This document shows, in pieces, positions 1-64,000 of a stretch of 64,000 nt of DNA; position 1 is the stretch's first letter; the number at the start of each line of letters is the position of its first letter. Position numbers and translations under genes: made by a program. Under the pieces are notes generated by a model. The model was not told the origin of the DNA, did no database searches, and worked only from the letters and a program-made list of their open reading frames with translations. Source of the stretch: Barnesiella viscericola DSM 18177 (GTDB taxonomy: Bacteria > Bacteroidota > Bacteroidia > Bacteroidales > Barnesiellaceae); contig NZ_CP007034.1 in the NCBI RefSeq assembly GCF_000512915.1, positions 1,240,001-1,304,000 on the forward strand, in the 5' to 3' direction.

Positions 1-75
1 GATATTGTTTCCTATCAACACCTGCAAGAGCACCATGACAATAAAGAGCGTGATGTATCGCAACCAATTACTCAT
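1..75 (-). CDS. mreD: MreD, rod shape-determining membrane protein (N-terminal fragment, runs off the window)
   Basis: Only the first 25 codons lie in the window. They translate to a short polar start (MSNWLRY) followed by a hydrophobic helix, as expected for the first transmembrane segment of MreD. The ATG (75-73) overlaps the mreC stop codon (70-68) by 8 bases, so the two are translationally coupled. MreD is a small integral-membrane partner of MreB and MreC in the elongasome. The assignment rests mainly on position after mreB-mreC plus one hydrophobic helix. The rest of the gene is outside the window. Confidence 0.75.
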   Translation of the reverse strand, partial: MSNWLRYITLFIVMVLLQVLIGNNI

Positions 76-913
76 AACGGGCCTCCTTTTCCAGTTTGTC
101 CTGTTCCTCCTTCATGCGATTCGAGATGACCCGCACGTAACCCAGCCCGCTGAAATCGGTACTCAGTTCGACCCGCAGAGCGTAGAAGTTGTCGTCGTGC
201 TGCTTCTTGTAGTCGCTGATGATACCCACCATCAACCCCTCGGGGAATACCGACGAGTAGCCGCTGGTGACAATCGTGTCGCCCGCCGCAAACTCGACGT
301 GGCGGGGCATCTCTTCGAGCACGGCATAGCGGGGACTCACGGCGTCCCACACCAGCGACCCGAAATAGTCGCTCCCCTTCACCTTACAGCTGAGGCGCAA
401 CTTGGGGTTCAGCACCGAGATGGCTACGGCATGATGCTCGCCCACCACGTTGATGATGCCCACCACGCCATTCTGGTCGACCACCCCCATCTCGGGTTCT
501 ATGCCCTCGGCACGTCCCTTGTCGATGGTGATGTAGTTGTTGACTTGCGCCACGCTGTTGTTGATTACCCGGGCCACCACAAAGTCATAGTCGTGCAGCA
601 CCGAATCGGCCGGTATCGTGTCGGCGCCTGCCGCCGAGCGGTAGCTGTTGAGCTGGGCTTTCAGGTTGATGACCTCCATCTCCAACTCACCGTTGCGCAA
701 CTGCAAGTCGCGGTTGGCCTTGCGCAGCCCCAGGTAGGAGGTAACCTCCGACTGCAAGTCGTAGACGACGACCGCCGCCCGGTTGGCCGACGAGAAATAG
801 ACACTGCGCTGATAGGGGTTGCGGTCAAACAACAAGACGCAACTGATCGCCACATAGATTGCAAACACAATCCATGAGATATGCCTCCACAAAAAATCGA
901 TCAAATTGCGCAT
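68..913 (-). CDS. mreC: MreC, rod shape-determining protein
   Basis: 281 aa, the usual family size. There is one N-terminal membrane helix (about residues 10-30). A predicted coiled coil follows (about 45-90, rich in L, E, R and N), where MreC dimerises, and then a beta-rich periplasmic region with the family-type stretch GVVGIINVVGEHHA. MreC links cytoplasmic MreB filaments to periplasmic peptidoglycan synthesis. It lies in purH-mreB-mreC-mreD and overlaps mreD by 8 nt. The 113-nt gap to mreB contains a perfect 14-bp inverted repeat that could tune expression of the downstream genes. The ATG start at 913 gives a correctly placed membrane anchor. Confidence 0.93.
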   Translation of the reverse strand: MRNLIDFLWRHISWIVFAIYVAISCVLLFDRNPYQRSVYFSSANRAAVVVYDLQSEVTSYLGLRKANRDLQLRNGELEMEVINLKAQLNSYRSAAGADTIPADSVLHDYDFVVARVINNSVAQVNNYITIDKGRAEGIEPEMGVVDQNGVVGIINVVGEHHAVAISVLNPKLRLSCKVKGSDYFGSLVWDAVSPRYAVLEEMPRHVEFAAGDTIVTSGYSSVFPEGLMVGIISDYKKQHDDNFYALRVELSTDFSGLGYVRVISNRMKEEQDKLEKEARYE

Positions 914-936
914 TTCTTCGTCTTTTGACTACCAAC

Positions 937-975
937 AACGAGTTACAAAGGCACTCAGGGTCTTTGTAACTCGTT
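937..975 (-). repeat. 14-bp perfect inverted repeat between mreB and mreC
   Basis: Arms at 937-950 and 962-975 are perfect complements (AACGAGTTACAAAG and its reverse complement) with an 11-nt loop. In the minus-strand transcript the stem is not followed by a T tract, so it is not a classical terminator. It could be an attenuator, a processing site or an mRNA-stabilising stem that sets the MreB:MreC ratio. The structure is seen directly; the role is inferred. Confidence 0.7.
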
Positions 976-1026
976 TATACTGAACTCCCGGCCCGGCCGG
1001 GCCAACCGCTTTCGTTCCCGGCTCGA

Positions 1027-2046
1027 TTACCGAATGAGGAACGAGAACTGGTCGATATTTTTCAAAGCCACACCCGTGCCCTTGGCCACAGCGTGCAAGG
1101 GGTCGTCGGCAATGTGGAAGGGGATACCTATCTTATCGGTAAGCCGCTTGTCCAAGCCTCTCAACAGGGCACCGCCACCGGCCAGCCAGATACCGTTGCG
1201 CACGATGTCGGCATAGAGTTCGGGGGGGGTATGTTCGAGCGCGTTGAGCACGGCAGCCTCGATTTTCGAAATCGATTTCTCGATACAGTGGGCAATCTCC
1301 TGATACGAGATGGGTACCTCCATGGGCAGGGCCGTCATACGGTTGGGGCCGTGTACCACATAATCTTCGGGGGGATTGTCGAGCTCGGTCAGGGCCGAAC
1401 CTACGTTGATCTTGATCAGCTCGGCCGTGCGCTCACCCACCTTCACGTTGTGCTGGCGCCCCATATACTCCTGAATGTCGTTCGTGAGGTCGTCGCCGGC
1501 CACCCGTATCGAGTTGTTCGAGACGATACCGCCCAGCGAAATCACGGCGATTTCGGTCGTACCGCCACCTATGTCCACAATCATGTTACCCTCGGGAGCC
1601 TGCACATCGAGACCGATACCGATAGCCGCAGCCATCGGTTCGTAAATCATATATACGTCGCGGCCTCCGGCATGTTCCGACGAGTCGCGCACGGCACGAA
1701 TCTCGACCTCGGTACTGCCCGAAGGGATACCGATAACCATACGCAGCGAGGGCGAGAACCAGTGGCTCTTCGAACTCACCATCTTGACCATGCCCCGAAT
1801 CATCTGCTCGGCGGCATAGAAATCGGCAATCACGCCGTCGCGCAACGGCCGTATCGTGCGAATGTTCTCGTGTGTCTTACCATGCATCAAACGTGCTTTT
1901 TCGCCGACAGCCAGCAGCTTGTCGGTACGTTTGTCCAACGCAACCACCGACGGCTCGTCGACCACGATTTTATCGTTGTGGATAATCACCGTGTTGGCCG
2001 TACCCAAGTCGATGGCTATTTCCTGCGTGAAAGAAAACAATCCCAT
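1027..2046 (-). CDS. mreB: MreB, actin-like rod shape-determining protein
   Basis: 339 aa, matching the family length. The actin-fold ATP site is visible: phosphate-1 loop DLGTANT (about 14-20), phosphate-2 loop DIGGGTTEIAV, and the adenosine motif GGGALLRGLD near the C-terminus. A short amphipathic N-terminus (MGLFSF) suits membrane binding. MreB polymerises under the inner membrane and positions the lateral-wall synthesis machinery. It lies 27 nt downstream of purH on the same strand and upstream of mreC, and is probably co-transcribed with both. Confidence 0.97.
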   Translation of the reverse strand: MGLFSFTQEIAIDLGTANTVIIHNDKIVVDEPSVVALDKRTDKLLAVGEKARLMHGKTHENIRTIRPLRDGVIADFYAAEQMIRGMVKMVSSKSHWFSPSLRMVIGIPSGSTEVEIRAVRDSSEHAGGRDVYMIYEPMAAAIGIGLDVQAPEGNMIVDIGGGTTEIAVISLGGIVSNNSIRVAGDDLTNDIQEYMGRQHNVKVGERTAELIKINVGSALTELDNPPEDYVVHGPNRMTALPMEVPISYQEIAHCIEKSISKIEAAVLNALEHTPPELYADIVRNGIWLAGGGALLRGLDKRLTDKIGIPFHIADDPLHAVAKGTGVALKNIDQFSFLIR

Positions 2047-2073
2047 AAGACTATTTGATTAAAAGTTTCTTGA

Positions 2074-3597
2074 TTAGTGTTTGAAGTGCCGTATGCCGGT
2101 CATCACCATGGCCATGCCGTTCTTGTTGCAGTACTCGATCGACTCGTTGTCGCGAATCGATCCGCCCGGTTGTATCACGGCATTCACCCCGGCCTCGTGA
2201 GCTATCTCCACACAATCGGAGAAGGGGAAGAAGGCATCGGAGGCCATAACGGCACCCTGCAAATCGAAGTGGAACGAACGGGCCTTCTCGATGGCCTGAC
2301 GCAGGGCGTCGACACGCGAGGTCTGACCGATACCGCTGGCGCAGAGCTGACGGTTCTTGGCCAGTACGATGGCGTTCGATTTGCTATGTTTTACAATCTT
2401 GTTGGCAAACAACAAGTCGTCGACCTCGGCGGGAGTCACAGCCTTTTCGGTCACCTGACGCAGCTCCTCGGGTTTCTCGCGATAGAGGTCGCGGTCTTGT
2501 ACCAGCACGCCGTTGAGCAGCGAGCGGAACTGACGGGCAGGAGCCTGGAAGGGTTTCTGCACGAGCACGATGCGGTTTTTCTTCTGTTCCAGTATGGCGA
2601 GGGCCTCGGGGTCATAAGCCGGGGCGATACATACCTCGAAGAAGATTTTGTGCATCTCTTCGGCCGTAGCCTTGTCGACGGGACGGTTGGTGATGAGCAC
2701 ACCGCCGAAGGCCGATACGGGGTCGCCGGCCAGGGCATCTTTCCAGGCTTCGAGCAGGGTGTCGCGCGAGGCCAGGCCGCAGGCGTTGTTGTGTTTCAGA
2801 ATGGCGAAGGTGGTCTCGTCAAATTCCGAAATCAGCGACACGGCGGCATCGATGTCGAGCAGGTTGTTGTAAGAAATCTCCTTGCCGTGGAGTTGCTCGA
2901 ACATCTCGTCGAAGTTGCCATAGAACACGCCCTTCTGATGGGGGTTCTCGCCGTAGCGCAGCACCTTGGCGTGGTTGCCGGCGTAGCGGAAGGCCGAGCC
3001 TTCGCCGCCATCGAAGTAATTGAAGATGGCGCTGTCGTATCCCGACGATACGGCGAATGCCTCTTTGGCAAACCAGCGGCGGTCTTCGAGCGAGGTGTTG
3101 GCCCCCTTCTCTTTCAAGAGCGAAAGCAGCGGAGCGTATTGGGCTTTCGAGGCCACGATGACCACGTCCTTGTAGTTTTTGGCAGCGGCCCGTATGAGCG
3201 AGATGCCGCCTATGTCGATTTTCTCGATGATGGCGCTTTCGTCGGCACCCGAAGCTACCGTCTCTTCAAACGGATAGAGGTCGACGATGACCAGGTCGAT
3301 CGAAGGAATTTCGTATTGAGCGATTTGCTGTTGGTCGGTTTCATTCTCCCTGCGGTTGAGGATTCCGCCAAATACCTTGGGGTGAAGGGTCTTTACCCGA
3401 CCGCCCAGAATGGAGGGATAGCCGGTCAAGTCCTCTACGGCACCGCAGGGGATTCCCAGCGACTCGATAAAAGATTGCGTACCGCCGGTCGAGATAAATT
3501 CTACCCCTTCGGCATGTAAAAGTTTCAAAATTTCGTCTAAGCCATCTTTGTGAAAAACCGAGACAAGAGCTGTTTTAATTTTCTTATTTTCAAGCAT
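2074..3597 (-). CDS. purH: PurH, bifunctional AICAR transformylase / IMP cyclohydrolase
   Basis: 507 aa from the ATG at 3597; a GTG four codons upstream at 3609 is a less likely start. PurH performs the last two steps of de novo purine synthesis. The N-terminal MGS-like cyclohydrolase domain (about 1-150) carries ISTGGTQSFIESLGI and GGRVKTLHPK. The remainder is the transformylase domain, with the KHNNACG motif and a C-terminal NAVIQPGGSIRD stretch. It is the first gene of a minus-strand run into mreB-mreC-mreD, so purine synthesis and cell-shape genes may share a transcript. Two adjacent TATTTTTG boxes lie upstream at 3625-3640. Confidence 0.97.
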   Translation of the reverse strand: MLENKKIKTALVSVFHKDGLDEILKLLHAEGVEFISTGGTQSFIESLGIPCGAVEDLTGYPSILGGRVKTLHPKVFGGILNRRENETDQQQIAQYEIPSIDLVIVDLYPFEETVASGADESAIIEKIDIGGISLIRAAAKNYKDVVIVASKAQYAPLLSLLKEKGANTSLEDRRWFAKEAFAVSSGYDSAIFNYFDGGEGSAFRYAGNHAKVLRYGENPHQKGVFYGNFDEMFEQLHGKEISYNNLLDIDAAVSLISEFDETTFAILKHNNACGLASRDTLLEAWKDALAGDPVSAFGGVLITNRPVDKATAEEMHKIFFEVCIAPAYDPEALAILEQKKNRIVLVQKPFQAPARQFRSLLNGVLVQDRDLYREKPEELRQVTEKAVTPAEVDDLLFANKIVKHSKSNAIVLAKNRQLCASGIGQTSRVDALRQAIEKARSFHFDLQGAVMASDAFFPFSDCVEIAHEAGVNAVIQPGGSIRDNESIEYCNKNGMAMVMTGIRHFKH

Positions 3598-3624
3598 AAA
3601 GCATTGCACTATATAAATTTGCTA

Positions 3625-3640
3625 CAAAAATACAAAAATA
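3625..3640 (-). promoter_or_regulatory. Candidate purH promoter, two adjacent -7 boxes
   Basis: Read on the minus strand, 3632-3625 and 3640-3633 each give TATTTTTG, a match to the Bacteroidota TAnnTTTG box. They lie about 28-43 nt before the purH ATG. No clear TTTG is seen at the -33 spacing, so this is a moderate call. Confidence 0.5.
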
Positions 3641-3811
3641 TATAGGTTTTGCCTTGCATAATGACCGAAAGTTTTTCACCAAAGGGCAAATCTTTTCTGC
3701 CGGCCTCATTTTAACAGGGTTAACTCCCGCCCGGGACGAACAAAAAGAGTTCGGCATTCGTTATCCTTTCTCAAAAAGAAACCCTCTCGAACCCAAGAAA
3801 AGAGAACGATT

Positions 3812-6800
3812 ATGAAAAAACTATGTCTATTCTTGACGCTGCTGGCTGCGGCGGTTACCGCCGTCGGGGCTCAGGAGCGCACCATCACCGGCCAGGTAAC
3901 CTTCGCCGATGATAACGAGCCCATCATCGGGGCCACCATACTGGTGCCGGGTACTCAAATCGGTACCAGCACCGACCTCGATGGGAATTTCACCCTGCGG
4001 GTACCCCCTTCGGCCCGCGAGGTGGTAGTCTCCTACATCGGCATGGCGACCCGCCAGGTGCCCATCACAGACCGCATGAACATCGTGCTCGAAAATGCCG
4101 ACCACAAAATCGACGAGGTGGTGGTTACCGCCCTGGGCATGAAACGCGACCGCAAGGGGTTGGGCTATGCCGCCCAGGATTTGAAGGGGAGCGACCTGAA
4201 CAAGGCGGGTACCACCGGGCTCTCCGACGCCTTGCAGGGCAAGCTGTCGGGTGTGGAGATTGTCCCGTCGAGCGGTATGCCGGGAGCCTCGTCGCAGATT
4301 GTCATTCGCGGCGCCCGCTCGTTCACCGGCAACAACACGCCGCTCTATGTGGTCGACGGCATGCCCATTCAGTCGACACCCGACTTCTCAACCGGGCAGA
4401 GCGTGAGCGGTACCGACATTGCCGACCGCTCCATCGACATCGACCCCAACGACATCGAGAGCATCAACGTGTTGAAGGGGCAGGCGGCCGCCGCCCTCTA
4501 CGGCATCAGGGCCTCGAACGGCGTGGTGGTCATCACTACCAAAAGCGGACGGGGACTCTCAATCGGCCGCCCGCACGTCACCTTCACCACCAACCTCAGT
4601 GCCGAGACGGTGTCGCGCCGCCCGCAGGTACAGAAACAGTGGGCACAGGGCTATTACAGCGATTCGCAGCAGGGGCTGCGCTTCGACCCCACCTCGTCGA
4701 TGAGTTGGGGCCCCCGCATCGGCGACCTGCCCGACGACCCCACCTACGGAGGCAACGTGGGCACGGCACTCAACAACTACGACCCCTCGGGCACCCAGGG
4801 GCTCTACTATGTACCCCAACTGGCGCAGACCGGCGAGAATCCCTGGGTGGCTCCGGGCGTGTATGACAACATCGGCGACTTCTTCCGCACGGGTGTCACC
4901 TTCAACACCTCGCTCAACGTCAGCCAACGGTTCGAGAAGGGCAACTACTCGTTTGGCATCGGCACGGCCCAGCAGGACGGCGTGATTCCCTCGACCGGAC
5001 TCACCCGCTACTCGGTGCGGGGCATGGCCGAGGTGAACCTCTCGGAGCAGTGGAAGACCGGCTTCTCGGCCAACTTCGTGCGCAACAACATCGACAAGGC
5101 GCCCACGGCCAACAGCGGCGTGCTGGGTGCCGTCTACGGCGCACCGCCCAGCTACAACCTCAAAGGCATTCCCTATGCTCTGCCCGAGGACCCCTACACA
5201 CAAATCAGCTACCGCTCGCTCACCTTCAACAACCCCTACTGGGCTACCCGGCACAACTCGTTCAACGAGAACACGCACCGCTTCTTCGGCAACACCTTTG
5301 TCGAGTTCACCCCCAAAATCAATTGGAGCAGCGACAAGAAGCTGTCGGCCCGCTGGCAAATCGGTGTCGACGCCTACACCTCGCGATATAAAAACATCTA
5401 CGAATACGGCACGCAGGGACAGACCGGCAGCATCGAGTCGAACGGCGTGACCAACATCATCTTCAACTCGCTCTTCACCGTCAACTACGAGATGAACATC
5501 GGCGACGACTTTCACCTCACGGCCCTGGCGGGTAACGAAATCAACCAGGAGAACAAAGCCTTCTACGAGGACTACGGACAGGGGTTCAACTTCGGCGGCA
5601 ACCCCACGATACAGAACACGGCCATACAGACCTCGACCACCACGGTCGACCGGGCCCGCACGGTGGGATTCTTCGGCAACGCCACCCTCTCGTGGCGCAA
5701 CCAAGCCTACCTCAACGTCACCGGCCGGGAAGATGTGGTGTCGACCATGCCCCGCGGCAACCGGGCCTTCTTCTACCCCTCGGTGTCGGTTTCCTATGTA
5801 CTCACCGAGCTGGAACCCCTGCGGGGAAATCCCATTCTCACCTTTGCCAAGGTGCGGGGCTCCTTTGCCCAGGTGGGACAGGCCGGACGCTACTACAACA
5901 ACTACTACGTGCGCCCCGACTACACCGGCGGCTTCTGGACCAACCCGCCGGTAGTCTACCCGCTCAACGGCATCACCGCCTACGTGCCTTATGCCGAGCT
6001 GTATGACCCCGACCTCACGCCGCAGAACACCAACTCGTTCGAGGTGGGTTTCGACGTCAGGCTGTTCCACAACCGACTCTCGGCCGACTACACCTTCTCG
6101 CGGCAGAACATCAAGAACCAGATATTTCCCGTGCCGCTGGCCGGTTCGACCGGGGCCGCCCAATACCTCACCAACGGCGGCAAAATCCATACCGACGCCC
6201 ACGAGATAAACCTGAACGGGCAACTCTACTCCTCGCCCGACATCACCTGGGACCTGGGAGTCAACTTTACCGTCATACGCAACCGGGTCGACGAGCTGGC
6301 TCCGGGAGTGACCAACATCTTCCTCGGCGGGTTTGTCACCCCGCAGGTAAGAGCGAGTGTGGGCGACTACTACCCGGTCATCTACGGCACGGCGTTCAAG
6401 CGCGACGACCAGGGGCGCATTCTGGTCGACGAGGACCCCAACAGCGCCACCTACGGCATGCCCATGGCATCGGGCAATCCGCAGGTCATCGGCCAGTGTT
6501 CCCCCGACTTCACGATGGGACTCAACACCTCGTTCCGCTACCGGCGGCTCTCGGTATCGGCCACCTTCTCGTGGCGACACGGCGGCGACATCTATTCGGG
6601 CACCAACGGGTTGATGGACCTCTACGGCGTCAGCAAAAAGACCGAGGACCGCACCACCCCCTTCGTCTACCCCGGCTATAAGTCCGACGGTACCCCCAAC
6701 GATATCGTGCGGGGTGGTGCCGACGACCCGGGCGCCTACGAGACGCTCTATGTCGACGTGCTGGGCAACATCGACGAGTCGTACATCTACGACGCCTCGT

Positions 6801-7021
6801 TCTTCAAGCTGCGCGACCTCACGGTCAAATACCAGTTCCCCCGCATCGGCATATTCGACATCTCGCTCTTCGCCTTCGCCCGCAACGTGCTGCTGTGGGC
6901 CAAGATGCCCAACCTCGACCCCGAGTCGTCGCAGGGCAACAACAACATGAGCGGTACCTTCGAACGATTCTCCCTGCCCCAGACGTCGAGCTACGGAGGG
7001 GGCCTCACCGTAACCTTCTAA
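3812..7021 (+). CDS. SusC/RagA-family TonB-dependent outer membrane transporter
   Basis: 1069 aa. A signal peptide (about 1-20, ending VGAQ) is followed by a carboxypeptidase-regulatory-like domain (about 22-100, with EPIIGATILVPGT and GTSTDLDGNF). A TonB-dependent plug follows (DALQGKLSGVEI, NTPLYVVDGMPI, ALYGIRASNGVVVITTK), and then a 22-strand barrel ending in aromatic GGGLTVTF. It forms the barrel of a lidded transporter with the SusD-like lipoprotein that starts 14 nt downstream. No glycoside hydrolase, sulfatase, anti-sigma factor or hybrid regulator is adjacent, so the substrate is open. The next plus-strand gene is a flavodoxin. Confidence 0.95.
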   Translation: MKKLCLFLTLLAAAVTAVGAQERTITGQVTFADDNEPIIGATILVPGTQIGTSTDLDGNFTLRVPPSAREVVVSYIGMATRQVPITDRMNIVLENADHKIDEVVVTALGMKRDRKGLGYAAQDLKGSDLNKAGTTGLSDALQGKLSGVEIVPSSGMPGASSQIVIRGARSFTGNNTPLYVVDGMPIQSTPDFSTGQSVSGTDIADRSIDIDPNDIESINVLKGQAAAALYGIRASNGVVVITTKSGRGLSIGRPHVTFTTNLSAETVSRRPQVQKQWAQGYYSDSQQGLRFDPTSSMSWGPRIGDLPDDPTYGGNVGTALNNYDPSGTQGLYYVPQLAQTGENPWVAPGVYDNIGDFFRTGVTFNTSLNVSQRFEKGNYSFGIGTAQQDGVIPSTGLTRYSVRGMAEVNLSEQWKTGFSANFVRNNIDKAPTANSGVLGAVYGAPPSYNLKGIPYALPEDPYTQISYRSLTFNNPYWATRHNSFNENTHRFFGNTFVEFTPKINWSSDKKLSARWQIGVDAYTSRYKNIYEYGTQGQTGSIESNGVTNIIFNSLFTVNYEMNIGDDFHLTALAGNEINQENKAFYEDYGQGFNFGGNPTIQNTAIQTSTTTVDRARTVGFFGNATLSWRNQAYLNVTGREDVVSTMPRGNRAFFYPSVSVSYVLTELEPLRGNPILTFAKVRGSFAQVGQAGRYYNNYYVRPDYTGGFWTNPPVVYPLNGITAYVPYAELYDPDLTPQNTNSFEVGFDVRLFHNRLSADYTFSRQNIKNQIFPVPLAGSTGAAQYLTNGGKIHTDAHEINLNGQLYSSPDITWDLGVNFTVIRNRVDELAPGVTNIFLGGFVTPQVRASVGDYYPVIYGTAFKRDDQGRILVDEDPNSATYGMPMASGNPQVIGQCSPDFTMGLNTSFRYRRLSVSATFSWRHGGDIYSGTNGLMDLYGVSKKTEDRTTPFVYPGYKSDGTPNDIVRGGADDPGAYETLYVDVLGNIDESYIYDASFFKLRDLTVKYQFPRIGIFDISLFAFARNVLLWAKMPNLDPESSQGNNNMSGTFERFSLPQTSSYGGGLTVTF

Positions 7022-7035
7022 CCTTCAAACATCTC

Positions 7036-8484
7036 ATGAATATGAAAAAGTGGATATATATCTTCTGCGCGGCCGGGTTGCTCACCGCCTGTACCGACGA
7101 TGTGATGGATCGCCTCAACCGCAACGAGAACGACCCCGAAGATGTGCCCTCGCGCTACCTCTTCACCGACGCCGAAACCTCCTCGGCCGTCAACCTCGTG
7201 TCGGGCGACTTTGCCTTCTACACGGCGGTCTACATGGAACAGCAGGCGGGCATCTTCAACCAGATGTACAACGCCGAGATGCGACTTGCCGACGTCTACT
7301 CGGCGGCTACCTTCAACAACGCGTGGGGCAGCACCTACCGCAACCTGCGCGCCCTGAAAATCATACGCGAGCGCTGCGCAACCGGCGGAGTCGAGTCGGG
7401 CTCCAACCACCTGCTGGGCATGGCTCAGGTGCTCACGGCGCTCAACCTGGCTACCCTCACCGACCTCATGGGCGACATTCCTTGGAGCGAAGCGCTGCAA
7501 CCGGGGGTAGTCTACCAACCGAAGCTCGACAGTCAGGAGTCGATTTACCAGGACATCTTCTCCCTGCTCGACGATGCCATCGCCAACTTGAAGCGCGACG
7601 ACCTGGCCACCCTCACTCCCGTCGGCCGGCAGGACCTCATCTACGGCCAGTACGATGCCGACCGGCAGGCCGAGCTGTGGATCAAGGCGGCCTACGGCCT
7701 GAAAGCCCGATACACCCTGCGGCTCTCCTACCGGAAACCTCGCTACGACCAAGTCATCGACTATGCCGACAGCGCCTTTGTCGATGCCGGTGAACAGCTG
7801 GCCTACCCCTACGACGGCAGTACCTCGATCAACCCCTTCTACGCCTTCTACCTGAACCGCCGCTATTTCGGGGCCAGCGAGAGCCTGCACCAGAAACTCG
7901 TCGAGCGCAACGACCCGCGCGAAGCACTCTTCTTCAAGGCCTATCCCGGTACCGGCAAACTGGTGTTCGCCCCCAACGGCTCGCCCGAGCAACGGCAGGG
8001 CTACTACGGCATCTCGGGTCTGCTCTCGCCCACACGCCCCACGCTGCTGCTCAGCTACCACGAGTTGCAGTTTGTCAAGGCCGAGGCGCAAACCCGGCTG
8101 GGCCTTACCGGCGATGCCATCGGCTCGCTCTACAACGCCGTGGTGGCAGCCTTTGCCCAGGTGGGGCTCTCGGCCAGTGAGGCCAACGACTACTTCCAGA
8201 ATGTCGTCTTGCCCCGCTTCGAGGCCGACCCCATCGGCGAAATCATCAACCAGAAATACCTGGCCTGCTACGAGGGCGAGGTGTTGGAGACCTATCACGA
8301 CTACCGGCGCCTGCAAGCCCTGGGCGAGGCCGACGTGCTGTCGCTCGACAACCCCCTGCCCTTCCCCCTGCGCCTGCCCTACGGCAATAGCGATGTGGTG
8401 AGCAACGAGCATGTGGCCCAGGCCTACGGCAACGGCGACTATGTCACCACCGAGCCGGTGTGGTGGGCCGGCGGAAACCGATAG
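7036..8484 (+). CDS. SusD/RagB-family outer membrane lipoprotein
   Basis: 482 aa from the ATG at 7036 (a second ATG lies two codons later). The reading frame stays open upstream into susC, but only this start gives a lipoprotein signal: MNMKKW, a hydrophobic core, and a lipobox ending at Cys19 (LLTAC). The body is TPR-like and resembles the SusD-like_2 type (YMEQQAGIFNQMYNAE, ATLTDLMGDIPWSEA, HYQ/KAEAQTRLG-type helices, LACYEGEVLETYHDYRR). Members cap SusC barrels and bind ligand at the cell surface. By recollection, this subtype is found with peptide- or iron-type uptake systems as well as glycan systems, so sugar transport should not be assumed. Confidence 0.92.
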   Translation: MNMKKWIYIFCAAGLLTACTDDVMDRLNRNENDPEDVPSRYLFTDAETSSAVNLVSGDFAFYTAVYMEQQAGIFNQMYNAEMRLADVYSAATFNNAWGSTYRNLRALKIIRERCATGGVESGSNHLLGMAQVLTALNLATLTDLMGDIPWSEALQPGVVYQPKLDSQESIYQDIFSLLDDAIANLKRDDLATLTPVGRQDLIYGQYDADRQAELWIKAAYGLKARYTLRLSYRKPRYDQVIDYADSAFVDAGEQLAYPYDGSTSINPFYAFYLNRRYFGASESLHQKLVERNDPREALFFKAYPGTGKLVFAPNGSPEQRQGYYGISGLLSPTRPTLLLSYHELQFVKAEAQTRLGLTGDAIGSLYNAVVAAFAQVGLSASEANDYFQNVVLPRFEADPIGEIINQKYLACYEGEVLETYHDYRRLQALGEADVLSLDNPLPFPLRLPYGNSDVVSNEHVAQAYGNGDYVTTEPVWWAGGNR

Positions 8485-8515
8485 AACGACCTTTGTTTTT
8501 TAATTACCTGACAAT

Positions 8516-9040
8516 ATGAAAATCGGAATTTTCTATGGCTCCACGACCGGCATCACCGAGAGTGTGGCCTACCGGCTGGCCGACCTGATGCACATCGACC
8601 ACGAACACCTCCACGACGTAGCCCGGAGCGAACCCTCAGAGGTAGGCGACTACGACCTGCTTCTGTTGGGTTCCTCGACCTGGGGTAACGGCGACTTGCA
8701 GGACGACTGGTACGACTTTCTCACCGGCATCGAGGTGCTCGACCTGCACGACAAGCACATCGCCCTCTTCGGGTGCGGCGACCAGTCGATGTGCGACACC
8801 TTCTGCAACGCCGTGGGTACCCTGTACCGACGGTTACAGAAGACCGGTGCCCGCTTCTGCGGAGCCTTCGAGGCGGGCGACTACACCTTCGAGCACTCGA
8901 CCGCCCGGGTCGACGGCCATCTCGTGGGTCTGCTCATCGACGAGGTGAACGAACCCGAGAAGACCGAGCATCGATTGAACTATTGGGTGAAACTCCTTCA
9001 AAAGGAGCTGAAAGGCGCACGGGCCGAGGCAACCCTCTAA
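8516..9040 (+). CDS. fldA: Flavodoxin (long-chain)
   Basis: 174 aa. The N-terminal phosphate loop (GIFYGSTTGITES, about 4-16), the 50s loop (SSTWGNGDLQDDW) and the 90s loop (GCGDQSMCDTFC) that bind FMN are all present. Flavodoxin is a low-potential electron carrier that replaces ferredoxin, classically under iron limitation. It starts 31 nt after the SusD-like gene with no terminator between, so it may belong to the SusCD transcript. That would be consistent with an iron- or redox-linked uptake system, but this is inference. A strong hairpin (9063-9107) follows. Confidence 0.93.
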   Translation: MKIGIFYGSTTGITESVAYRLADLMHIDHEHLHDVARSEPSEVGDYDLLLLGSSTWGNGDLQDDWYDFLTGIEVLDLHDKHIALFGCGDQSMCDTFCNAVGTLYRRLQKTGARFCGAFEAGDYTFEHSTARVDGHLVGLLIDEVNEPEKTEHRLNYWVKLLQKELKGARAEATL

Positions 9041-9062
9041 CCGTCCAAGCGCCTTAAAACGG

Positions 9063-9107
9063 ACACACCCCGCCCCCGTCTCAACAATCGACGGGAGCGG
9101 GGTGTGT
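9063..9107. repeat. GC-rich hairpin between convergent genes, without a T tract
   Basis: Arms 9063-9073 and 9097-9107 (ACACACCCCGC and its complement) pair perfectly. After one bulged base on each side, the stem continues with 9075-9080 and 9090-9095. It sits between flavodoxin (+) and the antiporter (-). No T tract follows on either strand, so it is more likely a transcript 3'-end barrier or processing structure than a canonical terminator. Confidence 0.65.
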
Positions 9108-9185
9108 GGTATAATGGGATTTGCGACAAACGGCATGGCCACCGCACGACCGACGGAGTAGCAAGTCCGGCTATCCGAGCCGGTC

Positions 9186-10691
9186 TCAACGGTTCTTGCG
9201 CATGGTGTAGCGGCTGATACCCAAGCTCTCGTAGCTGCGGCGCAACTCCTCGTCGTTGTCCGAAATGACCAGCAGCCGGTCACCCGGTTCGAGCTGGGTG
9301 TGCCCCTTGGGCACGAAATAGTGCGTATCCCGTTTGACCATCACCACCAGCGTGTTGTCGGGCAACGAGAGGTTCATCAGCTTGTTGCCGCCCGCCAGCG
9401 TCTCGGCGGTAAGTTCGATTTCGCTCATGGCCGACTTGATTTCGTCGGGCAGCGCCACGTTGAAAATCTCCTTCTCCTCGCTCTTGCCAATCAACCCCAG
9501 CCAACGGGCCATAGCACTCACGGTGGTGCCCTGCACCAGCAACGAGACGATGGTGACAAAGAATACCACGTTGAAAATCATGCGGGCATTGGGTATCTCG
9601 GCCGACATGAGCGGATAGGTGGCAAAGATGATGGGCACGGCTCCGCGCAGACCCACCCATGAAATGTAGACCCGGGCCCGGGTCGTGAACTTGCGGAAGG
9701 GCAGCAGACTCACAAAGACCGAGAGGGGACGCGACACCACAATCATGAAGAGGGCCACCAGCAGACTCACCCCGGCCACGGCGGGCAGCTCCGAGGGATT
9801 GACCAGCAGACCCAGCGTGAGGAACATCACAATCTGGAACAGCCAGGTGAAACCGTCGAAAAAGGTGGTAAGGCTGCGCTTGTGCACCAATTTGCGGTTC
9901 CCCACCACCAGTCCGGCAATATACACGGCCAGATAGCCGTTGCCCTGCAACAGATTGGTAAAGGCAAACACGAAGAAGACACAGGCCAGCAGCAGGACGG
10001 GATAGAGCGACTCGTTGGGCACATCGATGCGGTTGATAATCCACACGATGGCATACCCCAGGGCAAACCCGGCCGCCGCCCCCACAACCAGCTGCAACAC
10101 CAGCAACAGAATGGCGTCGCCCCAATCGACCGACCCGATTTCGATAATCTGGATAAGCAGCAGCGTGAGCATGTAGGCCATGGGGTCGTTACTGCCGCTC
10201 TCCAATTCGAGCGTGGGGCGCAACCGCTCTTTCAGCGAGATGCCCTTCGACCGCAGAATCGAAAAGACCGAAGCCGAGTCGGTCGACGACATGACGGCCG
10301 CCAGCAGCATCGATTCGAGCAAACCCAACTGGAAATCGCCGGGCAGGAAATCGGCCAGCGAATAGATGAAGAATCCGGTGATGACCGTCGTCATCAGCAC
10401 CCCCAGCGTGGCCAGCGTCACACCGGGTGCGAGCACCGGCCTGATTTCCCGGTAGGAGGTATCCATACCACCCGAGAAAAGTATGATACAAAGAGCCACC
10501 GTCCCGATGAACTGGGCCATCGGCGCACTGTCGAAATGGATTCCGAAGCCATCGGAACCGGCCAGCATACCCACTCCCAGAAACAGCAACAGGGCAGGAA
10601 CCCCGAACCGGGCCCCCGTTTTACCTACAAGCACACTCAGAAAGAGGAGAATCGCTCCTACCAACAATACATTTTCGGGACTGATAACCAT
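9186..10691 (-). CDS. Potassium/proton antiporter, CPA1 type with TrkA-C domain (NhaP2/CvrA-like)
   Basis: 501 aa. About 12 hydrophobic helices occupy residues 1-390. The conserved unwound-helix region includes SSTDSASVFSIL and LELESGSNDPMAYML, typical of CPA1 cation/proton exchangers. The C-terminal 110 residues are cytosolic and include a TrkA-C (RCK_C) regulatory domain (NLSLPDNTLVVMVKRD through LEPGDRLLVISD). Relatives exchange K+ or Na+ for H+ for pH and osmotic control. The gene stands alone, convergent with flavodoxin and divergent from gnd. A near-consensus -7 box (TATCTTTA) lies at 10726-10733 on the minus strand. Confidence 0.9.
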   Translation of the reverse strand: MVISPENVLLVGAILLFLSVLVGKTGARFGVPALLLFLGVGMLAGSDGFGIHFDSAPMAQFIGTVALCIILFSGGMDTSYREIRPVLAPGVTLATLGVLMTTVITGFFIYSLADFLPGDFQLGLLESMLLAAVMSSTDSASVFSILRSKGISLKERLRPTLELESGSNDPMAYMLTLLLIQIIEIGSVDWGDAILLLVLQLVVGAAAGFALGYAIVWIINRIDVPNESLYPVLLLACVFFVFAFTNLLQGNGYLAVYIAGLVVGNRKLVHKRSLTTFFDGFTWLFQIVMFLTLGLLVNPSELPAVAGVSLLVALFMIVVSRPLSVFVSLLPFRKFTTRARVYISWVGLRGAVPIIFATYPLMSAEIPNARMIFNVVFFVTIVSLLVQGTTVSAMARWLGLIGKSEEKEIFNVALPDEIKSAMSEIELTAETLAGGNKLMNLSLPDNTLVVMVKRDTHYFVPKGHTQLEPGDRLLVISDNDEELRRSYESLGISRYTMRKNR

Positions 10692-10725
10692 AAAATTATC
10701 TGTTCAATCTTTTAAAAAACTGGGG

Positions 10726-10733
10726 TAAAGATA
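10726..10733 (-). promoter_or_regulatory. Candidate antiporter -7 box
   Basis: The minus strand reads TATCTTTA, 7 of 8 against TAnnTTTG, about 35 nt before the antiporter start. No clear -33 element was found. Confidence 0.35.
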
Positions 10734-10861
10734 CGCAAAAAGGACGAGACTGCCAATTCGCCAGCCGCCTTTCTCCTCGCTCGGGGCAACCGTTCTTCCC
10801 TTCTGAACAAAAGAGGGGAAAAAGTGTTTAATAAACAACGTATTTAATCGACGAAACAGGT

Positions 10862-12340
<1,479 letters not shown>

Positions 12341-12346
12341 CGCCTT

Positions 12347-13870
12347 ATGAACAAGATACCCGACAGCCAGATACTGGTCATCTTCGGTGCCTCGGGCGAC
12401 CTCACGCACCGCAAACTCATGCCCGCCCTGTTTGAACTCTTCGAGCGGAAGCTCCTCCCCGAGAAATTTCTCATCGTGGGGGTAGCCCGCACCCGCCAGA
12501 ATACCGAGGAGTTCCGCCAATCGCTCTACGAATCGATGCTCCGCAGCGGCAAGACCTATACGACCGACAATCCCCACCTCACCAGCTTCCTGCGCTGTGT
12601 CTACTACATCGTCTGCGAGACGACCGAGGGCGAGGCCTACGGGGCCCTCTTCCGGGAAATCGAACAGCTGCGCAACGCCGCCGGTATCGACGACAACCTG
12701 CTCTTCTACCTGGCCACGCCGCCCACCATGTACTCGATTATTCCCCCCTTCATTCAGGCTCACCACCAGAACCGTTCGAAGCAAGGGTGGCGGCGCATCA
12801 TCATCGAAAAGCCCTACGGCAGCAACGAGTCCGAAGCCCGACATCTCGACCGCCTGCTCGGCGGCATCTTCCCCGAGCGGGAAATCTACCGCATCGACCA
12901 CTTCCTGGGAAAAGAGACGGTGCAGAACATACTGGTGCTGCGCTTTGCCAACGCCATCTGGGAACCCTTGTGGAACCGCAACTACATCGACCACATCGAA
13001 ATCACGGCTACCGAAACGCTGGGCGTAGAGCAGCGCGGCTCCTACTACGACTCGGCCGGAGCCTTGCGCGACATGGTGCAGAGCCACCTGCTGCAAATCA
13101 TGGCCTTCATCGCCATGGAGCCGCCGGCCACGTTCGAACCCGAGGCCATTCGCGACGAAATAAGCAAGGTGTTCCGCTCGCTGCGTCCGCTCTCGCGCGA
13201 CGACATCGCCCGCCACACGCTACGGGGACAATACACCACCGGCGTCATCGACGGGCAACAGGTACCCGCCTACCGCGAGGAGGCTCACGTCGACCCGCAA
13301 TCGGCCACCGAGACCTTCGTCGCCCTGAAACTCTTCATCGACAACTGGCGGTGGGCCGACGTGCCGGTCTACATCTACACCGGCAAACGGCTGGCCGAGA
13401 AGCGGTCGGAGGCGGTCATTCACTTTCGCAATACTCCGCGCACCTTTTTCCCGGGGCAGTGCTGCGGCAACTCGTGCAACCAGCTGGTCATCACCCTGCA
13501 ACCCGACGAGAGCATTCGCCTGCGCTTCGGGCTGAAACAACCCGGCAGCAATTTCGAGGTGAGCCAGGTGAGCATGGATTTCTTCTACAAGTCACTCGCC
13601 ACCACACGTCTGCCCGGGGCCTACGAACGGCTGTTGCTCGATGCCATGCGAGGCGACGCCCTGCTCTACTCGCGCAGCGACGCCTTGGAACTGAGCTGGC
13701 ACTTTCTGGCTCCCCTGCTCGACTGTTGGGAACAGGAGAAGGACGAGGGGCTCATCACCTATCCGGCCGGCTGCAAGATACCCCACGAGGTCATCTCCCG
13801 CATCAATGCCGACCCCTATCTGCTCGAAGAGTCTGTTTGTTCCTGCTGTAATCCCGATTTGCGCCCATGA
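12347..13870 (+). CDS. zwf: Glucose-6-phosphate 1-dehydrogenase
   Basis: 507 aa. It oxidises glucose 6-phosphate to 6-phosphogluconolactone with reduction of NADP+. The dinucleotide motif FGASGDLTHRKL (about 14-25) and the active-site signature RIDHFLGKETVQN, with the catalytic His-Asp pair region, are intact. The ATG is 6 nt after the gnd stop. The stop overlaps the pgl start (ATGA, 13867-13870), implying translational coupling. Confidence 0.97.
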   Translation: MNKIPDSQILVIFGASGDLTHRKLMPALFELFERKLLPEKFLIVGVARTRQNTEEFRQSLYESMLRSGKTYTTDNPHLTSFLRCVYYIVCETTEGEAYGALFREIEQLRNAAGIDDNLLFYLATPPTMYSIIPPFIQAHHQNRSKQGWRRIIIEKPYGSNESEARHLDRLLGGIFPEREIYRIDHFLGKETVQNILVLRFANAIWEPLWNRNYIDHIEITATETLGVEQRGSYYDSAGALRDMVQSHLLQIMAFIAMEPPATFEPEAIRDEISKVFRSLRPLSRDDIARHTLRGQYTTGVIDGQQVPAYREEAHVDPQSATETFVALKLFIDNWRWADVPVYIYTGKRLAEKRSEAVIHFRNTPRTFFPGQCCGNSCNQLVITLQPDESIRLRFGLKQPGSNFEVSQVSMDFFYKSLATTRLPGAYERLLLDAMRGDALLYSRSDALELSWHFLAPLLDCWEQEKDEGLITYPAGCKIPHEVISRINADPYLLEESVCSCCNPDLRP

Positions 13871-14583
13871 ACCCCACCCTCGTACAATTCTACCCCGACG
13901 CCTCCAAGGCGCTCATCGCCCTCACCGAGGCGCTGCTCGTCTCGGTGGCCGCCCGCACCCGTAAGCCCTTCTACCTGGCCCTCTCGGGTGGCGAGACGGC
14001 CCGGCAGCTCTTCGACGTGTGGCGCACCCGATACTCCGACCCGGCCCGCTGGAAAAACGTACTTTTCTTTTGGGTCGACGAGCGGTGTGTGCCGCCCGAC
14101 AGCGAAGAGAGCAACTACTATTGGGCCCACCGGCTCTTTTTCAAACCGGTGGGAATACCGGCCGAACACATCTTCCGCATTCACGGCGAGGAACCTCCCG
14201 CACAGGAGGCCGAGCGATATGCCCGCCTGATAGCCGACCGTCTGCCCAACCGCGAGGGGCTGCCCCGATTCGACTGCACCCTGCTGGGTATCGGCGAGGA
14301 CGAACATGTGGCCTCGATATTCGACCACAGCCTGTTGCAGAGCGACGACCTCTACGCCGTGTCGCAACACCCTGCCACCGGGCAATACCGGGTGACGCAG
14401 ACCGGCGAAGTGATACTCGCCTCCCGCGAAATTCTCATTGCATTGGTAGGGAACCGGAAAAAGGAACTGCTGCACCGGCTGACCGCCCGCCCCGACGGCG
14501 TCGTAACCCCGGCCACCTACATCTTGGCACACACGTCACGAGCCACGATTTTCAGCGAAATAGGATTATTCAACCGGGAGCTC

Positions 14584-14592
<9 letters not shown>
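13867..14592 (+). CDS. pgl: 6-phosphogluconolactonase (DevB/SOL family)
   Basis: 241 aa. It hydrolyses 6-phosphogluconolactone to 6-phosphogluconate, linking Zwf to Gnd. The family motifs [13 protein letters not shown] and [18 protein letters not shown] and a late [16 protein letters not shown] segment are present. The start overlaps the zwf stop by 4 nt. The 3' end overlaps the convergent trmD gene by 9 nt, so the two transcripts must run into each other. Confidence 0.95.
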
Positions 14593-17055
<2,463 letters not shown>

Positions 17056-17069
17056 AAAGATATTCGGTT

Positions 17070-17363
17070 ATGGTAAAACACATTGTCACTTTCAAACTTA
17101 CCGGCACCCCCGAGGAACGCAAAGAGGTAGCCACCCGGTTCAAAAACGCCCTGCTCGAATTGCCCGCCGTAATCGACGTGCTGCGAAGCATCGAAGTGGG
17201 TATCAACGAGAATCCCGCCGAGAGCTGGGACGTCGTGCTCACCGCTACCGTCGACTGCATGGCCGACGTGGAGACCTATGCCAAGCACCCGGCTCACGTA
17301 GCTGCCGCCGGTCTGCTTGCCGGCCACAAGGCCGACCGTGCCTGCGTCGACTACACCTGCTGA
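17070..17363 (+). CDS. Dabb-family (stress-responsive alpha/beta barrel) protein
   Basis: 97 aa. It begins MVKHIVTFKL, the first beta strand of the dimeric alpha/beta barrel (Dabb) fold, and contains the family pattern of strand, helix and a late DVETYAKHPAHVA helix. Such small ferredoxin-like proteins form dimers; their substrates are generally unknown. It lies 14 nt after the ABC-F gene, so co-transcription is likely. No catalytic residues can be named. Confidence 0.85.
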   Translation: MVKHIVTFKLTGTPEERKEVATRFKNALLELPAVIDVLRSIEVGINENPAESWDVVLTATVDCMADVETYAKHPAHVAAAGLLAGHKADRACVDYTC

Positions 17364-17419
17364 GGGTCGACACCTGCCGATACGGCTCGGAGCAACAGCC
17401 GCACCTGACACAAAAAAAA

Positions 17420-17461
17420 CGAGAGCGAAAGACGGGGATAAAACCCACGCTTTCGCTCTCG
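17420..17461 (-). terminator. Intrinsic terminator of the 43-aa gene (minus strand)
   Basis: Perfect 12-bp arms at 17420-17431 and 17450-17461 (CGAGAGCGAAAG and its complement) surround an 18-nt loop. On the minus strand the stem is followed by a T8 run (complement of 17412-17419). It lies 55 nt beyond the stop codon of the small ORF, which supports that ORF being a transcription unit. Confidence 0.8.
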
Positions 17462-17515
17462 CTCTATATCACAAGCTCATCACACGAGGTGCAAGCCTCT
17501 CTCATTTTCTAAAAG

Positions 17516-17647
17516 TCAGGCAACCGCCGTTGCCAATTTTTTTTGCAACAGGGCTGTCAACTCCTGGCACATGGGACCGTTGCCCATGGCACGATACTTC
17601 GCTATCTGATACCGAAGCATCTCTACTGTCATTTGTTCTTTCCTCAT
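17516..17647 (-). CDS. Small hypothetical protein, 43 aa
   Basis: The ORF begins MRKEQMTVEMLRYQIAKYRA and ends KKLATAVA. It is positively charged and predicted mostly helical, with a GNGP break in the middle and one Cys. It has no signal peptide or membrane segment. A full transcription unit surrounds it: a TATATTTG promoter box at 17711-17718 with a 16-bp palindrome upstream, and an intrinsic terminator at 17420-17461. I do not recognise a family. It could be a small regulator or adaptor. Its position between the Dabb gene and metA gives no functional clue. Confidence 0.6.
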   Translation of the reverse strand: MRKEQMTVEMLRYQIAKYRAMGNGPMCQELTALLQKKLATAVA

Positions 17648-17710
17648 AATTCAGCCTTTTTGTTCTCCACCCGTTGTGGAAAACGGTTTGTTTTTTCTCT
17701 TTTTACGGTA

Positions 17711-17753
17711 CAAATATAATACCATTTCCTCGAAAAATATGTTGTACAACATA
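17711..17753 (-). promoter_or_regulatory. Promoter with palindromic operator-like site for the 43-aa gene
   Basis: On the minus strand 17718-17711 reads TATATTTG. The stretch 17738-17753, TATGTTGTACAACATA, is a perfect 16-bp palindrome that falls where the -33 element should be. A second half-site (TATGTTG) follows at about 17759. Such placement is typical of a repressor or activator operator. A related imperfect palindrome lies in the -33 region of the small-RNA promoter at 41465-41478. Confidence 0.6.
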
Positions 17754-17887
17754 AAAAATATGTTGCTTTTTCATGTATTTTATATTTCAGAAGGTGAGTA
17801 TTTCCGCCCGAAAGAGCAATCAACCAAATAATTATCAATTGATTAAATCCACAACAAGAAAGATTTTACCGCCACGCCATTTTTTTA

Positions 17888-17895
17888 TACTTTTG
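17888..17895 (+). promoter_or_regulatory. metA promoter -7 box
   Basis: TACTTTTG matches TAnnTTTG 37 nt upstream of the metA ATG. An imperfect TTTT lies about 20 nt further upstream (17864-17867). The leader is too short to hold a SAM riboswitch. Confidence 0.6.
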
Positions 17896-17932
17896 TACTG
17901 ACAGAAATCATGACAACAAACCCTGCGAAACC

Positions 17933-18850
17933 ATGCCTGTAAAAATTCCGTCATCGCTGCCGGCTGTCGAGATTCTCAAAGCCGAAAACATATTCGTCAT
18001 GGACGACCTGCGTGCATCGACACAGGATATTCGTCCGTTGAAACTACTCATTCTCAACCTGATGCCGTTAAAGATTGTCACCGAGACCGATCTGCTGCGC
18101 CTCATCTCGAACACGCCGCTGCAAATCGAACTCGACCTGATGAACGTCTCGGGGCACATCTCGCACAACACGCCTGTCGAGCACATCGACACCTTTTACA
18201 AGGATTTCAGCGAGATACGCAATTACAACTACGACGGCATGATTATCACCGGCGCACCGGTCGAACGGCTCGATTTCGAGGCGGTCGACTACTGGGACGA
18301 GCTGGTCGACATCTTCGACTGGGCCCACACCCACGTCACCTCGACCCTCTACATCTGCTGGGCAGCCCTGGCGGGGCTCTACCACTTCTACGGCATACCC
18401 AAACACCCGCTGCCGCAAAAGCTGTTCGGGGTATTCTCCCACTACAAGCACGACGAGAAGAACCCCATCTTCCGCGGGTTCGACGACCGCTTCGAGGTGC
18501 CGCATAGCCGCTACTCCGAGGTGCGCCGCTGCGACATCGAGAAGAACAGCGAACTCACGATACTCTCCGAGTCGGACGAAGCCGGGGTATATCTGGTGAT
18601 GGCCCGCGGCGGCCGCGAGTTCTTCATCACCGGCCACTCCGAATACTCGGCTCTCACGCTCGACATCGAGTACCGCCGCGACCGGGCCAAGGGGCTCGAC
18701 ATCGCCATTCCCCGCAACTACTACCCCGGCGACGACCCGAACAACGCTCCCGTGGTCACCTGGCGGGGCCATGCCAACCTGCTCTTCACCAACTGGCTCA
18801 ACTACTTTGTATACCAACAAACGCCCTATAACCTCAACGATATCCGATGA
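17933..18850 (+). CDS. metA: MetA-family homoserine O-acyltransferase (predicted acetyl-CoA-specific)
   Basis: 305 aa, the full family length. It activates homoserine in methionine synthesis. The catalytic Cys142 (ICWAALAG) and the His-x-Glu motif ([10 protein letters not shown]) are present. Residue 111 is Glu ([10 protein letters not shown]), where E. coli MetA has Gly. Published work on Bacillus cereus MetA showed that Glu111 gives acetyl-CoA and Gly111 gives succinyl-CoA specificity, so this enzyme probably makes O-acetylhomoserine despite the usual succinyltransferase name. It has its own promoter and overlaps the U32 gene by 4 nt (ATGA). Confidence 0.95.
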
Positions 18851-20688
18851 CTACCTCACGTCGCATAGAACTGCTGGCCCCGGCCAAGAATGCCGAAATC
18901 GGAAAGGAGGCTATCCTCCACGGGGCCGATGCCGTCTACATCGGGGCTCCCCGATTCGGGGCCCGCTCGGCAGCCGGTAACAGCCTCGACGATCTGGCCG
19001 GACTCATCGACCTGGCTCACCGCTTCGACGCCCGCGTCTACATCACCTTCAACACCCTGCTCTACGACCACGAGCTGGGCGAGGCCGAGCGCCTCATCGG
19101 CCAGCTCTACCGCATCGGAGCCGACGCCCTTATCGTGCAGGACATGGGTATCATGCGGCTCGACATTCCCCCTATCGCCCTGCATGCCAGCACCCAGACC
19201 GACAACCGCACCCCCGCCAAGGTGGAATTTCTCGAACGGTGCGGATTCTCGCAGGTGGTACTGGCCCGCGAACTTTCGCTCGACGAAATCCGGGCCATCA
19301 GTTCCACCGTGCAGGTGCCGCTCGAAGTGTTCGTACACGGGGCCCTGTGCGTGAGTTACAGCGGGCAGTGCTACCTGAGTCAAGCCATGTGCGGCCGCAG
19401 TGCCAACCGGGGCGAGTGTGCTCAGTACTGCCGGTTGCCCTATACCCTCGTTGACGGGCGCGGACGCATCGTGGCCCGCGGCAAGCACCTGCTCTCGCTG
19501 CGCGACCTCAACCAGAGCGACCGGCTGGAAGAGCTGCTCGATGCCGGTGTCTCTTCGCTGAAAATCGAGGGGCGTCTCAAAGAGATGGCCTATGTGAAGA
19601 ACTGCACCGCCTACTACCGGCAGGCGCTCGACCGCATCTTCGAGCGGCGCCCCGAATACCGGCGCTCCTCGACGGGTGCCTCGACCATCGACTTTACGCC
19701 CCGTCTCGAAAAGAGCTTCAACCGGGGCTTCACCCACTACTTCCTCGACGGTCGCACCGCCGCCCCCATCGCCTCGCCCGACACCCCCAAGTCGTTGGGC
19801 GAATATGTAGGCGAGGTGAAACAGACCGACCGCAACTCGTTTGTCGTGGCCGGTACCACGGCGCTGCACAACGGCGACGGCCTCTGCTACGTCAACCCCC
19901 GGGGTGAGTTCGAAGGGGTGCGTGTGAACCGGGCCGAGGGGAACCGCATCTTCCCCGCCACACACGTCAGCATCGCACCCCACACGACACTCTACCGCAA
20001 CCTCGATTTCGAGTTTGAGAAACAGCTGACCCGCCCCACGGCCGACCGTCGCGTGGGGGTATCCCTCCGGCTCTATGCCGTGCCCGACGGCTTTGCCCTC
20101 GACCTGACCGACGAGTGCGGCCTGCGGGTAACCGTGCGCGAGGATACTCCGCACCAGCCGGCCCGCACCCCGCAACAGGAAAATCAGCGCAAACAGTTGG
20201 GCAAACTGGGTACCTCGATTTACACCGCCACCCACATCGACCTCGACATAGACGAGAACCTCTTCATTCCGGCATCGACCCTGTCGAAGCTGCGGCAGCA
20301 GGGAGTCGAATGGCTCGACCGGGCCCGCCGGCTGGCCTACCGGCCCGAACGCCGGCAGCCCGAAGATCGGTCGGCCCGCTTCCCGCAAAGTTCGCTCAAC
20401 TACCTGGGCAACGTGTCGAACCACCTGGCCGAGACATTCTACCGGGAGCACGGCGTGACACATATCGACCCGGCCTTCGAGAGTCGTCCGATCAAGGGGG
20501 TACCGCTCATGTTCACCCGCCACTGCATACGCCACATGCTGGGGTATTGCAAAAAGACGCCGGCCGGGAAAGAGCTGCCCGAACCGCTCACCCTGCTCTA
20601 CAAGGGCGAACGGCTCACCCTTCATTTCGACTGCAAGGCTTGCGAAATGACCCTGCAACGGGAAGAGCAGCAAGGGAATCAAGCATAA
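18847..20688 (+). CDS. U32-family protein (RlhA/TrhP-like RNA hydroxylation factor)
   Basis: 613 aa. The U32 signature is complete at about residues 160-178 ([19 protein letters not shown]) and is followed by further cysteines ([15 protein letters not shown]) that may hold a metal or cluster. A long C-terminal extension includes a late [16 protein letters not shown] stretch. U32 proteins were named peptidases, but RlhA (23S rRNA C2501) and TrhP (tRNA U34) take part in RNA hydroxylation. The length resembles RlhA more than the short TrhP type. Which RNA it acts on cannot be told here. It overlaps metA by 4 nt. Confidence 0.85.
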
Positions 20689-20911
20689 CTCACACGATTA
20701 CAATTCATAAACCATTCACGACCTCCGTCACTCCAACTTCCCCACAGGTGCGGACAGGTCGTGTATGCACCCAACCCTCAACGGGGAAGAGAGAAACAAC
20801 CCTTCATTTCGTTTTTTTATTATTTATACAGAAGTTCTTTGAAACGATTCGTCTAATATTATTAAAAGCACATTTACGCCTGTAATAGGCCGTTTAATCG
20901 CCATAAATTCC

Positions 20912-20919
20912 TATCTTTG
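20912..20919 (+). promoter_or_regulatory. Promoter -7 box of the trypsin-like protease gene
   Basis: TATCTTTG matches TAnnTTTG. TTTA at 20893-20896 sits at about the -33 distance. The ATG chosen (20955) is 35 nt downstream; the in-frame start at 20919 would overlap the box and is unlikely. Confidence 0.65.
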
Positions 20920-20954
20920 TGAAAATACCATCATATATAGTAAAAACACGTACC

Positions 20955-22649
20955 ATGAAAAAATGGACTTTGTCTCTTCTGGCGTTGACGGTGCTCTCAG
21001 TTGCGTCGGCTCAGAACCTCAGGGAATCGGTGGCCATCGTTCGCCCCAAACTCAGTGAAAATACGCAAGCCTTCCTGACCGATTTCAGCAAATCGCTCCG
21101 CAAGGACGGCTTCTACTCGGCAGCCGATATTCTCGAAAATTACGGGAAAGGCTCGTTCGGCACGGGATTTGCCTATCGCAACAAACAGGACAACCGGCTG
21201 TACATCATCACCAACCGCCACGTGGTGGAACAAGCCGAATGGGTCGACATCGAATTTTCCCTGCCCGACAACAGCTCCAAGCGGTTTGCCGACTGCCCCG
21301 TCATCGGTGTGCACGACGATTTCGACATAGCCTTCATCGCCCTTCCCCAAGGGGCACAAGTACCCACCCTCGAAATCACCGATAAAGCCATAACCGACGG
21401 TACCACCGTATTCACGGCCGGATTTCCCGCACTGGCCGAAAAGCCCTCGTGGCAACTGGGACAAGGCATCGTGTCGAATGCTAACGCCCTGATTGAGTCG
21501 CTGACCCACAACAAAGAGCTCCCCTTGATACAGCACACCGCACAAGTAGATGCCGGCAGCTCGGGCGGACCGCTGCTCGTTCGCAACGAACAGAATCCTG
21601 ACCGATTTACCGTGATAGGCATCAATACCTGGAAAGCCGTAGACCGCGAGAACACTAACTTTGCCATACCGGTGCGGGCCATCGAAGATTTCTTCCAGAA
21701 CTATCCGACCGATGCCAACACCCTGCTTACCCAGGCCGACGTGACCCGAAAAGCCACGGCGCTGCTCCAAGCCACGAAATCGTCCTACGAGGCCGTGATG
21801 CCCTTCGTGTCGTACCAATATGTATCGAACATCTCGGCCAACACCTTCTACGATTTGGTCTTCGCCGCCTCCGATGGGGCTACCAAAGCCATGGAGTCCT
21901 GCTTCGAACAGGGCAGCCCGCTGGAAGGTATCCGCGTGGGGCTGGCCGACATCATCTGCCGCCAGTTCTCGGGAAAGAACTACACCTTCTCGACGGTTGC
22001 CAATCTGGACTCTATCCACAAGACAGCCGATGTCACCTATGCCACGGGCGATAAGACCATCACCACCCGATGGACTCTCGAACAGGGACGCTGGCGGTTG
22101 ATGGAGGCTGAGAATGTCAAGGCCAGCCGTATCGAGGCCAACGGCATCTCCAAGAGCTACGGCTTCGGCACCTCGATCTATCTGGGCATCGTCTCGCCGC
22201 TCAACAACGCGTTCGACCTCTCGTACAGCTTAGCCTTCAAGCGCACCATTCTTACCTTCATGACCTACGAAATCAGCGCCTCGCTCCTGAAACTCAATAC
22301 CGAGAAAAAGGATTGGGAGGGGTTGAACGAGATTGTCGTACCCAGCACGCGAAATGCCTTCGACATCAATTTCGGTCTCGGCGGGCAACTCCCCGTCAAG
22401 TGCGGCCCCATCTACCTGGTGCCCTATGCCAAGGTGATGGGAGGCCTCTACCTGGGGTCCGACGTGAGTGGCATCGACTACGGTCTGGGAGCCGGAGTGG
22501 AGGTCGCCTACAAGTTTGGCTACCAGAACTATGTATTTGCCAACATCGGCTACCTGGGCAAGAAGATGAAACCCTTCGACGACCAGACCTACCGTCTCAA
22601 ATCGAAAATGCTCTCGGGACTGGCTTTCTCGATAGGCGTCAGCTTCTAA
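20955..22649 (+). CDS. Secreted trypsin-like serine protease with C-terminal beta-rich domain
   Basis: 564 aa. A signal peptide (MKKWTLSLLALTVLSVASA) is followed by a chymotrypsin-fold domain with His89 (TNRHVV), Asp124 (DDFDIAFIA) and Ser203 (DAGSSGGPLL), the S1C-type triad. No PDZ domain is visible. Residues from about 390 are rich in alternating aromatic and small residues (GFGTSIYLGIVSPLNNAF, LVPYAKVMGGLYLG) and end in SIGVSF, which resembles outer-membrane beta strands. The protease may therefore be tethered to, or carry, a membrane-inserted barrel. It was possibly made for envelope quality control. A lipoprotein gene follows by 26 nt. Confidence 0.85.
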   Translation: MKKWTLSLLALTVLSVASAQNLRESVAIVRPKLSENTQAFLTDFSKSLRKDGFYSAADILENYGKGSFGTGFAYRNKQDNRLYIITNRHVVEQAEWVDIEFSLPDNSSKRFADCPVIGVHDDFDIAFIALPQGAQVPTLEITDKAITDGTTVFTAGFPALAEKPSWQLGQGIVSNANALIESLTHNKELPLIQHTAQVDAGSSGGPLLVRNEQNPDRFTVIGINTWKAVDRENTNFAIPVRAIEDFFQNYPTDANTLLTQADVTRKATALLQATKSSYEAVMPFVSYQYVSNISANTFYDLVFAASDGATKAMESCFEQGSPLEGIRVGLADIICRQFSGKNYTFSTVANLDSIHKTADVTYATGDKTITTRWTLEQGRWRLMEAENVKASRIEANGISKSYGFGTSIYLGIVSPLNNAFDLSYSLAFKRTILTFMTYEISASLLKLNTEKKDWEGLNEIVVPSTRNAFDINFGLGGQLPVKCGPIYLVPYAKVMGGLYLGSDVSGIDYGLGAGVEVAYKFGYQNYVFANIGYLGKKMKPFDDQTYRLKSKMLSGLAFSIGVSF

Positions 22650-22675
22650 CTAACCACCTATAAAAAAACAGAATC

Positions 22676-23086
22676 ATGAAAAGAATCTTATGGCTATGCC
22701 CGCTGTTGCTGCTGATGCTGGCAGTAATCGGCTGCGACGACAAGAGTAAAGACGACGGAAATCTGGGTGACCAATTATCCGAAACAACCTGGGCCTCGGA
22801 GATGGCCGAGTATCCGTTCCTGGCCAACTTCCCGGCCTATGACGGTGAACTGGAAAACCACCGGTACAGCGAAACGATGGGCATGTTGCAATACATCATT
22901 ATGGATTATGAGTGCGAAGAGTCGGTTAAAACCAACTATTGCACCAAACTGGAAGCAGCAGGATTCGTGGACGAAAACGGATATGGCATCTATAAGAAGA
23001 CGACTGCCGAGTATAACCTGACGGCGAGTGTCTCGTACGTGGGCGGCACGTTGGCCCTGAGTCTCAGTGCCACCCCTGTCGACTGA
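22676..23086 (+). CDS. Hypothetical lipoprotein, 136 aa
   Basis: A lipoprotein signal peptide ends at Cys20 (LAVIGC), followed by an Asp/Lys-rich linker that may direct it to the inner or outer membrane. The mature part contains an EMAEYPFLANFPAY segment and a C-terminal beta-hairpin-like region (LTASVSYVGGTLALSLSA). I recognise no family. It is 26 nt downstream of the protease gene and followed by a good terminator, so the two probably form a bicistronic unit; it could be a substrate, inhibitor or partner of the protease. Confidence 0.8.
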   Translation: MKRILWLCPLLLLMLAVIGCDDKSKDDGNLGDQLSETTWASEMAEYPFLANFPAYDGELENHRYSETMGMLQYIIMDYECEESVKTNYCTKLEAAGFVDENGYGIYKKTTAEYNLTASVSYVGGTLALSLSATPVD

Positions 23087-23109
23087 CAAAGGTCACACCT
23101 CCCATACAG

Positions 23110-23147
23110 AGAGCCCGGCTGGCAACAGGCCCGTCGGGCTCTTTTTA
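23110..23147 (+). terminator. Intrinsic terminator after the lipoprotein gene
   Basis: Stem AGAGCCCG (23110-23117) pairs with CGGGCTCT (23135-23142) and is followed by TTTTTAT. It lies 24 nt after the stop codon and ends the protease-lipoprotein transcript. Confidence 0.85.
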
Positions 23148-23190
23148 TCTCTATCCCCCTCCAACAGGGGAGGATAGCCTTTTCTCGTCC

Positions 23191-26175
23191 CTACTCCTTT
23201 GCTTGTTCCAGAAACTCGACCAACTGCCGATAGATGGGGTTGCGCGACAACAACGATTCGTTGCCCAGGACAAAGAGCTGACACCGGGCCCGGGTCAATG
23301 CCACATTCAACTTGCGGTCGATGAGCTGGCCCGCCTCCTCGGTATAGCTGGGCAGCCACTCCAACTGCCGCTCGCCATTGACCGAGAAAGAGTAGACGAT
23401 GCAGTCGCTCTGCGACCCCTGAAATCGCTCCACCGTGTCGATGCGTATCTCGTCGAATGCCGCCACGTGTGCCCGGTCGAGCTCCTGACGAATGCGGGCT
23501 ATCTGGTGACGATAGGGGGTGATGATGCCCACCGACCCTCGGTCGAAGGTGAGCCCGTTGAGCCGGTAGAGCCGATAGAGCGCCTGTACGATTTCGGCCA
23601 CCTTGCGAGCCTCCTCGTCGTTGTACTTCTTCCCGGCACACACCCGGACGGTGGGCAGGAAAGCCATGCGACGCGTGGCCACAAGCTGCTCCCACTCGTC
23701 GTCGCCGTGGCGGGTAAACGGCAGGGGCGATACCTGGTGCCGGGCCGTACCGTTGTGCAGCAGCCCCCGATAGAAATAGCGGTTGGCAAACGAGGCGATG
23801 TCGGGGTGCATGCGCCACTGGCAATCGAGCATGTCGGCAAAGGGCGAATCCTCGGGCAACGATCGGTACAGACGCTCGAAGAGCGACACCCGGCAATCGG
23901 TAAATCCGGCGGCACGCAACCGGGCATCGGCGATAGCCGATTCGTCGGGCGACTCCACCACGATGGCCGGCAACTGCTTGTGGTCGCCTATCAGGATAAA
24001 CTTGCCTATCGCATCGCGCCCCGTAGGAGTCAAGGCCGAGAGTACCCCCACCAGCTGAGGTTCCAGAATCTGCGAAGCCTCGTCGACGATAGCCACGTCG
24101 AACCGCTTCAAGGTAAAGAGTTCGTTCTTGCCCGAGAGCGACGCGAGGGTAGCCACAAAGATGCGGCACTCGCCGATGGCCCGAATCACCTCCTCGCGGT
24201 TACGGCACGACTTCATGCGCTCCGAGAGCAGATGCGGACGATAGGCCGCATCGCACGAGAGGGACTGCCCCACCCGCATGTAGTCGTCGACCTCGTCGAT
24301 GGAATCGAGTTTATCGCAAATCTCGTCGACCGCCCGGTTGGTATAGGCCATCAACAGAATCTGACAGCCGGGAATGGCCATGAACTCACGCACCATGTGG
24401 CGCAAGGCCATCGAGGTCTTGCCCGTACCCGGCGGCCCCACCAGCAGGAAATAGTCGTCGGCCTGAACCGCCTTGGTAAGGATACGCGACAGGTGGGAAT
24501 TGTCGTAGTCGTAGGTAAGCCGGCGCAACTCGTTGCGCCGGGGCTGTTCGTCGGCCTCGCCCGTCAGCAGTCCCCGCCGGTGGGGCGAAGCGCCCAGCAG
24601 GGTATAGAGCCCCCGGTATTGCGTGGCAAAGGAGGCGTCGACATAGTCGTGCTCGACGGCATAGAGCGAATCGGGCGGCAGGGCTCCGGCATAGAGCTGG
24701 CTGTCGCGCAGACGCAACACGATGCGGTCGGGGGTGAGTGTGGCGACGGTCGCCTTGAATATCTGGCTGGTCGACACCCGGTCGTCCTCGCTGTCGCAAC
24801 GGTAGAAGAGCACGATGTCGCCCTCTCTGAAATCGGGCAGCAACCGTTCGCCCGCAAGGGCAAACTCCACCTCGGGCGTCTCGGCCGCGACGTCGTTACG
24901 CACCAGCCTCAACCCGGTGAACATATACCCCTCCTGCACCTTCTCGCTGCGCGACATGCGCCATAGCGAGGCGGCTCCCGAGATGCCCGACCCCGAGGCA
25001 TAGCCCACTTTCGACAGGTAGTGCTCCCGGGCTACAAAGGCGTAGAAACGATAGAAATAGTTCAATGCCAGCAGATTGTCGGCACGACGTTCGAGTCGGG
25101 CTCGCCCTTGCAGTATCTCGGGGCGGATATACCGGTCGGTAAAGCGGCTCGGGCAAGGTATAAGGTTCTCGGCACTCAGCTGACCCATGAGCCACTCGGC
25201 CTGCGGGGCACCATAGCGGGCTACGTCGCGCTCGGCCGCCACGATTTGGTTACGCAGGTTCAAGATTGCACGCAACTCGCCGGGTTCGGATTTCACCGGA
25301 CGCAGCAACCCGTCGGAGTACCGGCTGCGGGCATAGAGCAGATAGAAACGCTGTTCGTCGAGCCTCACCCCCAGCACACTCTGCATCATCAACTGGTACA
25401 GCAGCGACTGCACCCGATGCGACGGGGCAATCTTCGTGAGATTCTCCTCGGGGAAAGGAGGACGGCCCGCCTTCAACTCGATACCGCACAGCCCGCCCTC
25501 GCGTTGCAGAAAGTCGAGACGCCCCTGCAACCCCAGCGCCTCGCACACGAACGAAGGCTCGACCATCGCCCGGCGACGGTCTATCGCCCGGGCCGGGAGC
25601 AGCGTCTCCATCAAGTATTGCAGGGTATCGAACTGGCGTCGTAGGGTCTGAAAAAACGAACGGTCTATCGAGGAGGCCGCGGCAAACTCGATCGGGTAAC
25701 GGGCAAACAGCTTGGGCATCAACGACTCGAAAGTAACGGCATGGCAATCGTCGGCCGTCACCAGTTCGTCAAACATGAGGTTCACCGAGTTACCCAGCAG
25801 AATGGAGTCGGTCACCGCCTTGGGGCGTATGCGGTTCCAGAAGTAACGTTGCCAGCCCGCCCCATACTCCTGCACACACTCGGCCAGCGCACTCACATCG
25901 ACCAGATAGTCGGGCTCCAAAACCAGATAGTGCGGCAGCAGGGCATCGCCCACGACCGCCACGTCGACCAGATTCAGCCGCGAGCCGGGCTCGACCAGAC
26001 GCAGCGTCTCGTCAAACTCGCCGTTCACTCCGGCCCGGTGCACAATCACCCGCATCTCGGCCGGCAGGTCCGGATCGTCGAGACGTACCCGCAGCCCCTC
26101 CTCGTCGAGGCTCACCACCTCGGCCCCGATGCGACGCAACGGGTCAAATTCATACGCTTCTTCGGGATAATTCAT
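23191..26175 (-). CDS. Dna2-like fusion of PD-(D/E)XK nuclease and SF1 helicase
   Basis: 994 aa from the ATG at 26175; a GTG at 26190 also opens the frame but lies only 10 nt from the promoter box. The N-terminal half has a RecB-like nuclease core: GRLDF (Asp about 221), IELKAG (Glu233, Lys235) and the QSLLY motif (about 256-260). The C-terminal half has all main SF1B helicase motifs: Walker A GPPGTGKT (about 580-587), Walker B VDEASQ, GDHKQLP, QWRMHPDI, DTVERFQGSQ and VALTRAR. The CxxC-type cluster cysteines of Dna2/Cas4 are not evident. A role in DNA end processing or repair is likely; it stands alone on its own promoter. Confidence 0.9.
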   Translation of the reverse strand: MNYPEEAYEFDPLRRIGAEVVSLDEEGLRVRLDDPDLPAEMRVIVHRAGVNGEFDETLRLVEPGSRLNLVDVAVVGDALLPHYLVLEPDYLVDVSALAECVQEYGAGWQRYFWNRIRPKAVTDSILLGNSVNLMFDELVTADDCHAVTFESLMPKLFARYPIEFAAASSIDRSFFQTLRRQFDTLQYLMETLLPARAIDRRRAMVEPSFVCEALGLQGRLDFLQREGGLCGIELKAGRPPFPEENLTKIAPSHRVQSLLYQLMMQSVLGVRLDEQRFYLLYARSRYSDGLLRPVKSEPGELRAILNLRNQIVAAERDVARYGAPQAEWLMGQLSAENLIPCPSRFTDRYIRPEILQGRARLERRADNLLALNYFYRFYAFVAREHYLSKVGYASGSGISGAASLWRMSRSEKVQEGYMFTGLRLVRNDVAAETPEVEFALAGERLLPDFREGDIVLFYRCDSEDDRVSTSQIFKATVATLTPDRIVLRLRDSQLYAGALPPDSLYAVEHDYVDASFATQYRGLYTLLGASPHRRGLLTGEADEQPRRNELRRLTYDYDNSHLSRILTKAVQADDYFLLVGPPGTGKTSMALRHMVREFMAIPGCQILLMAYTNRAVDEICDKLDSIDEVDDYMRVGQSLSCDAAYRPHLLSERMKSCRNREEVIRAIGECRIFVATLASLSGKNELFTLKRFDVAIVDEASQILEPQLVGVLSALTPTGRDAIGKFILIGDHKQLPAIVVESPDESAIADARLRAAGFTDCRVSLFERLYRSLPEDSPFADMLDCQWRMHPDIASFANRYFYRGLLHNGTARHQVSPLPFTRHGDDEWEQLVATRRMAFLPTVRVCAGKKYNDEEARKVAEIVQALYRLYRLNGLTFDRGSVGIITPYRHQIARIRQELDRAHVAAFDEIRIDTVERFQGSQSDCIVYSFSVNGERQLEWLPSYTEEAGQLIDRKLNVALTRARCQLFVLGNESLLSRNPIYRQLVEFLEQAKE

Positions 26176-26199
26176 CGGCACTCTCTTCACTTTCTCCTA

Positions 26200-26207
26200 C
26201 AAAAATA
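26200..26207 (-). promoter_or_regulatory. Promoter -7 box of the nuclease-helicase gene
   Basis: The minus strand reads TATTTTTG, a full TAnnTTTG match 25 nt before the chosen ATG. The leader would be about 18 nt. Confidence 0.6.
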
Positions 26208-26317
26208 CCCAATCGCCGCCAGCGCCCCAAATAAACGGAGAGAGATTTGTGAGGAGAAATACAAGAAATCCCGCATCGATATACAGAACAATCGCTGCTT
26301 ACAGGAAGGTAACAGAA

Positions 26318-26350
26318 CAAAAAAAGCGCAACCCGCAATGGGTCGCGCTC
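26318..26350 (-). terminator. Intrinsic terminator of the ligA-dapA operon
   Basis: On the minus strand, AGCGCGACCC (26349-26340) pairs with GGGTTGCGCT (26334-26325) with one mismatch, followed by a T run (complement of 26319-26325). It lies about 90 nt after the dapA stop codon. Confidence 0.8.
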
Positions 26351-26438
26351 TATATATGAAAGGAATTACATATTCACTGTCATCTCTCCACGACGGAGAA
26401 AAAGCGGGCTTGTTCACACCGCCCCCCTCTCGCTGGCA

Positions 26439-27332
26439 TCAGGGAATATAGTGCAGACTTTGCAGCACGGCGCGTATCTTTTCGTAGGTGGTGATGCGCG
26501 TGGGCACGAGCGGCAGACGCAGTTTGTTCTCGATGTAGCCCATGGCGTTGAGCAGACACTTCACACCGGCGGGGTTGCCGTCGACGAAGAGCAGGCTGAA
26601 CAGTTCGGTAAAGCGGTGGTGTATGGGCAGGGCGTTCTTGAAATCGCCGTTGAGCGCCAGGCGCACCATCTTGCTGAACTCCTTGGGGAAGGCGTTGCCG
26701 ATCACCGAGATGACACCGACCGCCCCCAATGTGAGCAGCGGGAAGGTGATACCGTCGTCGCCCGAGATGACCATGAAGTCGGCGGGCTTGTTCTTGATGA
26801 TGTCGTCCATCTGCGTGATGTTGCCCGAGGCCTCCTTGATGGCTACAATGTTGGGATACTCCTTGGCCAACCGCAGCGTAGTCTCGGCACTCATGTTCAC
26901 GCCGGTACGTCCCGGCACATTATAGAGAATGACCGGCAGCCGCGAGGCTTGTGCGATGGTGCTGTAATGCTGATAGATGCCCTCTTGCGAAGGTTTGTTG
27001 TAATAGGGGACTACCGACAGAATGGCGTCATAGCCCGTGAAATCGTCGTGTTTCAAATGCTCCACGATGCCGCGCGTGTTGTTGCCACCCAACCCCAATA
27101 CCAGGGGAATGCGGCCTCTAACACGCTCTACGACAAAGCGTTTGATCTCGGCCTTCTCCTCCTCGGTGAGGGTGGGAGTCTCGGCCGTGGTGCCCAGTAC
27201 CACCAGGTAGTCGGTACCGTTTTGTATCAGATATTCAATCAGTCGGGAAAGGGCCTCGAAGTCGATGCTCTCGTCTTCCTTGAACGGCGTGATAAGTGCC
27301 ACACCCATTCCGCTTAAATTGATTCTTGCCAT
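26439..27332 (-). CDS. dapA: 4-hydroxy-tetrahydrodipicolinate synthase
   Basis: 297 aa. It condenses pyruvate with aspartate semialdehyde in the lysine/diaminopimelate pathway, which supplies peptidoglycan. The family motifs are intact: GTTAETPTLT near the N-terminus, the catalytic Tyr in LYNVPGRTG, and the Schiff-base Lys in IVAIKEASGN. It is the last gene of ligA-(uncharacterised gene)-dapA, starting 33 nt after the middle gene and followed by a terminator. Confidence 0.97.
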   Translation of the reverse strand: MARINLSGMGVALITPFKEDESIDFEALSRLIEYLIQNGTDYLVVLGTTAETPTLTEEEKAEIKRFVVERVRGRIPLVLGLGGNNTRGIVEHLKHDDFTGYDAILSVVPYYNKPSQEGIYQHYSTIAQASRLPVILYNVPGRTGVNMSAETTLRLAKEYPNIVAIKEASGNITQMDDIIKNKPADFMVISGDDGITFPLLTLGAVGVISVIGNAFPKEFSKMVRLALNGDFKNALPIHHRFTELFSLLFVDGNPAGVKCLLNAMGYIENKLRLPLVPTRITTYEKIRAVLQSLHYIP

Positions 27333-27365
27333 ATTTCTACCCTCTATTTGTTTCCGCTTCCAAAA

Positions 27366-27947
27366 TTACAGATTATTCTCTTTTACGCCAATTTTCTTCC
27401 AATAAAAAAGCGCATTCTTTAACAAACCGCCTGCATCGAGCGGGGTTCCGGCTGCGGGCGAAACCCCGCCATCGGGGTGTCCTGCCCCGGAAGAATCGGG
27501 CATAAGTATCTGTAAATGAAACGGATTTTCTTCGCCCTTGGCCACACCTATCTTGAAGCTGGCCCGGGAGCGCACGGCCAGACAGAGGAGCGGCAGCGAG
27601 GGGGTGGTCGATGCGTCGATGAGCACATCGCCGTCGTGGGCATCGAAGCTCGCGAGGAACTGACGGGAGGGTCGGTTCCACCACCACGAGGTGCGCAGCC
27701 GCAAGATGGGTTGACAGCCCGGCAGCGTTGCCGGCAGCACCTCTTTCGAGTGGTGTATCTCCACGACCAGCGTGATTTTGATGCCGGCATCGGCCAACTC
27801 CTGGATTCCAGGCAGCAGTGACGACAACTCCCGGCTCTGGGCAAGCAACACCACTCGACCGGCATCGTCGAAGGCCCGGAACTGCTCCGGAGCGGGACGC
27901 TTCAACTGGCGTCTCAGACGCCAGGCGGTAATAAACGAAAGACACAT
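27366..27947 (-). CDS. Uncharacterised protein between ligA and dapA (DUF6913-like)
   Basis: 193 aa. There is no signal peptide and no clear membrane helix beyond a hydrophobic start (MCLSFITAWRLRRQ). A Rossmann-like alternation appears in AGRVVLLAQS, AGIKITLVVEI and DGDVLIDASTTP. A Gly/Pro-rich insertion lies at about residues 150-172. The fold would suit a nucleotide- or sugar-binding cytosolic protein, but no catalytic motif is evident. By recollection it resembles the Bacteroidota family DUF6913, which is not a functional assignment. It lies between ligA (26 nt) and dapA (33 nt) on one transcript. Confidence 0.75.
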   Translation of the reverse strand: MCLSFITAWRLRRQLKRPAPEQFRAFDDAGRVVLLAQSRELSSLLPGIQELADAGIKITLVVEIHHSKEVLPATLPGCQPILRLRTSWWWNRPSRQFLASFDAHDGDVLIDASTTPSLPLLCLAVRSRASFKIGVAKGEENPFHLQILMPDSSGAGHPDGGVSPAAGTPLDAGGLLKNALFYWKKIGVKENNL

Positions 27948-27973
27948 AACGCAATCTATTTAGCAATCAGGGG

Positions 27974-29977
27974 TTATCGAATCATCTCCAAAAACTCATC
28001 TTCCGAGAGAATGCGTACGCCCAGTTTCCGAGCCTTTTCGAGCTTGGCCGGCCCCATGTTCTCACCGGCCAGGATATAGGTGGTCTTGCCCGATACCGAG
28101 CCGGTGTTCACCCCGCCGTGCTGCTCGATAAGTGCCTTGTATTCGTCGCGGGAGTGGTGGGTAAAGGTGCCGCTGATGACAATCGTGGCCCCGGCCAGCT
28201 TGTCGGTACGCTCCGAGAGGCGCTCCTCGGTCACCTGCATCTGCACGCCATAGCCGCGCAGCCGCTCGACCAGGCGCAGGTTGTCGGCGTCGGCAAAGTA
28301 GGCCACCACGCTTTGGGCAATGCGCTCGCCGATGTCGCCGATTCGGGTAAGCTCCTCGACCGAAGCCTCGCGCAGCCGGTCGATTGAGTGCAAGGCCAGC
28401 GCCAGTTTCTTGGCCACCGTTTCGCCCACATAGCGTATACCCAGGGCAAAGAGCACCCGCTCGAAGGGTACCTCGCACGACTTGCGCACGGCGTCGACAA
28501 TGTTCTGGGCCGAGCGTTCACCCAGCCGTTCCAGCGCGGCAATGGCCGGAGCCTGCAAGGTATAAAGGTCGGCCACATCTTTCACCAGCCCGGCGTTGTA
28601 GAAGAGGTTGACCGTCTCGCTGCCGATGCCGTCGATATTCATCGCCCGGCGGCTGATGTAGTGCTCGATGCGACCCTTGATTTGGGGCGGGCACCCCTTT
28701 TCGTTGGGACAGAACCAGGCCGCCTCGCCCTCAATGCGTTTCAGCGGCGTGCCACATTCGGGACAATTGCGTATGAAGCGCACCTTCTCGCCCACCAGCA
28801 GGCGGGCCGAGGTGTCGACCGAGGTAATCTTGGGTATGATTTCACCCCCCTTCTCGATATAGACCATATCGCCTATGTGCAGGTCGAGGGCGTTCATAAA
28901 GTCTTCGTTGTGCAGGGTGGCCCGCTTGACAATCGTGCCCGATAGCAACACCGGGTCGAGATTGGCCACCGGGGTGACGGTGCCCGTGCGCCCTACCTGG
29001 AACGACACCGAGTTGAGCCGCGTGAGCGCCTGCTCGGCCTGGAACTTGTAGGCGATGGCCCAACGGGGCGACTTGGCCGTGTAGCCCAGGTTCTTCTGCT
29101 GCCGCAGCGAGTTGACCTTGAATACCATGCCGTCGGTTGCCACCGGCAGATGCTTGCGTTCGGTGTCCCAATAGGCGATATACTCCCGCACCTCGTCGAC
29201 CGAGTGGAGAATGCGCATGGCATCGGATATCTTGAAGCCCCACGCGCGGGCCCGTTGCAGATTCTCGTAGTGGGTATCGGCCGGCAGATTCTCGCCCAGC
29301 AGGTAGTAGAGATAGGCATCGAGCCCCCGGGCAGCCACCACGGCCGAATTCTGCGATTTGAGGGTACCGGCCGCCGCATTGCGGGGGTTGGCAAAAAGGG
29401 GTTCCTCCTGCTCCTCGCGCTCCTTGTTGAGCGCCTCGAACACGGCCCAGGGCATGAGTATCTCGCCCCGAATCTCAAACGAGTCGGGGTAGTCATTACC
29501 CCGCAGTTGCAGGGGAATGCTGCGAATGGTCTTCACATTCTCGGTCACATCGTCGCCCCGGGTACCGTCGCCCCGGGTCACGGCCTGCACCAGCCGTCCG
29601 TGCTCGTAGATGAGCGAGATGGAGGTGCCGTCGAATTTCAGTTCGCCCACCAGCTCAAACTCCTCGCCCATCAGCCCCGAACGAACCCGATCGTAAAAGG
29701 CGGCCACCTCTTCAATCGAATAGGTGTTGCTCAGCGACAACATGGGGTAACGGTGCTCGACCTGCGTAAAAGACTGGTTGATGTCGTTGCCCACCCGCTG
29801 CGTGGGCGAGTTGGGGTCGAAATACTGGGGGTAGGCCTCTTCGAGCCGTTGCAGTTCGTGCATCATCTCGTCGAAGGTACGGTCGTCGATGGTCGGGGCA
29901 TTCAACACATAGTAGTTGTAGTTGTGCTCGTCGAGCTCCTTGCGCAAGCGCGCTATCTTTTCCTGGGGAGATTCCAT
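27974..29977 (-). CDS. ligA: NAD+-dependent DNA ligase
   Basis: 667 aa from the ATG at 29977, the normal LigA length; the open frame extends 20 codons further but adds no family sequence. The adenylation Lys lies in [11 protein letters not shown]. Four zinc-binding cysteines (CPECGTPL ... [10 protein letters not shown]), helix-hairpin-helix repeats and a C-terminal BRCT domain ([20 protein letters not shown]) are present. It seals nicks in replication and repair. It heads an operon with the uncharacterised gene and dapA. A TATATTTG box lies at 30093-30100. Confidence 0.97.
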
Positions 29978-30092
29978 GTAAGCAAATCGGTTTTTGAAAA
30001 TTACGGTCATAGCGGGAGCAGCCGTCGGCCCACACAAGAAAAAGCGGAGTCACTCCGGGCCACACCCGGCCCTGTCCGGCCGCTACGCACTA

Positions 30093-30100
30093 CAAATATA
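30093..30100 (-). promoter_or_regulatory. ligA promoter -7 box
   Basis: The minus strand reads TATATTTG, a full TAnnTTTG match about 115 nt upstream of the ligA ATG. It is divergent from the hydrolase promoter at 30168. Confidence 0.5.
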
Positions 30101-30167
30101 GAGATTTTGCCCCAAAAACCGGCCATAATTTGGCAAGAATGTTATACGCCGATAGCCATAAATAACG

Positions 30168-30175
30168 TATCTTTG
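30168..30175 (+). promoter_or_regulatory. Promoter -7 box of the hydrolase-Mur ligase-ddl operon
   Basis: TATCTTTG is the commonest -7 form in this window. It lies 26 nt before the hydrolase ATG at 30202. No well-spaced -33 TTTG was found. Confidence 0.6.
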
Positions 30176-30201
30176 CGGGTAAAATCATCAAGCGTAAAAA
30201 A

Positions 30202-30981
30202 ATGCTGCAAACCAAAAATTTGTGTGGCGTGACGTTGCAGTACAACGTCGAGGGCGAAGGCTATCCCGTGATACTCATGCACGGGTGGGGGTGCAACCAC
30301 ACCACCGTCGCCTCGATCGAACGGCTGCTGGCCCCCCACTTCAAGGTCTACAACCTCGACTTCCCGGGATTCGGCGGCAGCAGCACACCGCCCGCCGTGT
30401 GGGGCGTGGAGGAGTACACCCGTCTGCTCGAAGCCTTTGTCAAGGCCGAGTCGATAGAGCGTCCCATACTCATCGGCCACTCGTTCGGCGGCCGGGTATC
30501 GATACTCTATGCCTCGCGCAATGCCACTCACAAAGTGATTCTGGTCGATGCCGCCGGCGTGAAACCCCGCCGCCCGCTCAAATACTACGTGAAGGTCTAC
30601 TCGTTCAAGTTGTGGAAACGGCTGCTGCCGCTCGTCGTGGGCCGCAAGCGGGCCGACGAGACCATCGAGGCCTACCGCCGCAAATCGGGGTCGGCCGACT
30701 ACAACGCCCTCACCGGCATGATGCGCAACATTCTGGTCAAGGTGGTCAACGAGGACCTCAAAGCGGTGATGCCCCGCATCGCCTGCCCCGTGCTGCTCAT
30801 CTGGGGGAAGAACGACACCGCCACTCCCCTGCGCGACGCCCGCACGATGGAACGCCTCATTCCCGATGCCGGACTCGTGGCCTTCGACGATGCCGGCCAT
30901 TACAGCTTCCTCGACAAGCCCTATGAGTTCAACGCCGTGGTACAAAACTTCTTACAGCCCGATATAAAACAAAAATCATGA
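30202..30981 (+). CDS. Alpha/beta-fold hydrolase
   Basis: 259 aa. The oxyanion motif HGWG (27-30), nucleophile elbow GHSFGG with Ser94, acid Asp205 (GKNDTATP) and base His233 (DAGHYSF) form a complete catalytic triad. There is no signal peptide, so it acts in the cytoplasm. The substrate is unknown. It overlaps by 4 nt the membrane-anchored Mur ligase, which is followed by ddl, so a role in cell-wall precursor metabolism (an esterase or amidase step) is a fair guess but not shown by the sequence. Confidence 0.88.
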   Translation: MLQTKNLCGVTLQYNVEGEGYPVILMHGWGCNHTTVASIERLLAPHFKVYNLDFPGFGGSSTPPAVWGVEEYTRLLEAFVKAESIERPILIGHSFGGRVSILYASRNATHKVILVDAAGVKPRRPLKYYVKVYSFKLWKRLLPLVVGRKRADETIEAYRRKSGSADYNALTGMMRNILVKVVNEDLKAVMPRIACPVLLIWGKNDTATPLRDARTMERLIPDAGLVAFDDAGHYSFLDKPYEFNAVVQNFLQPDIKQKS

Positions 30982-32540
30982 ATCTGATACTCCCCATCAT
31001 CACCTTTCTCGCGTTGCTGTTCTACACCGCCATCGAAATCAAGTTTCAGTTGCAGATGATGCAGCAGAACACCTACCGCAACGACCGCTACAACCGGTGG
31101 CTCAAAGGCGAATCGTTCGCCTCGGTATCGCGGCTCGTCGACCTGTTCCTGCTCTTGTTGCTCTCGACCAGCTTCCTGCCGGTGTTCGTACAGATTGTCA
31201 CCATCACGGTCGTGTTCTACAAGAGCGTGAACCGATTGAAAACCAAATACAAGAAGCCGCTGGTATTTACCCGCCGGGCTACCCGCCTCTACCTCACGGC
31301 TCTGGTACTCACCCTGCTCATTGCCGGGCTGGCTGCCGGGCTCACCACACTCAACAATGGCAGCCGCGCGCTGCTGGCGCTCGCCATACTGGCTCCCTAC
31401 CTCATGATGGCGGCCAACGTGCTGATGCAGCCGGTCGAGCGACAAATCAACCGCAAATACTACAACGAAGCCAAACAGATACTCGCCCAGATGCCCGGGC
31501 TCACCGTCATCGGCATCACCGGCAGCTACGGCAAGACCAGTACCAAGCACTACCTCTACCGCATCTTGTGCGAGCGGTATAACGTGCTGATGACGCCCGG
31601 CAGTTTCAACACCCCCATGGGGGTTATCCGCACCGTGCGCGAGCAGATGAAACCCTACCACAACGTATTCATCTGCGAGATGGGTGCCAAGCAAATCGGC
31701 GACATCAAGGAGATCTGCGACCTGGTGAATCCCCAGATAGGCATCATCACCGCCGTGGGCGAACAGCACCTCGAATCGTTCAAGAGCATCGAGAACGTGC
31801 AGCGCACCAAGTTCGAGCTGGTCGACGCCCTGCCCGCCTCGGGCTTTGCCGTGGTCAACAACGACTTCCCCTACATTGCCAACCGCCCCGTAGACAACGT
31901 GCCGGTGAAACGCTACACCATCGCCGACACCGGCGCCGACTACCACATCGAGGACATTCGCTACGACAGCGATGCCACCCGATTCACCGTGGTCGGAGGT
32001 GGCGAACGCATCGAACTGAGCACGAAACTCATCGGCGAGTGCAACCTGTCGAACCTCATGGCCGCCGTCATCGTGGCCCGACACCTGCAAGTGCCCGTGT
32101 CGTCGATACAATACGGCGTGAGCCGCATCGAGCAGGTGGAGCACCGCCTGAACATGAAACGCACGCCGGGCGGCATCTCGATTATCGACGACGCCTTCAA
32201 CTCCAACCCCGACGGGGCCCGCATGGCACTCGACGTGCTGCGCCGCATGACGCAGGGCAAACGTATCGCCATCACCCCGGGCATGATCGAGTTGGGCGAC
32301 AAACAGGTGGAGTACAACCGCACGCTGGGCCGTCAACTGGCCACCGCCTGCGACTACGTGATGGTGGTAGGCCGCTACAACCGCGACTCCATTCTGTCGG
32401 GGTTGCAGGAGGCCGGATACCCCGAGGAGAAGCTCTTCGTGGCCGACTCCTTTGCCGAGGCACAGGCCCGGCTGGCCCAGGTAGCCGAGGCCGGCGACAC
32501 CGTCCTCTATGAGAACGACCTGCCCGATACCTTCAAGTAA
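30978..32540 (+). CDS. Membrane-anchored Mur ligase-family protein (MurF-like)
   Basis: 520 aa. The first ~150 residues hold three or four membrane helices (about 1-20, 53-82, 103-125, 129-150) in place of the usual UDP-substrate-binding domain. A Mur ligase core follows, with the ATP loop GITGSYGKTSTK (179-190), an ICEMGA motif, a VGEQHLESF segment with a DAFNSNPDG motif, and a C-terminal ligase domain. A canonical MurF is encoded elsewhere in the window (fused to Alr), so this is a paralogue whose acceptor may be a lipid-linked or membrane-bound substrate. It lies between an alpha/beta hydrolase and ddl. The exact reaction is unknown. Confidence 0.85.
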   Translation: MNLILPIITFLALLFYTAIEIKFQLQMMQQNTYRNDRYNRWLKGESFASVSRLVDLFLLLLLSTSFLPVFVQIVTITVVFYKSVNRLKTKYKKPLVFTRRATRLYLTALVLTLLIAGLAAGLTTLNNGSRALLALAILAPYLMMAANVLMQPVERQINRKYYNEAKQILAQMPGLTVIGITGSYGKTSTKHYLYRILCERYNVLMTPGSFNTPMGVIRTVREQMKPYHNVFICEMGAKQIGDIKEICDLVNPQIGIITAVGEQHLESFKSIENVQRTKFELVDALPASGFAVVNNDFPYIANRPVDNVPVKRYTIADTGADYHIEDIRYDSDATRFTVVGGGERIELSTKLIGECNLSNLMAAVIVARHLQVPVSSIQYGVSRIEQVEHRLNMKRTPGGISIIDDAFNSNPDGARMALDVLRRMTQGKRIAITPGMIELGDKQVEYNRTLGRQLATACDYVMVVGRYNRDSILSGLQEAGYPEEKLFVADSFAEAQARLAQVAEAGDTVLYENDLPDTFK

Positions 32541-32590
32541 AACCCGATTATTATCACAAAACAAGCAATACAGTTTATCACAGAAAGATT

Positions 32591-33772
32591 ATGAAAACTA
32601 CCGTTGGTGTTTTTTTCGGAGGCCGCTCGACCGAGCACGAAATCTCCGTTATCTCGGCTTTACAAGCCATCAATGCCTTTAACAAGGATAAATATGAAAT
32701 CATACCCATATACATCACCAAGCAGGGTCGCTGGTTCAGCGGCGACGCCCTGCTCACGGTGAAGAACTACCGCGACATGGCCGCCCTGCAAAAGATGTGT
32801 ACCGAGGTCTACATGATTCCCGAATATGGCGACTACAACGTCTACCGCAAGAAAAAGCCCCTCTTCGGGAGCAACGTGTGGGCCAAGCTCGACGTAGTCG
32901 TGCCTGTGCTGCACGGCAGCAACGGCGAGGACGGCATCTTCGAGGGCGTGCTCGAATCCATCGGCATTCCCTATGCCGGTTGCAACACCCTGGCCTCGGC
33001 TAACGGCATGGACAAAATCACCATGAAGATGATCATGCAGCAGAGCGGAATCCCCATTGTCGACTACGTGTGGTTCACCGACAAGCAGTGGTTTGCCCAG
33101 CGCGACCAGCTTATCGAGGAGATTGAGACCCGCCTTGGCTACCCCGTCATCGTAAAGCCGGCCAACCTGGGTTCGAGCGTGGGTATCTCGCACGCCGACA
33201 ACCGCGAAGAGCTCATCGCCAAAATCGACGTGGCCGAGAAATACTCGACCCGCATCGTCATCGAGGATATGGTCGAGGAGCTGAAAGAGATCAACTGCTC
33301 GGTACTGGGCGACTGCGACGACTACCGCACCTCGGTGTGCGAGGAGCCCATCAAGAGCGGCGACATTCTCACCTACGAAGATAAATATATGGGAGGCGGC
33401 AAATCGAACAAGGGCATGCAGGCCACCCAAAAACGTATCCCCGCCGACCTCACCCCCGAGGAGACCGCCCGCGTGCAGTTCCTGGCCGGCGAGACCTTCC
33501 GGGTACTCTCGTGCCACGGCGTGGCCCGCGTCGACTTCATGATCGACGGCAAGAGCGGCAACATCTACGTAAACGAAATCAACACCATTCCCGGCTCCCT
33601 CTCGTTCTACCTGTGGGAGGCATCGGGTATCCCCTTCGACCAACTCATGGACCGGCTGGTCGACCTCGCCCTCAAACGCAAACGCGAGTCGGCCATGAAG
33701 ACCGTCAGCTACGACCAGAACATCTTCAACCTGGGCAAGGGCCTCAAAGGCGGCAAGATGGGGGCGAAGTAA
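32591..33772 (+). CDS. ddl: D-alanine--D-alanine ligase
   Basis: 393 aa, longer than typical Ddl (about 305-370). The ATP-grasp features are present: [10 protein letters not shown] (11-20), [11 protein letters not shown] (about 105-115), [15 protein letters not shown], and a metal-binding end [14 protein letters not shown]. The omega loop has Lys265-Tyr266 (YEDKYMGG), equivalent to the Lys-Tyr pair that favours D-Ala over D-lactate in E. coli DdlB, so this is not a vancomycin-resistance type. It follows the Mur ligase by 50 nt. A 21-bp hairpin and a bidirectional terminator follow. Confidence 0.95.
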
Positions 33773-33799
33773 GAGAGACGACCGAAACTCGGTTGATAC

Positions 33800-33846
33800 A
33801 TGATTTGGGGGCATACCGGCTGATTGCCGGTATGCCCCCAAATCAT
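33800..33846. repeat. Perfect 21-bp inverted repeat after ddl
   Basis: Positions 33800-33820 and 33826-33846 are exact reverse complements around a 5-nt loop. The arm core is TTTGGGGGCATACCGGC. No T tract follows on either strand, so it is not a normal terminator; a true bidirectional terminator lies 32 nt further on. I saw no second copy in the window. Confidence 0.85.
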
Positions 33847-33877
33847 AGATACCCTAAAAAGATGCCTCTCTCCACAC

Positions 33878-33919
33878 AAAAACTCCCGAGGTGCAACACT
33901 CATCACCCCGGGAGTTTTT
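33878..33919. terminator. Bidirectional intrinsic terminator between ddl and the frameshifted gene
   Basis: Arms AAAAACTCCCG (33878-33888) and CGGGAGTTTTT (33909-33919) give an 11-bp stem with T runs on both strands. It can end both the plus-strand ddl transcript and the convergent minus-strand gene. Confidence 0.85.
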
Positions 33920-33953
33920 AATTACATTGAATACCAAAAAACACAATACCTAT

Positions 33954-34428
33954 TTATAGAGAGAAAATGTCGTTTTCCTTCGGTTCCGGTCCGCCCGGCC
34001 CGGGCTTACCCGGCTCCGGCTTGAAAAGGTAGGGTCTCAATACCTCCTCTTCCATCGCTTTCCAGCGAGCATATTGCGAATTGTCGAGCGCCTTTTTCAA
34101 CTTCTTGTCGCGCTTCTGTGCGGCCTTGTCCAGCTCCTTGGCCACCTTCTCGGGGTCGGGCCTGCTCTCTTCCACTTTCTCCCCTCTGCGGCATGGGCCG
34201 ATACTTGAAAATCTTCTTTTGCTCTTCAAGTTGTATCTTGTAGACTTTCTTATACTGCTTCTCACTCAGCCCCAGTTCGGTACGCATCACCTCGGTGATG
34301 CGACGGGCGTTCCCCTCGGGCGAAGGTATATCCTTGTACGATTTGAGCGGAGCGTCGGCAGCCCACACGGTTGTCAGCAATCCCGACAAGGCCACCAGCC
34401 AAACACCTATCTGCAATCGACTCTTCAT
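33954..34428 (-). pseudogene. Periplasmic Spy/DUF4890-like small protein, split by a frameshift
   Basis: Two overlapping minus-strand reading frames make one protein of about 157 aa. The upstream frame starts at 34428 with a signal peptide (MKSRLQIGVWLVALSGLL ... WAA). It carries an LTxxQ-like helix (ITEVMRTELGLSEKQYKKVY) and reads sensibly to KYRPMPQRG. The sense then continues only in another frame, as EKVEESRPDPEKVAKELD and onward to a charged helix and a Gly/Pro-rich tail ending at 33954. The switch is at a G4 tract (34181-34184 on this strand). It is either a real one-base mutation or an assembly error. The family is periplasmic, stress-linked and helical. Confidence 0.75.
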
Positions 34429-34600
34429 CGTCTTCTTCTTTTTCTCTGCTACAAAGAAACATCGAATATGCGACGGTTGAAAATAGTTTAGACATAAGGG
34501 CCTATTGTCTCGACGAACCGCCCGGTCAAACGGCTGCAAACGAATTGCGGCGGTCCCTACGGTCCGCCGCAATCTTATCTTTTCTTTGTATCGTCATATC

Positions 34601-36286
34601 TCACGCCATGAACTTGCGATAGCGCACCCGATGGGGCTCCACATCGCCCAGCCGTTTCTTCTTGTTTTCCTCGTACTCGGAGTAGGAACCTTCGAAGAAG
34701 AAAACCTTCGAGTCGCCTTCGAAGGCGAGGATATGGGTACAGATGCGGTCGAGGAACCAGCGGTCATGCGAGATGACCACGGCACACCCGGCAAAGTTTT
34801 CGAGACCCTCTTCCAGTGCCCGCAACGTATTCACGTCGATATCGTTGGTAGGTTCGTCGAGCAGCAGCACGTTGCCCTCCTCTTTCAGGGCCATGGCCAG
34901 GTGCAGCCGGTTGCGCTCTCCACCCGAGAGCACCCCGATGAGTTTCTCCTGGTCGGCTCCCGTGAAGTTGAAGCGCGACAGGTAGGCCCGGGCATTCATG
35001 TCGCGGCCGCCCATGCGGAAGGTATCGAGACCGCCCGACACCACTTGATAGACAGTCTTGGCCGGGTCTATATCCTTGTGGGTCTGGTCGACGTAGGCAA
35101 TCTTGACCGTCTCGCCCACCTCGAACGAGCCCTTGTCGCACTGCTCCTGCCCCATGATGAGCTTGAAGAGGGTGGTCTTGCCGGCTCCGTTGGGACCGAT
35201 TACCCCCACAATGCCGTTGGGCGGCAGCACAAAGTCGAGATTGTCGAAGAGCAGTTTGTCGCCATAGGCCTTGGCCACGCCGTGCGCCTCGATTACCTTG
35301 TTGCCCAGACGGGGACCGTTAGGGATAAAGATTTCGAGCTTCTCCTCGCGCTCCTTCTGGTCTTCGTTCAACAGCTTGTCGTAGGAGTTCAGACGGGCCT
35401 TACCCTTCGACTGACGGGCCTTGGGGGCCATGCGCACCCACTCCAACTCGCGTTCGAGGGTCTTGCGGCGCTTGCTGGCCTGCTTCTCCTCCATCTCCAT
35501 GCGACGGGTCTTCTGTTCGAGCCACGAGGTGTAGTTGCCCTGCCAGGGAATGCCTTCGCCACGGTCGAGTTCGAGAATCCAGCCGGCCACGTGGTCGAGG
35601 AAGTAGCGGTCGTGGGTGATGGCAATCACCGTGCCGGGATACTGGTGCAGATGCTGTTCGAGCCAGTCGATCGACTCGGCGTCGAGGTGGTTGGTAGGCT
35701 CGTCGAGCAGCAGAATGTCGGGCTGTTGCAACAGCAGCCGGCAGAGAGCCACCCGGCGACGTTCACCCCCCGAGAGGTATTTCACCAACTGGTCTTCGGG
35801 CGGACAGCGCAGCGCGTCCATCGCCTGTTCCAGCTTGTTGTCGATATTCCAGGCGTCGGAGGCGTCGATGTGGTCCTGCAACTCGGCCTGACGAGCCATG
35901 AGGGCCTCCATCTTGTCGGGGTCTTCGAGCACCTCGGGGTCGCCGAACGACTCGTTCACCTTTTCATACTCGGCCAGCAGGTCGAGGATAGGCTGCACGC
36001 CCTCCTGCACCACCTCTTTCACCGTCTTTTCGGGATCGAGCTTGGGCTCCTGTTCGAGGTAGCCCACCGAGTAACCCGGCGAGAATACGACCTCACCCTG
36101 ATACGATTTTTCAACTCCGGCGATAATTTTCAGCAAGGTCGATTTTCCCGAGCCGTTGAGACCGATGATTCCGATCTTCGCTCCATAGAAAAACGAGAGA
36201 TAAATGTCTTTCAATACTTGTTTGTGAGGCGGAAACATCTTGCTCACGCCCACCATCGAGAATATAACTTTCTTGTCGTCGGCCAT
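34601..36286 (-). CDS. ettA: EttA, energy-dependent translational throttle ABC-F protein
   Basis: 561 aa, the EttA length. Both ATPase sites are intact: NBD1 GLNGSGKST, LSGGERRR and [14 protein letters not shown]2 GPNGAGKTT, LSGGERNR and [11 protein letters not shown]. The linker between them is the P-site tRNA-interaction motif region (with a charged helix pair), and the N-terminus MADDKKVIFSMVGVSKMFPP is typical. EttA binds the ribosomal E site and gates the first elongation step according to ATP/ADP ratio. It is the last gene of ruvX-def-ettA, 33 nt after def. Confidence 0.96.
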   Translation of the reverse strand: MADDKKVIFSMVGVSKMFPPHKQVLKDIYLSFFYGAKIGIIGLNGSGKSTLLKIIAGVEKSYQGEVVFSPGYSVGYLEQEPKLDPEKTVKEVVQEGVQPILDLLAEYEKVNESFGDPEVLEDPDKMEALMARQAELQDHIDASDAWNIDNKLEQAMDALRCPPEDQLVKYLSGGERRRVALCRLLLQQPDILLLDEPTNHLDAESIDWLEQHLHQYPGTVIAITHDRYFLDHVAGWILELDRGEGIPWQGNYTSWLEQKTRRMEMEEKQASKRRKTLERELEWVRMAPKARQSKGKARLNSYDKLLNEDQKEREEKLEIFIPNGPRLGNKVIEAHGVAKAYGDKLLFDNLDFVLPPNGIVGVIGPNGAGKTTLFKLIMGQEQCDKGSFEVGETVKIAYVDQTHKDIDPAKTVYQVVSGGLDTFRMGGRDMNARAYLSRFNFTGADQEKLIGVLSGGERNRLHLAMALKEEGNVLLLDEPTNDIDVNTLRALEEGLENFAGCAVVISHDRWFLDRICTHILAFEGDSKVFFFEGSYSEYEENKKKRLGDVEPHRVRYRKFMA

Positions 36287-36319
36287 ATAAAAGCTGATAA
36301 AAAGATTGTGAATGGAGTG

Positions 36320-36886
36320 TTATTTTTTGGTGGGTGTCGCTTTCACCCGGTAGTCGCAGCGCACGCGGCCCTTGATGATGTTGACCAGCTTCGACTTGAT
36401 GAGCTGCTTGCGAATGGGCGAGATACGATCGATGAAGACCTTGCCCTCCAAGTGGTCGTATTCGTGTTGCACCACCCGCGACAGATAACCTTCGATGACC
36501 TCGTCGTGGGCCACGAAATCCTCGTCGAGCCATTTCAAATGAATCTTTTCGATGCGAGGCACCGGCTCGTGAATACCGGGCAGGCTGAGGCACCCCTCCT
36601 CACGGGTCTCCTTGCGGCCGTCTTCGAGTACTTCGAACTCGGGATTGATGAGGGTGAGTTTCTTGCCTTCACAATCGGGGAAGTATTCGGCCATGGGGCT
36701 GGCGTCGATGACAATCACGCGTATCGAGAGCCCTATTTGCGGAGCTGCCAGTCCGATGCCGTCGGCGGCATACATCGTCTCATACATGTTCGCAATCAGC
36801 TCTTTGAGCTGGGGGTAAGAAGCATCGATCTCTTCGGTCTCCTTACGAATTACGGGGTGTCCGTACAGGTAAACAGGTAGTACCAT
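36320..36886 (-). CDS. def: Peptide deformylase
   Basis: 188 aa. The three deformylase motifs are present: [11 protein letters not shown] (about 48-58), EEGCLSLPG with the metal Cys, and QHEYDHLEG with the two metal His and the catalytic Glu. It removes the N-formyl group from nascent proteins. It starts 3 nt after the ruvX stop codon and precedes ettA in the same transcript, so two of the three genes act at the ribosome. Confidence 0.97.
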
Positions 36887-36889
36887 ATC

Positions 36890-37306
36890 TTATCGTTTTT
36901 TACTTTCCAAATAATCTTTGAGGATAATCGTAGCACTTATCTCGTCGACCAGCTCCTTGTTGCGGCGGGCCATCTTGGAGAGGCCTCCGTCGAGCATGGC
37001 CCGATGGGCCAGCACCGAGGTGAACCGCTCGTCGAAAAACTCGACGGGTACCTGCGGAAACAGTTTCTTGAACCGGTTGACAAAGGGGGTGATATAGCGC
37101 ATGTTCTCCGAGGGCTCGTTGTTCATCTGCCGGGGCAGCCCCACCACGATGCGCTCGACCTCCTCGCGCTGCATGTATTGCGTGAGGAACTCGATGAGCT
37201 GCGACGAAGCAACGGTGGTCAAGCCGTTGGCGATAATCTGCAACGGGTCGGTCACGGCTATGCCTGTGCGCTTCTTGCCATAATCTATCGAAAGTATCCT
37301 TGCCAT
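36890..37306 (-). CDS. ruvX: RuvX/YqgF, RNase H-fold Holliday-junction resolvase homologue
   Basis: 138 aa. The family N-terminus MARILSIDYGKKRTGIAV holds the first acidic catalytic residue (Asp7), and VGLPRQMNNEP and FFDERFTSVLA match conserved blocks. YqgF proteins process the 5' end of 16S rRNA precursors and may also resolve DNA junctions; both roles are known for the family. It is the first gene of ruvX-def-ettA and has a full promoter at 37315-37346. Confidence 0.95.
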   Translation of the reverse strand: MARILSIDYGKKRTGIAVTDPLQIIANGLTTVASSQLIEFLTQYMQREEVERIVVGLPRQMNNEPSENMRYITPFVNRFKKLFPQVPVEFFDERFTSVLAHRAMLDGGLSKMARRNKELVDEISATIILKDYLESKKR

Positions 37307-37314
37307 ATACTGGG

Positions 37315-37346
37315 CAAAGATAGCTATTTACACGCGATTTGACAAA
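37315..37346 (-). promoter_or_regulatory. ruvX-def-ettA promoter, both boxes
   Basis: On the minus strand the -7 box is TATCTTTG (37322-37315) and the -33 box is TTTG (37346-37343), with a 20-nt spacer. The match to the Bacteroidota primary promoter is full. It lies just upstream of the ruvX ATG at 37306, so the mRNA would be nearly leaderless. Confidence 0.75.
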
Positions 37347-37411
37347 TTTACACGATGCTTCGACTTATTTCGGACTCTCACCCGGGGACTCCTAAAAAAG
37401 CTACGTTTTCA

Positions 37412-37443
37412 TTTGTCTCTCCTTTCGTCTTTTTCTATCTTTG
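37412..37443 (+). promoter_or_regulatory. GH92 promoter P1 (distal copy)
   Basis: TTTG at 37412-37415 and TATCTTTG at 37436-37443 are separated by 20 nt and followed by GTAGAA-type sequence. It is the upstream copy of a duplicated promoter. Confidence 0.7.
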
Positions 37444-37494
37444 TAGAAGATAGGAGTCGGCTCGGCCTTGTCAAACTTGAAAACACCGTTTTCG

Positions 37495-37526
37495 TTTGCC
37501 ACGGCTCTCGCCTTTCACTATCTTTG
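37495..37526 (+). promoter_or_regulatory. GH92 promoter P2 (proximal copy)
   Basis: TTTG at 37495-37498 and TATCTTTG at 37519-37526, again with a 20-nt spacer, followed by TAGAA. It lies 21 nt before the GH92 ATG. The two copies share CTATCTTTGTAGAA and similar TTTTC(A/G)TTTG -33 surroundings, which indicates a tandem duplication of about 83 bp period. Confidence 0.75.
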
Positions 37527-37547
37527 TAGAAACAGGATTCAAATACC

Positions 37548-39830
37548 ATGAAACGACACTCAATCCATCGTCATTTATTTCTAATTGGTGCTATGCTATA
37601 CGGGCTTCCGCTCTTCGCAAAATTCTCGCCCGTCGACTATGTGAACCCGCTGGTGGGCACGCAATCGAAATTCGAACTCTCGACCGGCAATACCTACCCG
37701 GCCATCGCCATGCCGTGGGGCATGAACTTCTGGACCCCGCAGACCGGCGACCTGGGCGACGGGTGGACCTATACCTACACGGCCGACAAAATCAAGGGTT
37801 TCAAGCAGACACACCAGCCCAGCCCCTGGATGAACGACTACGGTCAATTTTCGCTCATGCCGGTAACGGGCAGCAGAGTCTTCGACCAGGACCAACGGGC
37901 CAGTTGGTTCTCGCACAAGGCCGAGGTGGCCAAACCTTACTACTATAAGGTCTACCTGGCCGACCACGACGTGACAACCGAGATGACCGTGACCGACCGG
38001 GCGGCACTCTTCCGCTTTACCTTCCCCGAGGGGGAAAATTCGTATGTGGTGATTGACGCTTTCGACCGGGGTTCTTCGGTACGAATCATTCCCGAAGAGA
38101 AGAAAATCATCGGTTACTCGACCCGCAACTCGGGCGGGGTTCCCGAAAATTTCAGAAACTATTTTGTCATCGTCTTCGACAAACCCTTCCAGACTACGGC
38201 CGTGGCCCTCGACAACGCCATCAAAACGGGCCAGACCGAAGCGCAAGGCAATCACACCGGAGCCATCGTGGGTTTCTCGACCCAGCGGGGCGAGAAGGTT
38301 CACGCCCGGGTGGCCTCATCTTTTATCAGCATAGAACAGGCCGAACTGAACTTGAAGGAACTGGGCAACGGCAACTTTGACCGACTGGTGAAACAGGGGA
38401 AAGCCCGCTGGAACAAGGTGCTCTCGCGCATCGAAATCGAAGACCCCAATCCCGACAACCTGCGCACCTTCTACTCCTGCCTCTACCGTTCAGTGCTCTT
38501 CCCCCGCACGTTCTACGAAATCGACGCCGTGGGTCGGGCCGTCCATTACAGCCCCTACAACGGCCAGGTACTGCCCGGCTACCTATTTACCGATACTGGT
38601 TTCTGGGACACCTTCCGTTCGCTCTTCCCCCTGCTCAACCTCGTCTACCCCTCGATGAACAAGAAGATGCAGGAGGGACTGGTCAACGCCTATCGCGAGA
38701 GCGGATTCCTGCCCGAATGGGCCAGCCCGGGGCACCGCGACTGCATGATCGGCAACAACTCGGCTTCAATTGTAACCGATGCCTACGTCAAAGGAATCCG
38801 CGGCCACGACATCGACAAACTGTGGGAAGCGGTGAAACACGGCGCCAACGCCCAACTCGAAGGGTCGGCCTCGGGTCGGGTGGCTTTCGATGCCTACAAC
38901 CGCCTGGGCTATGTACCCAGCAACCTGGTGGGACAGAGCGTGGCCCGCACGCTCGAATATGCCTACAACGACTGGTGCATCTACACACTGGGTAAGCAAC
39001 TGGGCCGACCCGAGAGCGAAATCGGCATCTACAAGCAGCGCAGCCTCAACTACCGCAACGTCTATAATCCCCAAGAGCAACTCATGGTGGGACGCGACGA
39101 CCGGGGGAACTTCAACCCCGACTTCCGGGCGACCGACTGGAGCAATGACTTCTGCGAAGGGAACAGCTGGCATTGGAGCTTCTGTGTCTTCCACGACCCG
39201 CAAGGGCTCATCGACCTGATGGGTGGACGCCCGGCCTTCAACCACATGATGGACTCGGTCTTTGTCATACCCAGCTATCTGGGAATGGATAGCCGCGACA
39301 TGATTCACGAGATGCGCGAGATGCAGGTGATGAACATGGGCCAGTATGCCCACGGCAACCAACCCATACAACACCTGGTCTACCTCTACAACTACTCGGG
39401 CGAGCCCTGGAAGGCGCAACATCACGTGCGCAACATCATGCACAAACTCTATGCCGCCACCCCCGACGGCTATTGCGGCGACGAGGACAACGGCCAGACC
39501 TCGGCCTGGTACATCTTCTCGGCACTGGGTTTCTACCCGGTGTGCCCGGGTACCGACCAGTATGTGCTGGGAGCCCCGCTTTTCCAAAAGGCAACCTTGC
39601 ACTTGGAGAACGGGAAATCGCTCCTCATCGAGGCCGACAACAACTGTGATACCACACCCTATATCCGCTCGATGAAGCTCAATGGCAAGAGCTATACCCG
39701 CAACTACCTGACTCATGAAATGCTTACCCAGGGCGGGCGCATACAGTTTGTCATGGACTCGAAGCCCAACCGCAAGCGGGGTACCGAGCCCGGCGATGCC
39801 CCCTACTCCTTCTCCTTGGAGATGGAATGA
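37548..39830 (+). CDS. GH92 family alpha-mannosidase, secreted
   Basis: 760 aa. A signal peptide (about 1-24, ending LPLFA) precedes the family start VDYVNPLVGT and NTYPAIAMPWGMNFW. The catalytic domain includes GYLFTDTGFWDTFRSL, PGHRDCMIGNNSASI, FCEGNSWHWSF and the conserved late block CGDEDNGQTSAWYIFSALGFYP. GH92 enzymes are calcium-dependent exo-alpha-mannosidases, mostly alpha-1,2, acting on N-glycans or yeast mannan. It lies 50 nt upstream of the GH125 alpha-1,6-mannosidase, giving a two-enzyme mannan-trimming unit with no adjacent transporter. Tandem promoters drive it. Confidence 0.95.
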   Translation: MKRHSIHRHLFLIGAMLYGLPLFAKFSPVDYVNPLVGTQSKFELSTGNTYPAIAMPWGMNFWTPQTGDLGDGWTYTYTADKIKGFKQTHQPSPWMNDYGQFSLMPVTGSRVFDQDQRASWFSHKAEVAKPYYYKVYLADHDVTTEMTVTDRAALFRFTFPEGENSYVVIDAFDRGSSVRIIPEEKKIIGYSTRNSGGVPENFRNYFVIVFDKPFQTTAVALDNAIKTGQTEAQGNHTGAIVGFSTQRGEKVHARVASSFISIEQAELNLKELGNGNFDRLVKQGKARWNKVLSRIEIEDPNPDNLRTFYSCLYRSVLFPRTFYEIDAVGRAVHYSPYNGQVLPGYLFTDTGFWDTFRSLFPLLNLVYPSMNKKMQEGLVNAYRESGFLPEWASPGHRDCMIGNNSASIVTDAYVKGIRGHDIDKLWEAVKHGANAQLEGSASGRVAFDAYNRLGYVPSNLVGQSVARTLEYAYNDWCIYTLGKQLGRPESEIGIYKQRSLNYRNVYNPQEQLMVGRDDRGNFNPDFRATDWSNDFCEGNSWHWSFCVFHDPQGLIDLMGGRPAFNHMMDSVFVIPSYLGMDSRDMIHEMREMQVMNMGQYAHGNQPIQHLVYLYNYSGEPWKAQHHVRNIMHKLYAATPDGYCGDEDNGQTSAWYIFSALGFYPVCPGTDQYVLGAPLFQKATLHLENGKSLLIEADNNCDTTPYIRSMKLNGKSYTRNYLTHEMLTQGGRIQFVMDSKPNRKRGTEPGDAPYSFSLEME

Positions 39831-39861
39831 TACCGACACTTTTTATCACAAACACAATCCA

Positions 39862-39869
39862 TAATTTTG
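39862..39869 (+). promoter_or_regulatory. Possible internal -7 box before GH125
   Basis: TAATTTTG matches TAnnTTTG but lies only 11 nt before the GH125 ATG, so a transcript from it would be almost leaderless. It may be chance. Confidence 0.3.
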
Positions 39870-39880
39870 TCTCTCCCTCT

Positions 39881-41326
39881 ATGAAAACCTTTGCCCAAGT
39901 AAGTTGCCTGTGCGTAGCCCTCGGCTGTGGCGTATCCTATGCCCAGGCCGCGCCCGAACCCGTGGCCATTGCCCGGCAAGACAACACCCGCGTGCAATAC
40001 ACCAGCCAACGTCCACAGGAGCGCCTGTTCGTATCGAATGCCGTCGAGAAACAAATCGAGCGGGTAAAAGCCCTGCTCACCAACGCCCGCCTCGCCTGGA
40101 TGTTCGAGAACTGCTTCCCCAACACGCTCGACACCACCGTCCACTTCGACGGCGACAACGATACCTTTGTATATACCGGCGACATTCACGCCATGTGGCT
40201 GCGCGACTCGGGCGCCCAGGTGTGGCCCTATGTGCAGCTGGCCAACGAAGACCCCCAGTTGAAAAAGATGTTGGCCGGGGTAATCAACCGCCAGTTCAAG
40301 TGCATCAACATCGACCCTTATGCCAACGCCTTCAACATGGGCCCGACCGGGGGCGAATGGATGTCGGACCTCACCGACATGAAACCCGAACTCCATGAAC
40401 GTAAATGGGAAATCGACTCGCTGTGTTACCCCATTCGGCTGGCCTACCACTACTGGAAGGTGACCGGCGACGCCAGCGTGTTCGGCGACGAGTGGCTCAA
40501 TACCATCGCCCATATCCTGCGCACCTTCAAGGAGCAACAGCGCAAAGAGGGTCCCGGCCCGTACAGCTTCATGCGCCGCACCGAGCGGGCTCTCGACACG
40601 ATGACCAACCGCGGACTGGGCAATCCCGTGAAACCGGTGGGGCTCATCTGCTCGGCCTTCCGCCCCTCGGACGACGCCACCACCTTCCAGTTCCTCGTCC
40701 CCTCCAACTTTTTTGCCGTGACCTCGCTGAGAAAGGCTGCCGAAATTCTGCGCACGGTCAATCACAACGAATCCCTGGCTGAAGAGTGCAACACACTGGC
40801 CCAGGAGGTGGAGACCGCTTTGCAAAAGTATGCCGTGCACAACCACCCGAAATATGGCAAGATCTACGCCTTCGAGGTCGACGGCTTCGGCAACCAGCTG
40901 CTCATGGACGATGCCAATGTACCCAGCCTGCTGGCCATGCCCTACCTCGGCGATGTCGACGTGAACGACCCCATCTACCAGAACACCCGCCGATTCGTGT
41001 GGAGCGAAGACAACCCCTACTTCTTCAAGGGGAAGGCCGGCGAGGGTATAGGCGGCCCGCATATCGGATACGACATGGTGTGGCCCATGAGTATCATGAT
41101 GAAGGCCTTCACCAGCCAGGACGACCGGGAAATCAAGGCCTGCATCGAGATGCTGATGAAGACCGATGCCGGCACGGGATTCATGCACGAGTCGTTCCAC
41201 AAGGACGACCCCTCGAATTTCACCCGCCCCTGGTTTGCCTGGCAGAACACCCTGTTCGGTGAACTCATTCTCAAACTGGTAAACGAGGGAAAGGTCGACT
41301 TGCTCAACAGTATAGACATTCAATAA
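39881..41326 (+). CDS. GH125 family exo-alpha-1,6-mannosidase, secreted
   Basis: 481 aa from the ATG at 39881, which gives a signal peptide (MKTFAQVSCLCVALG ... YAQAA); an upstream in-frame ATG at 39827 overlaps the GH92 stop region and is less likely. The (alpha/alpha)6 barrel motifs are clear: IHAMWLRDSGAQVWPY, NAFNMGPTGGEWMSD, HERKWEIDSLCYP with the general-acid Asp, and TGFMHESFHKDD with the base Glu. It releases alpha-1,6-linked mannose from glycan cores that GH92 exposes. A terminator follows at 41354-41396. Confidence 0.95.
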   Translation: MKTFAQVSCLCVALGCGVSYAQAAPEPVAIARQDNTRVQYTSQRPQERLFVSNAVEKQIERVKALLTNARLAWMFENCFPNTLDTTVHFDGDNDTFVYTGDIHAMWLRDSGAQVWPYVQLANEDPQLKKMLAGVINRQFKCINIDPYANAFNMGPTGGEWMSDLTDMKPELHERKWEIDSLCYPIRLAYHYWKVTGDASVFGDEWLNTIAHILRTFKEQQRKEGPGPYSFMRRTERALDTMTNRGLGNPVKPVGLICSAFRPSDDATTFQFLVPSNFFAVTSLRKAAEILRTVNHNESLAEECNTLAQEVETALQKYAVHNHPKYGKIYAFEVDGFGNQLLMDDANVPSLLAMPYLGDVDVNDPIYQNTRRFVWSEDNPYFFKGKAGEGIGGPHIGYDMVWPMSIMMKAFTSQDDREIKACIEMLMKTDAGTGFMHESFHKDDPSNFTRPWFAWQNTLFGELILKLVNEGKVDLLNSIDIQ

Positions 41327-41353
41327 AGTCTACCCAACCCATTACAAAAGCCC

Positions 41354-41396
41354 AAGGAAAAGGTTACCGCCGGTATCAAACGGTAACTTTTTCCTT
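41354..41396 (+). terminator. Terminator after GH125 (stem readable on both strands)
   Basis: Arms 41354-41369 and 41381-41396 (AAGGAAAAGGTTACCG and its complement with one G-T pair) form a 16-bp stem whose 3' arm contains T5. It ends the GH92-GH125 transcript 28 nt after the stop codon. Confidence 0.8.
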
Positions 41397-41464
41397 TCAT
41401 TTTTTTAAAACAGATATGCAATTTCTTAAAAAGAGCTAAAATCAGAAACTTTTTTACCAAAAAC

Positions 41465-41496
41465 ATGTTGTAAAACATACAAAAGCAATATATTTG
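41465..41496 (+). promoter_or_regulatory. Promoter of the candidate small RNA
   Basis: The -7 box TATATTTG (41489-41496) is a full match and GTTG (41467-41470) lies 18 nt upstream. The -33 region is inside an imperfect palindrome, ATGTTgtaaAACAT (41465-41478), similar to the one at 17738-17753. Confidence 0.65.
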
Positions 41497-41502
41497 CACT
41501 GT

Positions 41503-41568
41503 GTTTTTCATGGTATTAGATTTAAGGTTAATAAGGATTGGTTGTCGTGAGACAATCAATTTTTTTTT
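41503..41568 (+). ncRNA. Candidate small RNA, about 66 nt
   Basis: A full promoter box at 41489-41496 predicts a start near 41503. A strong intrinsic terminator (ATTGGTTGTC, loop GTGA, GACAATCAAT, then nine T) ends it at about 41568. The segment between is AT-rich (GGTATTAGATTTAAGG), quite unlike the GC-rich genes around it, and has no convincing start site and ORF. By recollection similar AT-rich leader or sRNA segments occur in other Bacteroidales, but I cannot confirm this here. It lies between the GH125 terminator and a convergent terminator. Confidence 0.55.
41537..41568 (+). terminator. Intrinsic terminator of the candidate small RNA
   Basis: A 10-bp stem (41537-41546 with 41551-41560, one G-T pair), a GTGA tetraloop and a run of nine T (41560-41568). 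Confidence 0.85.
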
Positions 41569-41572
41569 GTCC

Positions 41573-41623
41573 CTACCCCAAAAAAAAATCGGCCCTGCCA
41601 CGGAATACACGTGGAGAGCCGAT
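41573..41623 (-). terminator. Terminator of the clan GH-A glycosidase gene
   Basis: On the minus strand ATCGGC (41623-41618) pairs with GCCGAT (41593-41588) and an inner CCACG/CGTGG pair extends the stem. A T run follows (complement of the A run ending at 41588). Confidence 0.75.
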
Positions 41624-41662
41624 ACATAAACAAACAACACTAACCCAACTTTCTTACCCGAT

Positions 41663-42946
41663 TTACGGTATCGTGATATAAAGAGGTGAGCCCGTGAACA
41701 GAGGCTCGATTACGCCACCCTTCACCTCGACGCGACCGGCCTTGCCATACAGGTCGGAGGTAACCAGTTCGCCGTCATTACCCCCTACCGTCAGTTTCAC
41801 CGAGTGAGGTTCTATCGTATCGGGGCTTTTCATCAATTCGGGGGCAGCCCATACCACCAGTTTCACCTTCCCCTCGGGGTTGACAAAGCGCAGGGCAAAG
41901 TCTCGCGAACGCTCCAACGGAATGCGACGCTCCAACTTGTAACCGCTCAACTCCTTGACCAGATTCTTGCAGGCCTCGTAAGCGGGAGTCGTCTCCCCCC
42001 CTTTGTGATAGAGGGCAAAACCCTCCTTGCCGCCCCACTCATACCAGATGGTTACCGGCAACCCTTCGAGCAGGTCGATCAGGTATTGACGCACCACATG
42101 CCAGGCCTGATACTCCTTGGCCAGCGCCGGGTCGCCCCCGGCATATCCCTCGGCCTTACCCAGCGGGAACCCCCGCTCCGAGTTAATCCACAGGCGGTCG
42201 GTCTTGCCTCCGGCCTGTTTCATCAGGTCGCGCGTGTGTGCATAGGCTTCGATATAATCTTCGGGTGCCTTTACCCCATAGGGGTGAACCGACCATATAT
42301 CCCAGTCGATATCGAGCATGCCCTCGGCAAAACAGTAGCTCATCCATTTGTACGACTCGGTCCACATGTTCGACACCGAGCCAGCCAGCACCACGCAGTC
42401 GGGGTTGGCCTCCTTCATGGCCGGAACCGTGGCACGCACCAGGCCGGTGTACTCCCGGGCATATTGGGGCGAATTGCCCACCTTGCCGTGGCGTCCCCAG
42501 AAAGTCATCGTGTTGGGCTCGTTCCACACCTCCCACACAATATTCCGCCCGCGGTAATGCGAAGCCAACTGAGCCGCAAAGCGGGCATAGGCCAGACGGG
42601 CCGACTCGTCCTTCACATGGCCGTAGAGCTTGTTGCTGAATGCCATGCAGCCGATAATACTCAACCCGCGTTTCTCGCAATCGTCGACAAAGCGGTCGTA
42701 CTGACTGAAATCATACACACCTTTCTCCCGCTCGATCGATTCCCATATGAAACCGCGGCGTACCCATTTCATACCCAGCGCCTGCACCCGGTCCAAATCG
42801 TCGGGGCCGTCGGTATCGCCTTTCAACTGCACACCCATGTTGTAGGGAATGGTACCGTCAGGAATAATTCCCGGTCGCTCCGAGGCAGCCAAACCCGGCA
42901 ATATCCACCCCACGAGAAGCGCACTCACCCAAATTTTCATCTTCAT
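41663..42946 (-). CDS. Clan GH-A glycoside hydrolase (GH5/GH39-like), secreted
   Basis: 427 aa. A signal peptide (about 1-21, ending GLAAS) precedes a TIM barrel. The acid/base Glu143 lies in WEVWNEPN and the nucleophile is probably Glu257 (LWINSERGF); both positions and the DIWSVHPYG segment between them fit clan GH-A. The C-terminal ~90 residues form a beta-rich domain. The family could be GH39 or a GH5 subfamily, so substrate (beta-mannoside, beta-xyloside or other) is not fixed. It faces the GH92-GH125 unit on the opposite strand and has its own terminator, so it may be regulated separately. Confidence 0.8.
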   Translation of the reverse strand: MKMKIWVSALLVGWILPGLAASERPGIIPDGTIPYNMGVQLKGDTDGPDDLDRVQALGMKWVRRGFIWESIEREKGVYDFSQYDRFVDDCEKRGLSIIGCMAFSNKLYGHVKDESARLAYARFAAQLASHYRGRNIVWEVWNEPNTMTFWGRHGKVGNSPQYAREYTGLVRATVPAMKEANPDCVVLAGSVSNMWTESYKWMSYCFAEGMLDIDWDIWSVHPYGVKAPEDYIEAYAHTRDLMKQAGGKTDRLWINSERGFPLGKAEGYAGGDPALAKEYQAWHVVRQYLIDLLEGLPVTIWYEWGGKEGFALYHKGGETTPAYEACKNLVKELSGYKLERRIPLERSRDFALRFVNPEGKVKLVVWAAPELMKSPDTIEPHSVKLTVGGNDGELVTSDLYGKAGRVEVKGGVIEPLFTGSPLYITIP

Positions 42947-43071
42947 AACTACACTATTTTTTTAATACTTGTTCGTTGTATATATATTAAAGACGAAAAT
43001 TGGTGAGATTTCTACCCAACCTGAGTTTGGAATATATCAAAAAGAATGTGTGAATATAGCCATCTGACTAC

Positions 43072-43106
43072 AAAAAAAGCCTGCGAGCAGGATTCTCACA
43101 GGCTTT
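43072..43106 (-). terminator. Terminator after tRNA-Leu
   Basis: AAAGCCTGTGAG-type arms (43076-43087 with 43095-43106, one mismatch) and a T run on the minus strand (complement of 43072-43078). It lies 40 nt beyond the tRNA. Confidence 0.8.
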
Positions 43107-43146
43107 ATAACATCGGAAGGATTCAACCACACGGCCTCCCCTCACC

Positions 43147-43231
43147 TGGTGCGGACGACGGGACTCGAACCCACACGTCGCAAGACACTAGATCCTAAGT
43201 CTAGCGCGGCTACCAATTACGCCACGTCCGC
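43147..43231 (-). tRNA. tRNA-Leu, anticodon UAG
   Basis: A class II tRNA of 85 nt including an encoded CCA. The acceptor stem is GCGGACG/CGTCCGC, the D-loop has AATTGGTAG, the anticodon stem-loop CTAGA-CTTAGGA-TCTAG gives anticodon TAG, and the T arm has GGTTCGAGTCC. A long variable arm fits leucine. It reads CUA and, by wobble, other CUN codons. A TATATTTG promoter box lies just upstream (43243-43250) and a terminator downstream, so it is a single-gene unit. Confidence 0.96.
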
Positions 43232-43242
43232 AAACGATAGTG

Positions 43243-43250
43243 CAAATATA
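43243..43250 (-). promoter_or_regulatory. tRNA-Leu promoter -7 box
   Basis: The minus strand reads TATATTTG 12 nt before the mature 5' end. CAAT (ATTG on the minus strand) at 43270-43273 fits a weak -33 box. Confidence 0.65.
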
Positions 43251-43315
43251 CGAGAAGTTTATAAAATTACAATAAATCGCCCGACAAACTTTTGCCCGGG
43301 AGCAGGTGTCGAGCC

Positions 43316-44341
43316 TCACTCCGAGCCGGTTAAGTAGGCAATCGCCCGGTCGAGTATCGTGTCGTGTCCCTGCTCGGCCTGTTCGAGATCCATATCCATT
43401 TTGTAGCCTTCGGTGGGAGCCACGCCAAACTCGGTGTGCTGACGGCTCGCATCATAGATGGGCGAGGCCGAGAAGCGTATGCTCCACCCGTTGGGAAGCT
43501 CCGACGAGAAGGGCAAGCCACTGCCTCCGCCGGTAATGTCGCCCATCACGACAACTTGAGGCAGCTCCTTCATCACCGACACAAAATTGTTGGCCGCGCT
43601 ATACGTTCCCCGATTGGCAAGCACCACAACCGGTTTCTGATAGCGAATGCGGTTGGAGGGCGAGTATTTGATGGGATAGAGTTCCGAAAAATCCTGATGC
43701 CCGGGTCCCGTCTTGTGCGAGATATACCCCACCAGAGTCTCCTGGTTGATAAAGCGCGAGACCAGCGTCTCGACATTCGACAGCGAACCGCCGCCATTGC
43801 TGCGCACGTCGATGATCAGGCCCGTCGAGGTCGACAGGTAGGCCAGTATCTGGTCGAGGTTACCCTCGCCGATGGTGCTCGAGAAGCTGCCGTAGTACAT
43901 GTATCCCACGTTCTGCGGCAGAATCTTGTATTTGATGCCGCTGGTATAGCGGTAGTCGAAGTTGAGATAGTATTCGTCGATGAGCCGCTCCTGATAGTTC
44001 TCGGGCGAACCGTAAAGCCAGTCCCAGTAGCGCGACACGTCATGGGCGGCCGACAGATTCACGTGTCCGTCCTTCAACTCCATGAGCATGTCACCGCAGA
44101 CGCTGAACAGCTCCTCCGAGGTCATCTTCATCGTCAGTTTCTTGCGGTACTTGATGCGCACCTGCTCCCAGTCTATCTCCTTGTATTCAAAGAAACAGTA
44201 GCGCTCGTCGAGAATGGTCCACAGCGCATCGAAATTGCCATAGGGGTCGTTCTCGAAGACCTCGACCTTGTGGCACGACGTGAAGGAGAGGAGCGACAGG
44301 AGCGAAACCAGAAATCCTATTTTTGTAAACTTGCGTATCAT
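43316..44341 (-). CDS. S41-family peptidase lipoprotein (tricorn/C-terminal protease-like)
   Basis: 341 aa. The signal ends at a lipobox Cys23 (SFTSC). A helical N-terminal cap contains the conserved LKDGHVNL (His93), and the peptidase fold follows: IIDVRSNGGGSLSN and the nucleophile Ser248 in NRGTYSAANNF. There is no PDZ domain, and the Ser/Lys dyad Lys of CtpA is not in the expected place, so a tricorn-like Ser/His arrangement is more likely. It is a surface or periplasmic protease of unknown target. It starts 18 nt after the DUF3316 gene in the parC transcript. Confidence 0.85.
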   Translation of the reverse strand: MIRKFTKIGFLVSLLSLLSFTSCHKVEVFENDPYGNFDALWTILDERYCFFEYKEIDWEQVRIKYRKKLTMKMTSEELFSVCGDMLMELKDGHVNLSAAHDVSRYWDWLYGSPENYQERLIDEYYLNFDYRYTSGIKYKILPQNVGYMYYGSFSSTIGEGNLDQILAYLSTSTGLIIDVRSNGGGSLSNVETLVSRFINQETLVGYISHKTGPGHQDFSELYPIKYSPSNRIRYQKPVVVLANRGTYSAANNFVSVMKELPQVVVMGDITGGGSGLPFSSELPNGWSIRFSASPIYDASRQHTEFGVAPTEGYKMDMDLEQAEQGHDTILDRAIAYLTGSE

Positions 44342-44359
44342 ATCCTACTCTGCTTCCTT

Positions 44360-45289
44360 TTAATTATAGACCGATACCACCCGACGGGCCGGGGGTGCCG
44401 AACGAAATATCTCGCCCGAGATACCCAACACGAACATGTGGCCCAGCACCTGGGTATCGAGGTGATTCACATGGGTAGTGCGCATGAGTTGCCGGTAGCC
44501 CAGACGCAGAGCCATCTTGCCCAGATGAAGGTCTACCGAGAGGTAGTTGCGCAGGTCTACCCGGTTGTGCCACGCCCCGAAGTGGACAATGCCGGCGGTA
44601 TTGCCCAAATAGAACATTTCGTAATAGGACTGGCCGAAGGCCGGGGAGAAGAAGGTGCCTACCACCGGCAACGATACCTGATAACGGAAGGTGAGCGGTA
44701 GCCGCCCCACCTGCAGGTGATACGAAGCCATGGCCGTGGCTCCCAGGTCGATGGCCACCTTGGCCGTAGCGGGGTTGTTGGAGTTGCGCAGGTTGTAAAG
44801 TCCGCCCAACGTAAGAGCCGCCTCACCGCCACCGGCAAGCCACAGGCCCCGCCCCAACTGCCAGCGTCGCAGCATGGCAAAGGAGTAGTCGAGGTAAAGC
44901 GACATCATCGCCCCGTTGCCCGACTGGTTGCTCATCGAGGCAAAGTTGAGCAACACGTTGTGGCGGGTCAACCACTTTTCGGGGGCAAAACTGGCGGCCC
45001 GCAACCGCTCGTAACCCAAGGCTACATCGAGGCCGCTGTACCGAATGGGCGACAGATAGGTGTCGAGGGCACTTTGCCGACCGATTTCGAAAGTGAAGGC
45101 CGACGCCACGGGGCGCAACGGCTCTTCCTCCGGCGTCTGCCCAGGAGCCGGTTTGGGTCTGGGTTTGTGCACCGACCGATGAACAGACTTCGGCAGGGGC
45201 TTCGGAGCCGGCTTCTCGGCCCGCAAGGCTGCCGGGAAGAGCAGCGCAATCCCTATGAGGGAGCACAAGAGTGCCTTACTGGTTGTCAT
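44360..45289 (-). CDS. DUF3316-type exported beta-rich protein
   Basis: 309 aa from the ATG at 45289 (a GTG directly upstream abuts the parC stop). A signal peptide (ending ALRAE) is followed by a Lys/Pro-rich linker (KPAPKPLPKSVHRSVHKPRPKP). A domain of amphipathic strands follows (TFEIGRQSALDTYLSP, LGYERLRAASF, MSLYLDYSFAM, LRLGYRQLM), resembling an outer-membrane barrel. By recollection it matches the Bacteroidota family DUF3316, whose function is unknown. It lies 3-6 nt after parC and upstream of the S41 protease, so it is translated from the topoisomerase transcript. Confidence 0.75.
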   Translation of the reverse strand: MTTSKALLCSLIGIALLFPAALRAEKPAPKPLPKSVHRSVHKPRPKPAPGQTPEEEPLRPVASAFTFEIGRQSALDTYLSPIRYSGLDVALGYERLRAASFAPEKWLTRHNVLLNFASMSNQSGNGAMMSLYLDYSFAMLRRWQLGRGLWLAGGGEAALTLGGLYNLRNSNNPATAKVAIDLGATAMASYHLQVGRLPLTFRYQVSLPVVGTFFSPAFGQSYYEMFYLGNTAGIVHFGAWHNRVDLRNYLSVDLHLGKMALRLGYRQLMRTTHVNHLDTQVLGHMFVLGISGEIFRSAPPARRVVSVYN

Positions 45290-45292
45290 CAC

Positions 45293-48052
45293 TTAAAACA
45301 AGGTCATTTGTCCCGAAGGATTTTCGTCCGGATTGTCGGTCCTGTTTTCGGGAAGGTTGTTATCATCGGCTTCATCGACTTCGTCGCTGACGGGCTCCTC
45401 CTGCCTCAGCGGTTCCAGTTCGCGAATCTCGGCCACCGAGTAGGTGGTGAGCCGCTTGCCTTTGGCCTTGAAACCCTTCACGGCAATGAAATCGGCCGCC
45501 TCGACCACCAGCGGCTCACGGAAGGAGTCGCCCCCGCCAAAGGTCACCTCGATGCGGGGATAGGGCACATCGGTCATGAGCAGCAGGCGCGAATCGGAAT
45601 TGTCGCCCAGGAAACTCTGTTTACGGTTCGTCGGTTCAAATACAAAGCGTTTGAGATAGGGATACCCCTGCGTGGCGTCGAAGAGAGCCACGGTCCATAC
45701 CTTGTCGGGCTCGAACTTCTCGATGCGCAGGATATTGGGGTCATAGTGGTTGGTCGCATCGGAGGTGGTGGTGCAATATTCGCCGTTCTGCAAGACGACA
45801 AGCACCAGGTCGTCGCCATGGAACTCGCCCAGGTATTCGCCCCGGCCGTCGTAGTTGAGCCGCAGCACGTCGCGGTCGAACCACACCTTGCGGCCACCCA
45901 GCGTAGAGCCGCCCCGCTCTTTGAGCGAAATGCGGTGTATCTCGTTCTTGGTGAGTATGTTGCCCATCGACTGGCGCCCCTTGATGGCAATCTCGCTGAA
46001 ATCGCGGTCGACAAAGAGGGTCTTCATACGAGGCTTGGGCACGAAGGTAACCCGCAACACCTCGGCCTCGCCGTTGGGATTGGCCGAGAACCAGACCACC
46101 CGCGAACCCGGTTTACCCTGGGTGAGGTCATACTCCTTGTCGCGCGTCACGCCGGTCACGGCAAAACGCTTCATGTAGTGGAGGCCCGCCTTTCCGTCGC
46201 GGTAGACCACGTTGTATATCGTGCGGTTGTCGTTCTTCTTGAAGACGGCAATGTGCAGCAGATTCTTGCCCACGAACATCTTTTCGCTCACCTTCACCAC
46301 CTTGTACTTGCCGTCGCGGTAGAAGAGTATGATGTCGTCGATGTCGGAACAGTTGCACACAAACTCGTCTTTCTTCAACGCCGTGCCGATGAATCCCTCC
46401 TCGCGGTTGATGTAGAGCTTCTCGTTGGCCTCGGCCACCTTGGTCGCCTCGATGGTATCGAAGCTGCGCACCTGGGTGAGGCGGGGATAGCGGCTGCCGT
46501 ATTTCTCGCGCAACGAGTCGTACCACTTGATGGCATAATCGACAATGTGCTCGATGTCGTAGTCGATCTGGGCAATCTGCTCGCGCTTGGCGGCAATGAG
46601 CTCGTCGGCCTTGTCGGAGTTGAATTTGAGGATACGCGCCATCTTGATCTCCATCAGGCGGAGAATATCGTCGCGCGTCACCTCGCGGATAAACGTGGGT
46701 TTGAAGGGCTCCAACCGTTTGTCTACGTGGGCTATGGCCTCGTCCATCGAACGGCTCTCTTCAAACTCCCGGTCTTTATAGATGCGATTTTCGATGAATA
46801 TCTTTTCGAGCGAAGCGAAATGCAGGACCTCCTGCGCCTCTCCCTTCTGTATGAGCAGCTCCTGATGCAGCAGGGCCTTGGTGTTCTCGACGCTGATGCG
46901 CAACAGGTCGCTCACGCTCATGAAGTGCGGCTTGTCGTCGTTGATGACACAGCAGTTGGGCGAGATGCTCACCTCGCAGTCGGTGAAGGCATAGAGGGCA
47001 TCGATGGCCTTGTCGGACGAGGTGCCGGGTATGAGATGAACCAGAATCTCGGCATGCTGGGCCGTATTGTCGTCGACCTTGCGGATCTTGATTTTCCCCT
47101 TCTCCTGCGCTTTGAGTATCGACTCGATGAGCGACGAGGTGGTCTTGCCGTAAGGTACCTCGACGATGGAGAGGGTGCGGTTGTCAAGCTTCTCGATTTT
47201 GGCACGCACCTTCACGCTGCCGCCCCGCTCGCCGTCGTTGTATTTGGTCACGTCGATGAAGCCGCCGGTCTGAAAATCGGGATAGAGGTGAAACTCCTCG
47301 CCCCGCAGATAGGCTACGGCTGCCTCCAAAATTTCGTTGAAATTGTGGGGCAGAATCTTCGACGACAAGCCCACGGCGATACCCTCGGCTCCTTGGGCCA
47401 GCAGCAGGGGGAATTTCACCGGCAGGGTTACCGGCTCCTTCTTGCGGCCGTCGTAGGAGAGTTTCCACTCGGTTGTCTTGGGATTGAAGACGACATCGAG
47501 GGCAAACTTCGAGAGGCGCGCCTCGATGTAACGGGGAGCGGCGGCCGAGTCGCCCGTGAGGATATTACCCCAGTTTCCCTGGCATTCGACCAGCAGATCC
47601 TTCTGTCCCAACTGTACCAGCGCGTCGCCGATGGAGGCGTCGCCGTGCGGGTGGAACTGCATGGTGTGACCCACGATATTGGCCACCTTGTTGAAGCGCC
47701 CGTCGTCAAGCAGCTTCATGGCATGAAGAATGCGCCGCTGCACCGGCTTCAACCCGTCGGACAAGTGTGGAACGGCCCGCTCGAGTATGACATACGAGGC
47801 ATAGTCGAGGAACCAGTTCTGAAACATTCCCGAGAGTTGGAACTTGATGTCGGGCTTGTCGGGCGTAGGTACCTTGTAGGCCGAGTGGGTAGCTGCCGAC
47901 TCGTCATTCTCGCCAGCCATCTCCTCACTCCCGCCAACCTCCGCCTCGTTCTCGCCAGTCGGCACCCCGCTCTCGTCGGCCGAATCGGAATTTTCGCCGA
48001 CGGGATTCTGGGGCATATCTTCTTCCTGCGGTGTGGTTATATCGTCGCTCAT
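45293..48052 (-). CDS. parC: DNA topoisomerase IV / gyrase-like subunit A
   Basis: 919 aa. It contains the breakage-reunion core with catalytic Tyr175 (AAPRYIEARL), the helix-turn-helix region with HPHGDASIGDALVQLGQ, a coiled-coil arm, and a C-terminal beta-pinwheel-like region. The N-terminus (1-60) and C-terminus are acidic low-complexity tails. At the site equivalent to E. coli GyrA Ser83 it has Ala139, while the Asp87 equivalent is Asp143. With no GyrA-box (QRRGGKG) visible, ParC is more likely than GyrA. No parE lies beside it. It starts a transcript with DUF3316 and S41 genes. Confidence 0.9.
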   Translation of the reverse strand: MSDDITTPQEEDMPQNPVGENSDSADESGVPTGENEAEVGGSEEMAGENDESAATHSAYKVPTPDKPDIKFQLSGMFQNWFLDYASYVILERAVPHLSDGLKPVQRRILHAMKLLDDGRFNKVANIVGHTMQFHPHGDASIGDALVQLGQKDLLVECQGNWGNILTGDSAAAPRYIEARLSKFALDVVFNPKTTEWKLSYDGRKKEPVTLPVKFPLLLAQGAEGIAVGLSSKILPHNFNEILEAAVAYLRGEEFHLYPDFQTGGFIDVTKYNDGERGGSVKVRAKIEKLDNRTLSIVEVPYGKTTSSLIESILKAQEKGKIKIRKVDDNTAQHAEILVHLIPGTSSDKAIDALYAFTDCEVSISPNCCVINDDKPHFMSVSDLLRISVENTKALLHQELLIQKGEAQEVLHFASLEKIFIENRIYKDREFEESRSMDEAIAHVDKRLEPFKPTFIREVTRDDILRLMEIKMARILKFNSDKADELIAAKREQIAQIDYDIEHIVDYAIKWYDSLREKYGSRYPRLTQVRSFDTIEATKVAEANEKLYINREEGFIGTALKKDEFVCNCSDIDDIILFYRDGKYKVVKVSEKMFVGKNLLHIAVFKKNDNRTIYNVVYRDGKAGLHYMKRFAVTGVTRDKEYDLTQGKPGSRVVWFSANPNGEAEVLRVTFVPKPRMKTLFVDRDFSEIAIKGRQSMGNILTKNEIHRISLKERGGSTLGGRKVWFDRDVLRLNYDGRGEYLGEFHGDDLVLVVLQNGEYCTTTSDATNHYDPNILRIEKFEPDKVWTVALFDATQGYPYLKRFVFEPTNRKQSFLGDNSDSRLLLMTDVPYPRIEVTFGGGDSFREPLVVEAADFIAVKGFKAKGKRLTTYSVAEIRELEPLRQEEPVSDEVDEADDNNLPENRTDNPDENPSGQMTLF

Positions 48053-48145
48053 AGGCTCTTTTTGGATTAAAAAAATGGGGAAAGCTCACACCTGCCGGTG
48101 CCGCTCTTTTTATTTTTTAAGGGGGTGTATTGCTACATTCCCCTG

Positions 48146-48153
48146 CAAAAATA
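48146..48153 (-). promoter_or_regulatory. parC promoter -7 box
   Basis: The minus strand reads TATTTTTG, a full TAnnTTTG match about 95 nt before the parC ATG. Confidence 0.45.
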
Positions 48154-48176
48154 CAAATTTAATCGAAAAAAATCAT

Positions 48177-48184
48177 TTACTTTG
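48177..48184 (+). promoter_or_regulatory. glyS promoter -7 box (near-consensus)
   Basis: TTACTTTG matches 7 of 8 positions of TAnnTTTG. It lies 85 nt before the glyS ATG, divergent from the parC box. Confidence 0.4.
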
Positions 48185-48268
48185 TGCTCTAAAATAGCCC
48201 GATTAAGCGATAAATCGAGCAAAAAAATGCAAAGATAAAAAGACAAGAAGCAATAAACCTGAAAAAAA

Positions 48269-49813
48269 ATGGCACAAGAAGACGTTTTCAAGAAATTGGT
48301 ATCTCATTGTAAAGAGTATGGGTTCGTATTCCCGTCGAGCGAAATATATGACGGCCTGGCTGCCGTATACGACTACGGACAAATGGGTGTCGAACTGAAA
48401 AACAACATCAAGAAATATTGGTGGGACAGCATGGTGATGCTGCACGAAAACATCGTGGGCATCGACTCGGCCATCTTCATGCACCCGACAATCTGGAAGG
48501 CTTCGGGCCACGTCGACGCATTCAACGACCCCCTCATCGACAACAAGGATTCCAAGAAACGTTACCGTGCCGATGTGCTCATCGAGGACTGCATCGCCAA
48601 GATGGACGAGAAAATCGAGAAAGAGGTCGAGAAGGCTGCCAAACGGTTTGGCGACTCGTTTGACGAGAAACTTTTCAGAGAGACCAACCCCCGCGTGCTC
48701 GAACACAAGGCCAAACGCGACGAACTGCACGCCCGCTATGCCAAGGCCATGAACGACGGTGACCTGAACGAACTGCGTCAAATCATTCTCGACTACGATA
48801 TCGTGTGCCCCATCAGCGGCACGAAGAACTGGACCGAGGTACGTCAGTTCAACCTGATGTTCTCGACCGAGATGGGTTCGACCGCCGACGGTTCGATGAA
48901 GGTCTACCTGCGCCCCGAGACGGCTCAGGGTATCTTCGTCAACTTCCTGAACGTACAGAAAACGGGCCGCATGCGCATTCCCTTCGGTATCGCGCAGATT
49001 GGCAAGGCCTTCCGTAACGAAATCGTAGCCCGCCAGTTCATCTTCCGCATGCGGGAGTTCGAGCAGATGGAGATGCAGTTCTTCGTACGTCCGGGCGAAG
49101 AGCTCAAATGGTTCGAGAAGTGGAAAGAGACCCGCTTGAAATGGCACAAGGCACTGGGCCTGGGCGACCAGAAATACCGCTTCCACGACCACGAGAAGCT
49201 GGCCCACTATGCCAATGCAGCCACCGACATCGAGTTTGAGATGCCCTTCGGCTTCAAGGAGGTAGAGGGTATCCACTCGCGCACCAACTTCGACCTGGGC
49301 AACCACGAGAAATTCTCGGGCAAGAAGATACAATATTTCGACCCCGAACTGGGCGAATCGTACACCCCCTACGTAATCGAGACCTCGATTGGTGTAGACC
49401 GCATGTTCCTGAGTGTGATGGCTGCCGCCTACTGCGAAGAGACGCTCGACAACGGCGAGAGCCGCGTCGTGCTGCGCTTGCCGGCTCCGCTGGCTCCGGT
49501 GAAGGTTGCCGTAATGCCGCTGGTACGCAAGGACGGTCTGCCCGAAAAGGCCCGCGAAATCATCAACTCGCTGCGCTTCGACTTCAACTGCCAGTATGAC
49601 GAGAAGGACTCGATTGGCAAGCGCTACCGCCGTCAGGACGCCATCGGCACTCCCTTCTGCGTCACCGTCGATCACCAGACGCTCGAAGACCACACCGTGA
49701 CCGTGCGCTTCCGCGACACCATGGAGCAACAGCGCGTGGACATCGACCAGTTACAGAGCCTCATCGGCGAGCAGGTGAGCCTGAAATCCTTGTTAAAGAA
49801 AGTAGCAGAATAA
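48269..49813 (+). CDS. glyS: Glycine--tRNA ligase, single-chain alpha2 type
   Basis: 514 aa. It charges tRNA-Gly. It is the eukaryote-like class II type, not the bacterial alpha2beta2 enzyme: the N-terminus VFKKLVSHCKEYGFVFPSSEIYDGL, motif 2 region RIPFGIAQIGKAFRNEI, and YLRPETAQGIFVNF are visible, with an anticodon-binding domain at the C-terminus (APVKVAVMPLVRKDGL). lemA starts 19 nt downstream and an FKBP lipoprotein 19 nt after that, so the three may be co-transcribed. Confidence 0.97.
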   Translation: MAQEDVFKKLVSHCKEYGFVFPSSEIYDGLAAVYDYGQMGVELKNNIKKYWWDSMVMLHENIVGIDSAIFMHPTIWKASGHVDAFNDPLIDNKDSKKRYRADVLIEDCIAKMDEKIEKEVEKAAKRFGDSFDEKLFRETNPRVLEHKAKRDELHARYAKAMNDGDLNELRQIILDYDIVCPISGTKNWTEVRQFNLMFSTEMGSTADGSMKVYLRPETAQGIFVNFLNVQKTGRMRIPFGIAQIGKAFRNEIVARQFIFRMREFEQMEMQFFVRPGEELKWFEKWKETRLKWHKALGLGDQKYRFHDHEKLAHYANAATDIEFEMPFGFKEVEGIHSRTNFDLGNHEKFSGKKIQYFDPELGESYTPYVIETSIGVDRMFLSVMAAAYCEETLDNGESRVVLRLPAPLAPVKVAVMPLVRKDGLPEKAREIINSLRFDFNCQYDEKDSIGKRYRRQDAIGTPFCVTVDHQTLEDHTVTVRFRDTMEQQRVDIDQLQSLIGEQVSLKSLLKKVAE

Positions 49814-49832
49814 AAACACAAATCCATTCGAT

Positions 49833-50411
49833 ATGAGAAATTTCGTTCGAGTTCTTTTTGCAATCGTCATCGCTGCCTCGTTCACCTCGTGCAGCTACAA
49901 CAGCATCGTTGAAGCCGACGAGAATATCAACGCACAGTGGGCGAAAGTAGAAAACCAGTATCAACGGCGGGCCGACCTGGTGCCTAACCTCGTCAACACC
50001 GTCAAGGGATACGCCTCACACGAAAGCGAAACGCTCGAAGCCGTGGTGGCCGCCCGTGCCAAAGCAACGCAAATTACCGTCGCCCCGGCCAACCTCACCG
50101 AAGAGAACCTGCAAAAATACCAGGAGGCACAAGGCGAATTGTCGAGTGCCCTGGGCAAACTCCTGGCCATCACCGAGAACTATCCCGACCTGAAAGCCAA
50201 CCAGAACTTCCTAGAATTGCAGGCCCAGCTCGAAGGTACCGAAAACCGCATCGCCACCGAGCGCTCGCGCTATACCGATGCCGTGAACGCCTATAACCAG
50301 AAGATACGCAAGTTCCCGGCACTCATCACGGCCAAACTGTTCGGGTTCGACCCCAAACCGCAATTCAAGGCCGAAGAGAGCGCCGCACAAGCTCCTGTCG
50401 TGGAATTTTAA
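49833..50411 (+). CDS. lemA: LemA-family lipoprotein
   Basis: 192 aa. The signal ends at lipobox Cys20 (SFTSC). The family core follows: NINAQWAKVENQYQRRADLVPNL, and then an all-helical bundle with GELSSALGKLLAITENYPDLKAN and ERSRYTDAVNAYN. LemA proteins are membrane-attached helical bundles of unclear function, often near a TPM-domain protein; none lies here. It sits between glyS and an FKBP lipoprotein with about 19-nt gaps. Confidence 0.93.
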   Translation: MRNFVRVLFAIVIAASFTSCSYNSIVEADENINAQWAKVENQYQRRADLVPNLVNTVKGYASHESETLEAVVAARAKATQITVAPANLTEENLQKYQEAQGELSSALGKLLAITENYPDLKANQNFLELQAQLEGTENRIATERSRYTDAVNAYNQKIRKFPALITAKLFGFDPKPQFKAEESAAQAPVVEF

Positions 50412-50430
50412 TCAATAGCCCCTATTCGTT

Positions 50431-50982
50431 ATGAAAAAGTTACCTGTTTTTCTGTTTATCTGCCTCCTCGTAGGAATCGTCTCCTGCAAGGAGAGTGAAA
50501 ACTACTGGACCCAGTATGAGGAGTGGCGCGACACCAACGACGCCTGGTTTATCGGACAGCTCGGAGCCAAGGATTCCGAAGGAAAGCCCGTCTATACCAA
50601 AGTGGTGCCCAGTTGGGACCCCAGCATCTACGTGTTGATGAAATACTACAACGACACGAGTCTCAACCGCGATGCACAGTCGCCCTACCAAACCAGTACG
50701 GTCGACGTCATCTACAAAGGCACGCTCTACAACGGCACACCTTTCGACTCCTCATACCTGCAACCCAACGGAATCTACCGCAGCCAAGTGAAACAAAATA
50801 TCAAGGGGTGGATCGTAGCCCTCGAAGAGATGAAGGTGGGCGACAGCTGTCAGGTGATTATTCCCCAGACGCTGGCCTATGGAGCCCAATACATCTCGTC
50901 GTTGATACTCCCCTATACCACGCTGGTATACGACATGAAGCTGGTGGATATTCCCGGATTGGAAAAACCGGTAAACGAGTAA
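50431..50982 (+). CDS. FKBP-type peptidyl-prolyl isomerase lipoprotein
   Basis: 183 aa. A lipobox gives Cys19 (GIVSCK). The N-terminal ~70 residues hold aromatic, Asp-rich sequence (NYWTQYEEWRDTNDAWF), then a single FKBP domain with VDVIYKGTLYNGTPFDSSY and QVIIPQTLAYG. It resembles the GldI-like Bacteroidota lipoproteins by layout, but the gliding link is not implied. It folds exported proteins in the periplasm. It ends the glyS-lemA group, followed by a 17-bp bidirectional terminator. Confidence 0.9.
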   Translation: MKKLPVFLFICLLVGIVSCKESENYWTQYEEWRDTNDAWFIGQLGAKDSEGKPVYTKVVPSWDPSIYVLMKYYNDTSLNRDAQSPYQTSTVDVIYKGTLYNGTPFDSSYLQPNGIYRSQVKQNIKGWIVALEEMKVGDSCQVIIPQTLAYGAQYISSLILPYTTLVYDMKLVDIPGLEKPVNE

Positions 50983-51003
50983 AGGCAACCCTTTTCTCCT
51001 CGA

Positions 51004-51046
51004 TAAACAAAAACGGCTGTCTTTCAAGAACAGCCGTTTTTGTTTA
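51004..51046. terminator. Bidirectional terminator after the FKBP lipoprotein gene
   Basis: Perfect 17-bp arms at 51004-51020 and 51030-51046 with a 9-nt loop; the outer part is an A-run on one side and T5 on the other, so it works on both strands. It separates the FKBP gene from phoU. Confidence 0.9.
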
Positions 51047-51181
51047 CCGCTATTTTGTCACACATTTGTAAAACCGATGTAACGACAAGGAAACAACAAC
51101 CGCTTTTCTTTGTTGCGTTAAAATAGGGATAACATATAGAGAACAAACATATAAACCACTTACGTCTAATCTACTGCAAAC

Positions 51182-51850
51182 ATGATATACATCGAAAAAG
51201 AACTCGACGACCTGAAAAAAGAGGTCCTCGAAATGTGGGACCTGGTCAACTCACAACTCAACCGCGCCGGCGAAGCCCTGCTCTCCATGGACAAGGAGCT
51301 GGCCCACGAAGTCACCTACCGCGAGAAGAGAGTCAATGCCTTTGAACTGAAAATCGACAGCGACTGCGAAGACATCATCGGGCTCTACAACCCCGTAGCC
51401 CTCGACCTGCGTTTCACCCTGGCCATGATGAAAACGAGCAACAACCTCGAACGCATTGCCGACTTCTGCGACGGCATAGCCCGCTTTGTCATCGACTACC
51501 CCGAGGTGAATATCGAGTCGGAGCTGTTCGAGAAGACCGGCATCAAGGAGATGCTCGACATCGTCAAAGCCATGATGGCCCAGGCCCAGGCCGCCCTCAT
51601 CGAGGAGAAATCGTCCGAAGCCATTGCCGTTTTCAACAAAGACAACCGGGTGGACGAACTCAACCACGCTGCCGTACCCATCATTGCCGAGTATCTGCAA
51701 CAGTTCCCCGAGAGAGCCGTGGAATGCCTCAACCTGATAAGCATTATCCGCCGGCTCGAACGCATCGGCGACCACTGCAACAACATCGCCGAGGAGATTG
51801 TGTTCTACCTCGACGCCAAAATCCTAAAACACGCCGGCAAGCAGGGCTGA
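51182..51850 (+). CDS. phoU: PhoU, phosphate signalling regulator
   Basis: 222 aa. Two PhoU helical-bundle repeats are present, with DIIGLYNPVALDLRFTLAMM and NLERIADFCDGIA in the first and the matching RLERIGDHCNNIAEE in the second. PhoU binds metals and restrains the Pst transporter and PhoR kinase. It stands alone, with its own leader and no pst genes beside it, so its partners are elsewhere. Confidence 0.94.
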   Translation: MIYIEKELDDLKKEVLEMWDLVNSQLNRAGEALLSMDKELAHEVTYREKRVNAFELKIDSDCEDIIGLYNPVALDLRFTLAMMKTSNNLERIADFCDGIARFVIDYPEVNIESELFEKTGIKEMLDIVKAMMAQAQAALIEEKSSEAIAVFNKDNRVDELNHAAVPIIAEYLQQFPERAVECLNLISIIRRLERIGDHCNNIAEEIVFYLDAKILKHAGKQG

Positions 51851-51943
51851 AAGCCTCCCCGCCCAACCGCCACAGGAGGGTCGGCCTAAAATGTTTTATC
51901 ATCTTTTACGGTAAAAAAGTAACTTTTTGTCGGAAGAAAACCC

Positions 51944-51951
51944 TATCTTTG
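51944..51951 (+). promoter_or_regulatory. Promoter -7 box of the DUF4919 gene
   Basis: TATCTTTG is a full match. The expected transcript start (about 51958) falls inside the 17-bp palindrome that begins at 51951. Confidence 0.65.
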
Positions 51952-51988
51952 TTTATCAAAATGAGCCCGACGGCTCATTTTGATAAAC
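51951..51988 (+). repeat. Perfect 17-bp palindrome overlapping the transcription start
   Basis: Arms 51951-51967 (GTTTATCAAAATGAGCC) and 51972-51988 are exact complements with a CGAC loop. It overlaps the last base of the -7 box and covers the predicted start of the DUF4919 mRNA. It could be an operator for a dimeric repressor or a 5' mRNA stem-loop. No T run follows. Confidence 0.75.
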
Positions 51989-52050
51989 GACCCAACCATC
52001 GTTCCCTGCGGGGAAAAGGGCTGCAAGCCCGACAAATACGACAAACGTAA

Positions 52051-52755
52051 ATGATGAAACATTTTTATACCACCCTACTCATATTCCTCCTCGGCCTGAG
52101 TTGCCAACAGTTTCAAGCCGCCGAGCCCGCCACATTCGAGATTCCCGACATGGAGAAAATCGAAGAGGCCGTCAGGGACAGCCGCTCCCCCTACTACTAC
52201 CCCGACCTACTCAAAGAGTACCTCGGCAACGACACTACCATGAACCTGGCCGAGTTCCGTCACCTCTACCTGGGATATGCCTGCCAGGAGGACTATAATC
52301 CCTACCGCATGGTCGAGGTTCCCAAACACATCGAAGAGATGTATCTGCAAACCGTACACACCGAATCGGAGTGCGACTCGATTATCAAATATGCCCGGCA
52401 GATTCTCGCCGACATTCCCCTCGACCTGCGTCAAATCAACTTCCTCGTCTACGGCCTGCGTCAAAAGGGAGAGAACCGTGAAGCCGACGTGTGGGAATAC
52501 CGCCTCAAAGGGCTCATTCAGGCCATACTCTCGACCGGCGACGGCAAGGCCCCCGAGACCGCGTGGTATGTCATCTACCCCACCGACGAGTACAACATCG
52601 TCAACCGACAGGGATTCACCGCCACCGAGTTCATTTTTGTCGAGCCCTATTTCGACTACATCGCCATCGAGAACAATCCCCTCAAAATCGAAGGCTTCTA
52701 TTTCAACGTGAAGAAACTGCTCAAAGAGTACAACCGCAAGTTCTACGACCGATGA
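52051..52755 (+). CDS. DUF4919-type exported protein
   Basis: 234 aa (a second ATG is one codon later). The signal ends near Cys18 (LLGLSC), which may be a lipobox. The family-type stretches RDSRSPYYYPDLLKEYL, LAEFRHLYLGYACQEDYNPYR and IDLVEPYFDY-like FIFVEPYFDYI are present. By recollection it matches DUF4919, a Bacteroidota family of unknown function. No catalytic motif is clear. It has a private promoter with a palindrome at the transcript start and no operon partner; slyD lies 61 nt further on. Confidence 0.8.
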   Translation: MMKHFYTTLLIFLLGLSCQQFQAAEPATFEIPDMEKIEEAVRDSRSPYYYPDLLKEYLGNDTTMNLAEFRHLYLGYACQEDYNPYRMVEVPKHIEEMYLQTVHTESECDSIIKYARQILADIPLDLRQINFLVYGLRQKGENREADVWEYRLKGLIQAILSTGDGKAPETAWYVIYPTDEYNIVNRQGFTATEFIFVEPYFDYIAIENNPLKIEGFYFNVKKLLKEYNRKFYDR

Positions 52756-52816
52756 GCTGTACAGTTGCGCACTTTAACCCAGATAAATATTAACCCTTTA
52801 ACGATACAAAAACCTT

Positions 52817-53380
52817 ATGGAAATCAAACCTGGTAAATTTGTGGTTCTCACCTACGACCTCTATGCAGGCGCAGGCGAACCGGAAGAGACATTGATGATG
52901 CGTGCCACCGACGAACTGCCCGACCAGTTTGTCTACGGTGTAGACCAGAATATCCTCCCCGCCATGTTGAAACGGCTCGACGGACTCAAAGAGGGCGACA
53001 AGTTCGACTTCGTCCTCACCTGCGACGAGGCCTTCGGCGAACGTAACGAAGAGCACGTAATCGAACTCGACAAGGATATTTTCATGGTCGACGGCAAATT
53101 CGACGACCAGACCGTATTCGAAGGCAATACCGTGCCCATGATGACTGCCGAGGGCTACCGCATCAACGGCTCGGTGCTGAAAGTGTCGGACGACAAGGTG
53201 CTCATGGATTTCAACCACCCGTTGGCCGGTGAGAACCTGCACTACGTGGGCGTAGTGAAACTCGTGCGCGACGCCACCGAAGAGGAGTTGCACCCCCGCC
53301 ACAGCTGCGGCTGCGGTTGCGGTCACGACCACGGAGGTTGCGGCGACGGCTGCGGCGATTGCTGCGACGGCTGCCACTAA
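52817..53380 (+). CDS. slyD: SlyD-like FKBP peptidyl-prolyl isomerase with metal-binding tail
   Basis: 187 aa. The FKBP core is interrupted by the insert-in-flap chaperone domain (FDFVLTCDEAFGERNEEHVIEL and onward), the SlyD layout. The C-terminus is a short Cys/His/Gly tail (HSCGCGCGHDHGGCGDGCG and a little more) that would bind nickel or other soft metals. SlyD assists hydrogenase nickel insertion and acts as a general foldase in other bacteria. The protein is cytosolic, with no signal peptide. A hairpin (53402-53440) separates it from the convergent three-gene cluster. Confidence 0.93.
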   Translation: MEIKPGKFVVLTYDLYAGAGEPEETLMMRATDELPDQFVYGVDQNILPAMLKRLDGLKEGDKFDFVLTCDEAFGERNEEHVIELDKDIFMVDGKFDDQTVFEGNTVPMMTAEGYRINGSVLKVSDDKVLMDFNHPLAGENLHYVGVVKLVRDATEEELHPRHSCGCGCGHDHGGCGDGCGDCCDGCH

Positions 53381-53401
53381 TCGGCACTCACACCACTAAC
53401 A

Positions 53402-53440
53402 CGAGGGGGAGAACCCGCCAACCGGCCGGTCTCCCCCTCG
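53402..53440. repeat. GC-rich 11-bp hairpin between convergent genes
   Basis: CGAGGGGGAGA (53402-53412) pairs perfectly with 53430-53440; the loop contains a further CCGG. No T tract follows on either strand. It lies between slyD (+) and the minus-strand three-gene module. Confidence 0.65.
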
Positions 53441-53446
53441 CTGTGT

Positions 53447-53953
53447 TCAAAAGTAATTGGTCGGACGGTGCGGCCGTCGGTTACGAGCCAGCCCGATGTC
53501 GCTCTTGACCGCCGACAGGGCTCCCTGATATTGCAACAGCCGACGGGCACTCTCTTCGGGCAACTTGGAGGCAAACCACTGGACCAACACAGCATGTACA
53601 ATAGCGCGTTCGAGCTGGTGGCAAATCGACTCGTCGAGCCCCTGGGCCCGACGCTCGGGCAATACGACGGCAAAGACCACGTTGCTCTCGGTCGAGGCAA
53701 AGTCGCCCGACAGATAGGCCGACAGGGCGCGCGTCATCTCGTCACGGACATCGGAGAGCCAACGGCCCAGGAAGGGACGGTCCTCCTCGCTGACAACGAT
53801 GGAACGGCTCCACCCCGGCTGCAACTCGGCCGTACCCACCAGACTCTTGGCCACATAGGAACTCTCGGCCGTCAACTCCCGCAAAATCTGATCTTCGGAA
53901 AACGAGAAGATTACCGTCTCCCACTTTTTTTTCTCTTCTTTCATCTCTTTCAT
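53447..53953 (-). CDS. Uncharacterised protein, third gene of an overlapping trio
   Basis: 168 aa from the ATG at 53953, whose ATGA overlaps the stop of the upstream gene. The sequence is soluble and has no signal. It opens with a Lys/Glu-rich stretch (MKEMKEEKKKWETVIFSFSE), then strand-helix sequence with TAESSYVAKSL and EEDRPFLGRWLSDVRDEMTRAL, and ends in a basic tail (RNRRPHRP). By recollection, small proteins with a SYxGxK...DRxxLxxxW pattern occur in Bacteroidales prophage-like gene blocks, but I cannot confirm a family. Order on the transcript is 134 aa, lipoprotein, this gene. Confidence 0.7.
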   Translation of the reverse strand: MKEMKEEKKKWETVIFSFSEDQILRELTAESSYVAKSLVGTAELQPGWSRSIVVSEEDRPFLGRWLSDVRDEMTRALSAYLSGDFASTESNVVFAVVLPERRAQGLDESICHQLERAIVHAVLVQWFASKLPEESARRLLQYQGALSAVKSDIGLARNRRPHRPTNYF

Positions 53954-54411
53954 CTCCTTTTTATGATATAAATAAACGATATGACAATAGCCAGTATCCC
54001 CACAATCCACAGGGGCGAGAAGCCCGTCGTGCGGCTCTGCCGCGACTCTCGGGCCTCTTCCGCCTTCGCCGTGCGCACTTGTCCAACCGACCGGCCGACC
54101 AGTGAATCGGTCACGGCCTGTTCGTGACGGGCGGCCACGGTAGCCGTGCGGGTAAGGCGGGTCACCCGCAACCGGGGCACTCCGGCGGACGACAACAGGG
54201 TGTCGAGCGAATAGTCGAACTGGGTCCACTCCCAGCGGGTACTCCCCGACAGTTCGCTGCGTTGCACCGAATCGAAAACGGCTGTCAGATGACGGGCCGC
54301 CTCACCGGCCAGACGTTCGTGTTGCGAAACGGCACTTTGCCGGGAACTCTTACACCCGGAAGCCCCGGCCAGCAAAAGCAGCAGGCAGAGGCAGCGGACC
54401 AGACGTCTCAT
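53950..54411 (-). CDS. Small lipoprotein with C-terminal membrane helix, second gene of the trio
   Basis: 153 aa. The N-terminal signal ends in a lipobox at Cys20 (AGASGC). The middle is helical and charged (HERLAGEAARHLTAVFDSVQ), and the C-terminus is a membrane helix (WIVGILAIVISFIYII) followed by KRR. A lipid anchor plus a second membrane helix is unusual: it would either span the periplasm from the outer to the inner membrane or fold back on one membrane. It overlaps both neighbours by 4 nt (ATGA), so expression is tightly coupled. Family unknown; a spanin- or envelope-linker-like role is speculation. Confidence 0.7.
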   Translation of the reverse strand: MRRLVRCLCLLLLLAGASGCKSSRQSAVSQHERLAGEAARHLTAVFDSVQRSELSGSTRWEWTQFDYSLDTLLSSAGVPRLRVTRLTRTATVAARHEQAVTDSLVGRSVGQVRTAKAEEARESRQSRTTGFSPLWIVGILAIVISFIYIIKRR

Positions 54412-54812
54412 GAGGCACCTCCCCGTTGCATACGGTAGATAATGAGCAGAGCCGACCGCTCCGACAGATAGAAGCGGGGGGCAGGCTTCTCGGCCAACAC
54501 CGCACCGAGCGCTTCGTTAAAGCTAGCCCGCGGCCGACGGCGCAGGTATCCGGCCAGCAGATTGGCCAGGTCGTTGTACATCTCGGTGCGAACGGCCGAC
54601 ATGCACCGGGGCGGGCGGCCGCTCATGATGCGCTTCACATTCCGCCTCGCCTCTTCATAACTGATGTAAAACCGGGGGGCTACCGAATAGACCACCCGAT
54701 GTACCACCTTCTCCCGAGGGGTATCCAGGGCGGCCATACCCAGCGATTTGAGCACCTTGTTGTAGGCCTCGTACAAATCGCGGTCTCGTTCTTCCTTGTA
54801 ATATAACTCCAT
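54408..54812 (-). CDS. Uncharacterised repeat protein, first gene of the trio
   Basis: 134 aa, basic and helical. It is made of two tandem repeats of about 50 residues: residues 12-64 (LYEAYNKVLKSLG ... APRFYISYEEARRNVKRIM) and 77-128 (MYNDLANLLAGYL ... APRFYLSERSALLIIYRM), each ending in the same APRFY(I/L)S-helix-RM block. No signal or membrane helix. The repeats suggest a duplicated small helical fold, perhaps for nucleic-acid or protein binding. It is transcribed first from a promoter at 54883-54914 and overlaps the lipoprotein gene by 4 nt. Confidence 0.7.
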   Translation of the reverse strand: MELYYKEERDRDLYEAYNKVLKSLGMAALDTPREKVVHRVVYSVAPRFYISYEEARRNVKRIMSGRPPRCMSAVRTEMYNDLANLLAGYLRRRPRASFNEALGAVLAEKPAPRFYLSERSALLIIYRMQRGGAS

Positions 54813-54882
54813 AACTCACTATATTGCAGGAAGAGCTACAAAACAGGGGTACCAGACTGGCACCCACGCAAAACAGGTAGTG

Positions 54883-54914
54883 CAAATATAATTCAGTTTT
54901 GGTATTTTTACAAG
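54883..54914 (-). promoter_or_regulatory. Promoter of the three-gene module
   Basis: On the minus strand the -7 box is TATATTTG (54890-54883). CTTG at 54914-54911 lies 20 nt upstream, a 3-of-4 match to TTTG. It is placed about 70 nt before the first ATG. Confidence 0.65.
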
Positions 54915-54997
54915 AAAAATGTGGTTATTTTACCAATATGTTATATTTTTTTATTTTTTCAGCGGTTCATTTGTCGTATATTCGGTAAGAAAATAGC

Positions 54998-55005
54998 TAT
55001 TTTTG
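54998..55005 (+). promoter_or_regulatory. Promoter -7 box of the GSCFA-murF-alr operon
   Basis: TATTTTTG is a full match 22 nt before the ATG at 55028. TTTG at 54970-54973 is 24 nt upstream, a little far. Confidence 0.55.
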
Positions 55006-55027
55006 AGGGTGTAAATTGTGCTTTGTC

Positions 55028-56017
55028 ATGAATTTCAGAACCGTCATCGAACCGCCGCGACACCTCGGCTACCTGGACCACCGGCAACACCTGTTGCTGC
55101 TGGGTTCGTGCTTTGTCGAGAACATAGGGCTGTGGCTGCAACAACGCAAATTCGATGTCGACATCAACCCCTTCGGCACCTTGTACAACCCCGAATCCAT
55201 TGCCCGCAACTGGGAGCGCATCGTCTCGGGCAACAGCTTTACCCCCGATGCCCTGTTTCAGGCAAACGGTCTGTGGCACAGCTACGACCACCACTCGCGC
55301 TTTTCGCGACGCGACCGGGACGAGGCCCTGACCGAAATGAACAGCCGTCTGGCCCGGGCTCACGACCGTCTGCCGGTGACCGACCGCATTGTCATCACCT
55401 GGGGAAGCGCCTACATCTACCGCCTCAAAGCGAGCGGCGAGGTGGTGGCCAACTGTCACAAGCAACCGGCCTCGCTTTTTGACCGGGAGTTGCTCACGGT
55501 CGACGCCATCGTGGAACGCTGGCTCCCCATCGTCCGGTACATCGAGAGCCACCTGCCCGCCTGCCGGCTGCTCTTCACGGTGAGCCCCATACGCCACCTC
55601 AGCGATGGGGTACACGGCAACCAGCTGAGCAAAGCGACCCTGCTGCTGGCCATCGACCGGCTGCAACACGAGAGCCGCATCTGCGACTACTTCCCCTCCT
55701 ACGAAATCCTGATGGACGACCTGCGCGACTATCGTTTTTACGACACCGACATGACACACCCCTCGGCCTCGGCCATCACCTACATCAGCGAGTTGCTCGC
55801 CGAGTCGTATCTCACCCCCGAAAGCCGCGAGATAGCCTCGCAAGGGTACAAGCTATACACCGCCATGAACCATCGGCCCAATACCGGCGACACCGACGGC
55901 TACAAGGCTTTCCTGCAAAACACGCTCGACAGGGTCGTGCGCTTCGGGCAGGCCTACCCTTACATTAACATGACCCATGAAATTACAGAATTAAACACAA
56001 GAATCAATCAGATATGA
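55028..56017 (+). CDS. GSCFA-domain protein
   Basis: 329 aa from the ATG at 55028. The name motif appears as LLGSCFVENIG (about 27-37). An SGNH-hydrolase-like layout follows: INPFGTLYNP, VITWGSAYIY, FTVSPIRHLSDGVHGNQLSK and the late DMTHPSASAITYI with a Asp-x-x-His-like pair. The Ser, Asp and His suggest an esterase acting on an acylated cell-surface or glycan substrate, but the family function is unproven. Its stop overlaps the murF-alr start (ATGA), which ties it to peptidoglycan precursor synthesis. Confidence 0.9.
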   Translation: MNFRTVIEPPRHLGYLDHRQHLLLLGSCFVENIGLWLQQRKFDVDINPFGTLYNPESIARNWERIVSGNSFTPDALFQANGLWHSYDHHSRFSRRDRDEALTEMNSRLARAHDRLPVTDRIVITWGSAYIYRLKASGEVVANCHKQPASLFDRELLTVDAIVERWLPIVRYIESHLPACRLLFTVSPIRHLSDGVHGNQLSKATLLLAIDRLQHESRICDYFPSYEILMDDLRDYRFYDTDMTHPSASAITYISELLAESYLTPESREIASQGYKLYTAMNHRPNTGDTDGYKAFLQNTLDRVVRFGQAYPYINMTHEITELNTRINQI

Positions 56018-58482
56018 ACTACACGACTACCCAAATTGCTACAATCGTCAAAGCCCAGAAAAGGGAATATCAAGATCATATCATCACCGCGCTGCTCACC
56101 GACAGCCGGTCGCTCACCTTCCCCGAGGAGACGCTCTTCTTTGCCCTCGTGACCGAGCGGAACGACGGCCACCGCTACATCAAGGAGCTCTATCGCAAAG
56201 GAGTGCGCGACTTTGTGGTTGAGCACCCCATTCCCGGCGAAGAGGAGATGGAGGGGGCCAACTTCATCGTCGTCAAGGATACGCTCGCCGCCCTGCAACA
56301 ACTGGCTGCGGCTCATCGTCGCCGGTTCAATATCCCGGTCATCGGGGTCACGGGCAGTAACGGCAAGACTACCGTCAAGGAGTGGCTCTACCAGCTGCTC
56401 CAACCCGACTACAACACCGTGCGTTCGCCCCGCAGCTACAACTCGCAGATTGGTGTACCGCTCTCGGTGTGGCAAATCGGGCCCAAGACCGAGATGGCCA
56501 TCTTCGAGGCCGGTATCTCCCAACCCGACGAGATGGTACATCTCGAAGAGATTATCAAACCCACGCTGGGACTGATTACCAACATCGGCGAGGCTCACCA
56601 GGAGGGGTTCCAGACAATCCAGCAAAAGTGCCTCGAAAAGCTCATCTTGCTGAAAGCCTGCGACTGCATTATCTACGACGGCGACAACAGCCTCATCTGC
56701 GAGTGTGTCGAGAAGCTCTGCTTCGGCTGTCGCGAGATTGCCTGGTCGCGCAAGGACCGCGACAAACCGCTTTACATCTCCAAGATTACCAAAGGGAACG
56801 ACTCGACCAAGATTGACTATACCTACCTGCAATACCACAGCAGCTTCACCATACCCTTTGTCGAGGACGCCTCGATCGAGAACGCCATACACTGCCTGGC
56901 CGTGATGCTCTACTACAACCGTCCGCCCGAGGTTATCGCCGAGCGTATGGCCCGCCTCACGCCGGTAGCCATGCGTATGGAGGTGAAGGAGGGCATCAAC
57001 AACTGCCTCATCATCAACGACAGCTACAACTCCGACATCAACTCGCTCACCATCGCTCTCGACTTCCAGAACCGCCGCGCTGCTGCCAAAGGCATGCGCC
57101 GCACCCTCATTCTCTCCGACATCTACCAGACGGGACTTCCCCCTGCCAGTCTCTACCGCAAGGTGGCCGACATCATTCTGCACAAGGGCATCGAGCGGCT
57201 TATCGGCATCGGGCCGGTCATCTCGGACAATGCCTACCTCTTCAACCTCGAAAAGGAGTTCTACCCCTCGACCGAGAGCTTCCTCTCCCAGTTCGATCCG
57301 GCCGATTTCCACAACGAGCTGATATTGATCAAGGGGGCCCGCGAGTTCCATTTCGAGCTCATCTCCGAGACCCTCGAACTGAAACAGCACGAGACGATTC
57401 TCGAAGTCAACCTCGACGCCATCGTTCACAACTATAACCTGTTCAAGTCGAAACTGCACCCCCAGACCAAAATCATCTGCATGGTCAAAGCCTTCGGCTA
57501 CGGGGCCGGATCCTACGAACTGGCCAAGACGCTGCAAGACCGCGGAGCCGACTTTCTGGCCGTGGCCGTAGCCGACGAAGGGGCCGAACTACGCAAGGCG
57601 GGCATAACCATGCCTATTCTGGTGATGAACCCCGAGATGAGCAGCTTCCGCACCCTGTTCAGCTACTACCTCGAGCCCGAGATATACAGCTTCGAGCTGT
57701 TGAAAGCCATCATTGCCGAAGGCGAGAAACTGGGGCTGGCCGGCTATCCCGTACACATCAAAATCGACTCGGGCATGCACCGGCTCGGCTTTGAAGAGAA
57801 GGATATGCCCCAAGTAGTCGACATGCTCAACGACCAGACGGTCGTGCTCGCCCGCTCGGTATTCTCGCACTTTGCCGGTAGCGACGAGCCCCGCTTCGAC
57901 GAGTTCTCGCACCAACAGATCGACACCTTCACCCGTTGTGCCGACTACCTGCAACAGCACTCCAAACACAAGATTCTGCGCCACATACTCAACACGGCCG
58001 GCATCCTGCGATTCCCCGAATACCAGATGGACATGGTGCGGCTGGGCATCGGGCTCTACGGCGTCTCGCCCATCGAAGACTCCTGCGGCATCGAGACAGT
58101 GAGCACCTTGAAGACCACCATTCTCCAAATCAAGTCGCTCCCGGCCGGCGAAACCGTGGGCTACGGCCGCAAGGGGGTACTCACCCGCGACTCACGCATC
58201 GCCGCCATTCCCATCGGCTATGCCGACGGTCTGGACCGTCATTTGAGCAACGGCAAAGGGTGTGTAGTGGTGAACGGCAAGCGAGCCCCCATCGTGGGCA
58301 ACATCTGCATGGACGTATGCATGATCGACGTGACCGACATCGATTGCCAGCCGGGCGACCGGGTCGAGATATTCGGCGAACAGCTGCCCGTGACCGAGAT
58401 TGCCGAGACCCTCGGCACCATACCCTACGAGATTCTCACCTCGGTATCGACCCGCGTAAAACGCATCTATTACCGGGAGTAA
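56014..58482 (+). CDS. Bifunctional MurF-alanine racemase
   Basis: 822 aa. Residues 1 to about 450 form a MurF-type ligase with the ATP loop GVTGSNGKTTVK (111-122) and an EAGISQPDEM segment. From about 455 an alanine racemase follows: LEVNLDAIVHNYNLF and the PLP Lys492 in CMVKAFGYGAG (in place of the usual KADAYGHG), with IKIDSGMHRLGF, VGYGRKG and a catalytic Tyr region near the C-terminus. The fusion supplies D-Ala to the same pathway: racemase, Ddl, then addition of D-Ala-D-Ala by MurF. This fusion is known in Bacteroidota. It overlaps the GSCFA gene by 4 nt. Confidence 0.96.
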   Translation: MNYTTTQIATIVKAQKREYQDHIITALLTDSRSLTFPEETLFFALVTERNDGHRYIKELYRKGVRDFVVEHPIPGEEEMEGANFIVVKDTLAALQQLAAAHRRRFNIPVIGVTGSNGKTTVKEWLYQLLQPDYNTVRSPRSYNSQIGVPLSVWQIGPKTEMAIFEAGISQPDEMVHLEEIIKPTLGLITNIGEAHQEGFQTIQQKCLEKLILLKACDCIIYDGDNSLICECVEKLCFGCREIAWSRKDRDKPLYISKITKGNDSTKIDYTYLQYHSSFTIPFVEDASIENAIHCLAVMLYYNRPPEVIAERMARLTPVAMRMEVKEGINNCLIINDSYNSDINSLTIALDFQNRRAAAKGMRRTLILSDIYQTGLPPASLYRKVADIILHKGIERLIGIGPVISDNAYLFNLEKEFYPSTESFLSQFDPADFHNELILIKGAREFHFELISETLELKQHETILEVNLDAIVHNYNLFKSKLHPQTKIICMVKAFGYGAGSYELAKTLQDRGADFLAVAVADEGAELRKAGITMPILVMNPEMSSFRTLFSYYLEPEIYSFELLKAIIAEGEKLGLAGYPVHIKIDSGMHRLGFEEKDMPQVVDMLNDQTVVLARSVFSHFAGSDEPRFDEFSHQQIDTFTRCADYLQQHSKHKILRHILNTAGILRFPEYQMDMVRLGIGLYGVSPIEDSCGIETVSTLKTTILQIKSLPAGETVGYGRKGVLTRDSRIAAIPIGYADGLDRHLSNGKGCVVVNGKRAPIVGNICMDVCMIDVTDIDCQPGDRVEIFGEQLPVTEIAETLGTIPYEILTSVSTRVKRIYYRE

Positions 58483-58519
58483 CCGCACACCGCCAAGTTA
58501 TACCCGACAAACTCTTACA

Positions 58520-58555
58520 CAGCCCCGCAGCGCCACACGGCACCCTGCGGGGCTG
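58520..58555. repeat. GC-rich hairpin after murF-alr
   Basis: CAGCCCCGCAG (58520-58530) pairs perfectly with 58545-58555. No T tract follows. It lies between the convergent murF-alr and RNase E/G genes. Confidence 0.65.
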
Positions 58556-58660
58556 CTCCATTTCCGGGATAAAGGAAAGAAAAGGAAACACCTCGGAGGC
58601 CCAAGGTGTGGTGAGAAGGGCAAAGTACCAGTACCCTGTAAAAAAGAGTCTCGAACCCGG

Positions 58661-58696
58661 CAAAAAAAGAGCGGGACCACCGGTGGTGGTCCCGCT
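58661..58696 (-). terminator. Terminator of the HU-bL38-RNase operon
   Basis: A perfect 12-bp stem (AGCGGGACCACC with 58685-58696, 3-nt loop) followed on the minus strand by a T7 run (complement of 58662-58668). It lies 25 nt after the RNase gene stop. Confidence 0.85.
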
Positions 58697-58720
58697 ACAA
58701 CCCAGAGGCAACGAGGCCTC

Positions 58721-60295
58721 TCACTTCTTGATGTCAATCTCTTCTTTCAGGTCAATCTCGTTTTTCTCGGCATCGAAGAACTTATATTCGAGATAAGCGA
58801 GCGACTGATTGGGTATCACCTTCATCTGGAAGGTATACTTGCAGCGCCATTTCATTTTCAGAGAGAAAACTCCCTGATTGATGTAAGCCGCTACGAAAGG
58901 ATGCACGTGTAAAGTGAACTTCTTGATTTTCAACTTGTACACCAAATAATGAATCTTCGACTCCAACACATCGGTAAAGAGCAGGGAGGGAGGAATGGTG
59001 CCTTTACCGTGGCAAGTCGGGCAATCTTCGCTGGTAATGATATCGAGGGCCGGACGCACCCGCTGGCGGGTGATTTGCATCAGCCCGAACTTGCTCAACG
59101 GCAAGATGTTGTGTCGGGCACGGTCGTTGGCCATCAGTTCGCGCATGCGATCATACAACTTCTGACGATTCTCGGCTTCGTCCATATCGATATAATCGAT
59201 CACGATAATTCCGCCCATATCACGCAACCGCAGTTGCCGGGCAATTTCTTCGGCCGCGTTCATGTTCACATCGAGCGCATTGCTCTCCTGGTCGGAGGAG
59301 GCTTTTGAGCGGTTGCCGCTATTCACATCAATCACGTGCAACGCCTCGGTATGCTCGATAATGACATACGCTCCGCTTTTGAATGAGACAGTTTTTCCTA
59401 ACGAAGATTTAATCTGCTTGGTAATGGCAAAGTTGTCGAAAATGGGTAGTTCGCCCTCATACAGCTTGACAATATCCTTGCGATCGGGAGCGATGAGACT
59501 CACGTAATTGCGAATCTGGTTATAGGTCTCCTTGTCGTTGACATAGATATTTTCAAACGACGGGCTGAAAATGTCGCGCAACAGCCCCACGGTACGTCCT
59601 GTCTCTTCATAGACGAGCGAGGGCAGTTTCGCCTTTTGCAACTTCACCAACATATCTTCCCAACACTTCACCAACGTTTTGAGCTCGTTGTTCAATTCGG
59701 CCACCCGTTTCCCCTCGGCTACCGTGCGCACAATCACCCCGAAATTGCGGGGCTTTATGCTCTGAATCAACTGCCTGAGGCGGAGTTTCTCCTCATTCGA
59801 CTTGATTTTCTGCGACACCGATACCTTGTCCGAGAACGGTATCAGCACCAGAAAGCGGCCGGCAAAAGAGATTTCGGCCGTCAACCGGGGGCCTTTCGAC
59901 GAAATGGGTTCCTTGGCAATCTGTACCAGAACCTCCTGGCCCACCTTCAAGGCATCGTTAATCGTGCCGTCCTTTTCAATATCGGGCAGCAGATTGAACT
60001 TGGGGAGTGACAACACCCGCTTGCGGTCGGCAAGCGACTGTTTCAAGAACTTGGCACTCGAATTGTACTGAGTACCCAAATCGAGATAGTGCAGGAAAGC
60101 ATCCTTTTCGTAACCTACATCGACAAACGCAGCGTTGAGTCCCGGCATCAGCTTCTTGACCCGGCCCAAATAGATGTCGCCCACCGAAAACGATATGTTT
60201 CGGGCCTCCTTTTGGAGCTCGACCAATCGATTGTTCTCGAGCAGTGCAATAGAAATCTCTTTGGGTTGTACATCTACTACAAGTTCGCTGGTCAT
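58721..60295 (-). CDS. rng: Ribonuclease E/G family endoribonuclease
   Basis: 524 aa. An S1-like RNA-binding domain (FSVGDIYLGRVKKLMPGLNAAFVDVG) precedes the catalytic region with the metal-binding Asp residues (VIDVNSGNRSK and IVIDYIDMDEAENR). The zinc-link motif is CPTCHGKG, and the C-terminus is a short mixed domain without the long RNase E scaffold. Such RNase G-type enzymes cut rRNA and mRNA 5' ends. It is third in HU-bL38-rng, 201 nt after bL38, and followed by a terminator. Confidence 0.95.
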   Translation of the reverse strand: MTSELVVDVQPKEISIALLENNRLVELQKEARNISFSVGDIYLGRVKKLMPGLNAAFVDVGYEKDAFLHYLDLGTQYNSSAKFLKQSLADRKRVLSLPKFNLLPDIEKDGTINDALKVGQEVLVQIAKEPISSKGPRLTAEISFAGRFLVLIPFSDKVSVSQKIKSNEEKLRLRQLIQSIKPRNFGVIVRTVAEGKRVAELNNELKTLVKCWEDMLVKLQKAKLPSLVYEETGRTVGLLRDIFSPSFENIYVNDKETYNQIRNYVSLIAPDRKDIVKLYEGELPIFDNFAITKQIKSSLGKTVSFKSGAYVIIEHTEALHVIDVNSGNRSKASSDQESNALDVNMNAAEEIARQLRLRDMGGIIVIDYIDMDEAENRQKLYDRMRELMANDRARHNILPLSKFGLMQITRQRVRPALDIITSEDCPTCHGKGTIPPSLLFTDVLESKIHYLVYKLKIKKFTLHVHPFVAAYINQGVFSLKMKWRCKYTFQMKVIPNQSLAYLEYKFFDAEKNEIDLKEEIDIKK

Positions 60296-60496
60296 AAGTT
60301 GTGATTTATAGATTACTGTTTGTCAAGCGGCATGCCTGCGCATCGTTTTACACACCACACAGCCATTCCGCCGAATACATTTTATCCCCCCTTTCGAGGG
60401 CATAATTTCGTGTCGATAAAGCAAAGAACAAATCCAATGCCTCGAAACGCATCAAATTTGTTCTTTGTGTGCTGTCATTTATTGAGCAGACAGACA

Positions 60497-60586
60497 TTAT
60501 TTCTTCTTATGTCTGTTCTTTCTCAATCTTTTTTTGCGTTTGTGAGTAGCCATCTTGTGGCCTTTTCTTTTCTTTCCACTCGGCAT
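60497..60586 (-). CDS. Ribosomal protein bL38 (AURKAIP1/COX24-like), 29 aa
   Basis: This 29-codon gene is far below normal ORF cut-offs. It reads MPSGKKRKGHKMATHKRKK and then RLRKNRHKKK: nearly all Lys, Arg, His and Gly. By recollection it matches the AURKAIP1/COX24-type small basic protein conserved in Bacteroidota and described in the Flavobacterium johnsoniae ribosome as bL38, a relative of mitochondrial mS38. It lies on the same strand between HU (48 nt upstream) and RNase E/G, in what looks like a nucleic-acid-related operon. The near-identity to the expected sequence makes chance very unlikely. Confidence 0.9.
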   Translation of the reverse strand: MPSGKKRKGHKMATHKRKKRLRKNRHKKK

Positions 60587-60633
60587 AACGATATGTTTTA
60601 AAGATTAATATTTAATTGCGTTTGTTTTCAAAC

Positions 60634-60906
60634 TTATTTTACCTCACCCATGAAGGTTTTAGCCGGCTTGAAAGCGGGGATATTGTGGGCGGGAATAATA
60701 ATGGTCGTATTCTTGGAAATATTGCGAGCCGTCTTTTGAGCTCTTTTCTTTACGATGAAGCTGCCGAAGCCTCTCAAATATACGTTTTCACCTTTTGCCA
60801 AAGAACCCTTCACGGTCTCCATAAATTTTTCAACGGTTTCAAGAACAACAGCTTTTTCGATACCTGTGTTTTTAGAAATTTCGTTTACAATGTCAGCCTT
60901 TGTCAT
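60634..60906 (-). CDS. hup: HU-family DNA-binding protein
   Basis: 90 aa, exact HU size. The helical dimer half (MTKADIVNEISKNTGIEKA) and the beta-arm region with VYLRGFGSFIVKKRAQKTARN and the conserved tip (TTIIIPAHNIPAFKPAK) are complete. HU bends and compacts DNA. It is first in HU-bL38-rng. A TATATTTG promoter box lies at 60961-60968. Confidence 0.97.
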   Translation of the reverse strand: MTKADIVNEISKNTGIEKAVVLETVEKFMETVKGSLAKGENVYLRGFGSFIVKKRAQKTARNISKNTTIIIPAHNIPAFKPAKTFMGEVK

Positions 60907-60960
60907 TTTTGTATAAATTATAATTATGTACTAATATATTGTTTTTAATTTTTTGGACTG

Positions 60961-60968
60961 CAAATATA
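60961..60968 (-). promoter_or_regulatory. HU promoter -7 box
   Basis: The minus strand reads TATATTTG, a full match 55 nt before the HU ATG. TTTG (complement of 60993-60996) is 24 nt upstream. Confidence 0.6.
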
Positions 60969-61293
60969 TAGCTTTTTGCCCATCTAAAAAAGCAAAAGCC
61001 TCTTTTTTTGCAAATAAAAGTAGTCCGGGGGAAATCCAAGGATTACGGTGCAAATATCGCATTTATTTTTCTATTTCGGTACATTTCTGACCATTTATTC
61101 AACCGAAAGAGCTGTTTTTTACCACTCTTGGCACAAACCTCTGCACCATACTACCTTCCTCGAAAAATTTCACAGGCAGAGAACTATCAGCCAATTTAAC
61201 TAAATAAAATTAAAAATATATGCAGCAACACACAATCTCCTCCAAATCCGGATTTATTTCAGTATCTTCGACCTGTAAATTTTTAATTCTCAC
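60969..61293. other. Intergenic stretch between HU and the CNNM/CorC gene
   Basis: This AT-rich stretch has no convincing ORF, RNA or long repeat. It contains upstream promoter sequence for HU (minus) and, near 61262, TATCTTCG, a 7-of-8 box that may serve the plus-strand CNNM/CorC gene 25 nt later. I see nothing else I can support. Confidence 0.5.
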
Positions 61294-62574
61294 ATGGAAA
61301 TTTTCATTATAGTACTTCTTATTCTTTGTAACGGAGTACTCTCTATGTCCGAAATCGCCCTGGTTTCGGCCCGAAAAGTCAAACTCGAAAACAGCGCTAA
61401 AAAGGGGAGCAAAGCCGCACAGTCGGCCCTGAAACTCTCGCAAGACCCCGACCGATTCCTCTCTACCGTACAAATAGGCATCACCCTCATCGGGATTCTT
61501 ACCGGTCTCTATTCGGGCGACAAGCTGGCCGGCGACCTGGCCGGTGTGCTGGCCCAAAGTCCCGCACTGGAACCCTATGCCCTGAGCATATCGAAAGCCA
61601 TCATCGTCATCATCGTCACCTACCTCACCCTCATCATCGGCGAACTGGTGCCCAAGCGCATCGGTATGATAGCGGCCGAACAGGTGGCCAAGGTGGTATC
61701 GCGCCCCATGTCGTGGCTCTCGCTCATCGCCGCCCCCTTTGTGTGGATTCTTACCAAGAGCACGGCCGGGGTGTGTCAGTTTCTGGGACTCTCGTCGCAA
61801 AAGGAGGGCATTACCGAAGACGAAATCAAGGCCATCGTGCGCGAAGGGACCGAAGACGGCAGCGTGCAGGAGGTGGAACAGGATATTGTCGAGCGGGTAT
61901 TCAATCTGGGCGACCGCAACATCTCGTCAATCATGACCCACCGCAGCGACCTGGTATGCCTCGACGTACAGGACGACAACGCCACCCTCAAATCGAAAAT
62001 CATTCACGACCTGCACGCCGTCTATCCGCTGTGCGAAGACAGCCTCGACGACATCATCGGCATCGTGTCGCTGAAAGAGCTTTTTGCCAAAATCGACGAC
62101 CCCACATTCAACATCAGGGAGGTGGCCGAGACGCCCTATTTCCTGCCCGAGAACATGAGTGTCTATACCGCCATGGAGCGGCTACGCACCGAGAATCACC
62201 GCTACGGACTGGTGACCGACGAGTTTGGCAGCATCGAGGGCATCGTCACCCTCAGCGACGTGCTGGGCGCCCTGGTGGGTTCAGCCTCGGCCGGACCGTC
62301 GGCCGACATCATCACCCGCGACGACGGCTCGTGCCTCATCGACGGGCAATGCTCGTTCTACGACTTTCTCGACCACTACGACATGACCGACCGCTACCAG
62401 GAGTTCAACTACAACACGCTGAGCGGACTCATTCTCGAACTGCTGCAACACATTCCCACCGAGGGCGAAAAAGTGGACTGGCTCTGCTTCACCCTCGAAA
62501 TCGTCGACATGGACGGTGCCCGCATCGACAAGGTGCTGGTACACAAGCACGAGACCCCTCAGGAAGAGAACTAG
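61294..62574 (+). CDS. CNNM/CorC-type transporter-associated protein (hemolysin family)
   Basis: 426 aa. An N-terminal DUF21/CNNM membrane domain with three or four helices (about 1-150, with LSMSEIALVSARKVKLE and GELVPKRIGM) is followed by a CBS-pair (DIVERVFNLGDRNISSIMTHRSDL, YPLCEDSLDDIIGIV and GLVTDEFGSIEGIVTLSDVLGALVG). A C-terminal CorC_HlyC domain (YNTLSGLILELLQHIP) closes the protein. Relatives move or sense Mg2+; the haemolysin name is historical. The gene has its own unit and is not linked to neighbours. Confidence 0.92.
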   Translation: MEIFIIVLLILCNGVLSMSEIALVSARKVKLENSAKKGSKAAQSALKLSQDPDRFLSTVQIGITLIGILTGLYSGDKLAGDLAGVLAQSPALEPYALSISKAIIVIIVTYLTLIIGELVPKRIGMIAAEQVAKVVSRPMSWLSLIAAPFVWILTKSTAGVCQFLGLSSQKEGITEDEIKAIVREGTEDGSVQEVEQDIVERVFNLGDRNISSIMTHRSDLVCLDVQDDNATLKSKIIHDLHAVYPLCEDSLDDIIGIVSLKELFAKIDDPTFNIREVAETPYFLPENMSVYTAMERLRTENHRYGLVTDEFGSIEGIVTLSDVLGALVGSASAGPSADIITRDDGSCLIDGQCSFYDFLDHYDMTDRYQEFNYNTLSGLILELLQHIPTEGEKVDWLCFTLEIVDMDGARIDKVLVHKHETPQEEN

Positions 62575-62742
62575 CCCATCTCTCCCTGGTTTTACCCATA
62601 AGCACGGGGCAAACCTCCTGTTGTCAGGTAAGGTCTGCCCCGTACGCTTTCCACGGCTGCTTCCCCAACGACAGGAACCGCCGATGCCTTCCACGGGTGC
62701 CCCTCCCTTTCCACCCCACTTGCGATTGTGCAAAAAAGGTCT

Positions 62743-62750
62743 TACCTTTG
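62743..62750 (+). promoter_or_regulatory. yhhQ-queF promoter -7 box
   Basis: TACCTTTG is a full match. It predicts a start near 62757 and a leader of about 80 nt that holds the riboswitch. Confidence 0.65.
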
Positions 62751-62779
62751 CGCCCGAAAAAACAAATTGTATAACCAGC

Positions 62780-62801
62780 GAGGAGCTGCAACAGGCTCCT
62801 C
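62780..62801 (+). repeat. 7-bp hairpin upstream of the riboswitch
   Basis: GAGGAGC (62780-62786) pairs perfectly with 62795-62801 around an 8-nt loop (TGCAACAG) in the leader. It may shield or support the downstream pseudoknot; its role is unknown. Confidence 0.55.
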
Positions 62802-62834
62802 CCGTGTGCTTGAACACCACGTAAAAAACAAGGA
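62801..62834 (+). promoter_or_regulatory. preQ1-I-like riboswitch
   Basis: The leader folds as a compact pseudoknot. P1 is CGTG (62803-62806) with CACG (62818-62821). The P1 loop starts CTTG (62809-62812) and continues AACAC, which corresponds to the CTAGCTACAC of known preQ1-I aptamers. An A-rich tail (TAAAAAA) leads to CAAG (62829-62832), which can pair with CTTG as P2. CAAG overlaps the ribosome-binding AAGGA (62830-62834), so ligand binding should block translation. It lies directly before yhhQ and queF, both preQ1-pathway genes. The call rests on structure and context, not a search. Confidence 0.75.
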
Positions 62835-62837
62835 ATC

Positions 62838-63521
62838 ATGAATCGTACCGTATCTCTGCCCTTCCTCGTGATGGGCGTCGTATTCTGTGTGTGCCTCATC
62901 TGCTCCAACCTGCTCGAAGTGAAGATGGTTTCACTCGGAGGCATCACCGCAACCGCCGGACTCATTGTCTTTCCCATCTCCTACATCATCAACGACTGCA
63001 TCGCCGAGGTGTGGGGCTACCGCAAGGCACGGCTCATCATCTGGCTGGGCTTCCTCATGAATCTGCTGGCCGTTCTTTTTATCCAACTGGCCATTGTCCT
63101 GCCCTCGGCCCCGTTCTGGGAAGGGCAAAGCGCCTTCGAGGCCACCTTCTCCTCCACGCCCCGCATCTTGCTGGCCAGCTTCATCGCCTTTCTGGCCGGG
63201 TCGTTCCTCAACGCCTATGTGATGAGCAAGATGAAAATATCGAGCGGAGGCAAATACTTCTCGCTGCGGGCCATCGCCTCGACCATCGTGGGCGAGAGTG
63301 CCGACTCGCTGCTCTTCTTCCCCATCGCCTTCGGGGGCGTGGTACCGGTCAAGGAGCTCATCGTGCTCATCGTCACCCAGGCCTGCCTCAAAACAGCCTA
63401 CGAAATCATTATTCTGCCGGTTACCATTCGGGTGGTGCGACTGGTCAAGCGCATCGACGGCAGCGACGTCTACGACCGGCAGGTATCCTACAACATCTTC
63501 AAAATAAAAGAAATACAATAA
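62838..63521 (+). CDS. yhhQ: YhhQ/QueT-type queuosine precursor transporter (VUT family)
   Basis: 227 aa with about six membrane helices. The family stretches MVSLGGITATAGLIVFPISYIINDCIAEVWGYR and ISSGGKYFSLRAIASTIVGESADSLLFFPIAF (here given in two parts of at most 20 residues: MVSLGGITATAGLIVFPISY and SGGKYFSLRAIASTIVGES) are clear. YhhQ imports preQ0 and preQ1, precursors of the tRNA base queuosine. A preQ1-I-like riboswitch overlaps its ribosome-binding site, and queF starts 9 nt downstream, so uptake and reduction of precursors are controlled together. Confidence 0.95.
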   Translation: MNRTVSLPFLVMGVVFCVCLICSNLLEVKMVSLGGITATAGLIVFPISYIINDCIAEVWGYRKARLIIWLGFLMNLLAVLFIQLAIVLPSAPFWEGQSAFEATFSSTPRILLASFIAFLAGSFLNAYVMSKMKISSGGKYFSLRAIASTIVGESADSLLFFPIAFGGVVPVKELIVLIVTQACLKTAYEIIILPVTIRVVRLVKRIDGSDVYDRQVSYNIFKIKEIQ

Positions 63522-63530
63522 CTCATCAAT

Positions 63531-63986
63531 ATGGAATCGAAAGAACCTCAATTGACTTTACTGGGGCATAAGACCACCTATCGGCAGGACTATGCCCCCG
63601 AGGTGTTGGAGACCTTCACCAACAAACACCCCGAAAACGACTACTGGGTGCGCTTCAACTGCCCCGAGTTTACCAGCCTCTGCCCCATCACTGGCCAGCC
63701 CGACTTTGCCACCATACAAATCGACTACATTCCCGGCGAACGCATGGTCGAGAGCAAGAGCTTGAAGCTCTACCTGTTCAGTTTTCGCAACCACGGAGCC
63801 TTCCACGAAGACTGCGTGAACATCATCATGAAGGACCTCATCAAGCTCATGGAGCCCAAATACATCGAGGTGACCGGCTTTTTCACACCCCGCGGCGGCA
63901 TCAGCATCTACCCCTACTGCAACTACGGACGCCCCGGCACCGAGTATGAGGCGATGGCCCGCCAGCGGTTGCAGAGCCACCGGTAA
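63531..63986 (+). CDS. queF: QueF, NADPH-dependent 7-cyano-7-deazaguanine reductase
   Basis: 151 aa, the short (type I) QueF. The catalytic Cys51 ([13 protein letters not shown]) and Asp58 are present, with the NADPH-binding ESKSLKLYL and the substrate [13 protein letters not shown] region. It reduces preQ0 to preQ1, the step before transglycosylase (Tgt) exchange into tRNA. It follows yhhQ by 9 nt and shares the riboswitch-controlled transcript. A complete stop codon lies at 63984-63986. Confidence 0.96.
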
Positions 63987-64000
63987 AATGCCCTGAGAGC

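Follow-up and report, generated by a model that had tools for sequence, protein, structure and literature searches.

Which kind of RNA, if any, governs the queuosine genes yhhQ and queF near the end of the window (the whole 64-kb stretch of DNA analysed here)? The leader ahead of the two genes contains an ordered set of candidate elements, which are as follows:

62743..62750, + strand: putative Bacteroidetes -7 box TACCTTTG, read from the sequence
62780..62801, + strand: 5' hairpin P0, GAGGAGCT-GCAACA-GGCTCCTC, from sequence, RNA folding and enrichment in homologous leaders
62803..62832, + strand: complete aptamer-like H-type pseudoknot, 30 nt, from descriptor scans and covariation
62803..62806, + strand: P1 5' strand CGTG (P1 paired in 100% of alignment cells, two-sided changes in 3/4 pairs)
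62809..62812, + strand: P2 5' strand CTTG, the anti-RBS (P2 paired in 93% of cells, two-sided changes in 3/4 pairs)
62813..62817, + strand: L2 AACAC (AC ahead of the P1 3' strand in 55/55 distinct elements)
62818..62821, + strand: P1 3' strand CACG, from covariation
62822..62828, + strand: L3 TAAAAAA (A-rich L3 by eye and in the scan, where it is a criterion)
62829..62832, + strand: P2 3' strand CAAG, overlapping the AAGGA ribosome-binding site, from sequence
62838..63521, + strand: yhhQ, queuosine precursor transporter (TIGR00697, Pfam Vut_1)
63531..63986, + strand: queF, preQ1 synthase (TIGR03139)

The pseudoknot reads CGTG-TG-CTTG-AACAC-CACG-TAAAAAA-CAAG, the TG between the 5' strands of P1 and P2 being L1. 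A single nucleotide separates it from P0, the arms of which (GAGGAGCT, 62780-62787, and GGCTCCTC, 62794-62801) form seven Watson-Crick pairs and one U.G. The first-pass annotation had read a preQ1-I-like riboswitch from a promoter box, a hairpin, P1, P2, the loop AACAC and an A-rich tail, and every one of these parts is present where it had been placed. It had also let the 3' strand of P2 cover the AAGGA ribosome-binding site; the overlap holds, full cover does not, because P2 takes in CAAG and thus pairs only the AAG of that box. Five nucleotides separate the pseudoknot from the start codon of yhhQ (ATG at 62838), and queF follows yhhQ after 9 nt. Both downstream products had been named correctly: yhhQ scores 129.6 bits against TIGR00697 (cut-off 50.95) and queF 174.2 bits against TIGR03139 (QueF-II; cut-off 86.9). 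A terminator scan detected no terminator-like site between the -7 box and the yhhQ start codon, and terminator-based control was rejected, as the sole such site within 62560-63560 lies inside yhhQ and is at the level of shuffled sequence.

Elsewhere in the window, a very stable hairpin (62600-62649, -29 kcal/mol, z -5.46) separates the upstream gene from the yhhQ promoter and may mark where the preceding transcript ends, and 41501-41569 matches FopS, an sRNA family of Bacteroidetes (RF04319; 79.4 bits against a cut-off of 56).

Taken from its single sequence, the window pseudoknot is only suggestive, since a slightly different descriptor, tolerating one P2 mismatch, has two further matches elsewhere in the 64-kb window; the descriptor of the pseudoknot itself is matched by 47 of 20000 dinucleotide shuffles of the 87-nt leader. 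Thermodynamic folding, restricted to nested folds and hence blind to pseudoknots, yields z -1.30 for 62751-62845 and z -2.74, mostly from the 5' hairpin, for 62780-62837, and does not alone single out the pseudoknot. In the best nested fold, the UG of L1 pairs with the CA of L2, a modelled pairing that could compete with the pseudoknot. The case for the latter rests on conservation, as read from aligned leaders.

Among 198 genomes of the order Bacteroidales, 69 contain relatives of yhhQ (71 matches). The element lies directly ahead of the gene in all of the 30 best loci when judged by eye, with an A-rich L3 in each (longer in L024 and L036), and the descriptor scan tolerating one P2 mismatch recovers 27 of them. 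From the remaining 41 matches 40 leaders were fetched, G191 being left out; these more distant leaders carry the element in seven cases (L037, L038, L040, L046-L049) and a degenerate form in one (L039), and 28 of the 40 (24-44% identity) lack the element. The other four (L050-L053), from four genomes of the order, bear a type-I-like element before a distant yhhQ; the Rfam PreQ1 model RF00522 reaches about 26 bits, below its cut-off, in L052 and L053 only, and in a search of 20 sources at E<=0.5 these two were its only matches.

Alignment A2 consists of 25 rows chosen from 38 elements. It omits near-copies (L008, L014, L017, L019, L026, L030 and others) and forms misplaced by MAFFT, namely the A.A subtype described below (L014, L016, L019, L023, L040, L046), the long-L3 pair (L024, L036) and the degenerate L039; it retains L037 and L038, whose P2 is shifted by one column and accounts for most of the unpaired P2 cells. 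In A2, 96.5% of stem cells are paired (P1 100%, P2 93%), and two-sided changes occur in six of the eight pairs, three in each stem, a count reached by 16 of 500 shuffles. The number of cells with two-sided changes (27 versus 5.4 in shuffles) and the covariation score (0.452 versus 0.153) were each reached by none of the 500, while further pair types show no excess (8 versus 8.8). Sliding the register by -3 to +3 columns keeps at best 60.5% of cells paired (at +2), with a score of 0.213. In the alignment of Bacteroidales yhhQ leaders to which the first-pass annotation had looked, the element thus recurs and both its stems covary.

Model R1, built from the 25 A2 leaders with P1 pairing only, has 46 matches in 40 of the 198 genomes of the order, of which 33 precede yhhQ, 9 queC and 4 neither; since the same genomes were searched, 25 of these are the building set and match by construction. 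The 21 matches outside that set comprise 8 before yhhQ, 9 before queC and the 4 near neither gene, whose E values (0.025-0.048) are at chance level. Within the same genome as the window, the yhhQ leader is the single R1 match; queC of that genome (C1:148126-148713, L280), followed by queD-like and queE-like frames, has none. Across the class, R1 finds matches in 9 of 295 genomes, six of them in the same order, including the genome of the window, and three outside it; in these three no queuosine gene accompanies the match, and the element is thus mainly one of the Bacteroidales. A phage origin was discarded after two pattern scans of viral contigs returned 0 matches.

The anatomy of the element was tabulated from 55 distinct copies found by a scan that demands a fully paired 4-bp P1, a floor G-C pair, an inner P2 G-C pair, an A-rich L3, and a C ahead of the P1 3' strand with A or T before it; in the counts that follow, these demanded features are not independent evidence. 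All 55 have AC ahead of the P1 3' strand, where the scan would allow AC or TC. The first P1 pair is C-G in 45, A-U in 9 and U.G in 1, the second G-C in 52 and A-U in 3, the third U-A in 46, A-U in 6 and G-C in 3, and the fourth, as the scan requires, G-C in 55/55. Length is 29-31 nt in 46 of the 55. Nearly all elements have UG or UA as L1, UU occurring solely in the in-gene copy L049. A minority form (10 loci) combines an L1 of UA with a P2 of six positions, the second of which is U-A in 7 and C-G in 3, the third C-G in 7 and U-A in 3, the fifth A.A in 10/10 and the sixth G-C in 10/10; we considered an L1 of 4 nt followed by a 4-bp P2 containing a mismatch, and a 2-nt L1 with a six-position P2 is the better reading.

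The Rfam model itself sees almost none of this. On the window element, RF00522 scores 11.7 bits against a gathering cut-off of 39, and across the 198 Bacteroidales genomes it has 0 matches at E<=0.001 under strict filters, in a search that did find B. subtilis among 14 control genomes. Six other places in the genome of the window outscore the element (13.4-17.2 bits, E<=10); they were dismissed as further switches and taken as chance, the four of the six loci scanned with Rfam holding only a cobalamin riboswitch and a tRNA. Of the two outcomes on which the first-pass annotation had staked its reading, a model match in homologous leaders failed to appear and covariation proved strong, which places the fault with the model and not with the element. 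Rfam-based annotation will overlook the element across an order of common gut bacteria.

A pattern scan of named genomes returned at least 120 stretches, which yield names rather than frequencies; among the matches listed (81 rows), yhhQ or queC comes next in 74 of the 74 with enough downstream sequence, many of them with queC or queF behind the first gene, the other seven having at most 90 nt downstream and no gene call. Over all loci, 187 of 205 scan candidates have yhhQ, queC or queD within 250 nt, and once the 18 without such a gene were dropped, 151 unique contexts remained (yhhQ 136, queC 14, queD 1). The gap from the end of P2 to the extrapolated yhhQ start is 3-6 nt in 115 of the 136 yhhQ cases, as expected for translation control. 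Before queC, the element lies 81-166 nt from the start codon in 6 of the 14 cases (L115, L117, L119, L156, L157, L174), a placement that simple occlusion of the ribosome-binding site would not explain.

The 7-bp hairpin that had been singled out as foreign to standard preQ1-I also recurs. A stem of at least 5 bp ending 0-3 nt before P1 is present in 70 of 124 non-redundant leaders, compared with 20-29 at five other offset ranges and a mean of 21.9 (maximum 36) in 100 rounds of shuffling; for stems of at least 6 bp the figures are 50 of 124, 5-12 and 7.5 (maximum 15). The sequence of P0 varies from leader to leader. In 125 leaders under a slightly different redundancy filter, P0 accompanies 39 of the 51 in which a -7 box, whose consensus we take to be TANNTTTG, ends 26-60 nt before P1, as against 10/17 at 16-25 nt, 2/15 at 15 nt or less and 4/9 beyond 60 nt; it is found in 15 of 33 leaders without TANNTTTG. 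This dependence on box distance suggests a tendency for transcripts to start at P1 or else to have the spare leader taken up by a hairpin.

In some genomes a copy of the element lies inside a gene. A second yhhQ (yhhQ2, TIGR00697) bears AAGG-TN-NNGG-ANAAC-CCTT-TAAAAAA-CCGA within its coding sequence, starting at the third codon, three bases past the start codon. This form occurs in 12 genomes, comprising 8/9 of one family, 3/81 of another and one of a third (loci L103 1498-2175, L269-L279 and L047-L049). Over these 12 genomes, seven of the eight codons for invariant residues in the element (K3, N7, P8, L9, K10, N11, R12) are identical at every base, and the eighth, V4, varies at the free L1 base only; in the rest of yhhQ2, the codon is invariant at 1 of 96 invariant-residue positions, with a mean of 2.96 codons. 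In the in-gene form, an RNA fold has clearly held codons fixed. Three copies (L271, L274, L276) have lost the outer P2 pair, and L277 and L278 have no ATG at the site where other copies could start downstream. Beside the L103 copy, the next gene matches a queuine lyase of solved structure (6p78, 7e-51); among the four in-gene loci examined, L269 and L277 have by eye a similar next frame with the same cysteine motif, and L279 has no such frame. Genomes that carry this form and have no QueF or QueC would tie queuine salvage by anaerobes to a regulator. The product of queuine lyase is preQ1, which makes preQ1 the metabolite common to the in-gene operons and to yhhQ-queF. QueF-II is over its cut-off in one of the 12 genomes (G079, which also has an ordinary yhhQ-queF) and QueC in none of them, genome completeness being 72 to 100%; weak matches below the cut-offs reach 29-39 bits for QueF and 25-36 bits for QueC in some.

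Outside the Bacteroidales, two Mailhella MAGs (Desulfovibrionaceae) carry a pair of aptamers 3 nt apart, differing in L2, ahead of yhhQ-queC-queF; the pair lies within a contig in L264 and at contig ends in L265 and L266, from the other MAG. In a yhhQ tree of the pattern-bearing rows among the matches listed and four fetched loci, the 11 Desulfovibrionaceae rows form two clades inside a group (98/91) shared with Bacteroidales rows and nested in larger Bacteroidales groups, so that transporter and switch were probably transferred together; the Desulfovibrionaceae rows require two changes on this tree, which has long branches of uncertain placement and is the sole check on misbinning of the Mailhella MAGs. 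Among the matches listed, the rows nearest to the window yhhQ in the tree are those of Barnesiella, which is thus the probable genus of the window.

That the leader is a structured, queuosine-linked RNA is beyond reasonable doubt. Covariation of the pseudoknot, its platform at the ribosome-binding site and its linkage to queuosine genes uphold the riboswitch proposal of the first-pass annotation, and a preQ1-I-type riboswitch acting on translation is very likely; ligand and switching are what we infer. We hold with high confidence that it is a class I preQ1 riboswitch, closest to type II, that would shut off translation of yhhQ-queF. C62817 is the positional equivalent of the cytosine that pairs with preQ1 in type II (PMC11625349, available in part, as are the other PMC sources cited here). 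With ample preQ1, the ligand would pair with this cytosine, stack between P1 and P2, and lock the pseudoknot; the locked P2 would hold CAAG 5 nt from the start codon, where the ribosome could not load. With preQ1 scarce, the weak P2 would open, and the transporter and preQ1 synthase would be made. P0 would fold first and shield the short P1 from the extra leader, and may stack on P1.

Three other explanations have to be weighed. Chance complementarity within an A-rich leader, to which the two other descriptor matches in the window lend some colour, is of negligible probability and is ruled out by the covarying stems and the gene linkage. The same pseudoknot might sense preQ0 or queuine instead, given that YhhQ is a reported carrier of both preQ0 and preQ1 (accessible parts of PMC11625349 and PMC5372724), that queC makes preQ0, and that the in-gene form adjoins queuine salvage; we nevertheless regard this as improbable, the pocket marks being those of preQ1-I type II. 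Moreover, with QueF absent over cut-off from 11/12 and QueC from 12/12 in-gene genomes, preQ0 would not be made there, which favours preQ1 over preQ0 and turns these genomes into a natural test of the ligand sensed. Queuine, for its part, is bulkier than preQ1 at the aminomethyl group. Small pseudoknots at start codons are also used by proteins, and a queuosine-pathway or other RNA-binding protein could repress translation from this one without a small ligand; the conserved loop bases (AC before P1, A-rich L3), however, are known preQ1-pocket bases, and we consider a protein site very improbable.

Accepting the preQ1 riboswitch, is it new? That the leaders already belong to the type II preQ1-I set of the 2014 survey (McCown and others), with only Rfam lagging behind, is a serious possibility that we put somewhat below even; it concerns novelty and agrees with the preQ1 riboswitch explanation. 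In its favour, type I is named in Bacteroidota and type II, with 521 sequences, is given a similar distribution in the available text of PMC11625349, and yhhQ is placed under various preQ1 riboswitch classes in that of PMC5372724. Against it, RF00522 finds 0/198 genomes of the order at E<=0.001, an Rfam-based map of B. thetaiotaomicron names three TPP riboswitches, with preQ1 and queuosine absent from the main text as available (PMC7366714), and queuosine riboswitches are called mostly limited to Firmicutes (PMC3766115, in part). The 2014 survey apart, no earlier description of the Bacteroidales element was found in the literature searched, as far as its accessible text goes. We give a slightly better chance, still short of even, to a fourth preQ1-I subtype, in which P1 is a minimal 4 bp directly adjoined by P0 and P2 comes either as 4 bp or as six positions including an invariant A.A; as a portable module it would have moved with yhhQ into Desulfovibrionaceae, doubled there to a tandem, and in queuine-salvaging species come to lie wholly in coding sequence, its bases serving as both codons and ligand pocket. 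The in-gene and tandem forms are the most unusual parts of this variant: preQ1-I is among the classes not found in tandem in Table 3 of a 2022 review (PMC9481103, in part), from which the Mailhella pair departs, and the phrase 'tandem preQ1' was not found in the accessible text of the literature searched.

Among known systems, preQ1-II and preQ1-III share ligand and gene function with the element and differ in their far larger aptamers and other topology (PMC11625349, in part); no Rfam match to either was reported for the window. Type I (C. antarcticum) is alike in overall plan, but its P1 3' strand is preceded by UC and it binds two preQ1 molecules (same source), whereas the Bacteroidales element has AC in 55/55; the UU that follows the P1 5' strand in types I and III is seen in L049 only. 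Type III (E. coli) resembles it in the AC at the specificity base, an AAGG-type ribosome site in P2 and its yhhQ genes, but its P1 is flanked by UU and it possesses a pyrimidine-rich stem-loop, features not seen here (same source). AC ahead of the P1 3' strand is the mark of type II; of this type, the ceiling of the Bsu aptamer is a plain C-G pair, and the Tte aptamer has canonical P2 steps at only two of four positions (same source). The Bacteroidales L1, UG or UA, offers no cytosine such as that of the Tte C7-G11-C30 triple, and, given the Bsu ceiling, a ceiling triple with an L1 cytosine is not general in type II. With type II (B. subtilis, T. tengcongensis; RF00522) the element shares the H-type pseudoknot, AC before the P1 3' strand, the G-C floor pair, the A-rich L3, the P2 3' strand at the ribosome-binding site and the queuosine genes downstream; it differs in its 4-bp P1, its length of mostly 29-31 nt, its frequent P0 and its scores below the Rfam cut-off. 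The Tte aptamer is about 33 nt long, and the Bacteroidales element, with preQ1 as its predicted ligand, offers a minimal natural aptamer for structural work.
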